Shown here piece by piece: positions 1 through 64,000 of a stretch of DNA of 64,000 nucleotides. Origin of the DNA: Labrys monachus (GTDB lineage: Bacteria > Pseudomonadota > Alphaproteobacteria > Rhizobiales > Labraceae); contig NZ_JAUSVK010000001.1 of NCBI RefSeq assembly GCF_030814655.1, forward strand, positions 4,657,001-4,721,000, written 5' to 3'. The notes under the pieces were generated by a model. That model searched no databases, was not told where the DNA came from, and worked only from the letters and a program-made list of their open reading frames with translations. The position numbers were made by a program, and so were the translations under genes. The stretch's first letter is position 1; each line of letters starts with the position of its first letter.

Positions 1-1
1 C

Positions 2-973
2 GTGATGCAGCACGGCCGGCTCGTCGAGACCGGACCGGTCGAGGCGATCTTCGCCGCGCCCCGCCAACCCTATACGCAGGAACTGCTCGCCGCCGTGCCC
101 AGGCTCGGCGCCTTCCGGGACAGCGACGGCCCGCCGCGCGTCACCGATGCACCGCCCCTGGAGATGCCGCCGCGCACCGGGCCGATCCTCTTCGTGCGCG
201 GGCTGGAAGTGAGCTACGGCAAGCCCGGCGGCCTGTTCCGGGCCGGCAAGCCGCAGGCGGCGGTCACCGACGTCAGTTTCGAGATCCGCCCCGGCCAGAC
301 CCTCGGCCTCGTCGGCGAGAGCGGCTCGGGCAAGTCGACGACCGGCAAGGCGGTGCTGGGGCTGATTCCCTTCTCGGGCGAGGTGACGATCGCCGGCTCG
401 CCCCTCCAGGGCCTGTCCAACCGTGCGATGAAGCCGGTCCGCCGCAAGGCGCAGATGATCTTCCAGGACCCCTATGCCTCGCTGGACCCGCGCATGACGG
501 TCGGGGCCGCCATCGCCGAGCCGATGCTGATCCACGGCATCGGCACGCCGGCCGAGCGCAGGGAGCGGGTCGCCGACCTCCTGCGCCGGGTCGGCCTGTC
601 GCCCGACCTCGCCTCGCGCTATCCGCACGAATTCTCCGGCGGCCAGCGCCAGCGCATCTGCATCGCCCGGGCGCTCGCGCTCGAACCCGGGCTGATCGTC
701 GCCGACGAGAGCGTCGCCGCGCTCGACGTCTCGGTGCGCGGGCGCGTGCTCGACCTGATGCTGGAACTGCAGGAGACGATGGGCCTCGCCTATCTCTTCA
801 TCTCCCACGACATGGCCGTGGTCGAGCGCATGAGCCACCATGTCGCGGTGATGCGGCACGGGCGCATCGTCGAGGCCGGCACGCGGCGCGAGATCTTCGA
901 CAGCCCGCGCGAGGCCTATACGCGCGACCTGATCGCCGCCGTACCGATTCCGGATCCGGGGCTGTATCGGTAG
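2..973 (+). CDS. Peptide-type ABC transporter, double ATPase subunit (3' part)
   Basis: C-terminal part of an oligopeptide/dipeptide-type ABC importer ATPase; the gene begins upstream of the window. The first 40 visible residues (ending PYTQELLAAVPRL) are the typical C-terminal tail of one ATPase domain. A linker and a second complete domain follow: Walker A GESGSGKST at about 105-113, Q-loop FQDPYAS, signature FSGGQRQR at 211-218, Walker B LIVADE at 231-236, H-loop SHDM, and a second YTRDLIAAVP tail. This tail-linker-domain order shows two fused ATPase modules, as in GsiA-like proteins. It would energise uptake of peptides or a related solute at the inner membrane; the substrate is unknown because the permeases and binding protein lie outside. 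Confidence 0.9.
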   Translation: MMQHGRLVETGPVEAIFAAPRQPYTQELLAAVPRLGAFRDSDGPPRVTDAPPLEMPPRTGPILFVRGLEVSYGKPGGLFRAGKPQAAVTDVSFEIRPGQTLGLVGESGSGKSTTGKAVLGLIPFSGEVTIAGSPLQGLSNRAMKPVRRKAQMIFQDPYASLDPRMTVGAAIAEPMLIHGIGTPAERRERVADLLRRVGLSPDLASRYPHEFSGGQRQRICIARALALEPGLIVADESVAALDVSVRGRVLDLMLELQETMGLAYLFISHDMAVVERMSHHVAVMRHGRIVEAGTRREIFDSPREAYTRDLIAAVPIPDPGLYR

Positions 974-1022
974 ATCAGGCCCCTGTCCCGGCGAGAGGGG
1001 CGGACGCTAAGAAAATGAGCTG

Positions 1023-1166
1023 CCTTCTCCCGACCCGGGAGAAGGTCCCGGCAGGGGGATGAGGGCCTGAACTTCGACGCAGATCGCTCAAAATCGCGCT
1101 TCAATTGTCGAAGTTCAGACCCTCATCCGGCGCTTCCGCGCCACCTTCTCCCGACCCGGGAGAAGG
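1023..1166. repeat. Intergenic palindromic repeat, family A, copy 1
   Basis: A 144-bp nested palindrome. Each end is itself a short palindrome (CCTTCTCCC, centre, GGGAGAAGG). The inner arms carry GGATGAGGGCCTGAACTTCGAC and, inverted, GTCGAAGTTCAGACCCTCATCC. Related copies lie at 23000-23142 and 27506-27649. It fills most of the gap 974-1341; nothing else was recognised there. It contains no coding sequence and is a non-autonomous or REP-like element. Confidence 0.85.
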
Positions 1167-1341
1167 AAAAACGCGCTATATTCTGCAAACTTGGCGTCAA
1201 AAGGCTATTTTGTAGCAGCTTTCATCGACCATCTGACCTCAGCGAGATGCGCACGACGCGCTTTCCGCTCCTCTCGGGTGAGGGCCCGTTTGAGAGGCTG
1301 ATTTTGCCACGATGTAGATCGGGCACATGGCGCCGGGCCTC

Positions 1342-1662
1342 TCAGCCCAGCACTTGCAGCCCATGCTTTTGAATAAGGGTCAGGAGCTTCAAGGCCATTC
1401 CGCTGGGTCGTTTTGCTCCAGATTCCCACTTTTGCACGGTGGACACACTTGTGTTGAGATAGCGCGCAAAAATAGGCTGGCTCACATGGTTACCTTCGCG
1501 GAGGGCCTTGATGTCCTGAGGTCCAAGTTCCGCTGGAACAGCCAGGCAAGCGTCGTCAAAGCTTCGGAGCGTCTCCTTATCGATCGTTCCGGCCCGATAC
1601 ATATCCTCGACCGAAGTATAGACCGCTTCGAAGGCATCGCTTTTGAATTTCTTATGCGGCAT
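1342..1662 (-). CDS. XRE-family antitoxin / helix-turn-helix regulator
   Basis: A 106-residue HigA/RelB-like DNA-binding antitoxin. The C-terminal half is an XRE-type helix-turn-helix (VSQPIFARYLNTSVSTVQKWE followed by SGAKRPSGMALKLL). Family members pair with a RelE/HigB-like toxin and repress their own promoter. The start at 1662 (MPHKKFKSD) is chosen because it overlaps the last codons of the upstream toxin frame (toxin end CATGCCGCATAA), the usual coupled arrangement in which the toxin gene comes first. The frame is open 15 codons further upstream, but that stretch belongs to the toxin. The antitoxin looks intact while the toxin is broken, so it may now act only as a stand-alone regulator. 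Confidence 0.8.
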   Translation of the reverse strand: MPHKKFKSDAFEAVYTSVEDMYRAGTIDKETLRSFDDACLAVPAELGPQDIKALREGNHVSQPIFARYLNTSVSTVQKWESGAKRPSGMALKLLTLIQKHGLQVLG

Positions 1663-2012
1663 GACAGATCTCCACGATAGCTCCGATTTCCAGTTCAGCT
1701 GCGACATCTGCGGATGTCTTTCGTTGGTAGAGCCCCGCCAGTTTGCGGAATTCCGCCAATTCGGCGTCGGTTATGTTTGGTCTATCTTTTTCGCGAACAA
1801 ATAGACATAAATCCAAAACTCTCCGCTCTTCGCCAAAATGATCGATCTGTACATATTGTCTTTCAGGCGTTTCTTGAAGACCCTCCTCCTAGATCATCCG
1901 CCTGCCCGGATGCGACCTGCCTGATCGCCTTGCACAATTCCGTGTCCGATATCCGTGCCTTGCGTGCAGCTTTGGCGAACCATGCGGTTTTGAATGTTCG
2001 GGGGGAGGCCAT
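1652..2012 (-). pseudogene. RelE/HigB-family toxin, broken by two frameshifts
   Basis: Reads as a RelE-type toxin in three successive frames. Frame 1 from 2012 gives MASPRTFKTAWFAKAARKAR through the family motif ADDLGGG. After that, one missing base near 1886-1892 shifts to a frame reading FKKRLKDNMYRSIILAKSGE then FWIYVYLFAKK. A second missing base, at a run of five A (minus strand) near 1788-1796, restores DRPNITDAELAEFRKLAGLY through to the stop at 1652. The length of 361 nt plus two bases is exactly 121 codons, fitting the family. Both lesions lie at short G or A runs, so sequencing error is possible; otherwise the toxin is inactive. Overlaps the antitoxin start by 11 nt. Confidence 0.75.
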
Positions 2013-2093
2013 GATTGAAAGGTAGCACTTGGTGCTATGATTTTTCAAGATGAATGCGGCGTGGCATCGGCCTGCGCAGACTCCGCTTGAAAT

Positions 2094-2108
2094 GTTCCCG
2101 TTTTGTTC
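2094..2108 (+). promoter_or_regulatory. LexA SOS box
   Basis: GTTCCCGTTTTGTTC is an exact match to the alphaproteobacterial SOS operator GTTC-N7-GTTC. It lies 27 nt before the imuA start and should place imuA-imuB-dnaE2 under LexA repression and DNA-damage induction. Confidence 0.88.
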
Positions 2109-2134
2109 TAGTCTGGGTGAAACGGATTTCGCCC

Positions 2135-2923
2135 ATGCCTTCGCCCGCTCCCCTCGTCTTCGACCGCGAACGCCGCGCCGAGAAACTGGCCGGGCTGCGC
2201 CTTCTCCTGCCGAAGCTGGAGCATATGCATGCCGATGCGGGCACGCTGCCCTTCGGCATCGAGGCCGTCGACCGTAAATTGCCGGGCGGCGGGCTCGCCC
2301 TCGACGCCCTGCACGAGATCGCGCCGCAGACCATCTTCGACAGCGCCGGCGCCTTCGGCTTCCTGATCTCGCGGCTGGTCCAGCGCCAGGACACGAATGC
2401 GGGCACGCTCTGGCTGGTCGTCTCGCCGCGCGGCCTGTCCGGCATGGGGTGGCCATACGGCCACGGGCTGAGGGCGCTCGGCCTCGATCCGGCTCGTCTC
2501 GTCCTCGTCACCGCGGCGGACGAGACACGCGCGGCCTGGGCGATGGAGGAGATCCTGCGCTCCGGCGCGGCCGGGGCCGTGGCGGGGCTGACCGGCGGCG
2601 GCCTCGAGGCCGCCATGAGCCGCCGCCTGCAGCTCGCCGCCGCCGCCGCGCCCTGCCCGCTCTTCCTGCTGCGCCCGCCTTTGGCCGCGGCCGCGACCGC
2701 CGCCGTCACGCGCTGGCGCATCGGCTCGGCGCCCGGCCCGCGCGATCGGTTCGGCCTGCTCACCGCCTGGCGCTGGCGCGTTCAGCTCGAACGCAGCCGC
2801 AACGGGCAGAACGGATCCTGGCTCATGGAGTTCGACCATGCCACGCATCGTCTCGGTCTGGCTGCCGCGCTGGCCGATCCAGCGCTTCCTGAGAGCGCAG
2901 GCCGGCAGGTCCGGGTCGCCTGA
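2135..2923 (+). CDS. imuA: ImuA, SOS mutagenesis accessory protein (RecA-like fold)
   Basis: A 262-residue protein of the ImuA family, related to RecA/SulA folds, the first gene of the damage-inducible translesion cassette imuA-imuB-dnaE2. The start MPSPAPLVFDRERRAEKLAG is placed just after the SOS box; the frame stays open upstream, but that would put the operator inside the gene. Features seen include LPFGIEAVDRKLPGGGL and HEIAP near the N-terminus and a DRFGLLTAWRWRVQLERSRN block near the C-terminus, both typical of the family. Its last 86 nt overlap the beginning of imuB, indicating tight translational coupling. It acts with ImuB to bring DnaE2 to damaged DNA. Confidence 0.85.
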   Translation: MPSPAPLVFDRERRAEKLAGLRLLLPKLEHMHADAGTLPFGIEAVDRKLPGGGLALDALHEIAPQTIFDSAGAFGFLISRLVQRQDTNAGTLWLVVSPRGLSGMGWPYGHGLRALGLDPARLVLVTAADETRAAWAMEEILRSGAAGAVAGLTGGGLEAAMSRRLQLAAAAAPCPLFLLRPPLAAAATAAVTRWRIGSAPGPRDRFGLLTAWRWRVQLERSRNGQNGSWLMEFDHATHRLGLAAALADPALPESAGRQVRVA

Positions 2924-4625
2924 CCGCCCGGCTTCGCCCGAGGCCGTCGACGCCCGGCGGCCCTTCGTCCTCACGGTCGAGGCGTCGGGCGGCCCGCGCA
3001 TCGGCGCCGCCAACAAGGCCGCCGAAGCCGAAGGGCTGGCCGTCGGCGGGCTCGTCGCCGATGCGCGCGCCAGGGCGCCGGGCCTGCAGACCCGTCCGCT
3101 CGACCGCGAGGCCGACAGCGCGGCGCTGCATCGCCTCGGCCTGTGGGCGATGCGCTATACGCCCTCCGTCGCCGCCTATCGCCAAGCCGACGGGGCTGAC
3201 GGCCTCTTCCTCGACATCACCGGCGCCAGCCATCTGGCCGGCGGCGAAGCAGCCCTGCTCGCCGATATCGTCAGGCGCCTGCGGCCGTTCTCGCTGGGGG
3301 CTCGCACCGCCCTCGCCGATACGCCCGGCGCGGCCTGGGCGCTGTCGCGCTGCCATGCGCAGGCCGCTGTCGTCCTGCCCGCCGGCGACGATCCCGCCGG
3401 TGCCCTCGCCTGCCTGCCGATGGCCGGCCTGCGCCTGCCGGACGACCTCTGCCTGACCCTGCAGCGGCTCGGCTTCCGGCGTATCGGCGACCTTCTCGGC
3501 AAGGAACGCGCCCCCTTCGCGGCGCGCTTCGAACCCGTCCTGCTCAAGCGCCTCGACCAGGCGATGGGCCGGCGGGAGGAAGCCCTGATCGTCCTGGAGC
3601 CGCCGCCCCTCCATCATCGCAGCCGCCAATTGCTGGACCCCATCGTCAGCCAGCCGGCGGTGGTGCATGTCGCGAGCCGGCTGATGAAGGACCTGGTGCC
3701 GGCCCTCGCGCAGGAGGGGCTGGGCGCACGCACCCTCAGGCTGCGGCTCTTCCGCGTCGACGGCGAAGTGCGCACCATCCATATCGGCCTCGCCGCCGCC
3801 ACGCGCGATCCCGCCCATGTCGCCCGGCTGGTCGAGCTCGACCTGGAGCGGCTGGGGGAGACCATCGATGCCGGCTTCGGCTTCGAGACCGTCAGCCTGA
3901 CGGTGACCACGACCGAGAAGATCGGCAGCCGCCAGGCGCGGCTCACCCTGCGCGACGGCACGATGCAGGCCCCCGTGCTCGACCTCGCCGAGCGGCAGTC
4001 CGAACTGATCGACGCGCTGCGCCAGCGCCTCGGGCCGCAAGCCGTGCGGCAGATCCAGCCCGTGGCGCGGCACGATCCGGCCTTTGCCGAGGCCGCCGTC
4101 GAGGCCGGCACGACGCCGCCGGCCTGGCCGCAGGCCGATCCCGCCCGCCTGCGGCCGCCGCTCTTCCTGGAGCGCCCCGAACCCCTGCAGATCCTGGCGA
4201 CGGGACCGGACGGCCTGCCCGGCCATTTCCGCTGGCGCGGCACGCCCCATCGCATCGTCGACCTGCAGGGGCCGGAGCGCATCGCCGGCCCGTGGTGGGA
4301 AGAGACGGCGCCGCCGCTGCCGACCGGCCCCTCGGAGGAGGCGTTCGGCTGGGGCAAGCCCAAAGGCGACAAGGGAGGGAGCGGCAAGGCAGCGGCGCAG
4401 GCGAGGCCGAAGCTTCCGGACAGCGAAAGCCCGAGAAGCGTCAAGCGCAGCCAGTTCGAGAATACGGAGGCGGAACGCACGCCGCGTCCCACCTTCGCCG
4501 CCCCGCCGCAGCACGATTATTACGTCGCCGAGACGCAGGCCGGCCAGCGCTTCTGGCTCTGCTGCGAGGGGCCGGAACGCCCGCCCCGGCAGCAGACCTG
4601 GTTCATGCGGGGCCTGTTCGCATGA
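2838..4625 (+). CDS. imuB: ImuB, catalytically inactive Y-family polymerase homologue
   Basis: A 595-residue Y-family polymerase-like protein. The N-terminus reads MPRIVSVWLPRWPIQRFLR, where active Y-family polymerases carry the metal-binding D-x-D-x-F; both aspartates are absent, as is usual for ImuB. By family knowledge it links the beta clamp, ImuA and DnaE2. The middle (residues about 60-350) has the palm/finger-like fold; the C-terminal third is Pro/Arg-rich, with the family-typical ending YYVAETQAGQRFWLC. It overlaps imuA by 86 nt and dnaE2 by four (ATGA). Controlled by the SOS box at 2094. Confidence 0.9.
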   Translation: MPRIVSVWLPRWPIQRFLRAQAGRSGSPDRPASPEAVDARRPFVLTVEASGGPRIGAANKAAEAEGLAVGGLVADARARAPGLQTRPLDREADSAALHRLGLWAMRYTPSVAAYRQADGADGLFLDITGASHLAGGEAALLADIVRRLRPFSLGARTALADTPGAAWALSRCHAQAAVVLPAGDDPAGALACLPMAGLRLPDDLCLTLQRLGFRRIGDLLGKERAPFAARFEPVLLKRLDQAMGRREEALIVLEPPPLHHRSRQLLDPIVSQPAVVHVASRLMKDLVPALAQEGLGARTLRLRLFRVDGEVRTIHIGLAAATRDPAHVARLVELDLERLGETIDAGFGFETVSLTVTTTEKIGSRQARLTLRDGTMQAPVLDLAERQSELIDALRQRLGPQAVRQIQPVARHDPAFAEAAVEAGTTPPAWPQADPARLRPPLFLERPEPLQILATGPDGLPGHFRWRGTPHRIVDLQGPERIAGPWWEETAPPLPTGPSEEAFGWGKPKGDKGGSGKAAAQARPKLPDSESPRSVKRSQFENTEAERTPRPTFAAPPQHDYYVAETQAGQRFWLCCEGPERPPRQQTWFMRGLFA

Positions 4626-7600
4626 GCGCCTATGCCGAGCTCGCCGTCACCACCAATTTCTCCTTCCTGCGCGGGGCCTCCTTCCCGCAGGAGATGGTGA
4701 AGCAGGCGCAGGTCTACGGCCTTACCGGCATCGGCATCGCCGACCGCAACAGCTTCGCCGGCGTGGTGCGCGCGCTGGCGGAAGCCCGGAAACATCCGGC
4801 GCTGCGCTATCTGCCCGGCGTACGCCTCGTCACCACCGACGGCTTCGAGGCGATCGCCTATCCCACCGACCGGGCGGCCTATGGCCGGCTCTGCCGCCTG
4901 CTGAGCGAGAACAACGAGCGCATCCCGCGCCAGAAGGGCGAGTGCCGGTTCGGCTTCGAGGCCATCCTCGGCGCCAGCGAAGGCCAGATGCTGATCGCCA
5001 TGCCGCCGGACGTGCCGACGGCGGATTTCATCCCCAAGCTCGCCGCCCTCGCCGAGGCCGCGCCGGGCCGCGCCTATCTCGCCGGCTGCCACCGCCACCG
5101 CGGCGACGAGCCGCGCCGGCTCGGCCTCCTCGCCGAACTGGGCGACCGGCTGGGCGCCCCGATGATCGCCGTCAACGACGTGCTCTATCACGAGCCGGAC
5201 CGCCAGGCGCTCGCCGACATCCTCACCTGCATCCGCGAGAAATGCACGCTGGCGGAAGCCGGCCACAAGCTCGAGATCAACCGCGAGCGCCATCTCAAGC
5301 CGGCCGGCGAGATGGCCCGGCTCTTCGCCGCCTTTCCCGAAGCGCTGGCGCGCACGCTGGACGTCGTCAAGGCGTGCAGCTTCGACCTGAGGGACCTGCG
5401 CTACGAATATCCCGACGAACCGATCCCGCCCGGCAAGTCCGCGCAGGGGCATCTCGAGGACCTCGCCTGGGAAGGCGCGCAGCTTCGCTATCCCGGCGGC
5501 GTGCCGGAGAAGGTCTCCCGGCTCGTGCGGGCCGAACTCGCCCTGATCGCCAAGCTCGCCTTCGCGCCCTATTTCCTCACCGTGCACGACATCGTCGCCT
5601 ATGCCCGCAACGACTTGAAGATCCTCTGCCAGGGGCGCGGCTCCGCCGCCAACAGCGCCGTGTGCTACTGCCTGGGCATCACCGAGGTGAACCCGGACGA
5701 AACCGATCTCCTGTTCTCGCGCTTCATTTCGGAAAAGCGCGGCGAGCCGCCGGATATCGACGTCGATTTCGAGCATGAACGGCGCGAGGAGGTCATCCAG
5801 TATATCTATGCGCGCTATGGCCGGCACCGCGCCGCGATTTGCGCCACCGTGATCCATTACCGCTCGCGCCGGGCCGTCGGCGAGGTCGGCAAGGTGCTGG
5901 GCCTGACGCCCGACGTCACCGCCGCCCTGTCGAAGACGGTGTGGGGCATGGGCACCCAGAAATGGACGCATGAGCGCGTCCGCCAGGCCGGGCTCGACCC
6001 CGGCAATCCCGTCATTCGGCAGGCGCTCCATTTCACCGCCGAGCTGACCGGCTTCCCCCGCCATCTCTCCCAGCATGTCGGCGGCTTCGTGCTCACCCGC
6101 GAGAGACTGAACGACACGGTGCCGGTCTGCAACGCCACGATGGAGGAACGCACCTTCATCGAATGGGACAAGGACGACATCGACACGCTCGGCCTGATGA
6201 AGGTCGACGTGCTCGCCTTGGGCATGCTGAGCTGCATCCGGCGCGGGCTCGATCTTCTGAGGCAGCATTACGACCGCAATCTCGGCGCCATCGCCGCCTT
6301 GCCGCGCAAGGACAAGCCCACCTATGACATGCTGTGCGAAGCGGATTCCGTCGGCGTGTTCCAGGTCGAGAGCCGGGCTCAGATGTCGATGCTGCCGCGT
6401 CTCAGGCCTCAGAAATTCTACGATCTCGTCATCGAGGTGGCGATCGTCAGGCCGGGGCCGATCCAGGGCGACATGGTCCATCCCTATCTGCGCCGGCGGG
6501 ACGGCATCGAGAAGCCGGAGCTTCCCTTTCCGCGCGGCGGCTCGAAGAACGAGCTGGAGGAGGTTTTGGGAAGAACGCTCGGCGTGCCCCTCTTCCAGGA
6601 GCAGGCCATGGAGATCGCCATCCGGGCGGCCGGCTTCACGCCGGACGATGCCGACGGGCTGCGCCGCGCCATGGCGACGTTCCGCCACAACGGCACGATC
6701 GGCAAATACAAGGCGATGTTCATCGAGGGCATGGTCGGTCGCGGCTATGAGCGGGCCTTCGCCGAGCGCTGCTTCAGCCAGATCGAGGGCTTCGGCGAAT
6801 ATGGCTTCCCGGAGAGCCATGCGGCGAGCTTCGCCGTGCTGGTCTATGTCTCCGCCTATATCAAATGCCACTATCCCGACGTCTTCTGCGCCGCCATCCT
6901 CAACAGCCAGCCCATGGGCTTCTACCAGCCGGCGCAGCTGGTGCGCGATGCGGTGAAGCATGGCGTCGAGGTCAGGGAAGTCGACGTCAATTCCAGCGAT
7001 TGGGACTGCACGCTCGAACCGGCCTCGCCGGAGAGCCCGCACCGGTTCGCCGTGAGGCTCGGCTTTCGGCTGGTGAAAGGCGTGAAGCAGGCCGATTTCG
7101 TCACCATGCTCGGCCGACGCGGCAACGGCTATGGCAGCCTCGAAAGGCTCGCCTCGGCGGGAGGGCTTTCCCATACCGCCCTCGAAAGGCTGGCCGAGGC
7201 CGATGCCTTCCGCTCGCTCGGGCTCGACCGGCGCTCGGCGCTGTGGGCGGTGCGCCGCTTCGCCACCATCGGCATCGGCCTGCAGAAGACGGGACGGGAC
7301 CTCCCGCTCCTCGCGCCGCATCTCGACGACGACCTCTTCCCGGAGCCCGGGATCCGCCTGCCGGCCATGGCCCTGGGCGAGCATGTGCTGGAGGACTATC
7401 ACGCCACCAGCCTCTCGCTGAAAGCCCATCCCTGCGCTTTCCTGCGGCCGGATCTCGCACGCCGCGGCGCCATCACCAACCGCGAGCATCGCAGCGAGGT
7501 GCTGGCGCAGGACAGCATCGTCGTGGTGGCCGGGCTGGTGCTGACGCGCCAGCGCCCCGGCACGGCCAGCGGCGTCGTGTTCATGACGATCGAGGACGAG

Positions 7601-7837
7601 ACCGACATCAGCAACATCATCGTCTGGCCGAAGGTGTTCGAACGCTATCGCCGCATCGTCATGACGTCGCGGCTGGTCGCCATACGGGGCCGGCTGCAGC
7701 GCGCCGGCATCGTGGTGCATGTGATCGCGGAGGACCTCGTCGACCTCAGCGCCGAAATCTCGCGCCTGCGCGACAGGGACGGCCCGCCGCCGGCCCAGCT
7801 CGAACTCGGCCTGTTCAAGAGCCGCGATTTCCACTGA
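4622..7837 (+). CDS. dnaE2: Error-prone DNA polymerase DnaE2 (C-family alpha subunit)
   Basis: A 1071-residue DNA polymerase III alpha-like enzyme, the catalytic part of the ImuA/ImuB/DnaE2 mutasome. Seen in order: an N-terminal PHP domain (AVTTNFSFLRGAS), the polymerase core with GRGSAANSAVCYCLG and PDIDVDFEHERREEVI carrying catalytic aspartates, a later block DADGLRRAMATFRH, and a C-terminal OB fold (VAGLVLTRQRPGTASGVVF). The start MSAYAELAVTTN overlaps the imuB stop by ATGA; longer upstream frames lie inside imuB. DnaE2 extends primers past lesions and causes damage-induced mutation. It is not the replicative DnaE, which is longer and does not lie in this cassette. Confidence 0.93.
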   Translation: MSAYAELAVTTNFSFLRGASFPQEMVKQAQVYGLTGIGIADRNSFAGVVRALAEARKHPALRYLPGVRLVTTDGFEAIAYPTDRAAYGRLCRLLSENNERIPRQKGECRFGFEAILGASEGQMLIAMPPDVPTADFIPKLAALAEAAPGRAYLAGCHRHRGDEPRRLGLLAELGDRLGAPMIAVNDVLYHEPDRQALADILTCIREKCTLAEAGHKLEINRERHLKPAGEMARLFAAFPEALARTLDVVKACSFDLRDLRYEYPDEPIPPGKSAQGHLEDLAWEGAQLRYPGGVPEKVSRLVRAELALIAKLAFAPYFLTVHDIVAYARNDLKILCQGRGSAANSAVCYCLGITEVNPDETDLLFSRFISEKRGEPPDIDVDFEHERREEVIQYIYARYGRHRAAICATVIHYRSRRAVGEVGKVLGLTPDVTAALSKTVWGMGTQKWTHERVRQAGLDPGNPVIRQALHFTAELTGFPRHLSQHVGGFVLTRERLNDTVPVCNATMEERTFIEWDKDDIDTLGLMKVDVLALGMLSCIRRGLDLLRQHYDRNLGAIAALPRKDKPTYDMLCEADSVGVFQVESRAQMSMLPRLRPQKFYDLVIEVAIVRPGPIQGDMVHPYLRRRDGIEKPELPFPRGGSKNELEEVLGRTLGVPLFQEQAMEIAIRAAGFTPDDADGLRRAMATFRHNGTIGKYKAMFIEGMVGRGYERAFAERCFSQIEGFGEYGFPESHAASFAVLVYVSAYIKCHYPDVFCAAILNSQPMGFYQPAQLVRDAVKHGVEVREVDVNSSDWDCTLEPASPESPHRFAVRLGFRLVKGVKQADFVTMLGRRGNGYGSLERLASAGGLSHTALERLAEADAFRSLGLDRRSALWAVRRFATIGIGLQKTGRDLPLLAPHLDDDLFPEPGIRLPAMALGEHVLEDYHATSLSLKAHPCAFLRPDLARRGAITNREHRSEVLAQDSIVVVAGLVLTRQRPGTASGVVFMTIEDETDISNIIVWPKVFERYRRIVMTSRLVAIRGRLQRAGIVVHVIAEDLVDLSAEISRLRDRDGPPPAQLELGLFKSRDFH

Positions 7838-7847
7838 GGCGATCGCC

Positions 7848-8147
7848 ATGGCCGACCGACAAGCAGCAGCGATCGCGGACATGGATCAAGCCTCGTTCGA
7901 TTTCGGCCCCGATGATCGCCTCGTCGCCCTGCAGCAAAGGCTGCCGGAGGCCCATGGCATGCGATCAGGCGCCGAGGACGGCGCTTTCGATCGTCGTCGA
8001 AGCCCGACGCTTGTCTGCCGGCGTAAGCAGACAATGTACGCAATATTCAGCGCCGGTACTGAGCGAGTTGATTTATCCGGAGCGTTTTTCAATTTGACGG
8101 AATCCTCAAGAATCTCAAAGCCTCATTCAAACAACGATCTAGAATAA
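7848..8147 (+). pseudogene. Possible remnant of an endonuclease III-like gene
   Basis: A short frame of 99 residues starting ten bases after dnaE2. Its first part, SFDFGPDDRLVALQQRLPEA, resembles the beginning of HhH-GPD (endonuclease III-like) proteins, but similarity stops after about 40 residues and the rest has no recognisable domain. It may be a truncated gene that once extended the repair cluster, or a chance frame. No full glycosylase follows. The gap up to 8243 shows nothing else except the leader of the carbonic anhydrase gene. Confidence 0.25.
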
Positions 8148-8243
8148 AATGGCATCGCCCGAATGAATTTTACTATAGACTCCTACTGTCGAGACCTGCC
8201 ATCTTCCGCCGGCGCCCATGGGGGGGTACCGAGGGGGATTATC

Positions 8244-8957
8244 ATGTGTCTTGAATGCACGAAATTGAGCCGTCGTAGTTTCTTGTCGCTCACGGCGACG
8301 GTGGCGGCCGCGGCGGGGCTGCTGGCGTGGGACGGCGCGATACGTCCCAGCTTCGCCAATTCGACAATCCGGCCCGATGAGGCGCTTGCCAGATTGAAGG
8401 CAGGCAACGAGAAATTCGTCAGCGCCCCGCAGCTCTGCGAGGCTGCCTTGACCGCAAACCGGGCCAGTGTTGCAAAAGGGCAGTCGCCCTGGGCGACAAT
8501 CCTGACCTGTGCGGACAGCCGCGTTTCGCCCGAACTCGTTTTCGGCGGCGTCGGCCTTGGGGAACTCTTCGTCGCCCGCAATGCCGGCAACATCGTCGAT
8601 AGTGACGTTCTCGGCACGATCGAGTATGGCGCCGAACACCTCGGCTCCCCGCTGATCGTCGTCATGGGACATAGCCGTTGCGGCGCCGTTCAAGCGGCGT
8701 GCGAGGTCGCGGAAAAGCACACCGTCCTGCCGGGATCGATCAAGGCGATGGTGGATGCGATCGTTCCCGCCGCGCAATCGCAGAAAGGCAAGCCCGGAGA
8801 CTTCGTCAACAACGTCGTCTGCGAAAATGCCCGTCGCAATGCGCTCAAAATCAGTGCGGAGAGCGAAATCGTCACGGAACTCGTCCACGCCGGCAAGCTC
8901 AAGGTTGTCTATGCCCGCTATGACCTCGACACCGGCGCGGTGGACTTCCTCGGCTGA
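8244..8957 (+). CDS. Beta-carbonic anhydrase with Tat signal peptide
   Basis: A 237-residue beta-class carbonic anhydrase, interconverting CO2 and bicarbonate at a zinc site. Zinc-ligand motifs are visible: TCADSRVSPE (Cys and the Asp-Arg dyad) and MGHSRCGAV (His and Cys). The N-terminus MCLECTKLSRRSFLSL carries a twin-arginine motif at residues 10-11 followed by an Ala/Leu-rich hydrophobic stretch and a likely cleavage region near SFANS, so the protein is probably exported folded to the periplasm. The start at 8244 has a GAGGGGG ribosome site about eight bases upstream; an upstream in-frame ATG would bury the Tat motif. It appears to be a single-gene unit. Confidence 0.9.
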   Translation: MCLECTKLSRRSFLSLTATVAAAAGLLAWDGAIRPSFANSTIRPDEALARLKAGNEKFVSAPQLCEAALTANRASVAKGQSPWATILTCADSRVSPELVFGGVGLGELFVARNAGNIVDSDVLGTIEYGAEHLGSPLIVVMGHSRCGAVQAACEVAEKHTVLPGSIKAMVDAIVPAAQSQKGKPGDFVNNVVCENARRNALKISAESEIVTELVHAGKLKVVYARYDLDTGAVDFLG

Positions 8958-9436
8958 TCGGCCCGGGCGGCGAAAGTCGAGGGGGCGGGCGTGTCGCGCC
9001 CGCCCCGATCTGAGGGCGAAGTCGATTGTGTCCGACGTGATCGAACACGTCGAGTCACCATGCCGGCCGACACGGCCAGTGGCCGAGCCGACGCCACCGC
9101 GGCCGCCTGCGGCACGATCGACCAGGCAATACCTCGTCACAGCCAGAAGCCACCCCGGCAATTGGCGGGGGCTTGTTTACCCGCTCGCCGGCCGCCGGTG
9201 CCGGACGCCGGAGCGCATTCCCACATGCGGGAACGCATGCCGCGCTCATGCGGTGCGCACGATCTCCATCAGATGCGCCGGCTGATGAAGCGGCCCGGTC
9301 GGCCCTTGTGCACGCATTCTCCGCTGCCGATCCCCTTCGCCGGTATCCGCGAGACGGCACGCCGGTCGAGAGCAGGACGTCGCAGGAACAGCCGGACCGA
9401 CACGTCCATCGCGGATCGGGCTTCCCGACGATCAAC
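8958..9436. other. Intergenic gap between convergent genes
   Basis: 479 bp between the carbonic anhydrase and the patatin gene, which end towards each other. No convincing gene or regulatory site was seen; open frames here lack family features. Confidence 0.5.
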
Positions 9437-11968
9437 CTATGCCGCCGCCTTCTGCCGATCCACGATGCGCTTGACGGCCGCGGCCGACAGTTGCAGGCGG
9501 CGCAGGGCGTGGCCGACCTGTTCGGGCCAATCGTCCAGCGTGTCGGCCGGCAGCATCGCCGCCTTGTCGCGGCCGGCGAAGAAATTGTTGGCAATGTGGA
9601 AGCCGAGCGCCCGGTAGACCTCGAACTGCTCCTCGGAGAAGAACTGGTCCAGCGTCGTCTCGTGCGGGAAGGCGGCGTTGCGGCGCAGATAATCGCGGAT
9701 CAGGTCGCTCTCGTCGCCGGTGAGCGACGATTTGAGATAGATGAGCACGCCATATTCGCGCTTGCCCTGTGTGTCCAGACCGTAGTCGACGCGCCCGACC
9801 GCGACATGCGGGCCATGGCAGAGCGAGGGATCGCCGGCGGCGCCACGGGTCGAGGTGGGCGTGACCGCCTTGCTCGCGGCGCAGATCGCCGGCCAGGGCA
9901 GGTCGATCAGGATGCCCCGATCGATGCGGGCATAGCGCTGCAGGCGAACCAGCGAATCAAAGGTCATGGCGGGATCGGCCTCCGCATCGGCCACGACGAT
10001 GACCTTGCAATGCCGCCGCAGAAGCTCGTAGACGCCGAGATTGTCGAAATGCCCGCCATCGGTGAGGTAGACGTTGCGTGTCGTCTCCCTGAGCTTTCCC
10101 ACGACTTCCATGGCGTAGTAGAACGGCCCGATACTGGCCACCAGGCTCTTCTGCTTCCAGACCCCGGCGAACAGGGGATTGGGCAGCCAGTAGCCGAGCC
10201 GTATATTGAGGACGGCGAGGCTGAAGGTCAGCGCCGGGATGGTGCTGGCACCCATATTGGCCGAGGCCGCGGCACCCGAAATGGCAATGGCGGTGGGAAG
10301 ATCCAGGTCGGGATGGATCTGCTCCAGCTGCCTCGTGCTCGCATAGCCGGTGGCGCTGGAGCCGGAGAACAGCGGGCTGAAGAAAAACGAATCCGCATTG
10401 CGGCCGCGCTGGTTGAGGTAGTGGGACCCTTCCAGATTGACCGACGTATTGACGAGGAGATAGGGGCCCCTTTTCCAGGCGTCGTGCCAGGCGGCCGGGG
10501 CTCCGGCCTTCGTCAGATGGCTCAGCTTCAGCCTGTCGAGATCGGTGCCTTTGGGCAGGCGGGACGTCGGCGAGGGAAAGCCGATGCTCGGATCGTCCGG
10601 CCCCAGCGCGTGCCCGTCCCAGATGAAGGCCCGGCTCAGGCGGTCGCGAAAATAGCGATGCAGCGAATTGGCGTTCGGGGAGACGAAAAGCGCGAGGGCG
10701 ATCAGGACGAGGGCAAGCAGGACGAAGACCCCGGCGTTCGACGGCGGGGTGGCATGCAGCGCGGCGAAACACAGGCGGAGATAGACCAGCCAGAGCAGAA
10801 ACGGCACGATGAGGGCGACGAGATAGAGGCCTGCCTTGCTCGCCCAGCGTTTCATCGAGCCCGACCAGCTCGCATCCCCAGCCGTCGTCCCCAGGATCGC
10901 CAGCAGTTTCTTGCTGAAGGCCGCCAGCGTCGTGGCCACGCCGAGCAGAACCGTAAAGGTCACCGGGCCGCCGAAACCGAGCCAATGCAGCAGATCGGCG
11001 AGCGCATTGACATGCTTGGGCTCGATCGCCTTGCCTGCCGCCACAGCCAACTTGTCCGGCCAGTCCGCGACGGTGACCATGGCCAGGAGCACATAGGGCT
11101 GGCATTCGAGCGCGAAGATCAGGAAACACGCGCGGAGGAACCAGGTGAACAGCCGGTCGGAGCCTTCGCGCGTCGTCAGCCTGATCTCGGCCATGCGGCC
11201 GCTCCCCGAACGCAGGGCGATCAGGGTATAGGCAAGCTGGACGGCGAAGAAGAAAGCGAAGGCAACGACCGTCCAGGGAAACCATCCCAAGCCGCTCAGG
11301 CAGGACGGCGCCGGAAAGAGCGGATCGGCAAGCGAGTCTTTCGTCGGCTTCAACAGAACCGTCGCGGCCACGAGGGTCAGGATCACGCCCGAAAAGATGA
11401 CGGCATTGATCAGCAGCCCGCGGGCGAGCGTGATCAGCCCGGCCAGCACATCGCCGAAGCCATGAGGATTGAGATAGCTGGCATAGTCGCGGATATGCTT
11501 GGTCCCCACCGTCTCCTGCTTGCCGAGCAGGCTCGGATAGGGAAACTTGCCCTTCTGCAGCAGGCCGGCGATGACCGAGCCGCCCATATAGCCGCCGCCG
11601 GAAACCGTCGACATGTAATCGAGATTGTCGAGGAAATCGCCGCGGACGGCTTCGAGCCCCTGCATGACCCCCAGCGAGAACGCCGCCGACCTGATGCCGC
11701 CGCCCGACAGCGCCAAGCCGGAAATCGGAAGATCGCTTGCGAGCTGGGGAATGTCGTCGCCGCGTTCATCCTTTCCGGCTGATCGCTTGACGATATCGTT
11801 CCTCAACGGAGACCGTCCAGCGCCTCCCATCGCAAGCTTAGCCGAGAAAGCGGCATCGGGCAGCGGCTCGCCCGGCGCGGGTTGACCTGAAAGGAAATCA
11901 CGCCTTTCCTCGATGGCCTTTATTTCTTCACCGAGGATATTATCGAAGGTCTTGCGCTCGACAGTCAC
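9437..11968 (-). CDS. Membrane patatin-like phospholipase
   Basis: A large (843-residue) patatin-family lipid acyl hydrolase. The oxyanion motif GGGIRSAAFSLGVMQGLE lies at about 89-106, the nucleophile motif STVSGGGYMGG at about 120-130 (serine near 123) and the catalytic Asp in DGGHFDNLGVYELLRR near the C-terminal third. Between these are several hydrophobic segments (for example LLINAVIFSGVILTLVAATV and WTVVAFAFFFAVQLAYTLIA), so the catalytic halves flank a multi-pass membrane region. That is unlike ordinary soluble bacterial patatins of 300-400 residues. The start is taken as GTG 11968, which has GGAG at good spacing; a TTG at 12001 would add 11 residues. Substrate and role are unknown. 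Confidence 0.85.
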   Translation of the reverse strand: MTVERKTFDNILGEEIKAIEERRDFLSGQPAPGEPLPDAAFSAKLAMGGAGRSPLRNDIVKRSAGKDERGDDIPQLASDLPISGLALSGGGIRSAAFSLGVMQGLEAVRGDFLDNLDYMSTVSGGGYMGGSVIAGLLQKGKFPYPSLLGKQETVGTKHIRDYASYLNPHGFGDVLAGLITLARGLLINAVIFSGVILTLVAATVLLKPTKDSLADPLFPAPSCLSGLGWFPWTVVAFAFFFAVQLAYTLIALRSGSGRMAEIRLTTREGSDRLFTWFLRACFLIFALECQPYVLLAMVTVADWPDKLAVAAGKAIEPKHVNALADLLHWLGFGGPVTFTVLLGVATTLAAFSKKLLAILGTTAGDASWSGSMKRWASKAGLYLVALIVPFLLWLVYLRLCFAALHATPPSNAGVFVLLALVLIALALFVSPNANSLHRYFRDRLSRAFIWDGHALGPDDPSIGFPSPTSRLPKGTDLDRLKLSHLTKAGAPAAWHDAWKRGPYLLVNTSVNLEGSHYLNQRGRNADSFFFSPLFSGSSATGYASTRQLEQIHPDLDLPTAIAISGAAASANMGASTIPALTFSLAVLNIRLGYWLPNPLFAGVWKQKSLVASIGPFYYAMEVVGKLRETTRNVYLTDGGHFDNLGVYELLRRHCKVIVVADAEADPAMTFDSLVRLQRYARIDRGILIDLPWPAICAASKAVTPTSTRGAAGDPSLCHGPHVAVGRVDYGLDTQGKREYGVLIYLKSSLTGDESDLIRDYLRRNAAFPHETTLDQFFSEEQFEVYRALGFHIANNFFAGRDKAAMLPADTLDDWPEQVGHALRRLQLSAAAVKRIVDRQKAAA

Positions 11969-12136
11969 GGCAATCTCCGAAAAGATGAAAGATCCATCCA
12001 ATCAGGCTATTCTTCGAGACTTGCCGCTCTCTCTATTCCAATTCGGGACGGCTCAGGGACTTTCTGGACCGCAGGAAATACGAGACAGGCAGGATGGCAA
12101 GCATTTCCTCGCCATCCTGCTCTCTTATTTTCCGGT

Positions 12137-12175
12137 TGCAAGGTGATTTCCTTGCACCCTTCGAATTTTTCGAAG
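12137..12175. terminator. Two stacked hairpins after pgi
   Basis: Two adjacent perfect stems, TGCAAGG/CCTTGCA (loop six) at 12137-12156 and CTTCGAA/TTCGAAG (loop three) at 12159-12175, lie immediately after the pgi stop on the minus strand. There is no clear U-tract, so termination is likely but not certain. Confidence 0.45.
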
Positions 12176-12177
12176 TC

Positions 12178-13815
12178 TTATACCCGTAGGGATCTCAGAT
12201 GGGCCACCAGTCCCTTGGTGGAGGCATCGAGGCCTTCGACATTGGAGCCCTTGACCACCGGCAGCAGGCGCGAGGCGAGTTCCTTGCCGAGTTCGACGCC
12301 CCACTGGTCGAAGGAGTTGATGCCCCAGATGACGCCCTGCGTGAACACCTTGTGCTCGTAGAGCGCGACGAGGCGGCCGAGCATGCGCGGGTCGAGCTTG
12401 CGATAGGCGATGGTGGTGGTCGGCCGGTTGCCGGGGAACACCTTGTGCGGCGCCAGCAGCTCGACCTTCTTCTCCGGCATGTCCTGCGCCGCCAGCACGG
12501 CCCTGGCCTCGTCGAGGCTGCGGCCATGCATGAGCGCCTCGGTCTGGGCGAGGCAGTTGGCGACCAGGATGGCGTGGTGGTCGCCCATATTCGCCTCATG
12601 CGCCTCGGCCGCGATGAGGAAATCCGCCGGGATCACATTCGTGCCCTGGTGGATGAGCTGGTAGAAGGCATGCTGGCCGTTGGTGCCCGGCTCGCCCCAC
12701 ACCAGCGGTCCGGTGTCGCTCGTCACCGGCGTTCCGTCGAGATGGACGCGCTTGCCGTTGGACTCCATGTCGAGCTGCTGCAGATAGGCCGGGAAACGGC
12801 CGAGGCGCTGGTCATAGGGCAGCACCGCATGGGCGGCATAGCCGAGGAAATTGCGGTGCCAGATGCCGACGAGGCCCATCAGCACCGGAATGTTCTTCTC
12901 CAGCGGCGTGGTGGCGAAATGCCGGTCCATTTCGTGCCCGCCGGCCAGGAAGGCGGCAAAATTCTCCGGCCCGATGGCGATCATCAGGCCGAGGCCGATG
13001 GCCGACCACATCGAATAGCGCCCGCCGACCCAGTCCCAGAAGCGGAACATGCGGTCCTTCGAGATGCCGAAGGCCTCGACGGCGACGATGTTGGTGGAGA
13101 TCGCGGCGAAATGATCGCCCACCGCCGTCTCGCCGAGCGAGCCGGCGATCCAGGCGCGGGCCGACTGGGCGTTGGTCATCGTCTCGATGGTGGTGAAGGT
13201 CTTCGACGACACCAGGAACAGCGTGCGCGAGGGATCGAGACGGGCCAGCGTATCGGCCATGTCGGCGCCGTCGACATTGGAGACGAAATGCGCGCGCGGC
13301 CCGTCCGCATAGGGGGACAGGGCGCGCGCGCCCATGGCCGGGCCGAGATCCGAGCCGCCGATGCCGATATTGACCACGTCGGTGATCCTGTCGCCCGTAG
13401 CGCCGCGCAGCACGCCGGAGCGGATCTTGTCGGCGAAGGCGTAGCAGCGGGCGAGTTCCTCGTGCACGTCCGGCACGACGTTCTTGCCGTCGACGCGGAT
13501 ATCCGCATCGGCGGGCGCCCGGAGGGCCGTGTGCAGGACGGCTCTGCCCTCTGTCGTGTTGATGGGATCGCCCCGGAGCATTTCGTCGCGGCGCATCTCC
13601 AGATTATGCGCGCGGGCGAGGGACAGCAGCAGCGCCAGCGTGTCGGCGCTCACGCAATTCTTGGACAGATCGACCAGAACGTCGTCCAGCCTGAAGGAGA
13701 ACCTGGCGAACCGGTCGGGATCGGCGGCGAAGAGGTCGCGGGTGGTCGTCTGTCCCAGGGACTGCCTGTGGGCTTCGAGATCCTGCCAAACCTTCGCGGC
13801 TTGTGAATGATCCAT
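12178..13815 (-). CDS. pgi: Glucose-6-phosphate isomerase
   Basis: A 545-residue cytoplasmic phosphoglucose isomerase interconverting glucose-6-phosphate and fructose-6-phosphate. Length and motifs fit the bacterial family: [18 protein letters not shown] (phosphate-binding loop), [28 protein letters not shown], the family block [10 protein letters not shown], and the C-terminal [13 protein letters not shown] with the catalytic lysine. Start [14 protein letters not shown] at 13815 has GGGAG five bases upstream; an in-frame ATG six codons earlier would overlap that ribosome site. Divergent from the M20 amidohydrolase gene across a 141-bp promoter region. Confidence 0.96.
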
Positions 13816-13956
13816 GGTCGCTCCCTTCCTCATCCTCGTAAGTCATGCCAGATTGACGCTGACCGAAACCGTCCAGCTTTCTTGTCGCGCGTGCCGGAAC
13901 AAGAAATCAATGGCGCATTGATATCAGCGCTTTTCACAAACCGGAACTGATTACCC

Positions 13957-15117
13957 ATGACGATTTCCGACAGCATTCAGGCCATGGCTCCCGAGGTCGC
14001 CGCGTGGCGACGCGACATACACCGTCATCCCGAACTTCAGTATGACGTCCATCGCACGGCGGGCCTGGTCGCGGATCTGCTGCGGCAGTTCGGCTGCGAC
14101 GAGGTGGTGGAAGGGATCGGGCGCACCGGGGTGGTCGGCGTCATCCACGGGCGTCCGGGCCCGCGCGCCATCGGCATGCGCGCCGACATGGACGCCCTGC
14201 CGATCGAGGAGGCGACCGGCCTCGCTTATGCCTCGACCGTGCGGGGCAAGATGCATGCCTGCGGCCATGATGGGCATACCGCGATGCTGCTCGGCGCGGC
14301 GAAGAACCTGGCGCGCACGCGCAATTTCACCGGCGATGCGGTGGTGATCTTCCAGCCGGCCGAAGAAGGCGGCGCCGGCGGCAAGGCGATGCTGGACGAC
14401 GGATTGATGGACCGCTTCGCCATCGAGGAGGTCTACGGCATGCACAACATGCCGGGCATCGCCCCGGGCCATTTCGCCCTTCGCCCCGGCCCGCTGATGG
14501 CATCGAGCGACGTCTTCGACATCGAGATCACCGGCAAGGGCGCCCATGCGGCGAGCCCCCACAACGGCATCGATCCCATCCTGGTGGCCGCGCACATCGT
14601 CACCTCGCTGCAGAGCGTCGTGTCGCGCAACGCCGACCCGCTCGACAGCGCCGTGATCTCGGTGACCTCGATCCGCGCCGGCGAGACCTACAACGTCATT
14701 CCCGGCAGCGCCCGCCTGCAGGGCACCTGCCGGGCGCTGACCCCTGACATGCGCGATCTCCTGGAAAAGCGGCTGGTCGAGGTTTCCGAACTCACCGCGC
14801 AGGCGCTGGGCGCCTCGGCGAAGGCGGTCTACAAGCGCAATTATCCCGTCACCCGCAACCATGCCAGCCAGACGAAGTTCTGCGCCGAGGTCGCCCGCCG
14901 CGTCGCCGGCTTCGACAATGTCGATACCGAGACGGTACCGGTGATGGGCGCGGAGGATTTCTCCTTCATGCTCGAAGCCCGCCCCGGCGCCTTCATCTTC
15001 ATCGGCAACGGCAACACGGCCGGGCTGCACAACCCCTCCTATGATTTCAACGACGCCATCCTCCCGGCCGGCATCAGCTATTGGACCCGCCTGGCCGAGG
15101 CGCGGCTGGCGCAATAG
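13957..15117 (+). CDS. M20-family amidohydrolase (hippurate hydrolase-like)
   Basis: A 386-residue dinuclear-metal amidohydrolase of the M20D group (HipO/AbgB/IAA-amino acid hydrolase type). Metal-binding and catalytic motifs: RRDIHRHPELQYDVHRTA near the N-terminus, GMRADMDALPIEE, MHACGHDGHTAMLLGAA (Cys/His metal ligands), PAEEGGAGGKAML (catalytic Glu) and a C-terminal VMGAEDFSFMLE with a His-containing tail. The dimerisation domain lies at about 185-300. These enzymes deacylate N-acyl amino acids such as hippurate; the actual substrate cannot be read. No signal peptide, so cytoplasmic. Not obviously part of an operon. Confidence 0.9.
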   Translation: MTISDSIQAMAPEVAAWRRDIHRHPELQYDVHRTAGLVADLLRQFGCDEVVEGIGRTGVVGVIHGRPGPRAIGMRADMDALPIEEATGLAYASTVRGKMHACGHDGHTAMLLGAAKNLARTRNFTGDAVVIFQPAEEGGAGGKAMLDDGLMDRFAIEEVYGMHNMPGIAPGHFALRPGPLMASSDVFDIEITGKGAHAASPHNGIDPILVAAHIVTSLQSVVSRNADPLDSAVISVTSIRAGETYNVIPGSARLQGTCRALTPDMRDLLEKRLVEVSELTAQALGASAKAVYKRNYPVTRNHASQTKFCAEVARRVAGFDNVDTETVPVMGAEDFSFMLEARPGAFIFIGNGNTAGLHNPSYDFNDAILPAGISYWTRLAEARLAQ

Positions 15118-15265
15118 CGAGGGCCTGGGAGGTCTGCGGGCGTCGAGCCTGCCGCGCCGAGGTCGCTGACGCGGAGAGCCGCCTTCTCCCCTTCGAGAGA
15201 AGGGAAATCGCCGCTTTTTGCACATTTTGCACGCATTGCAGGGCCGTCCCGTCGGATAAAAAGCC

Positions 15266-15308
15266 TTGACAACGCCTTCTGCAACCGGTTTCATGAAACC
15301 GGTTGCAG
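15266..15308 (+). promoter_or_regulatory. Promoter and LacI-family operator
   Basis: TTGACA at 15266-15271 is a strong -35 hexamer. Overlapping the expected -10 region is a perfect 30-bp palindrome at 15279-15308 with arms CTGCAACCGGTTTCA / TGAAACCGGTTGCA plus G, whose central ACCGGTTTCATGAAACCGGT resembles LacI/GalR-family operators. It lies 16 nt before the LacI-type gene, so autoregulation of the operon is likely. Confidence 0.8.
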
Positions 15309-15324
15309 AGCAGGTTGGGGCAGC

Positions 15325-16419
15325 ATGGTCGTCCGAACTCCCCGTGATGTGCGTTCCTCGCCGACGATAAGCCACGTCGCGGACGAGGCCGGCGTGTCGC
15401 GTGCGACGGTCTCCCGCGCCTTCGGCCAGCCCCATCTGCTCAGCCGCGACACGGTGGAGCTCGTGCTCGGCGTCGCCCGGCGCCTCGGCTATGTTCCGAA
15501 CCATACGGCCCGCGCCCTCAGCACCGGCCGGGCCGGCAATATCGCGCTGGTGGTGCCCGACATCACCAATTCCTTCTTCGCCGCGCTCATGCGCGGGGCC
15601 CAGGCCAAGGCGCGCGACGAGGGCTATGCGACGTTTCTGGGCGATTCCGACGAGATGCCGGACGTCGAGGACATGCTGCTGACCAAACTCGCCGCCCAGG
15701 TCGACGGCTTCATCCTCGTCTCCTCCCGCCTGTCCGAGGAGAGCATCCTCGAACACGCCAAGCGGCGGCCCTTCGTGCTGATCAACCGCGACGTGGCGCA
15801 GCTACCCCATCTTCTCATCGATACCGGGCCGAGCTATGCCCAGGCCGTCGAGCACCTCGCCGGGCTCGGCCATCGCTCCCTCGCCTATGTCGCCGGCCCG
15901 ACGCTGTCCTGGTCGAACCGCGAGCGCCATGCGGCCGTCGAGGCGACGGCCCGCCGGCTCGGCATCGGCCTGGTGCGGATCGAGACCTCGAGGCCAAGCT
16001 TCGAGGCCGGACAGGCCTGCGCCGGCGAGTTGATCGCGGCCGGCGTGACGGCGGCCCTCGCCTTCGACGACGTGATGGCGCAGGGCATCATGGCCGGCCT
16101 CGCGGGCCGCGGGCTCGCCGTCCCCCGCGACTTCAGCCTGGTCGGCTGCGACGGCGTCCTCGCCACCACGACCTATCCGCCGCTGACCTCGGTCGAGACG
16201 CATTGCTTCGCCGCGGGCACCCAGGCGGTCGCCCTGCTCTTCGAGGTGCTGCGCGGCGCCGCGCCGCCCCATGCCGGCCTCCGCCTCCCGACCGAACTGA
16301 TCATCCGCCAGACGACGGCGCCGCCCGGCGCGTCCCGGCCGGTCGAACCTCCCCTTCTCCCATCCAGGCAGCACGACGATCCGCATCATCGCGGCCGCGC
16401 CGCCGCAACCACGGAGTGA
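15325..16419 (+). CDS. LacI/GalR-family transcriptional regulator
   Basis: A 364-residue repressor. The N-terminal helix-turn-helix is PTISHVADEAGVSRATVSRA (residues about 13-32) with the hinge helix NHTARALSTGRAGNIALVVP, followed by a periplasmic-binding-protein-like sensor domain to about 340. The C-terminal 25 residues are Pro/His/Arg-rich and unlike the family core. It heads an apparent operon: the deaminase-like gene follows after two bases, then a binding protein, ATPase and two permeases. The perfect palindrome at 15279 is its probable operator, with the effector likely a sugar or sugar phosphate taken up by the transporter. Confidence 0.92.
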   Translation: MVVRTPRDVRSSPTISHVADEAGVSRATVSRAFGQPHLLSRDTVELVLGVARRLGYVPNHTARALSTGRAGNIALVVPDITNSFFAALMRGAQAKARDEGYATFLGDSDEMPDVEDMLLTKLAAQVDGFILVSSRLSEESILEHAKRRPFVLINRDVAQLPHLLIDTGPSYAQAVEHLAGLGHRSLAYVAGPTLSWSNRERHAAVEATARRLGIGLVRIETSRPSFEAGQACAGELIAAGVTAALAFDDVMAQGIMAGLAGRGLAVPRDFSLVGCDGVLATTTYPPLTSVETHCFAAGTQAVALLFEVLRGAAPPHAGLRLPTELIIRQTTAPPGASRPVEPPLLPSRQHDDPHHRGRAAATTE

Positions 16420-16421
16420 CG

Positions 16422-17186
16422 ATGATCCAGATCCACCTCGAGCCCGGCAAGACCGCCCTCGGCCAGGCCGCCGCCGATCTCGGCGCCCAGACGATCCGGT
16501 CGGCGATCGAAGCGCGCGGCTCGGCCAATATCGTCGTCGCCACCGGCGCGAGCCAGTTCGAACTGATCGAAGCCCTGGTGAAGCATGGCGACGTCGACTG
16601 GTCGCGCGTCACCGCCTTCCACCTCGACGAATATATCGGCATGCCCGAGACGCATCCGGCAAGCTTCCGGCGCTATCTGAAGGAGCGCTTCACGTCCTTC
16701 CTGCCGACACTCGGCGCCTTTCACTTCATCATCGGCGACGCTCCGGACCTCGACGGCGAGATCGCGCGCGTCAACCGCCTGATCGAGCAGCACCCGATCG
16801 ACGTCACCTTCGCCGGCATCGGCGAGAACGCCCATCTCGCCTTCAACGATCCGCCGGCCGACTTCGAGGCCGCCGAGCCCTTCCGCGTGGTCCAGCTCGA
16901 GGAGCGCTGCCGCCGGCAGCAATTCGGCGAAGGCTGGTTCCCGACTCTCGACGCCGTGCCGCACGAGGCGATCACCATGACCATCCCGCAGATCGTGAAG
17001 AGCGCCCTCGTCATCCTCGCCGTGCCCGACCGCCGCAAGGCCGAGGCGGTGCGCGACACGCTGGAAGGGCCGATCACACCGCTGGTGCCGGCCAGCATCC
17101 TGCAGCGGCACCCCGCCTGCCACCTCTTCCTCGATCCAGAATCCGCTGCCCTGCTGCAGCAGATGCCAAGCAACGCCGGCGCGTGA
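16422..17186 (+). CDS. Glucosamine-6-phosphate deaminase/isomerase family enzyme
   Basis: A 254-residue protein of the NagB/6-phosphogluconolactonase superfamily. The NagB signature is clear: VTAFHLDEYIGMPETHPASF, then GIGENAHLAFNDPPADFE with the catalytic Asp-His region. NagB converts glucosamine-6-phosphate to fructose-6-phosphate and ammonia. Start MIQIHLEPGKTALG lies two bases after the LacI-family gene, in the same operon. The transporter downstream suggests uptake and breakdown of an amino sugar or a related compound. The classical E. coli NagB is about 266 residues; the shorter C-terminus here may mean loss of allosteric control or another 6-phosphosugar substrate. Confidence 0.85.
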   Translation: MIQIHLEPGKTALGQAAADLGAQTIRSAIEARGSANIVVATGASQFELIEALVKHGDVDWSRVTAFHLDEYIGMPETHPASFRRYLKERFTSFLPTLGAFHFIIGDAPDLDGEIARVNRLIEQHPIDVTFAGIGENAHLAFNDPPADFEAAEPFRVVQLEERCRRQQFGEGWFPTLDAVPHEAITMTIPQIVKSALVILAVPDRRKAEAVRDTLEGPITPLVPASILQRHPACHLFLDPESAALLQQMPSNAGA

Positions 17187-17225
17187 CCGGCCATCGATAA
17201 GCAAGACTTCAACCAGAGGGACATC

Positions 17226-18413
17226 ATGAAGACGCGACGCAATGCCATCCTCAGCGTCCTGGCCGCCGGAATCGCCACCGCGATCCTTCCGGCCCTCGCC
17301 TCGGCCCAGGATTTTCCCAAGCCCAAGCAGCCGCTGGTCATCAGCGTGATCGACGTCGCCGGCGACCTCCAGCTCAGCCAGCCGGCGCTCGACAAATTCG
17401 CCGAGACCCATCCGGACCTGGTCTCGAAATTCGTCTACACCCAGGCGACGGCGCCCGAACTCGCCGGCAAGCTCCAGGCCCAGCAGGCGGCGGGGCGGGT
17501 CGACATCGACTTCGTGCTGACCGGCAACGACGCGCTCGCCGCCGGCATGGAGCAGGGCCTGTGGACCGAGATCCTGCCCAAATATGCCGACAAATTTCCC
17601 GACCTCGAAAAACTCTATCTGCCCGGCGCCTACGCCATGCAGAAGATGGCCCGCGGCCAGGCTTTCGTCGACGACTGGTATCCTTCCGGCCCGCTCCTCG
17701 AATATGCGCCTGACCGGGTGAAGGACCTGCCCGACACCGCCGAGAAGCTGCTCGCTTGGTGCAAGGCCAATCCGGGCAAGTTCATGTATGCGCGGCCGGC
17801 GAATTCCGGGCCGGGCCGCACCTTCGTCATGGGCCTGCCCTATCTCCTCGGCGACAAGGACCCGATGGATCCCGTCCATGGCTGGGACAAGACCTGGGCC
17901 TATCTCAAGGACCTCGACGGCTGCATCGAATATTATCCGGCCGGCACGACGGCGACCATGAAGGAGCTCGGCGAAGGCACGCGCGACATCATCGCCACCA
18001 CCACCGGGTGGGACGTCAATCCGCGCTATCTCGGCATCGTGCCCGAAGAGTACAAGGTCGGCACGCTGAAGGGCTTCCACTGGGTGGGCGACGCCAACTA
18101 TGTCGCGATTCCCAAGGGCGTCTCCGACGAGAAGATGGGCGTCCTGCTGCAGTTGATCGCCTATATGCTGAAGCCTGAGCAGCAGGCCTTCATGTATGAT
18201 CACGGCTATATGTATCCGGGCCCCGCGATCAACGGCGTGACCATCGACATGGCGCCCCAGGAGAGCCAGGATACCTTCAAGCGCTTCGGGCGGCCGGAAT
18301 ATACCGCCATGATCGCCGACAATCCGGTCGAGCCTCCGCTTGACGCCAAGCCGCTGGTCGCGATGTTCGACAAATGGGACCGCGAGATCGGCGGCGCCAA
18401 GCTGAAGAAGTGA
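17226..18413 (+). CDS. ABC importer periplasmic solute-binding protein (family 1 / PotD-like)
   Basis: A 395-residue extracellular solute-binding protein. A signal peptide is visible (MKTRRNAILSVLAAGIATAI, cleavage probably after ALASA). The mature protein opens KPKQPLVISVIDVAGDLQLS and shows the two-lobed family pattern, including RPANSGPGRTFVMGLPYLLG and EYYPAGTTATMKELGEGTRD. It feeds the ATPase and two permeases encoded downstream. The 271-bp spacer before the ATPase contains palindromic repeats that may stabilise this cistron's mRNA so that binding protein is made in excess. The ligand is unknown; context with a deaminase suggests a sugar derivative. Confidence 0.88.
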   Translation: MKTRRNAILSVLAAGIATAILPALASAQDFPKPKQPLVISVIDVAGDLQLSQPALDKFAETHPDLVSKFVYTQATAPELAGKLQAQQAAGRVDIDFVLTGNDALAAGMEQGLWTEILPKYADKFPDLEKLYLPGAYAMQKMARGQAFVDDWYPSGPLLEYAPDRVKDLPDTAEKLLAWCKANPGKFMYARPANSGPGRTFVMGLPYLLGDKDPMDPVHGWDKTWAYLKDLDGCIEYYPAGTTATMKELGEGTRDIIATTTGWDVNPRYLGIVPEEYKVGTLKGFHWVGDANYVAIPKGVSDEKMGVLLQLIAYMLKPEQQAFMYDHGYMYPGPAINGVTIDMAPQESQDTFKRFGRPEYTAMIADNPVEPPLDAKPLVAMFDKWDREIGGAKLKK

Positions 18414-18426
18414 CGCCGGGAGGGGT

Positions 18427-18660
18427 GGCCTTCTTGCCATCCGGGCCGCGCAGCGGTTCCATGTCGATCGGTAATCGACACTCCGGGCACGCCGTGGAGG
18501 GGGCGATCACCGATCGCCCTCTTCCCTTCCGGGCCGCACGGCGGTTCCATGTCGATCGGTGATCGACACTCCGGACACGCCTGGAGGGGCGATCACCGAT
18601 CGCCCTCTTCCCTTCCGGGATGCGCGGCGTTTCCATGTCGATCGGCGATCGACACTCCAA
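18427..18660. repeat. Tandem palindromic repeat, family B, locus 1
   Basis: Nearly three head-to-tail units of 86-88 bp. Each unit holds two small inverted repeats with seven-base arms: GTCGATC-GGT-GATCGAC (third base varies) and GGCGATC-ACC-GATCGCC, separated by CTCTTCCCTTCCGGG and a short variable part. They fill the space between the binding-protein stop and the ATPase start inside the operon. Related copies lie at 21560-21632 and 43016-43135. Confidence 0.85.
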
Positions 18661-18684
18661 GATCCATCCGAGCCGGGAATTTCG

Positions 18685-19755
18685 ATGCCATCAGCCTCGT
18701 CGCGTTTCAATACTCTGACGCTCGAGGGCGTCGGGCGCAGCTTCGGCACGCTCAACGCCCTGCATGGCGTCGACCTCACGATCAGGCGCGGCGAATTCGT
18801 CGCTTTGCTCGGCCCTTCCGGCTGCGGCAAGTCGACGACGCTGAACTGCATCGCCGGCCTGCTCGCCATCAGCGGCGGCCGCATCCTGCTCGACGGCAAG
18901 CGCATCGACACGCTGCGCCCGGAAGAGCGCGGCTTCGGCATGGTGTTCCAGAACTATGCGCTGTTCCCGCATCTGACGGTGCGCCAGAATATCGGCTTCG
19001 GCCTGAAGATGCGCGGCGTCGCCCGGGCCGAGACCGCCCGCCGCGTCGACGAGGCCATCCGCCTGGTGCGGCTGCAGGGCCAGGAAGCCAAGCTCCCCGG
19101 CCAGCTTTCGGGCGGCCAGCAGCAGCGTGTCGCCATCGCGCGGGCGGTGGTGATCGAGCCGCCGCTGGTGCTGATGGACGAGCCGCTCTCCAACCTCGAC
19201 GCCAAGCTCCGGCTGGAGATGCGCGCCGAGATCCGCCGCATCCACAACGAGTTCGGCGGCACGACCATCTACGTCACCCACGACCAGGACGAGGCGCTGT
19301 CGCTGGCCGACCGCATCGTCGTGCTGAAGGACGGCACGATCCGGCAGGTCGGCACCCCGCACGAGCTCTATGAGAGCCCGGCCGACCGCGACGTCGCCGA
19401 ATTCATGGGCTTCCGCAACCAGCTTTCCGGCACGTGCCTGGCGCGGGAGGGCAAGCGCGCGCGGCTCGGGGCGGGCGACGCCGTGGTGGAGGGCATCGCC
19501 CGCGGCGCGCTGGCGGAAGGCGCCGCCGCGGTGGCCGTCTTCCGGCCGGACGACATCGCGGTCCGGACCGACGGCGCTCCCGGCCTCGCGGCGACGGTGG
19601 AGGCGATCGAATATCGCGGCCGCGAATATGTCGGCACGGCACGGATGGCCGACGGCCTGTCGCTGATCTTCCGCTCGGAAGGGCCGGTGGGCATCGGCGA
19701 GCGCGTCGGCCTCGTTCCCGATCCGGCGCGCGTCCTGATCTTTCCGGCAAAGTGA
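18685..19755 (+). CDS. ABC importer ATPase (PotA/UgpC-type)
   Basis: A 356-residue ATP-binding subunit. Walker A LLGPSGCGKSTT at about 45-56, Q-loop FQNYALFPHLT, signature LSGGQQQRVAIARA, Walker B LVLMDEPLSNLD, switch His in YVTHDQDEAL, then a C-terminal TOBE-type regulatory domain (RPDDIAVRTDG). The start MPSASSRFNTLTLEGVGRSF is taken at 18685; the frame remains open upstream but runs through repeat DNA. The first permease follows after seven bases. It powers uptake of the ligand bound by the 17226 product. Confidence 0.93.
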   Translation: MPSASSRFNTLTLEGVGRSFGTLNALHGVDLTIRRGEFVALLGPSGCGKSTTLNCIAGLLAISGGRILLDGKRIDTLRPEERGFGMVFQNYALFPHLTVRQNIGFGLKMRGVARAETARRVDEAIRLVRLQGQEAKLPGQLSGGQQQRVAIARAVVIEPPLVLMDEPLSNLDAKLRLEMRAEIRRIHNEFGGTTIYVTHDQDEALSLADRIVVLKDGTIRQVGTPHELYESPADRDVAEFMGFRNQLSGTCLAREGKRARLGAGDAVVEGIARGALAEGAAAVAVFRPDDIAVRTDGAPGLAATVEAIEYRGREYVGTARMADGLSLIFRSEGPVGIGERVGLVPDPARVLIFPAK

Positions 19756-19762
19756 GGCGCAG

Positions 19763-20656
19763 ATGGCTTTGCCTTCGAACACCCCGCCAGGCCTGCGCCA
19801 GCAGCTGGCGCTGCGCGGTCTCGACGGCGTCACGCTGCTCGTGCTGCCGGCGCTCCTCCTCATCGTGCTGCTCTTCGTCTATCCCTTCGCCTATGGCCTC
19901 GTCCTTTCCTTCCAGCCCAAGGAAGGCGGATGGCTGGCCAATTACAGCGCCTTCTTCTCCGATCCCTATCTCTACGATACCATCGGCGCGACGCTGAACA
20001 TCGCGGTCCCCGTCACGCTGGTCAGCCTCGTCATCGCCTTGCCGGTGGCGTTCCGCGTCCGCCTGATGCGGCGCCAGCGCCTGCTGACGACGATCCTGGT
20101 CATCCCGGTGACGCTCGGCACGGTGCTCGTCGCCGAAGGGCTCCTCAACTATCTCGGGCCGCAGGGCTGGTTCAACCGCACCTTGCTCTGGCTCGGCGTC
20201 ATCGGCCATCCTGTCCGGCTGCTGCACAATTACTGGGGCGTGTTCGCCTCGTTGCTGATCACCGGCTTTCCCTTCACCTTCCTGCTGACGCTCTCCTACG
20301 TCTCCGGCATCGATCCGGCGCTCGAACAGGCGGCGGCGACGCTGGGCGCGGATGCGCGGCGGCGCTTCCTGCATGTGTTCCTGCCGCTGCTGGTGCCGGG
20401 CCTCGCCATCAATTTCTGCCTGTCCTTCGTGCAGAACTTCTCGGTGTTTCCCTCCGCCGTGCTGCTCGGCGCCCCGGCCGGGGAAACGCGCGTCATCTCG
20501 ATCGCCGCCTATCAGGCCGCCTTCGAGCGTTTCGACTATTCGATGGGATCGGCCATCGCCATCATCATGGCCGTCGTCCAGCTCGCCGTGGTCGTGCTGG
20601 CCCTCGCCGGGCGGCGGCTGTTCTATCGCGGCTCCGCCAGCGGCGGGAAAGGATGA
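19763..20656 (+). CDS. ABC importer inner-membrane permease 1
   Basis: A 297-residue permease of the MetI-like (BPD_transp_1) class. A first membrane helix (TLLVLPALLLIVLLFVYPFA) is followed by a periplasmic loop and about five more helices. The EAA loop, which docks on the ATPase, reads ALEQAAATLGADARRRFLHV. It is coupled to the ATPase gene (7-nt gap) and followed by permease 2 after four bases. Pairs with permease 2 to form the channel. Confidence 0.9.
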   Translation: MALPSNTPPGLRQQLALRGLDGVTLLVLPALLLIVLLFVYPFAYGLVLSFQPKEGGWLANYSAFFSDPYLYDTIGATLNIAVPVTLVSLVIALPVAFRVRLMRRQRLLTTILVIPVTLGTVLVAEGLLNYLGPQGWFNRTLLWLGVIGHPVRLLHNYWGVFASLLITGFPFTFLLTLSYVSGIDPALEQAAATLGADARRRFLHVFLPLLVPGLAINFCLSFVQNFSVFPSAVLLGAPAGETRVISIAAYQAAFERFDYSMGSAIAIIMAVVQLAVVVLALAGRRLFYRGSASGGKG

Positions 20657-20660
20657 GCGC

Positions 20661-21491
20661 ATGATACGCGACACGACGATCGGCGCGAAGCTGTGGGCCA
20701 CCGCCGTCTGGGTCTTCACGGGCTTCTTCGTCCTCAACATCGCGGCGATGATGGCGACCGTCGTCACCAGCTCCTTCTCGACGCGGTGGCTGCGCGCCTG
20801 GCTGCCGGAGGCCTTCACCACACGCTGGTATGTTTCGGCCTGGCACGAATTCCAGCTGGGCGACCTGCTCACGGTGACGTTCCAGATCGTCTTCACCGTG
20901 GTGGCGCTGTCGGGGCTGCTCGGCGTGCCGGCGGCCTACGCCCTGGCGCGGCGGAATTTTCCGGCCAAGCGGCTGGTGCTGCTGGTCTTCCTCCTGCCGC
21001 TCCTGGTGCCGCCGATGACGTTCGGCATCCCGCTCGCCACCGTGCTCTACCAGAGCGGCCTCGGCGGCACCTTCTGGGGCGTGGTGCTCGCCAATCTCGT
21101 GCCGTCCGTACCCTTCGTCGTGGTGGTGATGATCCCGTTCATCGAGCAGATCGACCCCAAGGTCGAATCCGCCGCCCGCGTGTTCGGCGCCAACACGTTC
21201 CAGCTCTTCCGCCATGTGCTGGTGCCGATGCTGATGCCGGCGGTGCTGGCGGCCCTGCTGCTCGTCCTGGTCAGGACCATCGCGATGTTCGAACTCACCT
21301 TCCTCACGGCGGGCCCGACCAGCCAGACCCTGGTGGTCGCGCTCTACTATTCGGTGTTCGCGGCCGGCGTGCGGGCCGTGCAGTCGATCGACGCCATGGC
21401 GGTGATCTACACGGCGACCACGCTGGTCTGGCTGCTGATCGCGCTGCGCTTCGTCAACCCGACGCAGATCGTCGGGCGCAGCTCACGATAA
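20661..21491 (+). CDS. ABC importer inner-membrane permease 2
   Basis: A 276-residue MetI-like permease, second half of the channel. Six hydrophobic segments are visible, beginning ATAVWVFTGFFVLNIAAMMA; the EAA loop reads VESAARVFGANTFQLFRHVL. The start MIRDTTIGAKLW at 20661 follows the permease 1 stop by four bases; longer in-frame extensions run antiparallel to sense inside permease 1. This is the last gene of the LacI-controlled operon; family B repeats follow. Confidence 0.9.
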   Translation: MIRDTTIGAKLWATAVWVFTGFFVLNIAAMMATVVTSSFSTRWLRAWLPEAFTTRWYVSAWHEFQLGDLLTVTFQIVFTVVALSGLLGVPAAYALARRNFPAKRLVLLVFLLPLLVPPMTFGIPLATVLYQSGLGGTFWGVVLANLVPSVPFVVVVMIPFIEQIDPKVESAARVFGANTFQLFRHVLVPMLMPAVLAALLLVLVRTIAMFELTFLTAGPTSQTLVVALYYSVFAAGVRAVQSIDAMAVIYTATTLVWLLIALRFVNPTQIVGRSSR

Positions 21492-21559
21492 TCGGAGCGC
21501 GGACATCCTGGCCGCTCTTTCTCAGGTGTCGCGCCCGATGGAAAGAAGAGCGCATGGAA

Positions 21560-21632
21560 GGGCGATCACCAGATCGCCCTTCTTGGCAACACCGAGCTTG
21601 CAGGAAAGGAAAAGGTCGATCGGTGATCGCCC
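21560..21632. repeat. Palindromic repeat, family B, locus 2
   Basis: One degenerate copy lying between the convergent permease 2 and amidohydrolase genes: GGGCGATCACCAGATCGCCC at 21560-21579 and GGTCGATCGGTGATCGCCC at 21614-21632. The shared core GATC-GGT-GATC links it to the units at 18427 and 43016. Confidence 0.7.
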
Positions 21633-21650
21633 CTCCAATCGCGCCCTCGC

Positions 21651-22892
21651 CTATCCCGCCAGGCGCCGGTCGTGCTCGATCACGGCGTTGAGCAAGACCT
21701 GCGCGCCGGCGGCGCACTCGTCGAAGCTGGTCGATTCCGCCTCGTTGTGGCTGAGGCCGCCCTCGCAGGGCACGAAGATCATCGTGGTCGGGGCGACGCG
21801 GGCGATATAGGCGGCGTCATGGCCGGCGCCGGACACCATCTCGCGCATGGCGTAGCCCGCCGTCTCTGCGCCGTGCCGGACGCAGGCGATCAGTTCGGGG
21901 GCGAATTTCACCGCCGGCGAGTTCCAGATCAGCTTCTCCTCATAGGCGAGCTTCATCGGGGGCAGCGTCACCTCCAAGGCGGCGCGGAATTCTTTCTCCA
22001 TCGCGTCGAGCGCCTGTTCGTCGGGGTGGCGCAGGTCGATGGTGAAGAACACCTCGCCCGGCACGACGTTGCGGCTGTTAGGCTTGTTCTCGATCAGGCC
22101 CACGGTGGCGACGCCCGGCTGGTGCCTGTGGCCGATGGCGTCGACCGCCTCGATGATGCGGGCCGCGCCCACCAGCGCATTCTTGCGCAGATACATCGGC
22201 GTGGCGCCCGTGTGGGCATCCTGCCCGGTCACCGTCACCTCGTACCAGCGCATGCCCTGCACGCCGGTGACGACGCCGATCATCTTCTTCTCGTCCTCGA
22301 GGATCGGCCCCTGCTCGATATGGAGCTCGAACATCGCCCCGAATTTGTGGGCCCCGACCTTCTCCTCGCCGCGATAGCCGATGCGCTCCAGCTCCTCGCC
22401 GAAGCTCTTGCCATCACGGTCGGTGCGCTCATTGGCGTATTGCGCCGTGAAGGCGCCGGCGAAGACCCCGGAAGCGAGCATGGCGGGGGCGAAACGCGAG
22501 CCTTCCTCGTTGGTCCAGTTGACGATCTCGACCGGCGCATTGGTCTCGTAGCCCTGCTCGTGCAGGGTGCGCATCGCCTCCAGGGCGCCGAGCACGCCGA
22601 GCACGCCGTCGAACTTGCCGCCGGTCGGCTGGGTGTCGAGATGCGATCCCATGGCGATCGGCGGCAGGCCGTTGTCGCGGCCCGGGCGGCGGGCGAACAT
22701 GTTGCCGATCTCGTCGATGCTCACCGTGCAGCCGATGGCCTCGCACTGCGCCTTGAACCAGTCGCGGACTTGCTTGTCCTCGTCCGACAGGGTCAGGCGC
22801 CGGATGCCGCCCTTGGCGGTACCGCCGAACTTGGCGGTCTCCATCAGGCTGTCCCACAGGCGCTGCGGATTGATGTTGAGATTGGTGAGCAT
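21651..22892 (-). CDS. N-carbamoyl-beta-amino acid amidohydrolase (beta-ureidopropionase type)
   Basis: A 413-residue zinc-dependent hydrolase of the M20C hydantoinase/carbamoylase family. Motifs: MGSHLDTQPTGGKFDGVLGV (metal His and Asp), VEIVNWTNEEGSRFAPAMLA (catalytic Glu pair), ELHIEQGPILE and a C-terminal SGAGHDAAYIARVAPT with a metal His. Such enzymes release CO2 and ammonia from N-carbamoyl amino acids; given preT/preA and beta-alanine genes nearby, the substrate is probably N-carbamoyl-beta-alanine, the third step of reductive uracil breakdown. Start MLTNLNINPQRLWDSL chosen at 22892 because the upstream extension has no family sequence. It is the last gene on the minus strand after the importer, beyond a family A repeat. 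Confidence 0.88.
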   Translation of the reverse strand: MLTNLNINPQRLWDSLMETAKFGGTAKGGIRRLTLSDEDKQVRDWFKAQCEAIGCTVSIDEIGNMFARRPGRDNGLPPIAMGSHLDTQPTGGKFDGVLGVLGALEAMRTLHEQGYETNAPVEIVNWTNEEGSRFAPAMLASGVFAGAFTAQYANERTDRDGKSFGEELERIGYRGEEKVGAHKFGAMFELHIEQGPILEDEKKMIGVVTGVQGMRWYEVTVTGQDAHTGATPMYLRKNALVGAARIIEAVDAIGHRHQPGVATVGLIENKPNSRNVVPGEVFFTIDLRHPDEQALDAMEKEFRAALEVTLPPMKLAYEEKLIWNSPAVKFAPELIACVRHGAETAGYAMREMVSGAGHDAAYIARVAPTTMIFVPCEGGLSHNEAESTSFDECAAGAQVLLNAVIEHDRRLAG

Positions 22893-22999
22893 GATGCTGA
22901 TTCCAAAAATAAATGCTGGCTGGCGTGGCCGCCCGTTTCCCGCCTTGCACGATGCCGACCGGAGCGGCTGTCGCTGAGTCATGTCGGATCGATGGAACG

Positions 23000-23142
23000 C
23001 CTTCTCCCAGTCGGGAGAAGGTCCCGGCAGGGGGATGAGGGCCTCAACTTCGACAGAGGGAACGCGCTGGCACTCCCGGGCTGGTCGAGCGTTAGCCCCT
23101 CATCCGCCCCTATCGGGGCACCTTCTCCCAACCGGGAGAAGG
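23000..23142. repeat. Intergenic palindromic repeat, family A, copy 2
   Basis: 143-bp relative of the 1023 element in the same orientation: terminal palindromes CCTTCTCCCAGTCGGGAGAA and CCTTCTCCCAACCGGGAGAA with inner GGGGGATGAGGGCCTCAACT. It fills much of the 316-bp gap 22893-23208 between the importer operon and the amidohydrolase gene; nothing else was recognised in that gap. Confidence 0.85.
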
Positions 23143-23208
23143 ATCGTCGCGTCATTTCCGTCGAGCCCGGCGTCCACCATCAAAGCCGACAGAAGCCTCA
23201 CGGACGTT

Positions 23209-24204
23209 TTACAGCTTCTTGGCGGCGTCCGTGACGGCGGAGGTCCAGGCGCCGACCGGGGGCTTGGTGATGACCGGGCTGTCGCCGCCGCTGGAGAGCA
23301 GCGTCTTCACCGTATTGTCGGCCGCCGCGGTGTCGAGCGTGCCGTCGGAGCCTTCGGTCAGCTTGTTGACGTCGGCCACCATGTGGATCTGGTGCTGCTC
23401 GGTCTGGGCACCCGAGGCATCGTTGTCCAGCACGATCTTCACGGCCTCGTCCGGATGCGCCCGCGTATAGTCCCAGCCCTTCATCGAGGCCTTGACGAAC
23501 TTGGCCATCGTCTCGACGAATTTCGGATCCTTCAGCTTGCCTTCAAGGACATAGAGACCGTCCTCGAGGGTGGCGACGCCCTGGTCGGTATAGTTGAAGA
23601 CGGTGAGGTCCTCGGGCTTCACGCCGGCCTCGATCACCTGCCAATATTCGTTGTAGGTCATGGTCGAGATGCAGTCGGCCTGCTTCTGCAGCAGCGGATC
23701 GACGTTGAAGCCCTGCTTGATCACCTTGATGCCGTCCGGAGAGCCATCCGTCTTCAGGCCGAGCTTGGCCATCCAGGCGAGGAAGGGATATTCGTTGCCG
23801 TAGAACCAGACGCCCAGCGTCTTGCCCTTGAAGTCGGCCGGGGACTTGATGCCGGATTCGTTGCGGCAGGTGAGTTCCAGGCCGGAGCGCTTGAAGGGCT
23901 GGGCGATGTTGACCAGCGGGACGCCCTTCTCGCGCGCCGCGAGCGCCGCCGGCATCCAGTCGACGATGACGTCGGCGCGGCCGTTGGCGATCACCTGCTC
24001 GGGCGCGATGTCGGGGCCGCCGGGCGCCACCGTGACGTCGAGGCCGGCATCCTTGTAGAAGCCCTTGTCCTTGGCGACGTAATAGCCGGCGAACTGGCCG
24101 TCGGCGACCCATTTGAGCTGGATCGTCACCTTGTCCGCGGCGTGTGCCGCGACGAGGCCGAGGCCGATCGCGAAAGCGACGCCCGCCAAAAGTGCCTTCT
24201 TCAT
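23209..24204 (-). CDS. ABC importer substrate-binding protein (NMT1/THI5-like)
   Basis: A 331-residue periplasmic binding protein of the NMT1/SsuA-like group that binds pyrimidine-type and other small ligands. Signal peptide MKKALLAGVAFAIGLGLVAA ending AHA; the mature protein starts with the family pattern KVTIQLKWVADGQFAGYYVA then KDKGFYKDAGLDVTVAPGGP. Start at 24204 has the canonical signal peptide; an upstream in-frame ATG adds only nine residues. Encoded 33 bases after its two permeases on the minus strand. The RutR-like operator upstream of the operon suggests a pyrimidine or its catabolite as ligand; family members for hydroxymethylpyrimidine also exist, but no TPP riboswitch was found. 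Confidence 0.88.
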   Translation of the reverse strand: MKKALLAGVAFAIGLGLVAAHAADKVTIQLKWVADGQFAGYYVAKDKGFYKDAGLDVTVAPGGPDIAPEQVIANGRADVIVDWMPAALAAREKGVPLVNIAQPFKRSGLELTCRNESGIKSPADFKGKTLGVWFYGNEYPFLAWMAKLGLKTDGSPDGIKVIKQGFNVDPLLQKQADCISTMTYNEYWQVIEAGVKPEDLTVFNYTDQGVATLEDGLYVLEGKLKDPKFVETMAKFVKASMKGWDYTRAHPDEAVKIVLDNDASGAQTEQHQIHMVADVNKLTEGSDGTLDTAAADNTVKTLLSSGGDSPVITKPPVGAWTSAVTDAAKKL

Positions 24205-24237
24205 GTCGTCCACTCCTCTGTTGCCCTTCATCCGCCG

Positions 24238-25350
24238 TCACGCGCGCCGGTAAGAGGGATGCCAAAACGTCACGGCCCGCTCGACGAGCGCGATGATGCC
24301 GTAGAACAGCGAACCCGCCACCATCGCCACGGCGATCTCCGCCCAGACGATGCCGCTGTCGGAAAGCGCCGCGCGGGTGTTGATTCGAAAGCCCATGCCC
24401 ATGGTCGGGCCGTCGAAATATTCGGCGACGATCGCACCGATCATCGCAAGGGTCGAGTTGATCTTCAGGCCGTTGAAGATGAAGGGCATCGCCGCGGGCA
24501 GCCGCAGGCGCACCAGGGTCGGCCAGTAGGTCGCGCCATAGGAGCGCATCAGGTCGCGCTCCAGGCTGCCGGTGGCGGCGAGCCCGGCCACCGTGTTGAC
24601 CAGCATGGGAAAGAAGGTCATGGCGATGACGACGGCGGTCTTGGACGGCCACTCATAGCTGAACCACCAGATCATGACCGGCGCGATGCCGACGATCGGC
24701 AGCGCCGAGACGATGTTGCCGAGCGGCAGCAGACCCCGGCGCAGGAAGGGGATGCGGTCGGCGACGAGCGCGACGGCAAAGCCCGCGCCGGAGCCGACGA
24801 GCCAGCCGAGCAGCACCTCGCGCAGGAAGGTCCACACGAAGTCCTGCACCAGCGTCTGCGCATAATAGCCGACGGCCGCGCCGATGGCGGAGGGGGCCAG
24901 CAGGTTGATGGGCTGGATGCCGAAGCCGGCGACGATCCACTCCCACAGCGCCAGCAGAGTGGCGCCGAAGAGCACGGCAGGCGCGAGATCGTGCCAGCGC
25001 GACGCGCCAGCCTTCTCGCCGTCGGCGATGCCGTCGACCGCCATCCAGGACGCCAGCCACAGGCCGACGGCCTTCAGCCAGAAGCCCCATGAGGCGCCGC
25101 CCGCCACGTCGGGCCGATGGACGATCGCCGTCAGCGCCGCCGCGGAGGCGACGAGGAGCACCAGCGCGGCGGCGAAGCTGGCACCGCCGGGGCGACGCCG
25201 GCCGCCGACGAGGAGGAAAACGAGGGCCGCGGCATAGAGGACCGCCTGCGGCGCGAAGCCGGGCGCGGCGGCATCCGCGAGCGGGAAGAAGGCGCTGAGG
25301 AGGATGAGAACGCCGGACAGCAGCCATCCGCGCGACTGGAACGCCGTCAT
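24238..25350 (-). CDS. ABC importer permease with long hydrophobic N-terminus
   Basis: A 370-residue permease. The C-terminal 250 residues are a SsuC/TauC-like BPD_transp_1 channel (GWLVGSGAGFAVALVADRIP, ALPIVGIAPVMIWWF, EAA region LERDLMRSYGATYWPTLVRL). About 120 extra N-terminal residues hold four more predicted helices (for example GWLLSGVLILLSAFFPLADA), longer than the usual 250-280-residue family size. Overlaps the next permease gene by four bases. Start MTAFQSRGWLL at 25350 fits this overlap. Confidence 0.88.
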   Translation of the reverse strand: MTAFQSRGWLLSGVLILLSAFFPLADAAAPGFAPQAVLYAAALVFLLVGGRRRPGGASFAAALVLLVASAAALTAIVHRPDVAGGASWGFWLKAVGLWLASWMAVDGIADGEKAGASRWHDLAPAVLFGATLLALWEWIVAGFGIQPINLLAPSAIGAAVGYYAQTLVQDFVWTFLREVLLGWLVGSGAGFAVALVADRIPFLRRGLLPLGNIVSALPIVGIAPVMIWWFSYEWPSKTAVVIAMTFFPMLVNTVAGLAATGSLERDLMRSYGATYWPTLVRLRLPAAMPFIFNGLKINSTLAMIGAIVAEYFDGPTMGMGFRINTRAALSDSGIVWAEIAVAMVAGSLFYGIIALVERAVTFWHPSYRRA

Positions 25351-26276
25351 CGGCCGCCTCCCGCCACGCCCATGGAGGCAAGCACGCGCCGCTCGGCTAG
25401 GGCGATCAGGCTGATTAGGCCGGCCGACAGCAGCGCGGCGGTGAACAGCGCCGCCCACAGCACGAGCCGCAGATTGTTGTACTGGTAGCCGGCGAGGAGG
25501 CGCGAGCCGAGCCCGCCCTGGGCGCCGGTCGGCATTTCCGCCACGATGGCGCCGACGATGCAGCCGGCGATGGCGATCTTCAGGCTGGCGAAGAGATAGG
25601 GTGTCGCCGCCGGCCAGCGCAGTTTCCAGAAGGTCTGCGCCTTCGAGGCGTCGTAGGTGCGCATCAGGTCGAGTTGCATCGGGTCCGGCGAGGTCAGCCC
25701 CTTGACCATGCCGACCGTCACCGGGAAGAAGCACAGATAGGTCGCGATCAGCGCCTTGGGCACGATGATCGGCAAGTCGAGCTGGCCGAGCACCGCATTG
25801 AGCAGGGGCACCAGCGCGAGGATCGGGATGGTCTGCGAGATGATGACCCAGGGCATCAGGCTCTTGCGCATCGAGCGGTAATGCACGATCAGCACCGCGA
25901 GGATGATACCCAGCACCGCGCCGAGGACGAAGCCCGACAGAGCCGAGGAGAGCGTGATCATGGAATGGTAGACGAGGCTGCGCCGTCCGAAGGGGGGCTC
26001 GAAAAAGAGGCCCTGCACCATCGCCGCCACGATCTGGTGCGGCGCGGCGATCTTGCCGTCCGGAAGGTTGATCGCGGCGACGAACTGCTCGGCGAGCGTC
26101 CGGCTCGCCGCGTCGGGCATGGCGCGCTGCAGCGCGTCCCAGTTCATCGGCAGGCAGGCGAGATACCAGGCGGCGACGATCGCCAGCACGACGACGGCGA
26201 CCGGCCCCGCCTGCCCCCGCATCAGCCGGCCCCGGGGCGAGCGCCCCGCCGGCAGCGCCAGCGCCTCAGTCGTCAT
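25347..26276 (-). CDS. ABC importer permease, partner subunit
   Basis: A 309-residue SsuC-like permease. A first helix (GPVAVVVLAIVAAWYLACLP) is followed by a periplasmic loop, then HSMITLSSALSGFVLGAVLG and further helices; the EAA region is PMQLDLMRTYDASKAQTFWK. Its start ATG at 26276 lies inside the end of the ATPase gene (11-nt overlap), and its end overlaps the second permease gene, so the three are translated as a coupled set. Two different permeases imply a heterodimeric channel. Confidence 0.88.
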   Translation of the reverse strand: MTTEALALPAGRSPRGRLMRGQAGPVAVVVLAIVAAWYLACLPMNWDALQRAMPDAASRTLAEQFVAAINLPDGKIAAPHQIVAAMVQGLFFEPPFGRRSLVYHSMITLSSALSGFVLGAVLGIILAVLIVHYRSMRKSLMPWVIISQTIPILALVPLLNAVLGQLDLPIIVPKALIATYLCFFPVTVGMVKGLTSPDPMQLDLMRTYDASKAQTFWKLRWPAATPYLFASLKIAIAGCIVGAIVAEMPTGAQGGLGSRLLAGYQYNNLRLVLWAALFTAALLSAGLISLIALAERRVLASMGVAGGGR

Positions 26277-27102
26277 AGGAGTGCCCCGCCCTGAGGCCGT
26301 CGCGCACACGATGGGCGACGGCGAGGAACTCGGGCGTCTCGCGGATGTCGAGCGTCCGGTCACGCGGGAAATTGCAGTCGATGATGTCGATGATGCGCCC
26401 CGGCCGCGGCGACATCACCACGATGCGGGTAGACAGATAGACCGCCTCGGGGATCGAATGGGTGACGAAGACGACCGTCTTGCGCGTCGTGCGCCACAGA
26501 TGCAGCAGTTGGTCATTGAGCTTGTCGCGCACGATCTCGTCGAGCGCGCCGAAGGGCTCGTCCATCAGCATCAGCTTGGGGTCGAAGGACAGCGCCCGGG
26601 CGATCGAGGCGCGCTGCTGCATGCCCCCCGACAATTGCCAGGGAAACTTCTTCTCGAAGCCCTTGAGGTTGACGAGTTCGAGGTTGCGCGCCGCGCGTTC
26701 CTTCCGTTCGGCCGCGGAAAAGCCCATCACCTCCAGCGGCAGCATCACGTTGCGCTCGATCGTGCGCCAGGGATAGAGCGCGGGCGCCTGGAAGACATAG
26801 CCATATTGCCGGCCGAGGCGGGCCTGCTCCGGACTGAGGCCGTTGACCCGGATCGAGCCCGAAGTCTGCCGCTCGAGGTCGGCGATCACGCGCAGAAGCG
26901 TGGTCTTGCCGCAGCCGGAAGGGCCGATGAAGGAGACGAAGTCGCCCTCGTCGACGGTGAGGTCGACCTTGGAGAGCGCGTAGACCGGGCCGTCGCCGGT
27001 GTTGAAGGTGAGGGACAGGTCCTCGACCGAGATCACGGGCTGGCCGGCCGGTGACGATCCCTGTCTCCCGCTCGCATTCCGCTCCACGCCCTCAACCTGC
27101 AT
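26266..27102 (-). CDS. ABC importer ATPase (SsuB/TauB-like)
   Basis: A 278-residue ATPase of the nitrate/sulfonate/pyrimidine-type group: Walker A FIGPSGCGKTTLLR, Q-loop FQAPALYPWRT, signature LSGGMQQRASIARAL, Walker B LMLMDEPFGALD and His switch FVTHSIPEAV. The start MQVEGVERNASGRQ at 27102 is the most likely; the open frame upstream is Arg-rich and without family sequence. First gene of the minus-strand importer operon; a RutR-like operator lies 233 bp upstream. Confidence 0.92.
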   Translation of the reverse strand: MQVEGVERNASGRQGSSPAGQPVISVEDLSLTFNTGDGPVYALSKVDLTVDEGDFVSFIGPSGCGKTTLLRVIADLERQTSGSIRVNGLSPEQARLGRQYGYVFQAPALYPWRTIERNVMLPLEVMGFSAAERKERAARNLELVNLKGFEKKFPWQLSGGMQQRASIARALSFDPKLMLMDEPFGALDEIVRDKLNDQLLHLWRTTRKTVVFVTHSIPEAVYLSTRIVVMSPRPGRIIDIIDCNFPRDRTLDIRETPEFLAVAHRVRDGLRAGHSYDD

Positions 27103-27334
27103 GCCCGCCTTATCCCTGGATCGTCGCCATCGGACCGTCCGGACCACAGCAATGATCGTGCCATGTCGGGCCCGCGGCCTCCACCCGCCGATCTTGCGCC
27201 GGACGGGCTGTCATACCCTCGTTAGACCATTTTCAAAGCGGCGATAAGTCACCGTCCGGCATGAAATGCAAAGGGACCGCCTCGCGGCGAGACAGCTTTC
27301 GAAAGCCACCCCTCCTTGGGTGCCCGCAACAATA

Positions 27335-27350
27335 TTGACCGTATGGACAA
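27335..27350 (-). promoter_or_regulatory. RutR-like operator before the importer operon
   Basis: TTGACCGTATGGACAA matches 12 of the 14 fixed positions of the RutR consensus TTGACCA-N2-TGGTCAA. It lies upstream of the ATPase gene on the minus strand. The only strong sibling in the window is in front of preT at 37034. The rest of the 603-bp gap 27103-27705 holds a family A repeat and no recognised gene. Confidence 0.6.
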
Positions 27351-27505
27351 ATTTTAGGCAACCATTTTTCGTCGAGATGCGTCCGTCGATATGCCGGTCC
27401 GTGACCGCGCCGTGGGGCTGCAACGTATCCGGCATCGCTTCGCCGATGCAAAAGGAGCGAATGGCGCTCTGGAGGCATCAAGTTTGCGGGAAATGGCGCG
27501 ATTTT

Positions 27506-27649
27506 CCTTCTCCCGGGTCGGGAGAAGGTGGCGCGGAGCGCCGGATGAGGGTCTGAACTTTGACAATTCAAGCACGACTGTCGAGCTATCTCTGTCGAAG
27601 CTCAGACCCTCATCCCCCTGCCGGGACCTTCTCCCGACTCGGGAGAAGG
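27506..27649. repeat. Intergenic palindromic repeat, family A, copy 3
   Basis: 144-bp element, inverted relative to the other two copies: the GGATGAGGGTCTGAACTTTGAC arm comes first, and the CCCTCATCCCCCTGCCGGGA side lies at the right end. Same terminal palindromes built on CCTTCTCCC/GGGAGAAGG. Lies between the importer operon and the dehydrogenase gene. Confidence 0.85.
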
Positions 27650-27705
27650 CAGCTTATCCGGCCAGGAAAAGCGAACAGAATGTCCGCACCAGCCAAAGAA
27701 GCTTC

Positions 27706-29202
<1,497 letters not shown>

Positions 29203-29231
29203 GGTTTCCTCTGCGTTCCCGACGTCTTCTG

Positions 29232-30557
<1,326 letters not shown>

Positions 30558-30780
30558 GTGTCGTCCTCCGGGATCTGCCGCGCCCCGTCCCCTGACGGGA
30601 GCCCGGCTCCTCGAGCTGCTCCAGCTCTGTCTCGAATCGGCATGCCGCGCCATATCCTCGCGGCGGCGCGACGGTCTGCGGCGCGGCCTTCGCCGCGGCC
30701 AGCCTGTACCCCTACTTCTAGCCCTCTCCGCCGCCTGAAAACAGACGTTTTCTTCCCGAGCGGCACCCGCTTGAATGTAA

Positions 30781-30801
30781 AACGGAATTGCCAATTCCGT
30801 T
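30781..30801. promoter_or_regulatory. Inverted repeat between bauA and the XRE-cupin gene
   Basis: AACGGAATTG-C-CAATTCCGTT, a perfect 21-bp inverted repeat with one central base, 45 nt before the regulator start and in the shared upstream region of bauA. Probable operator for the XRE-cupin regulator; no other palindrome of this quality lies in the gap. Confidence 0.6.
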
Positions 30802-30845
30802 CAGGATATTAAACAGTCTAAACAGCCTCCGCCGGAAAGCCGTCC

Positions 30846-31397
30846 ATGCAGAACGTCGATGTCGGGTCCCTGCTGCGCCGCGTGCGCGAAGCGCGCGGCC
30901 TGTCGCAGCGCCAGCTCGCCAAGCTGGCCGGCATCTCCAACGCGACGATCTCCCTGATGGAATCCAATGCGGTGAACCCCTCGGTCGGCGCGCTCAAGCG
31001 CGTGCTGGACGCCGTGCCGATTGGCCTCGCCGAATTCTTCGCGCTCGAAGCCAATCCGGGGCGGAAGGTGTTCTATCGCAGCGACGAGTTGATGGAGATC
31101 GGGCGCGGTCGCGTCTCCTACCGCCAGGTCGGCTCGGATCTCAGGGGACGCGCGCTGCAAATGCTGGCCGAGCGCTACGCGCCGGGCGCGGATTCGGGCA
31201 AGGTCCTGCTCCACCACCAGGGCGAGGAATGCGGCATCGTCCTGCGCGGCGAACTGGAGGTCACTGTCGGCGAGGACAAGACGGTCCTGCGCCCCGGCGA
31301 CGCCTATTACTTCGACAGCCGCGAGCCGCACCGCTTCCGCAATATCGGCGAGGAGCCCTGCGAACTGGTTACGGCTTGCACGCCGCCTTCTTTCTGA
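30846..31397 (+). CDS. XRE-family regulator with cupin sensor domain (PuuR-like)
   Basis: A 183-residue regulator. Residues about 7-62 form an XRE helix-turn-helix (LLRRVREARGLSQRQLAKLA then GISNATISLMESNAVNPSVG); residues about 105-180 form a small cupin barrel (EECGIVLRGELEVTVGEDKT, LRPGDAYYFDSREPHRF). PuuR-like proteins of this plan control polyamine and amino acid breakdown. Transcribed away from bauA, with the 30781 palindrome between, and followed after 34 bases by the RutR-like gene. Inferred role: substrate-responsive control of bauA-mmsA. Confidence 0.85.
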   Translation: MQNVDVGSLLRRVREARGLSQRQLAKLAGISNATISLMESNAVNPSVGALKRVLDAVPIGLAEFFALEANPGRKVFYRSDELMEIGRGRVSYRQVGSDLRGRALQMLAERYAPGADSGKVLLHHQGEECGIVLRGELEVTVGEDKTVLRPGDAYYFDSREPHRFRNIGEEPCELVTACTPPSF

Positions 31398-31431
31398 GCA
31401 TGTATATATTTCATGCAGAGAATGGAACGAC

Positions 31432-32103
31432 ATGATGGCGACAGGTGAAGCAGCCGCCGGACAACGTCATAAGACCAAAGCGGGCGCGGCCAATATCGAC
31501 AAGATCCTCGACAGCGCCCTCTCAGCCTTCGCCCGGCACGGATTGCGCGGCACCCGCATCGAGCAGATCGCCGAGGGCGCCGGGATGTCGAAGACCAACC
31601 TTCTCTATTATTTCCGCAGCAAGGAAGCGCTCTATGCGGCGGTGCTGACCCGCACGCTGTCGGTGTGGCTCAGCCCGCTCGCCGAACTCGACGCCGTCCG
31701 CGATCCCGCCAGCGCCCTCACCGCCTATATCGGGCAGAAGCTCGACTGCTCCCGCCGCTATCCCGATGCCTCGCGCCTGTTCGCCATCGAGATCATGCAG
31801 GGCGCCCCGCATCTCAAGCAGGTGCTCGCCACCGAATTGACCGAGGTCGTCGAAGACAAGGTGGCGATCATCCGCGGCTGGATCGCCGACGGCCGGCTGC
31901 GCCCGATCGAGCCGCATCATCTCCTGTTCATGATCTGGGCGACGACCCAGCATTACGCCGACTTCGCCGTCCAGATCAGCGCCATCACCGGCAAGGACCT
32001 TTCGGACGAGGCCTTCTATGAGGATACGCGGCGCTCGCTGACGGAGACGATCCTGCGCGGCGTGCTGTCCGAGGCGGCCGGGCTCCAGGCCGCTTCGGAC
32101 TGA
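31432..32103 (+). CDS. rutR: TetR-family regulator, RutR-like
   Basis: A 223-residue TetR-family protein. The N-terminal helix-turn-helix is LRGTRIEQIAEGAGMSKTNL then LYYFRSKEALYAAVL; the ligand domain contains EIMQGAPHLKQVLATEL and HLLFMIWATTQHYADFA, which are typical RutR sequences. In E. coli RutR binds uracil or thymine and controls pyrimidine turnover. Support here: RutR-like boxes precede preT (37034) and the pyrimidine-type importer (27335). ATG at 31432 is followed by a second ATG one codon later; either could be used. The IS-bearing palindrome lies just after its stop. Confidence 0.85.
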   Translation: MMATGEAAAGQRHKTKAGAANIDKILDSALSAFARHGLRGTRIEQIAEGAGMSKTNLLYYFRSKEALYAAVLTRTLSVWLSPLAELDAVRDPASALTAYIGQKLDCSRRYPDASRLFAIEIMQGAPHLKQVLATELTEVVEDKVAIIRGWIADGRLRPIEPHHLLFMIWATTQHYADFAVQISAITGKDLSDEAFYEDTRRSLTETILRGVLSEAAGLQAASD

Positions 32104-32193
32104 GCCGGATCGTCATCCCCGGCGAGCCGCGCAGCGGCGAGGGAAGGGGATCCATGGCGTAGAGCGGTCGCGTTCTGGCCCATGGATCCCCTT

Positions 32194-32394
32194 GTATAAT
32201 CAAAATCTGCCAAAATTGTCTCGCCTTGTAGAGGCGCCGGGCCTGGGGTGGCCACCCCAGGCCCGGCGGCGATCATCGGATCGTGATTCCCGAAGCCCTG
32301 GGGCTGTGGGGAAGCTGGATCGTGATCGCCTCTTCCTTCACCCCGTGTGGTTGATCGAACCTCGGGTTCGCGTAGCAAGGTTGGGGAGACGAAG
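32194..32394 (+). ncRNA. Candidate bridge-RNA region of the IS110 element
   Basis: Non-coding leader between the IS left end and the transposase start. IS110-group elements are known to express a structured guide (bridge) RNA from this position. Seen here: a perfect 34-bp palindrome at 32235-32268 (arms CGCCGGGCCTGGGGTGG / CCACCCCAGGCCCGGCG), a small stem AGCC-CTGG-GGCT at 32294-32305, a direct repeat GGATCGTGAT at 32278 and 32317, and a stem CGAACC-TCG-GGTTCG at 32356-32370. The exact RNA ends and guide loops cannot be set by eye. Confidence 0.5.
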
Positions 32395-33447
32395 ATGGGC
32401 AAACTTAGCACAAAGTCCAAAATCAGTCAGGCCAGCACGGTAAAAGCTGGCTCCGTCAAAAAAGGAGGCATCGAACGCTCCGAGCCGGCGGCGGCCGCCC
32501 CCGTCAAAGACGCCGGCCGCTCAGCCGGCATCGATGTCGGCAAGGCCAAGCTGGACAGCGCCATTCACAATCAGAGTGGCGTGTGGGCGGATGAAAACGA
32601 TGCGGCCGGCTGGCAAGCCGTGGTGGAGCGCTTCAAGGCCCAGGGCGTGACACGCGTCGGCATGGAGGCCAGCGGCGGCTATGAGCGGGGCATCGCCCAG
32701 GCTCTGCGCCAGGCGGGCTTCGAGGTGATCCTGCATCAGCCTATCCAGATGCGGGCTTTCGCCAAGGCCCGGCTGCAGCGGGCCAAGAATGATCGCATCG
32801 ACGCGGTTCTGATCGCAGCCTTCACCGCGATTCTGGGCGGGCGAACCCACAAGCCGGATCCCCGCCTGACCGCCTTGTGGGACACGCTGGTGCATCTGGA
32901 GCAGATCGAGGCGGACGAGGCGCGCCATAAAACACGCCTCGAGCACTGCAAGGACAAGCGTGTCCGACGCATGATCGAGGCCGACATCCGCCGCTGTCGT
33001 CTGCAAAGCGGCGTCGAGGAGCGGCGGCTGCGCGATCACCTCAAGCAATATCCCGATCTCGCCGAGAAATACGAACTGCTGTTCTCCATTCCCGGCATCG
33101 GCTCGCGCACGGCAATCACCCTTGTGATCGCCATGCCCGAATTGGGAACCCTCTCACGCGAGCGGATCGCTGCCCTGGCCGGCCTCGCCCCCTTCGATTG
33201 CGACAGCGGCGACAGCCACGGCCAACGACGCATTGCCGGCGGCAGGGCCAGAGTCCGCAAAGCTCTCTACGGCGCTGCCGTCCCCGCTGCCCATTTTTGG
33301 AACCCGCAACTCAAAGCCGTCTACAAGCGCCTCATCACTGCTGGCAAAACCAAAAAGCAGGCCATGGTCGCATGCGCCAGAAAGCTTCTCATCTACGCAA
33401 ATACCGTTCTCGCCAGACGCTCGCCCTGGCAAGAAAAAACACCATGA
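32395..33447 (+). CDS. IS110-family transposase (DEDD recombinase)
   Basis: A 350-residue transposase. The N-terminal RuvC-like DEDD domain reads AGIDVGKAKLDSAIHNQSGV (first Asp at 47), then GMEASGGYERGIAQALRQAG (Glu) and RAKNDRIDAVLIAAFTAILG (Asp pair). A coiled, charged middle (about 165-235) follows, and the C-terminal Tnp domain has LLFSIPGIGSRTAITLVIAM and ALAGLAPFDCDSGDSHGQRR then IAGGRARVRKALYGAA. Start at 32395 has GGGGAG eight bases upstream; an ATG-like start 16 codons earlier would run through the 32356 hairpin. The N-terminal 40 residues are Lys/Ser-rich. Looks intact, so the element may be active. Confidence 0.93.
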   Translation: MGKLSTKSKISQASTVKAGSVKKGGIERSEPAAAAPVKDAGRSAGIDVGKAKLDSAIHNQSGVWADENDAAGWQAVVERFKAQGVTRVGMEASGGYERGIAQALRQAGFEVILHQPIQMRAFAKARLQRAKNDRIDAVLIAAFTAILGGRTHKPDPRLTALWDTLVHLEQIEADEARHKTRLEHCKDKRVRRMIEADIRRCRLQSGVEERRLRDHLKQYPDLAEKYELLFSIPGIGSRTAITLVIAMPELGTLSRERIAALAGLAPFDCDSGDSHGQRRIAGGRARVRKALYGAAVPAAHFWNPQLKAVYKRLITAGKTKKQAMVACARKLLIYANTVLARRSPWQEKTP

Positions 33448-33527
33448 ACGATTATGGTTGCTTCCCTCGCCGCTGCGCGGCTCGCCGGGGATGACGGCAA
33501 GGTCGGCAAACGTCCGGAGCAGGACCG

Positions 33528-34196
33528 TCACCGCGCCGCGACGAAGGCCGCCATGTAGAAGGACGCTCCGTCCGTCCCGTAGCGCCGTTCCGCCCCCACC
33601 GGACAGGCCCGGCGCGCCAGGCATCCACCCATCCTGCAAGGCTCGCCGGCATCGGATTTCACATGGGCGGCGCAGCGATCGACGTCATAGCCGCCGGTCG
33701 TGAAGGCGCCGACCGGGCAAGCCGAGAGACAAGGCCGGCCTTCACAGGTCTGGCAGGGGCTGGCCCCCGTCCCACGCGGCGGCAGGTCGAGCCGCGCCGG
33801 GAAGCCGAGCGCGCCGCGATAGCTGTGCCAGAGGCCGTGGACGGGATGGATGAAGATGCCGAGCGGAGACGGGTACACATTGTCGCCGCGCTGCGCCCAG
33901 CGCTGGAACGGCAGATAGGGCGGCCCGCCGAAGGGGTAGAAGGAAACCGCCCCGAACGCCTCGGCCAGGGCATCGATCACGCGCCTGGACCAGCGATCGA
34001 GCGGATGCGGCTGCCCGTCGCCGGCTTCGGGCGACGCCGCGAAAGCGTGCCATTGGGCGCCGCCGATCCATCCGAGCATGACAAGGGTCTGCACCGCCGC
34101 GTCCGGAACGCCATCCGCCGCGACCGGGTGGAAAATCCCGCGCAGCGAAAGACCCGCGGCCTGCGCCGCGGCGTCCAACTCATCGGCGATGCTCAC
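33528..34196 (-). CDS. Uncharacterised 4Fe-4S protein downstream of preTA
   Basis: A 222-residue protein with no recognised catalytic family. Residues 1-140 lack known motifs. The C-terminal part has two cysteine groups: C148-x2-C151-x4-C156-x3-C160-P (CQTCEGRPCLSACPVGAF) and C175, C187, C192, C198-P (PCRMGGCLARRACPVG), likely two 4Fe-4S clusters. The arrangement recalls the ferredoxin-like part of epoxyqueuosine reductase (QueG), but the protein is shorter and lacks the cobalamin domain. GTG start. It lies 124 bases after preA on the same strand, beyond element C, so an electron-transfer role with PreT/PreA is possible but unproven. Confidence 0.75.
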   Translation of the reverse strand: MSIADELDAAAQAAGLSLRGIFHPVAADGVPDAAVQTLVMLGWIGGAQWHAFAASPEAGDGQPHPLDRWSRRVIDALAEAFGAVSFYPFGGPPYLPFQRWAQRGDNVYPSPLGIFIHPVHGLWHSYRGALGFPARLDLPPRGTGASPCQTCEGRPCLSACPVGAFTTGGYDVDRCAAHVKSDAGEPCRMGGCLARRACPVGAERRYGTDGASFYMAAFVAAR

Positions 34197-34203
34197 GATG
34201 CAT

Positions 34204-34304
34204 CATTCCGGCCGGAGCGCAGCGGAGGACCGCAACCCACATCCATGACCTTGCGAAGATGGCGTTCATGGGTTCCGGGCGCGCCCTGCGGACGCCCCGG
34301 AATG
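34204..34304. repeat. Imperfect palindromic element C
   Basis: A 101-bp imperfect inverted repeat: CATTCCGGCCGGAGCGCAGC ... at the left and GCGGACGCCCCGGAATG at the right, with inner CCCACATCCATGA / TCATGGGTTCCGG. It lies between preA and the Fe-S gene. Its plan resembles element D, but the sequence differs. Confidence 0.65.
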
Positions 34305-34320
34305 ACGATGACGGGCGGCC

Positions 34321-35640
34321 TCACTCCGCGGGCTCGGCGACCTTCGCCCACACCGCCGGATTGTTGGGATGCTCCTTCCAGGTCATATGGCCGCCGACCG
34401 GCTTGCCGGTGCGCGGATCGACGCCGCTGGTGAGGGGCTGCAGGGTGATGCAGTTCTCGATCGGGCAGACCACGGCGCACAGATTGCAGCCGACGCACTC
34501 CTCGTCGATCACCTCGAACTTGCGCACGCCGTCGACCATGTTGGTGATCGCCTGGTGCGAGGTGTCCTCGCAGGCGATGTGGCAGCGGCCGCATTTGATG
34601 CACAGGTCCTGGTCGATCTGCGCCTTGACGATATAATCGAGGTTGAGGTTCTGCCAGTCGGTGACGCGCGGAACCGCGCGGCCGACGATCTGATCGACGG
34701 ACGCGTAGCCCTTCTCGTCCATCCAGTCGGACAGGCCCGAGATCATCTCCTGCACGATCTTGAAGCCGTAGACCATGGCCGCGGTGCACACCTGCACCGT
34801 ACCGCAGCCGAGCGCCATATATTCCACCGCGTCGCGCCAGGTCTCGACGCCGCCGATGCCGGAGATCGGCATGCCGCGCGTTGCCTCGGCCCGGGCGATC
34901 TCGGAGACCATGTTGAGCGCGATCGGCTTCACCGCCGCGCCGCAATAGCCGCCATGGGTGCCGTAGCCGTCGGTGTTGGGCCAGGGACGCATGTTGTCGA
35001 TGTCGACCGACACGATCGAGTTGATGGTGTTGATCAGCGAGACGGCATCGGCGCCGCCGCGTCTGGCGGCATCGGCGGGCTTGCGGACATCGGTGATGTT
35101 CGGCGTCAGCTTCACGATGACCGGCATGCGCGTATATTGCTTGCACCAGCGCGCGACCATCTCGACATATTCCGGCACCTGGCCGACCGCCGAGCCCATG
35201 CCGCGCTCGGACATGCCGTGCGGACAGCCAAAATTGAGCTCGATGCCGTCAGCCTCGGTGTCCTCGATGAAGGGCAGGATCGACCTCCAGGCCTGCTCCT
35301 CGCAGGGGACCATCAGCGAGACGATCAGGGCGCGGTCCTTCCAGTCGCGCTTGACCTGCTTGATCTCGCGCAGATTGACCTCGAGCGGGCGGTCGGTGAT
35401 CAGCTCGATATTGTTGAAGCCCATGACGCGGCGGTCCTGGCTGTGCCAGGCGCCGTAGCGCGGCCCGTTGACGTTGACGACAGGCGGGCCCTGCTCGCCG
35501 AGCGTCTTCCAGACCACGCCGCCCCATCCGGCCTTGAAGGCGCGGACGACGTTGTATTCCTTGTCGGTCGGCGGCGCCGAAGCGAGCCAGAACGGGTTGG
35601 GTGACTTGATACCGAGGAAATTGGTGCTGAGATCGGCCAT
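34321..35640 (-). CDS. preA: NAD-dependent dihydropyrimidine dehydrogenase subunit PreA
   Basis: A 439-residue subunit holding the pyrimidine site. Residues 1-310 form an FMN-binding dihydroorotate dehydrogenase-like barrel (NPFWLASAPPTDKEYNVVRA, NFGCPHGMSERGMGSAVGQV with the active-site region, KLTPNITDVRKPADAA, GIGGVETWRDAVEYMALGC). The C-terminus has two 4Fe-4S motifs, CIKCGRCHIACEDT and CVGCNLCAVVCPIENC. With PreT it reversibly reduces uracil and thymine to their dihydro forms using NADH. It follows preT by 12 bases on the minus strand under the RutR-like box at 37034. Confidence 0.95.
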   Translation of the reverse strand: MADLSTNFLGIKSPNPFWLASAPPTDKEYNVVRAFKAGWGGVVWKTLGEQGPPVVNVNGPRYGAWHSQDRRVMGFNNIELITDRPLEVNLREIKQVKRDWKDRALIVSLMVPCEEQAWRSILPFIEDTEADGIELNFGCPHGMSERGMGSAVGQVPEYVEMVARWCKQYTRMPVIVKLTPNITDVRKPADAARRGGADAVSLINTINSIVSVDIDNMRPWPNTDGYGTHGGYCGAAVKPIALNMVSEIARAEATRGMPISGIGGVETWRDAVEYMALGCGTVQVCTAAMVYGFKIVQEMISGLSDWMDEKGYASVDQIVGRAVPRVTDWQNLNLDYIVKAQIDQDLCIKCGRCHIACEDTSHQAITNMVDGVRKFEVIDEECVGCNLCAVVCPIENCITLQPLTSGVDPRTGKPVGGHMTWKEHPNNPAVWAKVAEPAE

Positions 35641-35652
35641 CTGATTATTCCC

Positions 35653-37008
35653 TCACGCCGCTGCCGTCACGATCTTCGCCTTCAGGGCGCGGTCGATCGA
35701 CAACGCGGCCTGCTTGCCGTCCTCGACGGCGGCCACGGTGAGATCCTGCCCGCCGGCGACGCAGTCGCCGCCCGCCCAGATGCCGGGCACGGATGTGCGC
35801 CGCTCGGCATCGACGGCAAGCCGTCCCTTCTCGAAGGCGAGAGCGATGCCGCCGACCTCCTGGGGCAGGAAGGCCTGGCCGATGGCGGTGAAGAGCTGGT
35901 CGCATTCCAGCACCAGCGTCTCGCCCGTGCCGATCAGCCTGCCGCCCTCCTCGCTGGTATATTCGAGCTCGATCCCGACGAGTTGTCCGTCCTCGGCGAC
36001 CAGGCGCGAGGGGCGGAGCCAATGGCGGATGAGGACGCCGTCGGTCTGCGCCACTTCCTGCTCGTACTCCGAGGCGTTCATCTGCGCCTGGCCGCGGCGG
36101 TAGACGATGGTGACGTTCTCCGCACCGAGGCGCTTGGTCTGCGAGGCGATGTCGATCGCGGTCATGCCGCCGCCGATCACCACGATCCGCCGGCCGACGG
36201 GCAGCATTGCGAGGTCCTCCGCCTGGCGGAGCCCGGCGATGTAGTCCACCGCCTCGACGACGCCCTCGATCTCCTCGTCCAGGCCGAGCTCGTTGGTGTC
36301 GCCCAGCCCCATACCGAGGAAGACGGCGTCGAAGCCGGCGACGAGGTCCTCGAGCTGAACGTCGCGGCCGAGGCGCTTGCCATATTCGACGGTGATGCCG
36401 CCGACGGCGAGGATATAGTCGATCTCGCGCTGCGCGAAATCCTCGGTGCTCTTATAGGCGGCGATGCCGAACTCGTTGAGGCCGCCGGATTTCTCCCGCG
36501 CCTCGTAGACCACGACCTCATGGCCGAGCGTGGCGAGCCGATGCGCGCAGGACAGGCCCGCCGGCCCTGCCCCGACCACCGCCACCCGGCGGCCGGTCGG
36601 CGCGCCCCGCTTGAACAGCTGCCGCCCGCGGGCGAAGAGATCGTCCGTGGCGTAGCGCTGGAGGTTGCCGATCTCCACCGCGCGCCCTTCTGACGCCTCG
36701 CGGACGCAGGCCTCCTCGCACAGCGTCTCGGTCGGGCACACGCGGGCGCACATGCCGCCGAAAATATTGGCATCGAGGATAGTGCGCGCCGCGCCGACCG
36801 TGTTGCCGGTCATGATCTCGCGGATGAAGAGGGGAATGTCGATCGAGGTCGGACAGGCCTTGATGCACGGGGCGTCGTAGCAGAACAGGCAGCGTTCCGC
36901 CGCCACCCTCGCCTCGTGCCGGTCGAAAGCCGGATGAAGGTCGGAGAAATTGCGCGTCAGCGTGCCGGAATCGAGCCGGCCCGGCGCGATGTCAGGTCGT
37001 GCAGTCAT
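35653..37008 (-). CDS. preT: NAD-dependent dihydropyrimidine dehydrogenase subunit PreT
   Basis: A 451-residue flavoprotein that passes electrons from NADH to PreA. The N-terminal Fer4_20 region has CLFCYDAPCIKACPTSIDIP and GMCARVCPTETLCEEACVRE; the FAD site is VAVVGAGPAGLSCAHRLATL and the NAD site VVIGGGMTAIDIASQ. C-terminal GIWAGGDCVAGGQDLTVAAV closes the flavin fold. The start MTARPDIAPGRLDSG at 37008 has an AGAGG-type ribosome site, and the RutR-like operator is 26 bases upstream; the frame upstream of this is not protein-like. First gene of the preT-preA unit. Confidence 0.95.
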   Translation of the reverse strand: MTARPDIAPGRLDSGTLTRNFSDLHPAFDRHEARVAAERCLFCYDAPCIKACPTSIDIPLFIREIMTGNTVGAARTILDANIFGGMCARVCPTETLCEEACVREASEGRAVEIGNLQRYATDDLFARGRQLFKRGAPTGRRVAVVGAGPAGLSCAHRLATLGHEVVVYEAREKSGGLNEFGIAAYKSTEDFAQREIDYILAVGGITVEYGKRLGRDVQLEDLVAGFDAVFLGMGLGDTNELGLDEEIEGVVEAVDYIAGLRQAEDLAMLPVGRRIVVIGGGMTAIDIASQTKRLGAENVTIVYRRGQAQMNASEYEQEVAQTDGVLIRHWLRPSRLVAEDGQLVGIELEYTSEEGGRLIGTGETLVLECDQLFTAIGQAFLPQEVGGIALAFEKGRLAVDAERRTSVPGIWAGGDCVAGGQDLTVAAVEDGKQAALSIDRALKAKIVTAAA

Positions 37009-37033
37009 CTTTACCTCTGGCTCTTGTCGTGTT

Positions 37034-37049
37034 TTGACCAGTCGATCAA
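37034..37049 (-). promoter_or_regulatory. RutR-like operator before preT
   Basis: TTGACCAGTCGATCAA matches 12 of 14 fixed positions of the RutR consensus TTGACCA-N2-TGGTCAA and lies 26 bases before the preT start. The gap up to 37277 also carries a decayed half of a family A end (CCTTCTCCCGGCCGGG near 37168). Confidence 0.75.
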
Positions 37050-37277
37050 AGAATGCAGCGTCTGTCAATTCCTGTTTGGAAAAGCTCCAGTGTGAGGATC
37101 CGCCCATCCCGTCGCCTTGGCAAGCACGATCCGTGCCAAAGAGGAATTTCAAAATAGGATCAGCCGCCTTCTCCCGGCCGGGCGAAGAAAAATCACACCA
37201 TTTTGTAAGTTTTGGCGCCTATCGAAAGGACATCCGCGCTCCGGGGAGAATTGCACCCCGTAAGCGTCGTTCAGCCC

Positions 37278-38138
37278 CTAGGCGGAGACCTGCCTGGCCA
37301 GGATCGCGGCGATCTTCTGCATGATCTCCTCCGGACCATTGCCGATCAGCATGTAGGAGCGCTGCGCGTCGGACCAGTGGACGATGTTGAAGCCACGGCG
37401 CTGTTCGAGAGTCGGCGGCGCCGGCGTTCCCGGCTTGTTGGCATAGATGCAGAAGCCGAGCGGCCCGGTGAGCTCGTCGAGATAGGCGATCTCGACGAGC
37501 GGCGCGCCGTCGTAATGGAAGAGTTCCACGCGCTTGAGGTCCTGCGCCGGCAGGGCGACCTTGTCGGGGGTCAGCGGGAAGCCGAGCTTGGCGGTGGCGG
37601 TTGCAAGGTCGCGGTCGGTGGCGGCCGCGTCGTGCTGCATGGCGACCAGGGTCTGCGACGTCGTCAGGCCCCAATATTGCGCCACCGCCGAGCGCCAGGC
37701 ATCGGCGCCCTCCTGGGCGCCGTTCTGGACGGCGAAGGGCCACAGGCCGGCCGGAACGAAATGGCCGACGCCCGCCCCGATCAGGAACAGAGCGAGGCCC
37801 GCCGCGACGGCGGCCGGACGGAAAAGCCGGACATTGCGGTTCGCCGCGGCCGGCGCCGCCATCGGCAAGGCCGCAGGCGCGGGCTCGGCCGCCAGGCTTT
37901 CCGCCAGCATCGCCTCGAGCCTGCCCATCGGCGCATGGGCGTCGAGCGCGGCATAGGCCTCGCGGAAAGGCCGTGAGCCGGCCGCCAGCATGTCGAGCCG
38001 CGCCTTCAGCGCCGGCTCGGCGGCAATGCGGCGCTCGACCTGCGCGCGCTCCGCCTCCGGCAGTGCGCCGTCGAGGAACGCGACGAGGGTGGCGTCGTCT
38101 GCGCTCATGCTGTTCACGCTCTCCTCATCCGAACTCAT
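37278..38138 (-). CDS. Anti-sigma factor, membrane-anchored
   Basis: A 286-residue protein. The N-terminal cytoplasmic part (about 1-110) has the anti-sigma layout LVAFLDGALPEAERAQVERR; a single membrane helix, AAVAAGLALFLIGAGVGHFV, lies near 130-150, and a periplasmic domain follows. No cysteine-zinc (HxxxCxxC) motif is visible. Its start overlaps the sigma factor stop by four bases (ATGA), so the two are made together. It presumably holds the sigma factor inactive until an envelope signal; the signal is unknown. Confidence 0.82.
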   Translation of the reverse strand: MSSDEESVNSMSADDATLVAFLDGALPEAERAQVERRIAAEPALKARLDMLAAGSRPFREAYAALDAHAPMGRLEAMLAESLAAEPAPAALPMAAPAAANRNVRLFRPAAVAAGLALFLIGAGVGHFVPAGLWPFAVQNGAQEGADAWRSAVAQYWGLTTSQTLVAMQHDAAATDRDLATATAKLGFPLTPDKVALPAQDLKRVELFHYDGAPLVEIAYLDELTGPLGFCIYANKPGTPAPPTLEQRRGFNIVHWSDAQRSYMLIGNGPEEIMQKIAAILARQVSA

Positions 38139-38638
38139 GGCGCGTCCTCGTTCAAATGGGAAAGCCGCGCCCGCGCCGAGGCCAAGCGACTCATGACGGT
38201 GCCGATAGGCACGTCGAGCACCACCGCCGCTTCTGCATAGCTCAGCCCCTCCCCATAAACGAGAAACACGGTCTCCCGCTGCGCAGCGGGCAGCGCCTGT
38301 ACCTCCTTCAACACCTGGGCAGCGAGAATATTCGTCTGAAAATTGTGCTCGCCGTCGAAAACCAGCACGGATTCGGCTTCCTCCAGTTCCACGGGATTGC
38401 GCACTTTCCTGGCCCGGATGTCGTTGAGCCAGATCGAACGCATGATCGCGAACAGCCAGCGGTCGAGGCGGGTGTCGGGAATGAACTGCGAGGATTTCTC
38501 CAGGGCGCGCAGGCAGGTCGCCTGCACGAGTTCCTCGGCCGTCTGGCCGCTGCCCGACAGCACGAGCCCGAAGCGCCAGAGCGCCCGGAGATGGGCGGCG
38601 AGGCCGGCGCGAACCGCATGATCACCCGGATGAGGCAT
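38135..38638 (-). CDS. ECF-type RNA polymerase sigma factor
   Basis: A 167-residue extracytoplasmic-function sigma factor. Region 2: AEELVQATCLRALEKSSQFI followed by DTRLDRWLFAIMRSIWLNDI. Region 4: LPAAQRETVFLVYGEGLSYA then EAAVVLDVPIGTVMSRLASA. Coupled to the anti-sigma gene by an ATGA overlap. The 103 bp between this gene and bfd would carry its own promoter; no clear -35 of the ECF type was read. Subgroup and regulon are unknown. Confidence 0.9.
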   Translation of the reverse strand: MPHPGDHAVRAGLAAHLRALWRFGLVLSGSGQTAEELVQATCLRALEKSSQFIPDTRLDRWLFAIMRSIWLNDIRARKVRNPVELEEAESVLVFDGEHNFQTNILAAQVLKEVQALPAAQRETVFLVYGEGLSYAEAAVVLDVPIGTVMSRLASARARLSHLNEDAP

Positions 38639-38741
38639 GGAGCGCCTATGCCGACTGCGAAAGGCTTAATTGTGGCACGGTTCCCGCGACGCGCAACTTC
38701 GTTGCAAGGAGGGGCTTGCCCAAATGAGCGAGGTCACCGGC

Positions 38742-39005
38742 CTATTCCGCGGCGTCCAGGAGCTGCGCTTCTCCCGCCTCAACGATATCGCGCAAGGCGC
38801 ATTCCTCGACGCAGTCATGGCAGCGTGCGGCAGCGCGGGCATCGGCGAGGATGCGGCGGACGGTGATCAGGCAGCGCCCGCATTCCGGGCCGCAGCCCAG
38901 GCAGCGATAGGCGTCGACCGCCGAACGCGGACAGCCCGGCAGCTCGGTTTCGAGCGTGCTGGCGAAATCCTTGTCTGTCAGGACGCGGCAGGAGCAAACG
39001 ATCAT
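38742..39005 (-). CDS. bfd: Bacterioferritin-associated ferredoxin
   Basis: An 87-residue BFD-type [2Fe-2S] protein. The cluster motif is CSC (residues 4 and 6) with a second pair in RCLGCGPECGRCLITVRRIL. Bfd docks on bacterioferritin and supplies electrons that release stored iron as Fe(II). A second cysteine set further on, ARCHDCVEECALRD, is longer than in the usual 64-residue Bfd and is an unusual extension. Start MIVCSCRVLTDKDF at 39005 is the family-typical beginning. Divergent from bfr across a 311-bp region with iron-type operators. Confidence 0.85.
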   Translation of the reverse strand: MIVCSCRVLTDKDFASTLETELPGCPRSAVDAYRCLGCGPECGRCLITVRRILADARAAARCHDCVEECALRDIVEAGEAQLLDAAE

Positions 39006-39105
39006 GGGCTCTATCGTTCGGAGGCGTGCAACGGCCCTCATTTGGACGGCCACCGCCCGCTTGTCAATGCCTCGGACGAACTATGGAATCGTTATAAATC
39101 AGCAG

Positions 39106-39122
39106 TTTAGAATGAAAATAAA
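39106..39122 (-). promoter_or_regulatory. Weak Irr-type iron control half-site before bfd
   Basis: TTTAGAA-TGA-AAATAAA matches 11 of 14 fixed positions of the iron control element TTTAGAA-N3-TTCTAAA: one perfect half, one poor half. About 100 bases upstream of bfd. The rest of the gap 39006-39316 shows no gene. Confidence 0.4.
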
Positions 39123-39265
39123 CTGCGTCGGAGCCATGCCCGGCTTTTGCCTGGGCGCCGGCGCGATATCCCTGAAGGAAGGCCTCCGCACGCCTCCGCG
39201 CCCGCTGCCGTGGCAGCGGCGAAAATCAGCCGGCTCAACTTTTCGTCGTGGCCAGCTTGCCTTAT

Positions 39266-39282
39266 TTTAGAATTCTTCTAAT
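39266..39282 (+). promoter_or_regulatory. Irr-binding iron control element (ICE) before bfr
   Basis: TTTAGAATTCTTCTAAT matches 13 of 14 fixed positions of the rhizobial ICE consensus TTTAGAA-N3-TTCTAAA, 34 bases before the bfr start. In rhizobia-like bacteria the Fur-family protein Irr binds such sites and represses bacterioferritin when iron is scarce. Confidence 0.75.
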
Positions 39283-39316
39283 CTGAAAGTTCCGACGAAA
39301 CAGGAGAAGCGATCCG

Positions 39317-39799
39317 ATGCAGGGCGACAAGAAGGTCATCGATTATCTGAACAAGGCGCTGCGCAGCGAGTTGACGGCGATCAACCAATATTGGCTGCAT
39401 TATCGCATCTTCGATAATTGGGGCCTGCTCGGCCTTGCCAAGAAGTGGCGCGCCGAGTCGATCGAGGAAATGCAGCACGCCGACAAGCTGACGACGCGCA
39501 TCCTCTTCCTCGAGGGCTTTCCCAACATGCAGACGCTCGATCCCCTGAGGATCGGCCAGACGGTGAAGGAAATCCTGGAATGTGACCTCGCGGCGGAGCG
39601 CGAGGCCCGTGCTCTCTATCAGGAAGCCGCCGAATATTGCCGCTCGGTGCAGGATTTCGTCTCCGAGAACCTGTTCAAGGAACTGATGACGGACGAGGAA
39701 GGCCATATCGACTTCCTCGAGACCCAGCTCGACCTGGTGGAGCGCATCGGCATCCAGAATTACTCCCAGAGCCATCTGGGCGGCTTCCCGGAAGACTGA
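39317..39799 (+). CDS. bfr: Bacterioferritin
   Basis: A 160-residue haem-containing iron-storage protein forming 24-subunit shells. Ferroxidase ligands are at canonical positions: E18 ([12 protein letters not shown]), E51 and H54 (EEMQHADKL), E94 ([11 protein letters not shown]), E127 and H130 ([12 protein letters not shown]). The haem ligand M52 is present. AGGAGA lies nine bases before the ATG. Preceded by an ICE motif and divergent from bfd, so storage and release functions share a control region. Confidence 0.96.
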
Positions 39800-39847
39800 A
39801 GAACGTCTCGCGGGGATGTCGAGGAAGGCCGGCAGCGGGGCGGTGCA

Positions 39848-40219
39848 TCACCGCCTTGCGCCGGACCTCAGCGCATCCAGCGCGTCCTCGTTCTCGCGCG
39901 CCCATCCATAGAGCAGCTCGATCGGCTCGACGAAGCGCCGGCCGAGCGGGGTGAGCGTGTACTCGACGGCCGGGGGTACCGTGCCGTGGACGTGCCGCGT
40001 GAGGAGGCCGGCGGTCTCCATCTCGCGCAGGGTCTGCGTCAGCATCTTCTTGGAAATGCCGGGCAGGCTGCGCAGCAGGACGCCCGTCCGCGCGCATCCG
40101 CCGAGCCGCGTATCGAGCGCGTGGAGGACCATGCTGGTCCATTTGCTCGAGAAGATTGCCAGGACCCGCCGCGGCGAGCAGTCTTCGCGCCATTCGTGAT
40201 CCGGCGTGCCGGGCTGCAT
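39848..40219 (-). CDS. HxlR-family winged-helix regulator
   Basis: A 123-residue HxlR/MarR-like regulator. Typical pattern: FSSKWTSMVLHALDTRLGGC, then LLRSLPGISKKMLTQTLREM (recognition helix) and the wing LLTRHVHGTVPPAVEYTLTP. A Cys is present at position 14 (REDCSPRRVL), where redox-sensing members carry their reactive cysteine. Divergent from the reductase gene 104 bases away, its likely target. Confidence 0.88.
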   Translation of the reverse strand: MQPGTPDHEWREDCSPRRVLAIFSSKWTSMVLHALDTRLGGCARTGVLLRSLPGISKKMLTQTLREMETAGLLTRHVHGTVPPAVEYTLTPLGRRFVEPIELLYGWARENEDALDALRSGARR

Positions 40220-40323
40220 GATGGTTACCCCCTGGTGTCTATGTCCCTCTCGGGTGCCTTCTAGAACGGGATCGACGAAACGGCTACGGTCCGGGCCAAA
40301 TTCGGGAACGGCAAGGAGCAGCC

Positions 40324-41385
40324 ATGTCGAAACATGTTTTGATCGCAGGCGTCACCGGCATCATCGGCAGCGCGACGGCCGACATCTTCGGCGAGGACGG
40401 CTGGCAGGTCTCGGGACTGGCACGCAATCCCGTTCCGCAACCCGGCGTGACGGCGATCCGTGCCGACCTGCTCGATCCCGCCTCCGTCGGTGAAGCCCTG
40501 GCCGGGCTTCGACCGTCCCACGTCGTCATCGCCACCTGGCTGCGGCAGGCGACCGAGAAGGAAAACATCCGGGTCAATGCGGCGATGGTCCGCCATCTCC
40601 TGGATGCGCTGCGGCCGGCGGGCTCGGTCCGCCACGTCGCGCTCGTCACCGGCCTCAAGCACTATCTCGGCCCGTTCGAGGCCTATGGCAAAGGCAGCCT
40701 GCCGCAGACGCCGTTCCGCGAGGAACAGGGCCGGCTCGACATCGACAACTTCTACTATGCCCAGGAGGACGAGGTGTTCGCCGCAGCCGCGCGCGACGGC
40801 TTCGCCTGGAGCGTCCATCGCCCCCACACCGTCATCGGCAAGGCCGTCGGCAATGCGATGAACATGGGTACGACGCTGGCGGTCTATGCGACGATCTGCC
40901 GTGAAACCGGCCGTCCCTTCCGATTCCCGGGCGTGGAAGCGCAATGGAAGAGCCTGACGGACATGACGGACGCCAAGCTGCTGGCCCGGCACATGCTGTG
41001 GGCCGCGACCACGCCGGGAGCCGCCGACCAGGCTTTCAACGTCGTCGACGGCGACGTCTTCCGCTGGAGCTGGATGTGGGAAAGGATCGCCGGCTGGTTC
41101 GGCATCGAGGCCGAGGCGTTCGACGGAACGGTTCGCCCGCTGGAACAGCAAATGGCAGAGGATGCCGCGATCTGGCGCGGCATCGCGGCCCGTTACGGCC
41201 TTGTGGAACCCGACCTGCTCCGCCTGGCATCGCCCTGGCATACGGATGCCGATCTCGGCCGTCCGATCGAGGTGGTCACCGACATGTCGAAGAGCCGGCG
41301 CCTCGGCTTCACCGGCTTTCAGCCGACCGACGACGCCTTCTTCGCGCTGTTCGAGCGGTTGCGGGCGGACCGGCTCATTCCATGA
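40324..41385 (+). CDS. SDR-family reductase of the PRISE (5-beta-reductase-like) type
   Basis: A 353-residue short-chain dehydrogenase-type protein. NADP-binding start [20 protein letters not shown] with GLARNP. Family marks of PRISE enzymes (progesterone 5-beta-reductase/iridoid synthase-like) are [17 protein letters not shown] (catalytic Lys) and [16 protein letters not shown] (catalytic Tyr); most SDRs have Y-x3-K instead. Members reduce activated C=C bonds of enones. AAGGAG lies before the ATG. Divergent from an HxlR regulator, possibly responding to reactive electrophiles. The substrate is unknown. Confidence 0.85.
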
Positions 41386-41887
41386 GCGCAGCGCCGGACG
41401 CACCGGCATCTTCCTCGCTCGTGTCGATCGCGACGATCTCGGCCTTTTGCGGCCCGAGGCGGACCTCTTCGCCGATGTCCTTGCCGTAGAGCGCCCGCGC
41501 GAGGGGCGAGGCATGGCTGATTCGCCCGGCGGCGGCATCGGCCTCGTCCTCGCCGACGATGCGCCAGACGACCTTGCGGCCGTCGCCATACTGCAGGGTC
41601 ACGGCCATGCCGAAGCGGATGCCCGCATTCGAGCCGATCGCGGCGACGCGCTCGGCCGTGGCGCGGCGCGCCGCCCAATAGCGGATGTCCCGCGCGGCAT
41701 TGCCCATGGCGGTCCGGTCCGCCGCCGCTTCCGCCGAGGCGAACGCCGCGCGAAAATGGCGCAGCTCCGCTTCGATCAGCGCCAGCCCGCGGCCGGTGAC
41801 GAGATTGCGTTCGGCACTGACCGGCCGCTCGGGAAGGACGCCGGCGCCCTCCCCTTCCTGGCCGTCCTGGGTGAACGCCCTGCTCAA
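41375..41887 (-). CDS. GreA/GreB-family transcription elongation factor
   Basis: A 170-residue Gre-type protein. The N-terminus [16 protein letters not shown], coiled-coil part ([20 protein letters not shown]) and the C-terminal FKBP-like domain ([40 protein letters not shown]) follow the GreB layout. Gre factors insert into the RNA polymerase channel and promote transcript cleavage after backtracking. The start is a TTG overlapping the transaldolase stop (TTGA), so it is coupled to tal. The tip acidic pair expected in the coiled coil is not obvious, so cleavage activity is uncertain. Ends overlap the convergent reductase gene by 11 bases. Confidence 0.8.
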
Positions 41888-42858
41888 GCCGCCTTGGCCG
41901 CACCGTCGAGACGCTGCGTGATGAGCTCGCGCAGCTTGTGGAGGTCCTTGGCGAAGGTGCGGATGCCTTCGGAAAGCTTTTCCGTCGCCATCGCATCCTC
42001 GTTCATGGCCCAGCGGAAGGCCTTCTCGTCATAGGACTGGATCTCCGGCGCCGGGCCGGGATTCTCCGGCGAGAGCTGGCGCACGAGCGTGCCCTGGTCC
42101 GCGTCGAGCTTCTTGAGGAGATCGGGCGAGATCGTCAGCCGGTCGCAGCCGGCGAGCGCTTCGATTTCGCCGGTGGAGCGGAAGGAGGCGCCCATCACCA
42201 CCGTCTTGACGCCGCGCGACTTGTAGGCGGCATAGATGCTGCGCACGGAGAGCACGCCCGGATCCTCTTCCGGGGTGAAGGTGCGGCCTTCAGCCTTGAC
42301 GTGCCAGTCGAGGATGCGGCCGACGAAGGGCGAGATCAGGAACACGCCGGCATCGGCGCAGGCGAGCGCCTGGGCGAGCGAGAACAGCAGCGTGAGGTTG
42401 CAGTCGATGCCCTCCTTCTGCAGCACCTCGGCGGCCCGGATGCCTTCCCAGGTCGAGGCGAGCTTGATCAGGACGCGATCGCGCGACACGCCGCGCGCCT
42501 GGTAATCGGCGATGATCGCATGGGCCTTCTTGATGCTTCCCTCGGTATCGAAGGAGAGATCCGCGTCCACCTCGGTGGAAACGCGGCCGGGCACGATCTT
42601 GGTGAGCTCGGAGCCGAAGGACACGGCGAGCCGGTCGCCGACCGCCGCGACGATCGCTTCCTTGGCGCCGCCCTGCTTGTTGCCCCAGGCGAGAGCTTCG
42701 TCGATCAGATGCGCGTAGCCCGGCATCTGCGCCGCCTTCAGCAGCAGGCTCGGATTGGTCGTGCAGTCGATCGGCTTGAGATCGCGGATGGCGTCGAAAT
42801 CGCCGGTATCGGCGACGACGACCGTCATGTCCCGCAATTGTTGGAGTTTGGAAGGCAT
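41884..42858 (-). CDS. tal: Transaldolase
   Basis: A 324-residue class I transaldolase (TalB type) of the pentose phosphate pathway, exchanging dihydroxyacetone units between sugar phosphates. Seen: [20 protein letters not shown] (N-terminal signature) and [20 protein letters not shown] with the Schiff-base lysine, then [17 protein letters not shown]. Start [17 protein letters not shown] at 42858; upstream open codons are not family-like. Followed with a 4-base overlap by the Gre-type factor. Confidence 0.95.
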
Positions 42859-43015
42859 TGCAAATATCCTCGATGAGCGTTCCGACGGGACCATAGCGAT
42901 GCGTCGTGATGGCGTCACCACTAATCACCGGCGACGATACGCCTTCGCTGCGCAGAAACAATGTCGGAGGGCGGATCGTTCCCTGGCCGGGAGTTGGGCC
43001 GCGGTGCAAGCCAAG

Positions 43016-43135
43016 GGTCGATCACCGATCGACCTCTTCCTTCCCGCAAACGCGGCGCGTCCATGTCGATCGGGGATCGACACTCCATAGCCCCGACGAT
43101 CGCCGCGAGCCGAGGAGGTCGATCACCGATCGACC
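43016..43135. repeat. Palindromic repeat, family B, locus 3
   Basis: Two units 101 bp apart: GGTCGATCACCGATCGACC at 43016-43034 and 43117-43135, each followed by CTCTTCCTTCC-type sequence, with TCCATGTCGATCGGGGATCG between them. A partial further half continues to about 43178. Lies in the 335-bp gap between tal and recQ, which are divergent; no other feature was recognised there. Confidence 0.85.
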
Positions 43136-43193
43136 TCTTCCCTTCCTGCAGGCGGGGCATTTCCATTATCGATGGGGACGGCGAGGCCGCCTC

Positions 43194-45077
<1,884 letters not shown>

Positions 45078-45206
45078 CGGATCCGCGCTTCGCAGGCCGA
45101 CCTGGAACAGGGCCACCGCTCAAGGGGCGAGGCGCGTCGAACCCCCGGTCCATCTGGCCTCGGCCCGTGCGCCGCCGCACGGCATAGCGACAATTTCGCC
45201 ACGATA

Positions 45207-45249
45207 TTGACGCATGTCCCCATCCAAGTTAGTGTTCGCTCACTAACTT
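45207..45249 (+). promoter_or_regulatory. Promoter with TetR-type operator before the acyltransferase fusion
   Basis: A -35-like TTGACG at 45207 and a -10-like TAGTGT at 45230 overlap an inverted repeat at 45226-45249, AAGTTAGTG-N6-CACTAACTT (nine-base perfect arms). This matches the TetR/AcrR-type operator pattern and lies 32 bases before the gene. The TetR gene ending this operon is the probable repressor. Confidence 0.75.
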
Positions 45250-45280
45250 CGGTCGTGACGTTCTCGCCAGGAACCCGTCC

Positions 45281-48200
45281 ATGCTCTCATCGCTGATGTC
45301 GGCCCGCCGCTTCGCACCGTTGTTCTGGTGCCAGTTCTTCAGCGCCTTCAACGACAATTTCATCAAGCAGGCCCTGACGATCCTCGCCGTCTACGGCATC
45401 GCCGAAACCGCGCCGATGGCCGGCGGCGACAGCTTCGTCTCGATCGCGGGCGCCTTCCTCGTCCTGCCCGGCCTGTTCCTGTCCGGCCTTGCCGGCCAGC
45501 TCGCCGACCGTTTCGACAAGGCGCGCGTGGCGCGGGCGATCAAGCTCGCCGAGATCGCCATCGTCGCCATCGCCGCCTTCGGCTTCGCCGTTCATTCCGC
45601 GCCGATCCTGCTCGCCAGCATGCTCACCCTCGGCATCATGGGAACGCTGTTCACGCCGGTGAAATACGGCATGCTGCCGGACCAGCTGGCGCCGGACGAG
45701 CTTCCCGCCGGCAACGGACTGATCGAGGCCGGCACCTTCCTCTCGATCCTGATCGGCATCATCGGCGCCGGCTTCGTCGCGCCGCACCTCGACAGCATCG
45801 TGGTCGCGGGCATCATGGTCGCCGTCGCGCTCGCGTGCTGGCTGTTCTCCCGCGGCATCCCGCCCACCGGCGAGGCGGCGCCGACGCTCAAGATCGACTG
45901 GAACGTCATCCGCTCGAGCTGGGGGCTGGTCGGCCTCCTCGCGCGGGACCGGCGCCTGATGACCGGCTCGATCGCCGTCGCCTGGTTCTGGATGAGCGGC
46001 ATCGTCATGCTTTCGCTGACACCGTCCCTCGCCCACAGCGTGATCGGCGGCGACGAGACCGTGAACACGCTGTTCACCACATCGTTCTCCATCGGCATCG
46101 CCGTCGGCTCGGTGCTCGCCGCCCGCCTGTCGGCCGGCCGCACCATCGTGCTGCTCACGCCGATCGGTTGCATCCTGATGGGCCTCGTCGGCCTCGACGT
46201 CGCCTGGATTGCGCTCGGAACCACCGCCTCGGCCACGCCGCTGCCCTTCGTCGACTATCTCCACACCGGCTCGGGCGTGCACATGACGCTGGCGCTCGGC
46301 GTGATGGCGGTCGGCGCCGGCCTCTTCGTGGTGCCGATCTATGCCGCCGTGCAGGCCTGGTCGCCCAAGGACGAGCGGGCCCGCGTGATCGCCGGCGGCA
46401 ACGTGCTCTCCGCCCTGTTCATGAGCGTCGGCGCGGGCGGCCTCGCTCTCCTGCAGTCGCGCTTCGGGCTTACCTCGCCGATGGCGCTGCTCGGCCTCGC
46501 GGTGCTCGACGTCGCCGCCGGCCTGGTCTTCCTCGCCATCCTGCCGATGAGCCTGGTGCGCGACGTCACGCTGCTGATCTACCGCCTGCTGTTCCGGGTC
46601 GAGGTCAGGGGCATCGAGAACCTCGAAACCGACACGCCCCGCCGCATCATCGCGATCAATCATGTCAGCTTCCTCGACGCGCCGCTCATCCTGGCGCTGC
46701 TCGACAAGGACCCGGTCTTCGCCATCGACCACACCATCGCCAGGGCCTGGTGGGTCAAGCCGTTCCTGAAGCTCTGCCGCGCCTTCCCGCTCGACCCCAC
46801 CAAGCCGCTCGCCACCCGCAGCCTGATCAACGCGGTGAAAGCCGGCGACACGCTGGTGATCTTTCCCGAAGGGCGCCTCACCGTCACCGGCTCGCTGATG
46901 AAGGTCTATGACGGCGCCGGCCTGATCGCCGACAAGTCGCAGGCCGAGATCGTGCCGGTGCGTATCGACGGCCTCGAACGCACCTATTTCACCCGGCTCG
47001 GCCCCGGCAAGGTGTCGCGCCGCTGGTTTCCCAAGGTGGTCGTCACCTTCACGGAACCGCAGCGGCTGGCGATCGACGAGACGCTGCGCGGCCGCAAGCG
47101 CCGCCAGGCCGCCGGCGCCGCGCTCTACGACGTGATGTCGGACCTCATCTACAAGACGAGCTCGACCGACCAGACCCTCTTCCAGGCCCTGGCCGCCGCC
47201 TCGCGCAAGTTCCGGCCGAGCCGGGTCATCCTCGAAGACCCGGTCACCGGCCCGCTGACCTACAAGCGCCTGCTGATCGCCATCGAGGTGCTCGGCCGCA
47301 AGTTCCGGGGCTTCACCGGGCCGGGCGAACATGTCGGCGTGCTGCTGCCCAACGCCAACGCCGTCGCGGTGACGTTCTTCGGGCTGCAGGCGATCGGCCG
47401 CGTCCCGGCCATGCTGAACTTCTCGGCCGGCAAGGCCAACCTGATCTCGGCCTGCACGACGGCCGAGATCCGCACAGTGCTCTCCTCGCGCGCCTTCGTG
47501 GAGAAGGGGCGGCTTGAAGAGGTGGTCGCCGCGCTGGAGGCCCATGTGAAGTTCGTCTGGCTGGAGGACCTGCGCAAGGGCGTCACCGCCGCCGACAAGC
47601 TCGCCGGCTATTTCGGCGCCGGACGCCAGCACGGCAGGATCTCGCCCGACGCATCAGCGGCCGTGCTGTTCACCTCGGGCTCGGAAGGCACGCCGAAGGG
47701 CGTCGTCCTCTCCCACCGCAACATCCTCTCGAATATCGCCCAGATCGGCGCCCGCATCGATTTCGGCCCGGGTGACATCGTCTTCAACGTGCTGCCGGTG
47801 TTCCATTCCTTCGGGCTGACCGGCGGCCTCATCCTGCCGCTGGTCAACGGCGTGAAGGTCTATCTCTACCCCTCGCCCCTGCATTACCGCATCATCCCCG
47901 AACTGGTCTATTCGGCCAACGCCACGGCGCTGTTCGGCACCGACACCTTCCTCGCCGGCTATGCCAAGATGGCCAACCCCTACGATTTCCGCTCCCTGCG
48001 CTATGTCGTGGCCGGAGCCGAGCCGGTGAAGGTGGAGACCCGGCGGGCCTATAACGAGAAGTTCGGCCTGCGCATCCTCGAGGGCTACGGCGTCACCGAG
48101 ACGTCGCCGGTGCTCGCGCTGAACACGCCGATGTTCAACCGCAACGGCACGGTGGGACGGGTGCTGCCGGGCATGGAGACCCGGCTCGACCCGGTGCCCG

Positions 48201-48799
48201 GCATCGAGGAAGGCGGGCGGCTGCATGTGCGCGGGCCCAATGTGATGCAGGGCTATCTCAAGGCCGACCAGCCCGGCCGGATCATGCGGCCCGAAGGCGG
48301 CTGGCACGATACCGGCGATATCGTCGCCATCGACAGCCAGGGCTTCGTCGCGATCAAGGGCCGGGCCAAGCGCTTCGCCAAGATCGGCGGCGAGATGGTC
48401 TCGCTGGCGGCGGTCGAAGGCCTGCTCGCCGATCTCTGGCCGGAGACGCCGGTTGCCGTGCTCGCCGCCCCGGACCCGCGCAAGGGCGAGCGCCTCGTGC
48501 TCGTCACCACCACCAAGCAGGCCAACCGCTCCGACGTGGTCGCGCACCTCAAACAGAAACATGCGGCCGACCTGATGATGCCGTCGGAAATCATCGTCCT
48601 CGACACCATGCCGCTGATGGGAACCGGCAAGACCGATTATGTCGCGCTGGAGCGGCTGATGCGCGAGCGCCAGGCGTCTGCGGCCGCGCCGCAGGCGGCC
48701 GCGGGCACGCCGGACACGGAACGGGCATCGCCGGAGCCGGCAGCGCCGCCGGCGGTCACCCAACCGGATTCGGCCCAGCCCAGCCGCTCCGATGCGTGA
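45281..48799 (+). CDS. Fused lysophospholipid transporter / acyltransferase / acyl-ACP synthetase
   Basis: A 1172-residue three-part protein. Residues 1-420 are an MFS transporter with 10-12 helices like LplT (FSAFNDNFIKQALTILAVYG). Residues about 430-640 are a PlsC-type acyltransferase (INHVSFLDAPLILALLDKD with H-x4-D, and FPEGRLTVTGSLMK). Residues 650-1140 are an AMP-binding acyl synthetase (FTSGSEGTPKGVVLSHRN, EGYGVTETSPVLALN, DTGDIVAIDSQGF). E. coli has LplT and Aas as separate proteins; they flip in and re-acylate lysophospholipids. The tail is Ala/Pro-rich. Overlaps the downstream TetR gene by eight bases. Confidence 0.9.
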   Translation: MLSSLMSARRFAPLFWCQFFSAFNDNFIKQALTILAVYGIAETAPMAGGDSFVSIAGAFLVLPGLFLSGLAGQLADRFDKARVARAIKLAEIAIVAIAAFGFAVHSAPILLASMLTLGIMGTLFTPVKYGMLPDQLAPDELPAGNGLIEAGTFLSILIGIIGAGFVAPHLDSIVVAGIMVAVALACWLFSRGIPPTGEAAPTLKIDWNVIRSSWGLVGLLARDRRLMTGSIAVAWFWMSGIVMLSLTPSLAHSVIGGDETVNTLFTTSFSIGIAVGSVLAARLSAGRTIVLLTPIGCILMGLVGLDVAWIALGTTASATPLPFVDYLHTGSGVHMTLALGVMAVGAGLFVVPIYAAVQAWSPKDERARVIAGGNVLSALFMSVGAGGLALLQSRFGLTSPMALLGLAVLDVAAGLVFLAILPMSLVRDVTLLIYRLLFRVEVRGIENLETDTPRRIIAINHVSFLDAPLILALLDKDPVFAIDHTIARAWWVKPFLKLCRAFPLDPTKPLATRSLINAVKAGDTLVIFPEGRLTVTGSLMKVYDGAGLIADKSQAEIVPVRIDGLERTYFTRLGPGKVSRRWFPKVVVTFTEPQRLAIDETLRGRKRRQAAGAALYDVMSDLIYKTSSTDQTLFQALAAASRKFRPSRVILEDPVTGPLTYKRLLIAIEVLGRKFRGFTGPGEHVGVLLPNANAVAVTFFGLQAIGRVPAMLNFSAGKANLISACTTAEIRTVLSSRAFVEKGRLEEVVAALEAHVKFVWLEDLRKGVTAADKLAGYFGAGRQHGRISPDASAAVLFTSGSEGTPKGVVLSHRNILSNIAQIGARIDFGPGDIVFNVLPVFHSFGLTGGLILPLVNGVKVYLYPSPLHYRIIPELVYSANATALFGTDTFLAGYAKMANPYDFRSLRYVVAGAEPVKVETRRAYNEKFGLRILEGYGVTETSPVLALNTPMFNRNGTVGRVLPGMETRLDPVPGIEEGGRLHVRGPNVMQGYLKADQPGRIMRPEGGWHDTGDIVAIDSQGFVAIKGRAKRFAKIGGEMVSLAAVEGLLADLWPETPVAVLAAPDPRKGERLVLVTTTKQANRSDVVAHLKQKHAADLMMPSEIIVLDTMPLMGTGKTDYVALERLMRERQASAAAPQAAAGTPDTERASPEPAAPPAVTQPDSAQPSRSDA

Positions 48800-49370
48800 C
48801 GGCGCCAGGACCCGGGCCCGGATCGAGACCGAGGCTCTGCGCCTGTTCGCCGACAAGGGCGTGGCGGGCACCTCCGTCCGCGATATCGCCGCCGCGGTCG
48901 GGGTCGCCGAAGCGGCGCTCTACCGCCATTTTCCCTCCAAGGACGCCTTGTCGCGCCATCTTTTCCTGGAAGGCTACGCCGCGCTCGCCGGCGACATCGG
49001 CGCGGTGGCGGCGCGGCAGCTGCCGCTCGGCCTCGTCATCGAGGAGGTCGTCGCCATCTTCTGCCGCCTCTTCGACGACAACCGGCCCTTGTTCTCCTTC
49101 CTGCTGCTCTCCCAGCACGCCCATCTCGCCGACGTGCCCGAGGAAGCGGACAAGAACATCGTCGAGGCCGTGCGTGCCATCTTCGCGGCCGCCATGGGCC
49201 GCGGCGAGATTCCGGACGGCGAACCGGACCTTCTCGCCGCCCTCGCCCTCGGCATCGTCGCCCAGCCGGCGATCTTCACCATTTACGGGCGGCTCTCCGG
49301 CCCTCTCGGCGATCGCGCCGGCGACCTCGCGCGGGCGGTCAAGGCGGTGGCGGGGATCGCGACGGCGTAG
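48792..49370 (+). CDS. TetR-family regulator, probable repressor of the acyltransferase operon
   Basis: A 192-residue TetR-family protein: helix-turn-helix RIETEALRLFADKGVAGTSV then RDIAAAVGVAEAALYRHFPS, and an all-helical ligand domain. Its ATG overlaps the fusion-gene stop by eight bases (GATGCGTGA), so both are one transcript. Inferred to bind the 45226 inverted repeat and repress the operon, responding to a fatty acid or acyl-CoA-like ligand. Confidence 0.88.
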   Translation: MRDGARTRARIETEALRLFADKGVAGTSVRDIAAAVGVAEAALYRHFPSKDALSRHLFLEGYAALAGDIGAVAARQLPLGLVIEEVVAIFCRLFDDNRPLFSFLLLSQHAHLADVPEEADKNIVEAVRAIFAAAMGRGEIPDGEPDLLAALALGIVAQPAIFTIYGRLSGPLGDRAGDLARAVKAVAGIATA

Positions 49371-49403
49371 GATGCGACCAGTTCCCTTCAGCCTCATGGC
49401 GCC

Positions 49404-49622
49404 TCAATTCGAGGCGGCCGGCGGCCCGTACATCAGATCGGCGATCGTCACCTTCAGGACGCATGCCAGTCGCTGGGCCGCCTCCGCCGGAAGGCGCACC
49501 TGTCCGGAGGCCCAGCTCTCGATGTCGTGCTCGCTCAGCTTCGAATAGCGGGCAATGGTCGACACCGTCATTCGGGACCGCTGAATGGCGAGGGGGAGGC
49601 CGTTGGGAAAGGTTGCCGGCAC
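49404..49622 (-). CDS. Small XRE-type helix-turn-helix protein
   Basis: A 72-residue protein that is almost entirely an XRE-like helix-turn-helix (LAIQRSRMTVSTIARYSKLS then EHDIESWASGQVRLPAEAAQ). GTG start. Converges with the TetR gene. No partner gene nearby; it may be an orphan regulator. The 256-bp stretch between it and the MucR-like gene shows nothing recognisable. Confidence 0.6.
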   Translation of the reverse strand: MPATFPNGLPLAIQRSRMTVSTIARYSKLSEHDIESWASGQVRLPAEAAQRLACVLKVTIADLMYGPPAASN

Positions 49623-49878
49623 TTCTCTGTCCTTTTCCGAAGGCGTCCGACTGTCCGTGGACGCCTTCCCGAATGAACGCCGGGAGGGCGCAAAAGATGC
49701 CCGCTGGACGCCTTCATCGCTCCCGCCCCGCAGCCGTGGGCGGCCCGGGCCCCGGAATCAAGGCCCGGCGTCTCGCCGCATGCGCCCTCCGTCCCGCCCG
49801 CGCTCACGCGGGCTGACGGCACGGTCTTCGCACGGCCCCAACCATATCGGCATGAGGCCGGGCCGACCTTGACGCTCG

Positions 49879-50409
49879 TCAAGGAAGCGGCGAGCCGGGA
49901 ACGGAAAGGCATTCCTGCCTGAAGGCTACGGCGCTGTCCTGAAGCGGAATGTCCGCATCGCTGCTGTGCGATGCCGCCTCTTGCGCGACGGTACCGAAAC
50001 TGTGCCTTTTCGCCAGTTGCGAGCGGCGAGCCCGATAATTGGCGGCGACGACCGGATAGTCGCGCGGCAGATCCCATTTCTTCCGATATTCGTCGAGCGT
50101 CATGTCGTATTTCGCTGCGAGATGCCGCTTGAGCGATTGGAACCTCAGCCCGTCTTCGAGACAGATGATATAGTCGGCCGTCACCGATTTCCCGATCGGA
50201 ACGGCCGGAACCACCCTCGCCGTTTCCACCGGCCGCGGACCGGCGGCGAGTCGCCGAAGGGTTCCGAGCACGCCTTGGATGAGCGGCGGAAGCTCCGCCG
50301 GCCCGAGCGTGTGGGTCGTGACATAGGACGCCACGATCTTGGTCGCTATTTGCGCAATACGCTCTGGTATGACAGCGATACGATCGCTCTCGACTTGATG
50401 GTCTTTCAT
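49879..50409 (-). CDS. Ros/MucR-family regulator with altered zinc site
   Basis: A 176-residue MucR/Ros-type DNA-binding protein. The core YIICLEDGLRFQSLKRHLAA then KYDMTLDEYRKKWDLPRDYP is diagnostic. Usual MucR ligands are C-x2-D-x9-H-x3-H; here C83, D86 and H96 are present, but the last position is K100 instead of His, so zinc binding may be lost, as reported for some rhizobial Ros homologues. The N-terminus (about 15-60) has the helical oligomerisation part. MucR proteins bind AT-rich DNA and silence accessory genes; the AT-rich stretch at 50770-50945 upstream could be a target. Start at 50409 (MKDHQVESDR). Confidence 0.85.
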   Translation of the reverse strand: MKDHQVESDRIAVIPERIAQIATKIVASYVTTHTLGPAELPPLIQGVLGTLRRLAAGPRPVETARVVPAVPIGKSVTADYIICLEDGLRFQSLKRHLAAKYDMTLDEYRKKWDLPRDYPVVAANYRARRSQLAKRHSFGTVAQEAASHSSDADIPLQDSAVAFRQECLSVPGSPLP

Positions 50410-51390
50410 AATTCGTTTTCCCGTCGATTTATGTGACTTGGTTTTTATGGAGGCTTCCGACGACATCCCGGCCGCCGTCTTCGTCTGCGTCGCCTCGCGG
50501 GAGATCGGTGACGGCGTGCGGCGCCGTCGCTACCTTTCCGCTGCGTATGGATGCCCAGGCGGCCGGCCGTCCAGATCGCTGTGGCGATGGCGAGTTCACC
50601 GACGAGCCCGAATGTTCGATCGGCATTCACCCTTGGCGAATTCCATCGGCCGGAGCGAGAAGAAGGGCACGGACAGGAGGCCGACCCGCGCCAGGTCTTG
50701 AGTTTTCTTCTCGAAAACAACGATTTGTCCACGGGGCGCGCCGATCACGTTGCAGTCGCCCGACATCGTGAGGACGACTATATAGAAATTCGATGAGAGC
50801 GGGCGACTTAATTCCAATCGAGATGGATCAATATATAGTTGTCTGCTCACATCCAAGAAATTCTTGGAATTTTATCCTGTTACCCCTCAATTTCCCTACG
50901 GAATCAAAATATATCAATATCAAAATGTACAAATATCGGCTGATCGGTGGGTCGGATATTTCGCCGGCATGCGAGGCGCCCCCAACGGAAGGTAGCGCTG
51001 GGAACTTGCAGGGTCACGGATGGCCGCCGCCAACGTCATTCCCGTCCGACGCGATGATTTCACGTGCGGATGCCGGCGAGCGCAGACGTGCTCGCCGAGG
51101 CGGGGGGAGGAAGACGCGCTGTTCGGGGCGAGCGGTCGCATCGACTTCGACGAGGCAGCAAGGCGAATGTGGTTTCTCCCCCGGACGCGGTGAGGAATCC
51201 GGTCGCGGCCGTGCCCCTCGCAAGATATTTCTCCCCCGCATGCCGTGACGGCCGCCTCTGCGCATGCTGCGGCTCGGCGCCGCGCCACGCGCTTGACCCG
51301 GGCGCGGAACTGCACCGCGAACACAGGGGTTTGTGGAGCGGACAGCGATGGCGGACGAGATTGCCCGCCGGGCATGCGGGAGCCGAATCC
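50410..51390. other. 981-bp gap with an AT-rich island
   Basis: No gene could be supported. At 50770-50945 base composition drops sharply to AT-rich (TATATAG, AAAATATATC), with a 17-bp inverted repeat TCCAAGAA-A-TTCTTGGA at 50852-50868. On the minus strand, 50596-50856 holds an 86-codon frame (QIVVFEKKTQDLARVGLLSV), followed in another frame by a hydrophobic run (LVGELAIATAIWTAGRLGI); this could be a small frameshifted gene, but evidence is thin. The rest is the leader of the thiamine-pyrophosphate enzyme gene. Confidence 0.5.
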
Positions 51391-53184
51391 ATGGCGCAGA
51401 CGGTTGGTGACTTCCTTGTCGAGCGGCTGTACGCCTGGGGCGTGCGCAAGATCTTCGGCTATCCGGGCGACGGCATCAACGACGTGTTCGGCGCCCTCAA
51501 CCGGGCAGGCGGCAAGATCGAATTCATCCAGGCCCGGCATGAGGAGATGGCGGCGTTCATGGCGTCTGCCTATGCCAAGTTCACCGGCGAACTCGGCGTC
51601 TGCATCGCCACCTCCGGGCCAGGCGCATCCCATCTCGTCACCGGCCTCTACGATGCCCGGCTCGACCATATGCCGGTCCTCGCCATCGCCGGCCAGCAGG
51701 CCCGCACGGCCCTCGGCGGCCATTACCAGCAGGAGGTGGACCTGCCGAGCCTGTTCAAGGATGTGGCCGGCGCCTTCGTGCAACAGGCCTCCGCCCCGGC
51801 GCAGGTCCGCCACCTCGTCGACCGCGCGGTCCGGATCGCCCTCGGCGAACGGCGGGTCACGGCGATCATCCTGCCCAACGATCTGCAGGAAGAGCCCTAT
51901 CATGAACCGGGCCGCAAGCATGGCACCCTGCATTCGGGCATCGGCTACAGCAGGCCGAAGACGGTTCCCTACGACGCCGATCTCCACCGCGCAGCCGAAA
52001 TCCTCAACAGCGGCAGGAAGGTGGCGATGCTGGTCGGCGCCGGCTCGCTCGGGGCGACGGACGCGGTGATCGCCGTCGCCGACAAGCTCGGTGCGGGCAT
52101 CGCCAAGGCCCTGCTCGGCAAGGCCGCGGTGCCGGACGACCTGCCCTATGTCACCGGCTCGATCGGCCTACTCGGCACCGAGCCGAGCTACACCATGATG
52201 ATGGAATGCGACACGCTGCTGATGGTGGGCTCGGGCTTTCCCTATTCGGAGTTCCTGCCGAAGGAAGGCCAGGCACGCGGCGTGCAGATCGATCTCGCGC
52301 CCGATATGCTGTCGCTGCGCTATCCGATGGAGGCCAACCTCGTCGGCGACGCTGCGGAGACGCTGAGGGCGCTCCTGCCCCTCATCGAGCAGAAGACGGA
52401 GAAATCCTGGCGGGCAGATATCGAGAAGAACGTCGCCGACTGGTGGAAGACGCTGGAAGAGCGCGCGATACAGCCGGCCGTGCCGGTCAATCCGCAGCGC
52501 GTCACCTGGGAATTGTCGCCGCGCCTGCCCGATGGCGTCATCCTGACCAGCGATTCCGGTTCCTGCGCCAATTGGTACGCCCGGGATCTCAGGATCCGCC
52601 GGGGCATGATGGCCTCGCTGTCAGGCGGCCTCGCCTCGATGGGGGCGGCGGTGCCCTATGCGATCGCCGCCAAATTCGCCCATCCCGACCGGCCGGTGAT
52701 CGCCCTCGTCGGCGACGGCGCCATGCAGATGAACAACATGGCCGAACTGATCACCGTCGCCAAATATTGGCGGCAATGGCCGGACAAGCGCTGGATCGTC
52801 TGCGTCTTCAACAATGAGGATCTCAACCAGGTCACCTGGGAGCAGCGGGTGATGGAGGGAGACCCGAAATTCGACGCCTCCCAGCAGATTCCCAACGTGC
52901 CCTATCACCGCTTCGCGGAGCTGATCGGGCTCAAGGGCATCTATGTCGACCGGCCGCAGGCCGTGGGGCCGGCGTGGGAGGACGCCCTCGCCGCCGACCG
53001 GCCGGTGGTCCTCGAAGTCAAGACGGACCCCGAAGTGCCGCCTCTGCCGCCGCACATCACCTTCCAGCAGGCGATGAACTTCTCCAGAACCCTCATCAAG
53101 GGCGATCCGCGCGAGGGCGGCGTCATCCGCGAGACGGCGCGCCAGGTCCTCGGCGCGATCCTCCCCGGCGGGCGCGGGGACTGA
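51391..53184 (+). CDS. Thiamine-pyrophosphate-dependent enzyme (pyruvate oxidase/acetolactate synthase-like)
   Basis: A 597-residue member of the TPP enzyme family of pyruvate oxidase, acetolactate synthase and related decarboxylases. N-terminal Pyr domain: RKIFGYPGDGINDVFGALNR and FIQARHEEMAAFMASAYAKF (conserved Glu for TPP activation), then TSGPGASHLVTGLYDARLDH. C-terminal PP domain: VIALVGDGAMQMNNMAELIT followed by CVFNNEDLNQVTWEQR (TPP/Mg site). Closest in plan to pyruvate oxidase-type or uncharacterised TPP-requiring proteins; the reaction cannot be assigned. Start MAQTVGDFLVERLYAWG with GGGAG ten bases upstream. Monocistronic, ending against groEL. Confidence 0.85.
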   Translation: MAQTVGDFLVERLYAWGVRKIFGYPGDGINDVFGALNRAGGKIEFIQARHEEMAAFMASAYAKFTGELGVCIATSGPGASHLVTGLYDARLDHMPVLAIAGQQARTALGGHYQQEVDLPSLFKDVAGAFVQQASAPAQVRHLVDRAVRIALGERRVTAIILPNDLQEEPYHEPGRKHGTLHSGIGYSRPKTVPYDADLHRAAEILNSGRKVAMLVGAGSLGATDAVIAVADKLGAGIAKALLGKAAVPDDLPYVTGSIGLLGTEPSYTMMMECDTLLMVGSGFPYSEFLPKEGQARGVQIDLAPDMLSLRYPMEANLVGDAAETLRALLPLIEQKTEKSWRADIEKNVADWWKTLEERAIQPAVPVNPQRVTWELSPRLPDGVILTSDSGSCANWYARDLRIRRGMMASLSGGLASMGAAVPYAIAAKFAHPDRPVIALVGDGAMQMNNMAELITVAKYWRQWPDKRWIVCVFNNEDLNQVTWEQRVMEGDPKFDASQQIPNVPYHRFAELIGLKGIYVDRPQAVGPAWEDALAADRPVVLEVKTDPEVPPLPPHITFQQAMNFSRTLIKGDPREGGVIRETARQVLGAILPGGRGD

Positions 53185-53216
53185 CGTCGGCGCCCGCGGC
53201 TTCGCCCCCTGTCGAT

Positions 53217-53264
53217 GGCGTCCGGATCCCGCGCCGGCCAGGCCGGCGGACGGATCCGGACGCC
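53217..53264. terminator. Large hairpin between convergent genes
   Basis: A perfect 13-bp outer stem (GGCGTCCGGATCC / GGATCCGGACGCC) encloses a second perfect stem (GCCGGCC-A-GGCCGGC). It fills the space between the convergent TPP enzyme and groEL stops. Likely a bidirectional terminator, although no T-run follows. Confidence 0.65.
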
Positions 53265-53268
53265 GTTC

Positions 53269-55265
<1,997 letters not shown>

Positions 55266-55322
55266 CAGGAGGTTCTTTCTGCGGTCAGCACTCGTGGCCA
55301 CCGCAGCCCCTACATAGGGCTT

Positions 55323-55356
55323 TTGGCACTCGGATGATAGGAGTGCCAAAATTATA
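55323..55356 (-). promoter_or_regulatory. CIRCE operator and -10 box of groESL
   Basis: TTGGCACTC-N9-GAGTGCCAA at 55323-55349 is a CIRCE inverted repeat with one change per arm from the standard TTAGCACTC/GAGTGCTAA, the two changes compensating each other. A perfect minus-strand TATAAT lies two bases away at 55351-55356. HrcA should bind here and repress groESL until heat shock. Confidence 0.88.
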
Positions 55357-55775
55357 TTCTGGCGGGTGAAAAATACTTGGAACTTATAATCCCGCTCCTT
55401 CGGCCGGGGTGCCGCCCGATCCGCAGGGGCAGACGACTATTTCATTGAATTCACCGCCGCTTTTATTTGACCGTTTGAACAATATAAATCCGGACCGGTG
55501 GAAAAAACACTCTCGCCTTGATCGAACCTCAATCAGGGAGTATCAATTGAAGTCGTTGATTTGGCCGATTTGGCTTTTGCGGTGTCAGAGACCCGGGACC
55601 CGCCATTCATCACCGAATTTCGACAGCGAACGCATAGCGCCGATCCGGCGCGCGCATCGTCCTGTCCGATCCGGGAAGATCCCCGCTCCGGAGAGACCGG
55701 CGGCATCGGGGTCGTCGCGGTTCCGACGGCGCGATGCAGGAGGCGCATCCGCGTGCTCCTGCGGAGATCCCGACC
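55357..55775. other. Intergenic region upstream of the small-gene cluster
   Basis: 419 bp between the groESL promoter and the first small gene, which are divergent. The first 150 bases are relatively AT-rich and may hold a plus-strand promoter (TTGACCGTTTG near 55470). No gene supported. Confidence 0.45.
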
Positions 55776-56039
55776 ATGACCAGTCGTACCACGCAGACCG
55801 TCGTCCACTTCTCGTCCGCCTTCCGGCTGACGGGTTTCGACGCGCCGCAACCGGCGGGAGACTATCGCGTCGACCACGACGAAGAATTGATCGAAGGAGC
55901 CTCCTGGCTCGCATGGCGCCGCGTCGGCGCCTTCATCCACCTGCCCGCCATCGCCGCGCGGGCCTCGACGCGACAAATGGTGCCGATCATTCCGGCAGAC
56001 CTCGAAGCGGCGCTCGAAAAGGACCACCGACCCTCATGA
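55776..56039 (+). CDS. Small conserved-looking protein of unknown function
   Basis: An 87-residue acidic/neutral protein with no domain I can name. It reads well as protein: FRLTGFDAPQPAGDYRVDHD then EELIEGASWLAWRRVGAFIH. Its stop overlaps the next start by four bases (ATGA), which supports both being real. No signal peptide or membrane segment. Start MTSRTTQTVVHFSS at 55776 chosen over an ATG 14 codons upstream because the protein-like sequence begins here. Confidence 0.7.
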   Translation: MTSRTTQTVVHFSSAFRLTGFDAPQPAGDYRVDHDEELIEGASWLAWRRVGAFIHLPAIAARASTRQMVPIIPADLEAALEKDHRPS

Positions 56040-56335
56040 CCGCAAAAACCACCCTCCCCTCCGGCGCCCATCCGGACCGGCGCGCGACCGGCAGCCACCT
56101 CTTCGCCGTCGGACAGCTGGTCCGCCTGAGGCATGGCCACGGATCGCGGTCCGGCGCCGCCGACCTCTATCGGATCACCGCCGTGCTGCCGCCGGGCGAG
56201 AACGCGTCACCGCAATATCGCATCCGCAGCGACGGCGAGAGCCATGAGCGGGTGACGACCGAGGATCGCCTGGAGGCTGTCGCCGCCGCCACGACGGGCC
56301 GCGGCGCCGCGCTCATCGAAAGAACGTTCGGCTAG
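56036..56335 (+). CDS. Small protein of unknown function, coupled to the previous gene
   Basis: A 99-residue protein. The central part (FAVGQLVRLRHGHGSRSGAA then DLYRITAVLPPGENASPQYR and IRSDGESHERVTTEDRLEAV) looks like a compact beta-rich fold with a charged C-terminus, similar in rhythm to small KOW/SH3-like proteins, though no family can be named. Overlaps the previous gene by ATGA. The two presumably act together. Confidence 0.68.
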   Translation: MTAKTTLPSGAHPDRRATGSHLFAVGQLVRLRHGHGSRSGAADLYRITAVLPPGENASPQYRIRSDGESHERVTTEDRLEAVAAATTGRGAALIERTFG

Positions 56336-56447
56336 GCGGCAAAAGGCATCGCCCTGGCCTGAAGGCGCCTCGGGCCAGCGGGTCCCGCCGGCGGCGCAGG
56401 CCGGCGCCCCCAGGCCATGACGCTCCGGCGGAACGGACATCCAAGTG

Positions 56448-56690
56448 ATGAAGATCATCGTCGAGTTCTACCGTACCCGCGAGGCCGACGACGCCCATGC
56501 CGTGCTCGGCCGCGTGACGGACGAAGCGCATGACCTGGACGACGCGATCGACCTTGGGCGGCGGCTGGCGCTGACCCTCGACATGCCGCAGCGCCCGGAC
56601 GCCATGACGATCACCGCCGCAGAAGGCGGGACACTCTATTCCGGCGTCCTCGATGCCGCCCCTCCGAAGAAAGGAAAGCCGACATCATGA
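56448..56690 (+). CDS. Small protein of unknown function
   Basis: An 80-residue protein, MKIIVEFYRTREADDAHAVL then GRVTDEAHDLDDAIDLGRRL, possibly a small alpha/beta fold. A GTG lies directly before the ATG. Follows the two coupled genes by 112 bases and precedes the transglutaminase-like gene. Function unknown. Confidence 0.55.
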   Translation: MKIIVEFYRTREADDAHAVLGRVTDEAHDLDDAIDLGRRLALTLDMPQRPDAMTITAAEGGTLYSGVLDAAPPKKGKPTS

Positions 56691-56910
56691 ACGACCGACG
56701 CGACGCCTGCGGGCGCCGACGACACGATGCCGCCGCCATCCCTCAATCGAGATGGGAGCCGCAAGGCCGACTGCGCCCTGCCGCTCCATGCCGCATCGGC
56801 CCGCTCATGATCCCGCCGCCCTCGCCCTCCAATCCGCCTTCCCGCCACCCCCATCCCACCCCACCGACCGCCGGCTTCCGGCGGCCGATCCACGCGCCCA
56901 GGAACTTTCC

Positions 56911-57723
56911 ATGCTGATCCGCTACGGTTATGAGATCTCGCTGAACTGCCAGCAGCCGACCGCGTTGGTGTGTCTGCTGTCGGTCCATGAGGATCGCGCC
57001 GCAGACATGCGAGTGCCGGAAACGGTCTTCACCACCCCCGACGTCCCGACATCGACCTATCGCGACCTCTTCGGCAACCGATGCCGGCGGCTCGTCGCGC
57101 CGGCGGGCGACCTGACGATCTGGGGCGACGCCACCATCGAGGACAACGGTCAGCCGGACCCGGTGCTGCCCGACGCCCGGGAACTCCCGGTGCAGGACCT
57201 CCCCGACGATTGCCTGACCTATCTCATGGGCAGCCGCTATTGCGAAACCGATCGCCTCAGCCAGACGGCGTGGGATATTTTCGGCGCGGTCCCCCCCGGA
57301 TGGGGCCGGGTGCAGGCGATCTGCGATTTCGTGCACAACCATATCCGCTTCGACTACATGCAGGCGCGATCGACCCGCACCGCCTTCGAATCCTTCCACG
57401 AGCGCATCGGCGTGTGCCGCGACTTTGCGCATCTCGCCGTCACCTTCTGCCGCTGCCTCAACATCCCCGCGCGCTACGTCAACGGCCATCTCGGCGACAT
57501 CGGCGTTCCCGTGGTCGATCCGATGGACTTCAGCGCCTGGATCGAGGTGTTTCTGGACGGCGCCTGGCATACGTTCGATCCGCGCAACAACGTGCCCCGG
57601 ATCGGCAGGATCGTGGTGGCGCGCGGCCGGGATGCCGCCGACGTGCCGCTCATCAATTCCTTCGGACCGCATGTCCTGAAGGGATTTCGGGTCTGGACCT
57701 ACGAGGTTCCGAACCTGCAATAG
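56911..57723 (+). CDS. Transglutaminase-like cysteine protease-fold protein
   Basis: A 270-residue protein with an N-terminal beta domain (MLIRYGYEISLNCQQPTALV, typical of bacterial transglutaminase-like proteins) and a C-terminal core containing the Cys-His-Asp triad: RIGVCRDFAHLAVTFCRCLN (Cys), then FSAWIEVFLDGAWHTFDPRN (His and Asp). No signal peptide, so cytoplasmic. Such proteins are peptidases or amide-modifying enzymes, often in clusters with small partners; substrate unknown. Start at 56911 preferred because the upstream frame is Pro/Arg-rich and atypical. The 220-bp gap before it holds nothing else recognised. Confidence 0.85.
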   Translation: MLIRYGYEISLNCQQPTALVCLLSVHEDRAADMRVPETVFTTPDVPTSTYRDLFGNRCRRLVAPAGDLTIWGDATIEDNGQPDPVLPDARELPVQDLPDDCLTYLMGSRYCETDRLSQTAWDIFGAVPPGWGRVQAICDFVHNHIRFDYMQARSTRTAFESFHERIGVCRDFAHLAVTFCRCLNIPARYVNGHLGDIGVPVVDPMDFSAWIEVFLDGAWHTFDPRNNVPRIGRIVVARGRDAADVPLINSFGPHVLKGFRVWTYEVPNLQ

Positions 57724-57852
57724 GCGCGGGCCGGACGGCCGTGCTCCGGCAGGGCGACATGCATCCCCCTGCCGAGGCGCGGCGCACCTGTCCGCGCTTG
57801 CTCCGGCGGGCGCGAATGCCGCGCCCGCTCCTGCTTGGTCAAAGCCAAAGGC

Positions 57853-59247
57853 TCAGAGCCCGAGTTCGCGTAGATAAGCGAGCCGCGCGACAAAGCCGGT
57901 GTTGCTGAAGTCGGTGAAGACGCCGTCCACGCCGAGGCGGAAGAAGTGCAGATATTCCTGCTGCGGGTCGCCCTGATAGGAGCCGGCGAGGTACTTCTTC
58001 TCGTTGCGGAAGGTGAAGACGTGGACGAAGAGCCCCGCCTTGTGGGCGTCGGCGATGACGCTGGTGGGGGCCTGCACCGTCGCATCGGAGGTCGAGCCCG
58101 TATAGGGCGTGCCGTCCGCGTTCTTGTCCTTCCAGGGCACCACCTTCACCGGCACGATCTGCGGCTTCCACGGGCCGATGCCGTCGGCATAGGTCCTGAT
58201 CTCGGCGAGGCCGGCCGGCGTCAGCATCGCATCGTACCAGCGCGGGTCGCCGGCGAGCGTCCAGTCATAGGGGCGGCTGTCGGTGATCTCGTTGTAGACG
58301 ACGCTGCCGGTCTTGAGATCGACGTCATAGGCGTCGATCAGCTGGACGATCCTGGTCTCCAGGCCGTGGCTGCGCATATATTTCAGGCTGCCCGGCTCGA
58401 AGCTCTGCACAAAGATCGGCGCATCCTTCGAATTGAGGCCGTTATCCCTGATGATCTTGATCATCGCGTCTTCGAGCGGATGGCTGCCGGGCGCCCCGCA
58501 GCCATTGGCGATCGCCTGCTCGTCGTTCCAGGTCGGGTTCTTGGATTCGGGATAGACGGCGATCGGACGCCCGGTCTGGCGGCTCTTCTCCTTGGCGAGG
58601 TCGATGATCTCCTGGAAGCTCAGGATCGGGAACTTGCCGTTGAATTCCTTGGGACGCTCGGCGGCGGCGTCATAGGTCGTGCCGGCGAGCCATTTCTTCA
58701 GTTCGGCCATGGTGAAGTCGGTGATCGACCAGTCGTTGGTGTGGTCCTCGCCGTCGACGATCAGCGATTTGAGCACCGATTTGGGATCGGCGGGATCGGT
58801 GAGGTCGGTCAGATAGTCGGACGGGCCGCTGCCGGCCGTCGCCGGCCACTTCACCTTGACCATGACGCCAGGCACGGTGCGCTTGCGCGCCGCGACCTCG
58901 GGATTGGCCTTGGCGACGTCGGCGATGTCGGTGTTGTCGCTGAGCCAGGGATTGTGGCGCGCGACCAGCACGCAATCCTTGGTGAGATGCAGGTCTTCCT
59001 CGAAGGCATCGGTGCCGATGGCCGCCGCCGTGTCGTAGGAGGGCTGGGTCTCCTCGGGCATCAGCCCGGGCAGGCCGCGATGGCCGATGACGAGCGGCTG
59101 CTTACCGTCCAGGGTCAGGAAGGGCCTGACCTGCGACCCGGCACCCGCCTGTGCAGGATTATCCTGCGCCGAAGCCTGCAATGCCAGGCACAGGACCATC
59201 ACCGTGGACCCCGCCAGCACACGGCCCAATCCGCCGAACTTGCTCAT
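57853..59247 (-). CDS. Secreted glycerophosphodiester phosphodiesterase
   Basis: A 464-residue GDPD-family enzyme hydrolysing glycerophosphodiesters to glycerol-3-phosphate and an alcohol. A signal peptide is visible (VLAGSTVMVLCLALQASAQ). Active-site features: VIGHRGLPGLMPEETQPSYD (His-Arg and Glu), DAFEEDLHLTKDCVLVARHN (Glu/Asp metal ligands and the second His). It is longer than cytoplasmic UgpQ (about 250) and resembles periplasmic GlpQ-type enzymes. Convergent with the transglutaminase-like gene. Confidence 0.92.
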   Translation of the reverse strand: MSKFGGLGRVLAGSTVMVLCLALQASAQDNPAQAGAGSQVRPFLTLDGKQPLVIGHRGLPGLMPEETQPSYDTAAAIGTDAFEEDLHLTKDCVLVARHNPWLSDNTDIADVAKANPEVAARKRTVPGVMVKVKWPATAGSGPSDYLTDLTDPADPKSVLKSLIVDGEDHTNDWSITDFTMAELKKWLAGTTYDAAAERPKEFNGKFPILSFQEIIDLAKEKSRQTGRPIAVYPESKNPTWNDEQAIANGCGAPGSHPLEDAMIKIIRDNGLNSKDAPIFVQSFEPGSLKYMRSHGLETRIVQLIDAYDVDLKTGSVVYNEITDSRPYDWTLAGDPRWYDAMLTPAGLAEIRTYADGIGPWKPQIVPVKVVPWKDKNADGTPYTGSTSDATVQAPTSVIADAHKAGLFVHVFTFRNEKKYLAGSYQGDPQQEYLHFFRLGVDGVFTDFSNTGFVARLAYLRELGL

Positions 59248-59465
59248 GTCGTCCCCTTGTCATCCGGTAAACGCCGGCTGCCCCTGCGGCGCCGACACCC
59301 GGGCTTCATGGCCGAGCTGTCTGACGGGGGCATGACGGGCCGGGCCGGCGCGGGCGGCGGGAGGCCGATGTCCTCGATAAGATTGCAGCCGGCAGCCGGA
59401 GTCCGGCATGATGGCGCCACATTCGCACGATTCAGAACGCATCCCTGAAACTGGAACCGAACATC

Positions 59466-62087
59466 ATGTCAGAAGCCGTGCTGGAGCCCGTGCGCCTCGC
59501 CGACTACCGCGTTCCGGCCTTTCTCATCGATACGGTTCACCTGGACATCCGGCTCGACAGGACGCGGACGCGCATCGTCGCCACCCTCGCCATGCGGCCC
59601 AATGCCGCTGCCGACAGCCCCGCCCCCCTGGAACTGGACGGCGACGGGCTCGACTTCGTCGCCGCGACGCTGGACGGCCGCGCCCTGCCGCCCGAGGCCT
59701 TTTCGGTTTCCGCGCAGCGCTTCACCTTGGCGGCCCCTCCGCAGGGCCCCTTCGTCCTCGCCATCGAGACGGTGCTCGATCCCTCCGCCAACACCCAGCT
59801 GATGGGGCTCTACCGCTCCAATGCCTGCTATTGCACGCAATGCGAGGCGGAAGGCTTTCGGCGCATCACCTATTTCCTCGACCGCCCGGACGTGCTCTCC
59901 GTCTACACGACGCGCATCGAAGCGAGGCGCGACGAGGCGCCGACGCTGCTCGCCAACGGCAACCGCATCGAGGCGGGCGTGCTCGGCGACGGCCGCCATT
60001 TCGCGGTGTGGCACGATCCCTTTCCCAAGCCGTCCTATCTGTTCGCCATGGTGGCCGGCGACCTCGCCGTCATGCGCGACCGCTTCACCACCCGCTCCGG
60101 ACGCGAGGTCACCCTGGAGATCCATGTCGAGCACGGCAAGCAGGAGCGCTGCGCCTATGCCATGGACGCGCTGAAGCGCTCCATGCGCTGGGACGAGGAG
60201 GCCTTCGGGCGGGAATACGACCTCGATATCTTCATGATCGTCGCCGTATCCGACTTCAACATGGGCGCGATGGAGAACAAGGGCCTCAACGTCTTCAACG
60301 ACAAATATGTGCTGGCCCTGCCCGAGACGGCCACGGACCAGGACTACGCCAATATCGAGGCGATCATCGCCCACGAATATTTCCACAACTGGACGGGCAA
60401 CCGCATCACCTGCCGGGACTGGTTCCAGCTCTGCCTGAAGGAAGGCCTGACCGTATTCCGCGACCAGGAATTCTCCTCCGACCAGCGTTCGCGGCCGGTC
60501 AAGCGCATCGCCGACGTGAAGACCCTGCGCGCCCAGCAATTCGCCGAGGACGGCGGCCCTCTCGCCCATCCGGTCCGGCCGGAAGTCTACAGCGAAATCA
60601 ACAATTTCTACACGGCCACCGTCTATGAGAAGGGCGCCGAGGTCGTGCGGATGCTCAAGACCCTGGTCGGCGATGCCGCCTTCGCTGCCGGCATGGATCT
60701 CTATTTCGTCCGTCATGACGGCCAGGCCGTCACCATCGAGGATTTCATCGCCTGCTTCGCCGAGGCGAGCGGACGCGACCTCGGCCAGTTCATGCTGTGG
60801 TACCGGCAATCGGGCACGCCAGAAATCGCGGCGGAAGGCCGCTGGGACGAGGCATCCGCGACCTATACCCTCACCCTGCGCCAGACCTTGCCGCCCACGC
60901 CCGGCCAGCCGCAGAAGGAGCCGATGCTGTTCCCGATCCGCCTCGGCCTCGTGGGCGGCGCAGGCGACCTGCCGATCACACTCGAGGGCCGGCCGTTCGA
61001 GGGCGTCGTCGCCTTCGGCAGACCGGCGCAGGAATTCGTCTTCGGCAATGTCGCCGAAAAGCCGGTCCCCTCGCTGCTGCGCGGCTTCTCGGCGCCGGTG
61101 AAGCTCGTGCTCGACCTCGGCGAGGACGACATGCTCACGCTCCTGGCGCGCGACAGCGACCCGTTCAATCGCTGGCAGGCCGCCCAGAACTATGCGACGC
61201 GGGTGCTGCTGCGGCTCGTCGCCGATCCCTCCTCGCCTCTCGATCCGCGCTTCGTCGAGGCGGTGCGCAGGATCCTCGCGGAGGGCCGGCGCGATCCGGC
61301 CTTCGGCGCCCTGTGCCTGGCCTTGCCGAGCGAGGCCGATCTCGCGCGGGAGATCGGCCGCGATGTCGATCCCGACGCCATTCACCGCGCCCGGCAGGGC
61401 CTGCGCGCCGCCCTGAGCCGGGTGCTCGCCGCCGACCTCGCCCACGCGGTCGAGACCCTGGTGGTCGACGGCCTCTATTCGCCGCAGGCCCGCGACGCCG
61501 GCCTGCGCTCGCTGCGCAACGTCGCGCTCGACCTCGCCTGCGCCGGCGGCGGGACGGCGGCGCTGGAACGGGCGCAGGCCCAGTTCGACGGCTCCGACAA
61601 CATGACGGATCGGATGGCGGCGCTGACCACGCTGGCCTTCTCCGCCACCGCGGCCGGCGAACGGGCGCTGGCACGGTTCCACGAGCGCTACGGCGACGAT
61701 CCGCTGGTGGTCGACAAATGGCTGAGCGTGCAGGCCATGATCCCGCATGAATCGACGCTCGCCCGCGTGAAGGAGTTGATGCGCCACCCCGCCTTCTCGC
61801 TGCACAACCCCAATCGCGTCCGCGCCCTCGTCGGCGCCTTTTCCAGCGGCAACCAGACGCAGTTCAACCGGCCGGACGGGGAAGGCTATCGCCTGCTCCG
61901 CGACGTCGTGCTGACCATCGATCCGAAGAACCCGCAACTCGCCGCCCGGCTGCTCGGCGCCTTCAAGGCCTGGCGTGCCCTTGAAAGTGGAAGGCGCGCT
62001 CTGGCTGAAGCTTCCCTTAGGGAGATCGTCGCCCGTCCCTCGCTATCCCGCGACGTGGCCGATATCGCCGGCAGGGCTCTGGCATGA
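59466..62087 (+). CDS. pepN: Aminopeptidase N
   Basis: An 873-residue M1 metallopeptidase that removes N-terminal residues from peptides in the cytoplasm. Motifs: GAMENKGLNVFNDKYVLALP (substrate-binding GAMEN) and HEYFHNWTGNRITCRDWFQL then CLKEGLTVFRDQEFSSD (zinc HExxH-18-E with His-Glu-Tyr-Phe-His). The helical C-terminal half matches bacterial PepN length (about 870). Single-gene unit, preceded by 218 bases of untranslated DNA. Confidence 0.95.
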   Translation: MSEAVLEPVRLADYRVPAFLIDTVHLDIRLDRTRTRIVATLAMRPNAAADSPAPLELDGDGLDFVAATLDGRALPPEAFSVSAQRFTLAAPPQGPFVLAIETVLDPSANTQLMGLYRSNACYCTQCEAEGFRRITYFLDRPDVLSVYTTRIEARRDEAPTLLANGNRIEAGVLGDGRHFAVWHDPFPKPSYLFAMVAGDLAVMRDRFTTRSGREVTLEIHVEHGKQERCAYAMDALKRSMRWDEEAFGREYDLDIFMIVAVSDFNMGAMENKGLNVFNDKYVLALPETATDQDYANIEAIIAHEYFHNWTGNRITCRDWFQLCLKEGLTVFRDQEFSSDQRSRPVKRIADVKTLRAQQFAEDGGPLAHPVRPEVYSEINNFYTATVYEKGAEVVRMLKTLVGDAAFAAGMDLYFVRHDGQAVTIEDFIACFAEASGRDLGQFMLWYRQSGTPEIAAEGRWDEASATYTLTLRQTLPPTPGQPQKEPMLFPIRLGLVGGAGDLPITLEGRPFEGVVAFGRPAQEFVFGNVAEKPVPSLLRGFSAPVKLVLDLGEDDMLTLLARDSDPFNRWQAAQNYATRVLLRLVADPSSPLDPRFVEAVRRILAEGRRDPAFGALCLALPSEADLAREIGRDVDPDAIHRARQGLRAALSRVLAADLAHAVETLVVDGLYSPQARDAGLRSLRNVALDLACAGGGTAALERAQAQFDGSDNMTDRMAALTTLAFSATAAGERALARFHERYGDDPLVVDKWLSVQAMIPHESTLARVKELMRHPAFSLHNPNRVRALVGAFSSGNQTQFNRPDGEGYRLLRDVVLTIDPKNPQLAARLLGAFKAWRALESGRRALAEASLREIVARPSLSRDVADIAGRALA

Positions 62088-62515
62088 TGACTGAAGGCGC
62101 AAATCATCCCGGCCGTTTCAGTTTGAAGGGCCAGCGCCCGTCGCAATTTTATACGATGGAGTCCGATAAATATATTGCAATGACCAAATGCTCTCGGGTG
62201 CAATACTCTCGATGCCGTCGTGATAGTCGGCGTCAGTAGCGGCGGCTGCCGGTACTCGAAGAGGACAGCCGGCAACGTCAATATGTTGAGGCGAAAGCAC
62301 TTCGCACTGCAACATCTAGTCGTTGAACATTGTTTGGCCGCCGAATAGACGGGAATCGCACGTTTTTTGCCCGCGGCTAGACACAAATAATTAAAAAAGA
62401 GTTCACGGCCGGTCTGGACAAATCAGCGCAACGTTGATTCTTATAGAGACACCAACGCGGGAGCTGTGGATGGCCACGCCCCGCTCTATCTCCAAGTAGC
62501 TGGAAGGGCTGAGGA
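62088..62515. other. 428-bp upstream region of the sensor gene
   Basis: AT-richer than its surroundings, with TAATTAAAAAAG near 62388. TTAA-N7-TTCA at 62391-62405 matches 7 of 8 positions of the CtrA box TTAA-N7-TTAA. No gene supported. Confidence 0.4.
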
Positions 62516-64000
62516 ATGGCGCGTGCAAACGCGACAGGAGCATTTTCGCGTGCGCCCGACATACGCGGCCATGCAAGAATGCTGATCTGCCCGACATATC
62601 GCCGTCTGCTCAGCATGGAACCGCTGCTGCGCAAGACGGTGCCGATTCTCATCGTCGCCTTTCTGGTCACGATGGCGCTCGCCGCCTTCATCCAGGCGCG
62701 CGACATGCGCAGCCGCATGATCGACGACGCTGGCGGCAATCTCGATTTGGTGGTCTCCGTCGCGGCCGCCAAGCTGAGCGCCATCGTCGCCCGGACCGGC
62801 AAGGCCCCTGTCATGGCCGCGATCTCCGCGCCGGAATCGATCACGCTCGCCATCGTCACGCCGCAGGGCCGGCCGCTCGACCAGACCGGCCATGCCGGCG
62901 ACCTCATCCGCGCCGTCGGCAGTCTCGCCAACGGCCAGACCCTCGTCACGCTCGACGGCGATCCGCTGCTCGCCTCGATCGGTAGCAGCGAAGGCTTCCG
63001 CATCATCGCCGCCGAGCCGCTCGGGGACATCCTCGCCCGCTGGTACACGCTCGTCGCCCTGCTCACCCTGTTCACCGTCACCACCGGCGGCGTCCTCCTC
63101 ATCCTGGGCTTCGCCTATTACTGGCAGGCGTCGCGGGCGAGGCGGGCGGACGATATCTACAACGCCGTGCGGGAGAGGCTCGAAACGGCGCTCAGCCGCG
63201 GCCGTTCGGGCCTGTGGGACTGGGACCTCGACGCCGGCCGGGTGTTCTGGTCGGATTCGATGTTCCAGCTGCTCGGCTACGAACCGCAGGACGATCTGCT
63301 CGTCCATGACGATATCGACCGCCTCATCCATGTCGACGACGGCGGGCTGCAATCGCTTTCGGCCGAGCTGCGCGCCAAGAATCCCCCCGTGCTGATCGAC
63401 CGGCGCTTCCGCATGCGCTGCGCCAATGGCGAGTGGATCTGCGTCCGGGCGCGGGGCGAACTGGTTTTCGGCCCGCGCGGCGGCAAAAGGCTCATCGGCA
63501 TCGTCGTCGACGAGACGGAGGAGCGCCGCTTCGCCGAGAAGACCCAACGCGCCGACCTGCGCCTGCGCGATGCGATCGAGGCGATCTCGGAGGCCTTCGT
63601 GCTGTGGGACGCCAACAACCGGCTCGTCATCTGCAATTCCAAGTTCCAGGCACTGCACGGCCTGTCCGACGACCTGACGAGGCCGGGCACGCATTACAGC
63701 GCCATCGTCGGCACCGGGGCCCAGCCGGTGGTGCGCACCAACATGCCGGCCGACGGACAGATCGAGCGTGGCGCGCGCACCTTCGAGGCGCAGCTTCAGG
63801 ACGGACGCTGGCTCACCATCAACGAGCGGCGCACCAAGGACGGCGGCTATGTCTCCGTCGGCACCGACATCTCCTCGCTGAAGGAGCAGCAGGCCAAGCT
63901 GCTCGACGGCGAGCGCAGCCTCATCGGCATGATCGCCGACCTCAAGCGCTCGCGCCAGGTGCTCGAACGCCAGGCCCAGGAACTGGCCGAGCTGGCCGAG
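62516..64000 (+). CDS. PAS-domain membrane sensor, probable histidine kinase (5' part)
   Basis: At least 495 residues; the gene continues past the window end. One membrane helix at about 41-60 (TVPILIVAFLVTMALAAFIQ) and a second at about 177-203 (WYTLVALLTLFTVTTGGVLL) enclose a periplasmic sensor region. PAS domain 1 begins near 215 (LSRGRSGLWDWDLDAGRVFW then SDSMFQLLGYE) with its PAC part at IGIVVDETEERRFAE; PAS domain 2 spans about 350-460 (AISEAFVLWDANNRLVICNS). A coiled coil of Leu/Gln/Glu runs to the end, the usual lead-in to a HisKA domain, which lies outside. Start ATG 62516 follows GAGG; an ATG at 62615 is an alternative just before helix 1. Confidence 0.85.
   Translation, partial: MARANATGAFSRAPDIRGHARMLICPTYRRLLSMEPLLRKTVPILIVAFLVTMALAAFIQARDMRSRMIDDAGGNLDLVVSVAAAKLSAIVARTGKAPVMAAISAPESITLAIVTPQGRPLDQTGHAGDLIRAVGSLANGQTLVTLDGDPLLASIGSSEGFRIIAAEPLGDILARWYTLVALLTLFTVTTGGVLLILGFAYYWQASRARRADDIYNAVRERLETALSRGRSGLWDWDLDAGRVFWSDSMFQLLGYEPQDDLLVHDDIDRLIHVDDGGLQSLSAELRAKNPPVLIDRRFRMRCANGEWICVRARGELVFGPRGGKRLIGIVVDETEERRFAEKTQRADLRLRDAIEAISEAFVLWDANNRLVICNSKFQALHGLSDDLTRPGTHYSAIVGTGAQPVVRTNMPADGQIERGARTFEAQLQDGRWLTINERRTKDGGYVSVGTDISSLKEQQAKLLDGERSLIGMIADLKRSRQVLERQAQELAELAE

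Follow-up and report, generated by a model that had tools for sequence, protein, structure and literature searches.

A block of four genes in Labrys monachus probably forms the divergent arm of a laterally moving accessory-chaperonin stress locus of the Hyphomicrobiales. We assign this reading, together with the control and the roles proposed for its parts, a probability of about 0.6. The block lies in the window, the whole stretch of 64,000 nucleotides that was analysed, and encodes three small proteins (P1, P2 and P3) and a transglutaminase-fold protein (TG). A preliminary description had presented these genes as an isolated block with a Cys-His-Asp enzyme and nameless small partner proteins. 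The reading frames, the coupling of the first two genes and the namelessness of P1-P3 stand, but the isolation does not, and the histidine is missing. Likewise, the genes hold together as a co-inherited unit, as that account supposed, but its view of the small proteins as substrates or regulators of the enzyme fares poorly and the accessory groESL partner was missed. The features of the locus, in order along the window, are the following.

53269 to 54903, minus strand: accessory groEL, encoding a Cpn60 protein of 544 aa (PF00118, E 6.4e-74)
54951 to 55265, minus strand: groES, 104 aa (PF00166, E 1.2e-32)
55323 to 55349, no strand assigned: CIRCE element TTGGCACTC-N9-GAGTGCCAA adjoining groES, a perfect 9-nt inverted repeat
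55517 to 55520, plus strand: CTTG of a candidate RpoH/sigma-32-type promoter of the P1 operon, in columns at least 90% conserved
55555 to 55775, plus strand: conserved non-coding leader; covariance model R1, for which the window was one of the rows used in building, matches 55555-55778 with 171 bits
55736 to 55762, plus strand: terminal hairpin GCAGGAG-loop-CTCCTGC directly before the Shine-Dalgarno sequence, from covariation
55763 to 55766, plus strand: probable Shine-Dalgarno sequence GGAG, 9 nt before the ATG, from sequence
55776 to 56039, plus strand: P1, 87 aa, no named family
56036 to 56335, plus strand: P2, 99 aa, overlapping P1 by ATGA, no named family
56448 to 56690, plus strand: P3, 80 aa, no named family
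56911 to 57723, plus strand: TG, transglutaminase-fold protein of 270 aa (PF01841), with Cys169, Ser208 and Asp223

The four open reading frames lie on the plus strand at the positions first given for them, with the ATGA overlap of P1 and P2 in place. All four are real genes, because change among homologues is biased to the third codon position and the ATGA is conserved. Differences from homologues in the fetched loci at the first, second and third codon positions number 1222, 1021 and 3015 for P1 (80 places), 2296, 2142 and 3563 for P2 (82 places), 1003, 881 and 1965 for P3 (59 places), and 1220, 799 and 4068 for TG (43 places). P1 ends in an ATGA that is conserved in 78 of 81 loci, the window included.

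Judged by their sequences, P1-P3 are three uncharacterised small families. Searches of Pfam and NCBIfam gave no match to any of them at E ≤ 1, which agrees with the earlier statement that no family could be named. When the 74 sequences aligned for P1 were searched against Pfam, just two stray single-member matches appeared (best E 0.06). The AF2 model of P1 (pLDDT 88.9) has a predicted fold of four strands and one helix, and naming the protein by this fold was abandoned, since Foldseek gave no match at E ≤ 0.001 and VIA-align none at Z of at least 5 (best 4.0). A role in anti-phage defence was also rejected, as none of the five proteins P1, P2, P3, TG and DUF1488 matched a PADLOC anti-phage defence model at E ≤ 0.01.

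The locus was compared with the best 80 of 148 P1 relatives found by scanning named genomes with the P1 alignment, a set that contains close P1 relatives only. These loci belong mainly to Mesorhizobium and Rhizobium, as well as to Nitratireductor, Aureimonas, Shinella, Devosia and others. Their usual layout is groEL-groES on one side of CIRCE and, diverging from it, P1-P2-P3-(small ORF)-DUF1488-TG. Linkage was counted where at least 3.5 kb of flank was available, downstream for P2, P3, DUF1488 and TG and upstream for groESL. Under this rule 74 of 75 loci have P2 after P1, P3 is near P1 in 54 of 75, DUF1488 lies downstream in 60 of 75 and TG in 42 of 75. On the upstream side, groES and groEL are found on the opposite strand in 37 of 75 loci, and 38 of 75 have no groESL beside P1. 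Of the 71 loci that have enough flank upstream as well as downstream, 29 contain P1, P2, P3 and TG together. Scattering of the genes in relatives, named beforehand as the outcome that would speak against the cluster, was thus not seen, and the counts support P1-P2-P3-TG as a co-inherited unit.

Of 101 genomes drawn from the order, 20 contain P1, 18 contain P2 and 4 contain P3; TG, counted at E ≤ 0.001 and with remote paralogues, has a match in 67. Three of these genomes, which belong to three different families, carry P1-P2-P3-TG together and in the same order, namely the window's own (G000), G069 and G070; no groESL lies within the 17 kb examined around the G070 block. The two other genomes of the same genus in the sample are without P1 and P3. 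Plasmid copies of the groESL-P1 pairing occur in Mesorhizobium ciceri R30 and Mesorhizobium sp. B1-1-8, and the M. ciceri copy has DUF1488 and no TG in the fetched stretch. Because of these plasmid copies, the absence from congeners and the near identity of the Devosia and Shinella GroELs in the GroEL tree, the locus apparently moves laterally among Hyphomicrobiales.

In many other loci the space between P3 and TG holds a DUF1488 gene, which in M. ciceri matches PF07369, and a further small ORF as seen in the map. The corresponding gap in the window is 220 bp (56691-56910), and a relic of either gene was sought there by tblastn to E 10 and none was found. With no DUF1488, a weak -10 element and a diverged leader hairpin, the window copy looks trimmed. 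Aside from this copy, second P1 copies with a leader were observed on the minus strand of three fetched stretches (L083:1291-2342, L107:3636-4050 and L113:16126-17869). Those in L083 and L113 also have P2 and P3, and in L083 the second P1 is in two pieces, which suggests decay. A TG split over two frames, probably a frameshifted copy, lies beside DUF1488 in G085 (L093:10009-10814, minus strand). The genes flanking the locus in the window, for a thiamine-pyrophosphate enzyme (51064-53184, plus strand), a GDPD phosphodiesterase (57853-59247, minus strand) and an M1 aminopeptidase (59466-62087, plus strand), appear to have no connection with the block.

The isolation that had been supposed for the block does not hold, since its genes diverge from a groES-groEL pair with a CIRCE element and the same pairing recurs in other loci. 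The window element agrees with the form TTGGCACTC/GAGTGCCAA at every position and departs from the classical form TTAGCACTC/GAGTGCTAA at two; both are working forms, set in part from the loci analysed. Allowing up to three mismatches, CIRCE occurs upstream of P1 in 39 of 40 groES-adjacent loci (the window not counted) and in none of the 40 non-adjacent loci, so the element belongs to groES. The window genome, which is one contig of 6.92 Mb, has a single HrcA gene (PF01628, E 3.4e-58) and two further GroELs, 76% and 43% identical to the one in the window.

In a maximum-likelihood tree of 51 GroELs, those beside P1 form one clade with support 100/99; the rows outside this clade were only GroELs met in the fetched loci. 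Its members are 41 P1-adjacent GroELs, the window included, and two more also close to P1 (L085 and L107); eight GroELs fall outside it, including both further GroELs of the window genome and that of G050. Five GroELs in the 101 genomes are at least 81% identical to that of the window, among the matches listed at E ≤ 1e-250. Two of these are at the block (G000 and G069), one is beside DUF1488 and TG (G050), and for the remaining two (G004 and G058) the 18 kb examined contain no P1. The G050 locus, from the same genus (L106:5745-9278), reads DUF1488-groES-groEL-TG on one strand, without P1, and has a perfect CIRCE-type repeat before groES.

One could suppose that the small genes, DUF1488, TG and groESL are merely hitch-hikers, shuffled within an accessory stress island and sharing no function. 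The 17 different gene-presence patterns among the 71 loci with both flanks would fit this, as would DUF1488-groESL-TG without P1 in G050 and the company of other small genes that P1 keeps in Microvirga. However, the constancy of the P1-P2 pair and its ATGA, the recurrent gene order, the common leader described below and the single GroEL clade all speak against it, and we regard such hitch-hiking as unlikely.

TG is a Transglut_core protein (PF01841, 68 bits against a gathering threshold of 23, E 1e-18) with a confident AF2 model (pLDDT 90), for which the best Foldseek match is 3isr (TM 0.87). Cys169 and Asp223 are invariant in alignment A3, made of 29 hand-chosen TG rows. The canonical histidine of the HAW position is Ser208 in the window. 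Counted over 67 distinct TG stretches that span all three sites at 48% identity or more, one of them from the window, this site is Ser in 53, Ala in 12, Asn in 2 and never His, and Asp223 is kept in all 67. Of the Cys-His-Asp triad of the preliminary description, Cys and Asp are present and His is replaced. Ten remoter stretches include four with His and three with Ser in place of Cys, and the His in HAW is present in two remote TGs of the window genome. The TG homologues at L169:12157, L170:18068 and L174:18069, about 41% identical, have Ser for Cys and also lack the canonical His. Since the superfamily has members in which the His has migrated and also inactive Transglut_core proteins (PMC10318531), TG may be inactive or may use another base in place of His. 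It would be a non-canonical or inactive, substrate-binding protein more likely than a cross-linking enzyme.

These results lend little support to an active transglutaminase-like enzyme with P1-P3 as its substrates or regulators. The four genes do occur together in 29 of 71 loci, and TG has the fold with invariant Cys and Asp. Against this, in 32 of 75 loci P1-P2 have no TG in the following 3 kb, TG relatives are widespread without P1-P3 (67 of 101 genomes have a TG match, with remote paralogues counted, and 4 have P3), and the canonical His is replaced without exception at 48% identity or above. We consider this explanation very unlikely, and favour a link of both the small proteins and TG to the accessory chaperonin.

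Part of the region between CIRCE and P1 is conserved as well. Of 81 upstream regions, 74 passed a filter for length and near-identity, and 15 of these were left out as not clearly leader-bearing, giving the 59 rows of alignment A5. CTTG lies within the first 60 nt in 57 of the 59 aligned regions, and an element agreeing in at least six of seven positions with CCATATA follows 19 nt after it in 24 rows, both being raw counts. In the window the -10 element is weak (3 of 7). Together, CTTG and the CCATATA-like element resemble the sigma-32 promoter consensus. A promoter of the EcfG type, with the pattern GGAA[CT]-N15-18-CGTT, was rejected because it matched only in L107 and L109 among the 81 upstream regions.

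Upstream of P1, about 220 nt show a mean commonest-letter share of 0.73 (81 rows), compared with 0.40 for window positions 55360-55510, and the conservation extends up to the start codon of P1. A reading frame in this leader was rejected, as any given frame is open in at most 19 of 51 rows and the lengths fall in all three classes modulo 3. For alignment A6, 51 of the 59 A5 rows were kept and eight were dropped as partial or divergent (L134, L143, L148, L153, L160, L167, L168 and L177). Model R1 later matched all eight, as well as six of the 15 rows excluded earlier (L114, L155, L163, L164, L175 and L176). Run on all 80 loci, R1 finds the leader before P1 in 71, 50 of which built the model, and has no match there in nine (L137, L156, L158, L159, L169, L170, L171, L174 and L181). 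Strong full-length matches in the 101 genomes number exactly three, in those carrying the block; the rest are short core pieces or weak. A second, weaker R1 match (34-41 bits) was observed about 6 kb downstream of P1 in eight Rhizobium loci (L115 at 16225-16434, L116, L117, L118, L119, L121, L122 and L125). In L115 and L116, the two inspected, it precedes an ORF that by eye resembles a membrane fatty-acid desaturase.

Rfam gave no leader match at gathering thresholds in window 50000-64000, only a weak sX5 match inside P1 when 55200-57800 was searched to E 5, and only ar14, outside the leader, in four other sources searched to E 1 (L153, L127, L108 and L004). The ar14 small RNA (RF02344) lies close to the P1 locus at L153:5110-5229. 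On its conservation and the covariation described next, the leader is a candidate new structured RNA.

The helices of the leader structure that was examined come from folding the same alignment, and they pair 93.3% of cells, compared with 90.0% in shuffles and 33-55% in slid controls. The structure has a covariation score of 0.208, compared with 0.152 in shuffled alignments, a value reached by none of 500 shuffles, and pairs changed on both sides number 11 against 7.2 (8 of 500 reach this), although related sequences can exceed shuffles in such scores without any structure. Further pair types (35 against 33.0; reached by 80 of 500) are not above chance. The terminal hairpin is, by the same sequence comparison, the best-supported part: six of its ten pairs change on both sides, which 34 of 500 shuffles reach, and its covariation is 0.310 against 0.216, which none of 500 reaches. 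Its further pair types are reached by 132 of 500 shuffles and are not above chance. The window leader alone folds only moderately better than its shuffles (z -1.44; 23 of 200).

The GGAG of the probable Shine-Dalgarno sequence is complementary to the CTCC of the 3' arm of this hairpin, and in the alignment also to an upstream UCUC segment. In the anti-Shine-Dalgarno helix formed with the latter (columns 70-73 with 245-248), two-sided change is seen in one of four pairs, and column 70 is a gap in the window. Both this helix and the alternative CUCC-GGAG pairing are possible, with less in their favour than the terminal hairpin has. The CUCC-GGAG mini-hairpin is not clear of its slid controls (0.326 at a slide of +2, against 0.315), and for this reason the leader switch proposed below is something we infer.

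The leader also contains a 21-nt core, TGACCACGGATGTACTGGCAG, which is shared with the alphaproteobacterial small RNA ar35 (RF02346). This core has 27 matches with up to two mismatches in 15 of the 101 genomes, compared with one for the reversed pattern, and two of the 27 are P1 leaders. The leader might therefore be, or derive from, a separate ar35-related small RNA gene and not act as a 5' UTR control element, a view favoured by the recurrence of the core elsewhere and by the 5 of 12 searched loci with the core that reach the Rfam ar35 cut-off. Weighing against a separate gene, the leaders reach neither ar35 nor any other Rfam family where tested: the ar35 model has no match in the leader of the window or in L153, L127, L108 and L004, and none at gathering in L220. 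In addition, conservation runs to the start codon, and no terminator-like site was found on the plus strand in window 54900-58000. We find a separate small RNA improbable and prefer a leader belonging to P1. In many of the loci L209 and L221-L245, inspection by eye showed a terminator-like GGTCGGG...CCCGGCCTTTTT no more than about 100 nt after an ar35-like core; these loci are scattered sites in several genomes. In the window the ar35-like leader hairpin has diverged. Open-licence PubMed Central papers with Smr35B or the letters GACCACGGATGTACTGGC were sought and none was found.

Taken as an accessory-chaperonin stress locus, the region could work as follows. HrcA would repress groESL via CIRCE, and a heat-shock-type (RpoH-like) promoter would drive the P1 operon. 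In the leader, the Shine-Dalgarno sequence would either pair with the anti-Shine-Dalgarno segment or be free once the preceding hairpin forms, and this switch might tune translation when the cell meets heat or another stress. We picture P1-P3 as small stress proteins, possibly adaptors or clients of the accessory GroESL, and TG as a cytosolic, His-less transglutaminase-fold protein working with the accessory chaperonin.

A more far-reaching version, which is possible but which we put forward only tentatively, is that the locus is a new chaperonin accessory system. It would combine a mobile GroESL, small adaptors or clients, a His-less TG that binds damaged proteins without cross-linking them and, in control of the small-protein operon, a new class of bistable leader in which a decoy Shine-Dalgarno, the anti-Shine-Dalgarno and the real Shine-Dalgarno sequence evolve together. 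In one group of Mesorhizobium loci GGAG/CUCC/GGAG, in that order of elements, is changed to GGAAA/UUUCC/GGAAA.

The locus shares several parts with known systems. Like the HrcA/CIRCE groESL operons of rhizobia, it has groES-groEL with a CIRCE inverted repeat in a genome with several groESL copies, as described for M. loti in a heat-shock study (PMC3989490). Unlike them, its GroEL clade is accompanied by a divergent small-protein operon, DUF1488 and a transglutaminase-fold protein. That study reports CIRCE at all five groESL operons of M. loti and heat induction of only one groEL (PMC3989490), so heat induction at the window locus is not to be assumed. A link to the published heat-shock genes of M. 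loti MAFF303099 was sought and dropped, since the locus tags there (PMC3989490) could not be matched to block sequences. With PF01841 proteins such as 3isr of Cytophaga hutchinsonii, TG shares the fold, the Cys and the Asp; 3isr keeps the His (PDFHA) where the window subfamily has Ser, Ala or Asn. As with the ROSE-type RNA thermometers of rhizobial heat-shock genes, the leader lies between a heat-shock-like promoter and a gene and its Shine-Dalgarno sequence might be paired, but unlike them it has no Rfam match where tested. It has the 21-nt core in common with ar35 but runs into P1.

CIRCE-controlled groESL, PF01841 proteins and small stress proteins are thus known kinds, and their combination, the leader and the linked His-less TG subfamily are apparently new. 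The groESL clade with its small-protein/DUF1488/TG partnership, the leader and the His-less TG were looked for in open-licence PubMed Central papers and not found.

Rhizobia and their relatives carry several groESL copies, and the purpose of the extra ones is often unclear. The block described here offers three small protein families, a candidate structured RNA and a TG subfamily whose members as a rule lack the catalytic His. With its conserved partner genes and leader RNA, the GroEL clade opens a direct way to approach the role of extra groESL copies.
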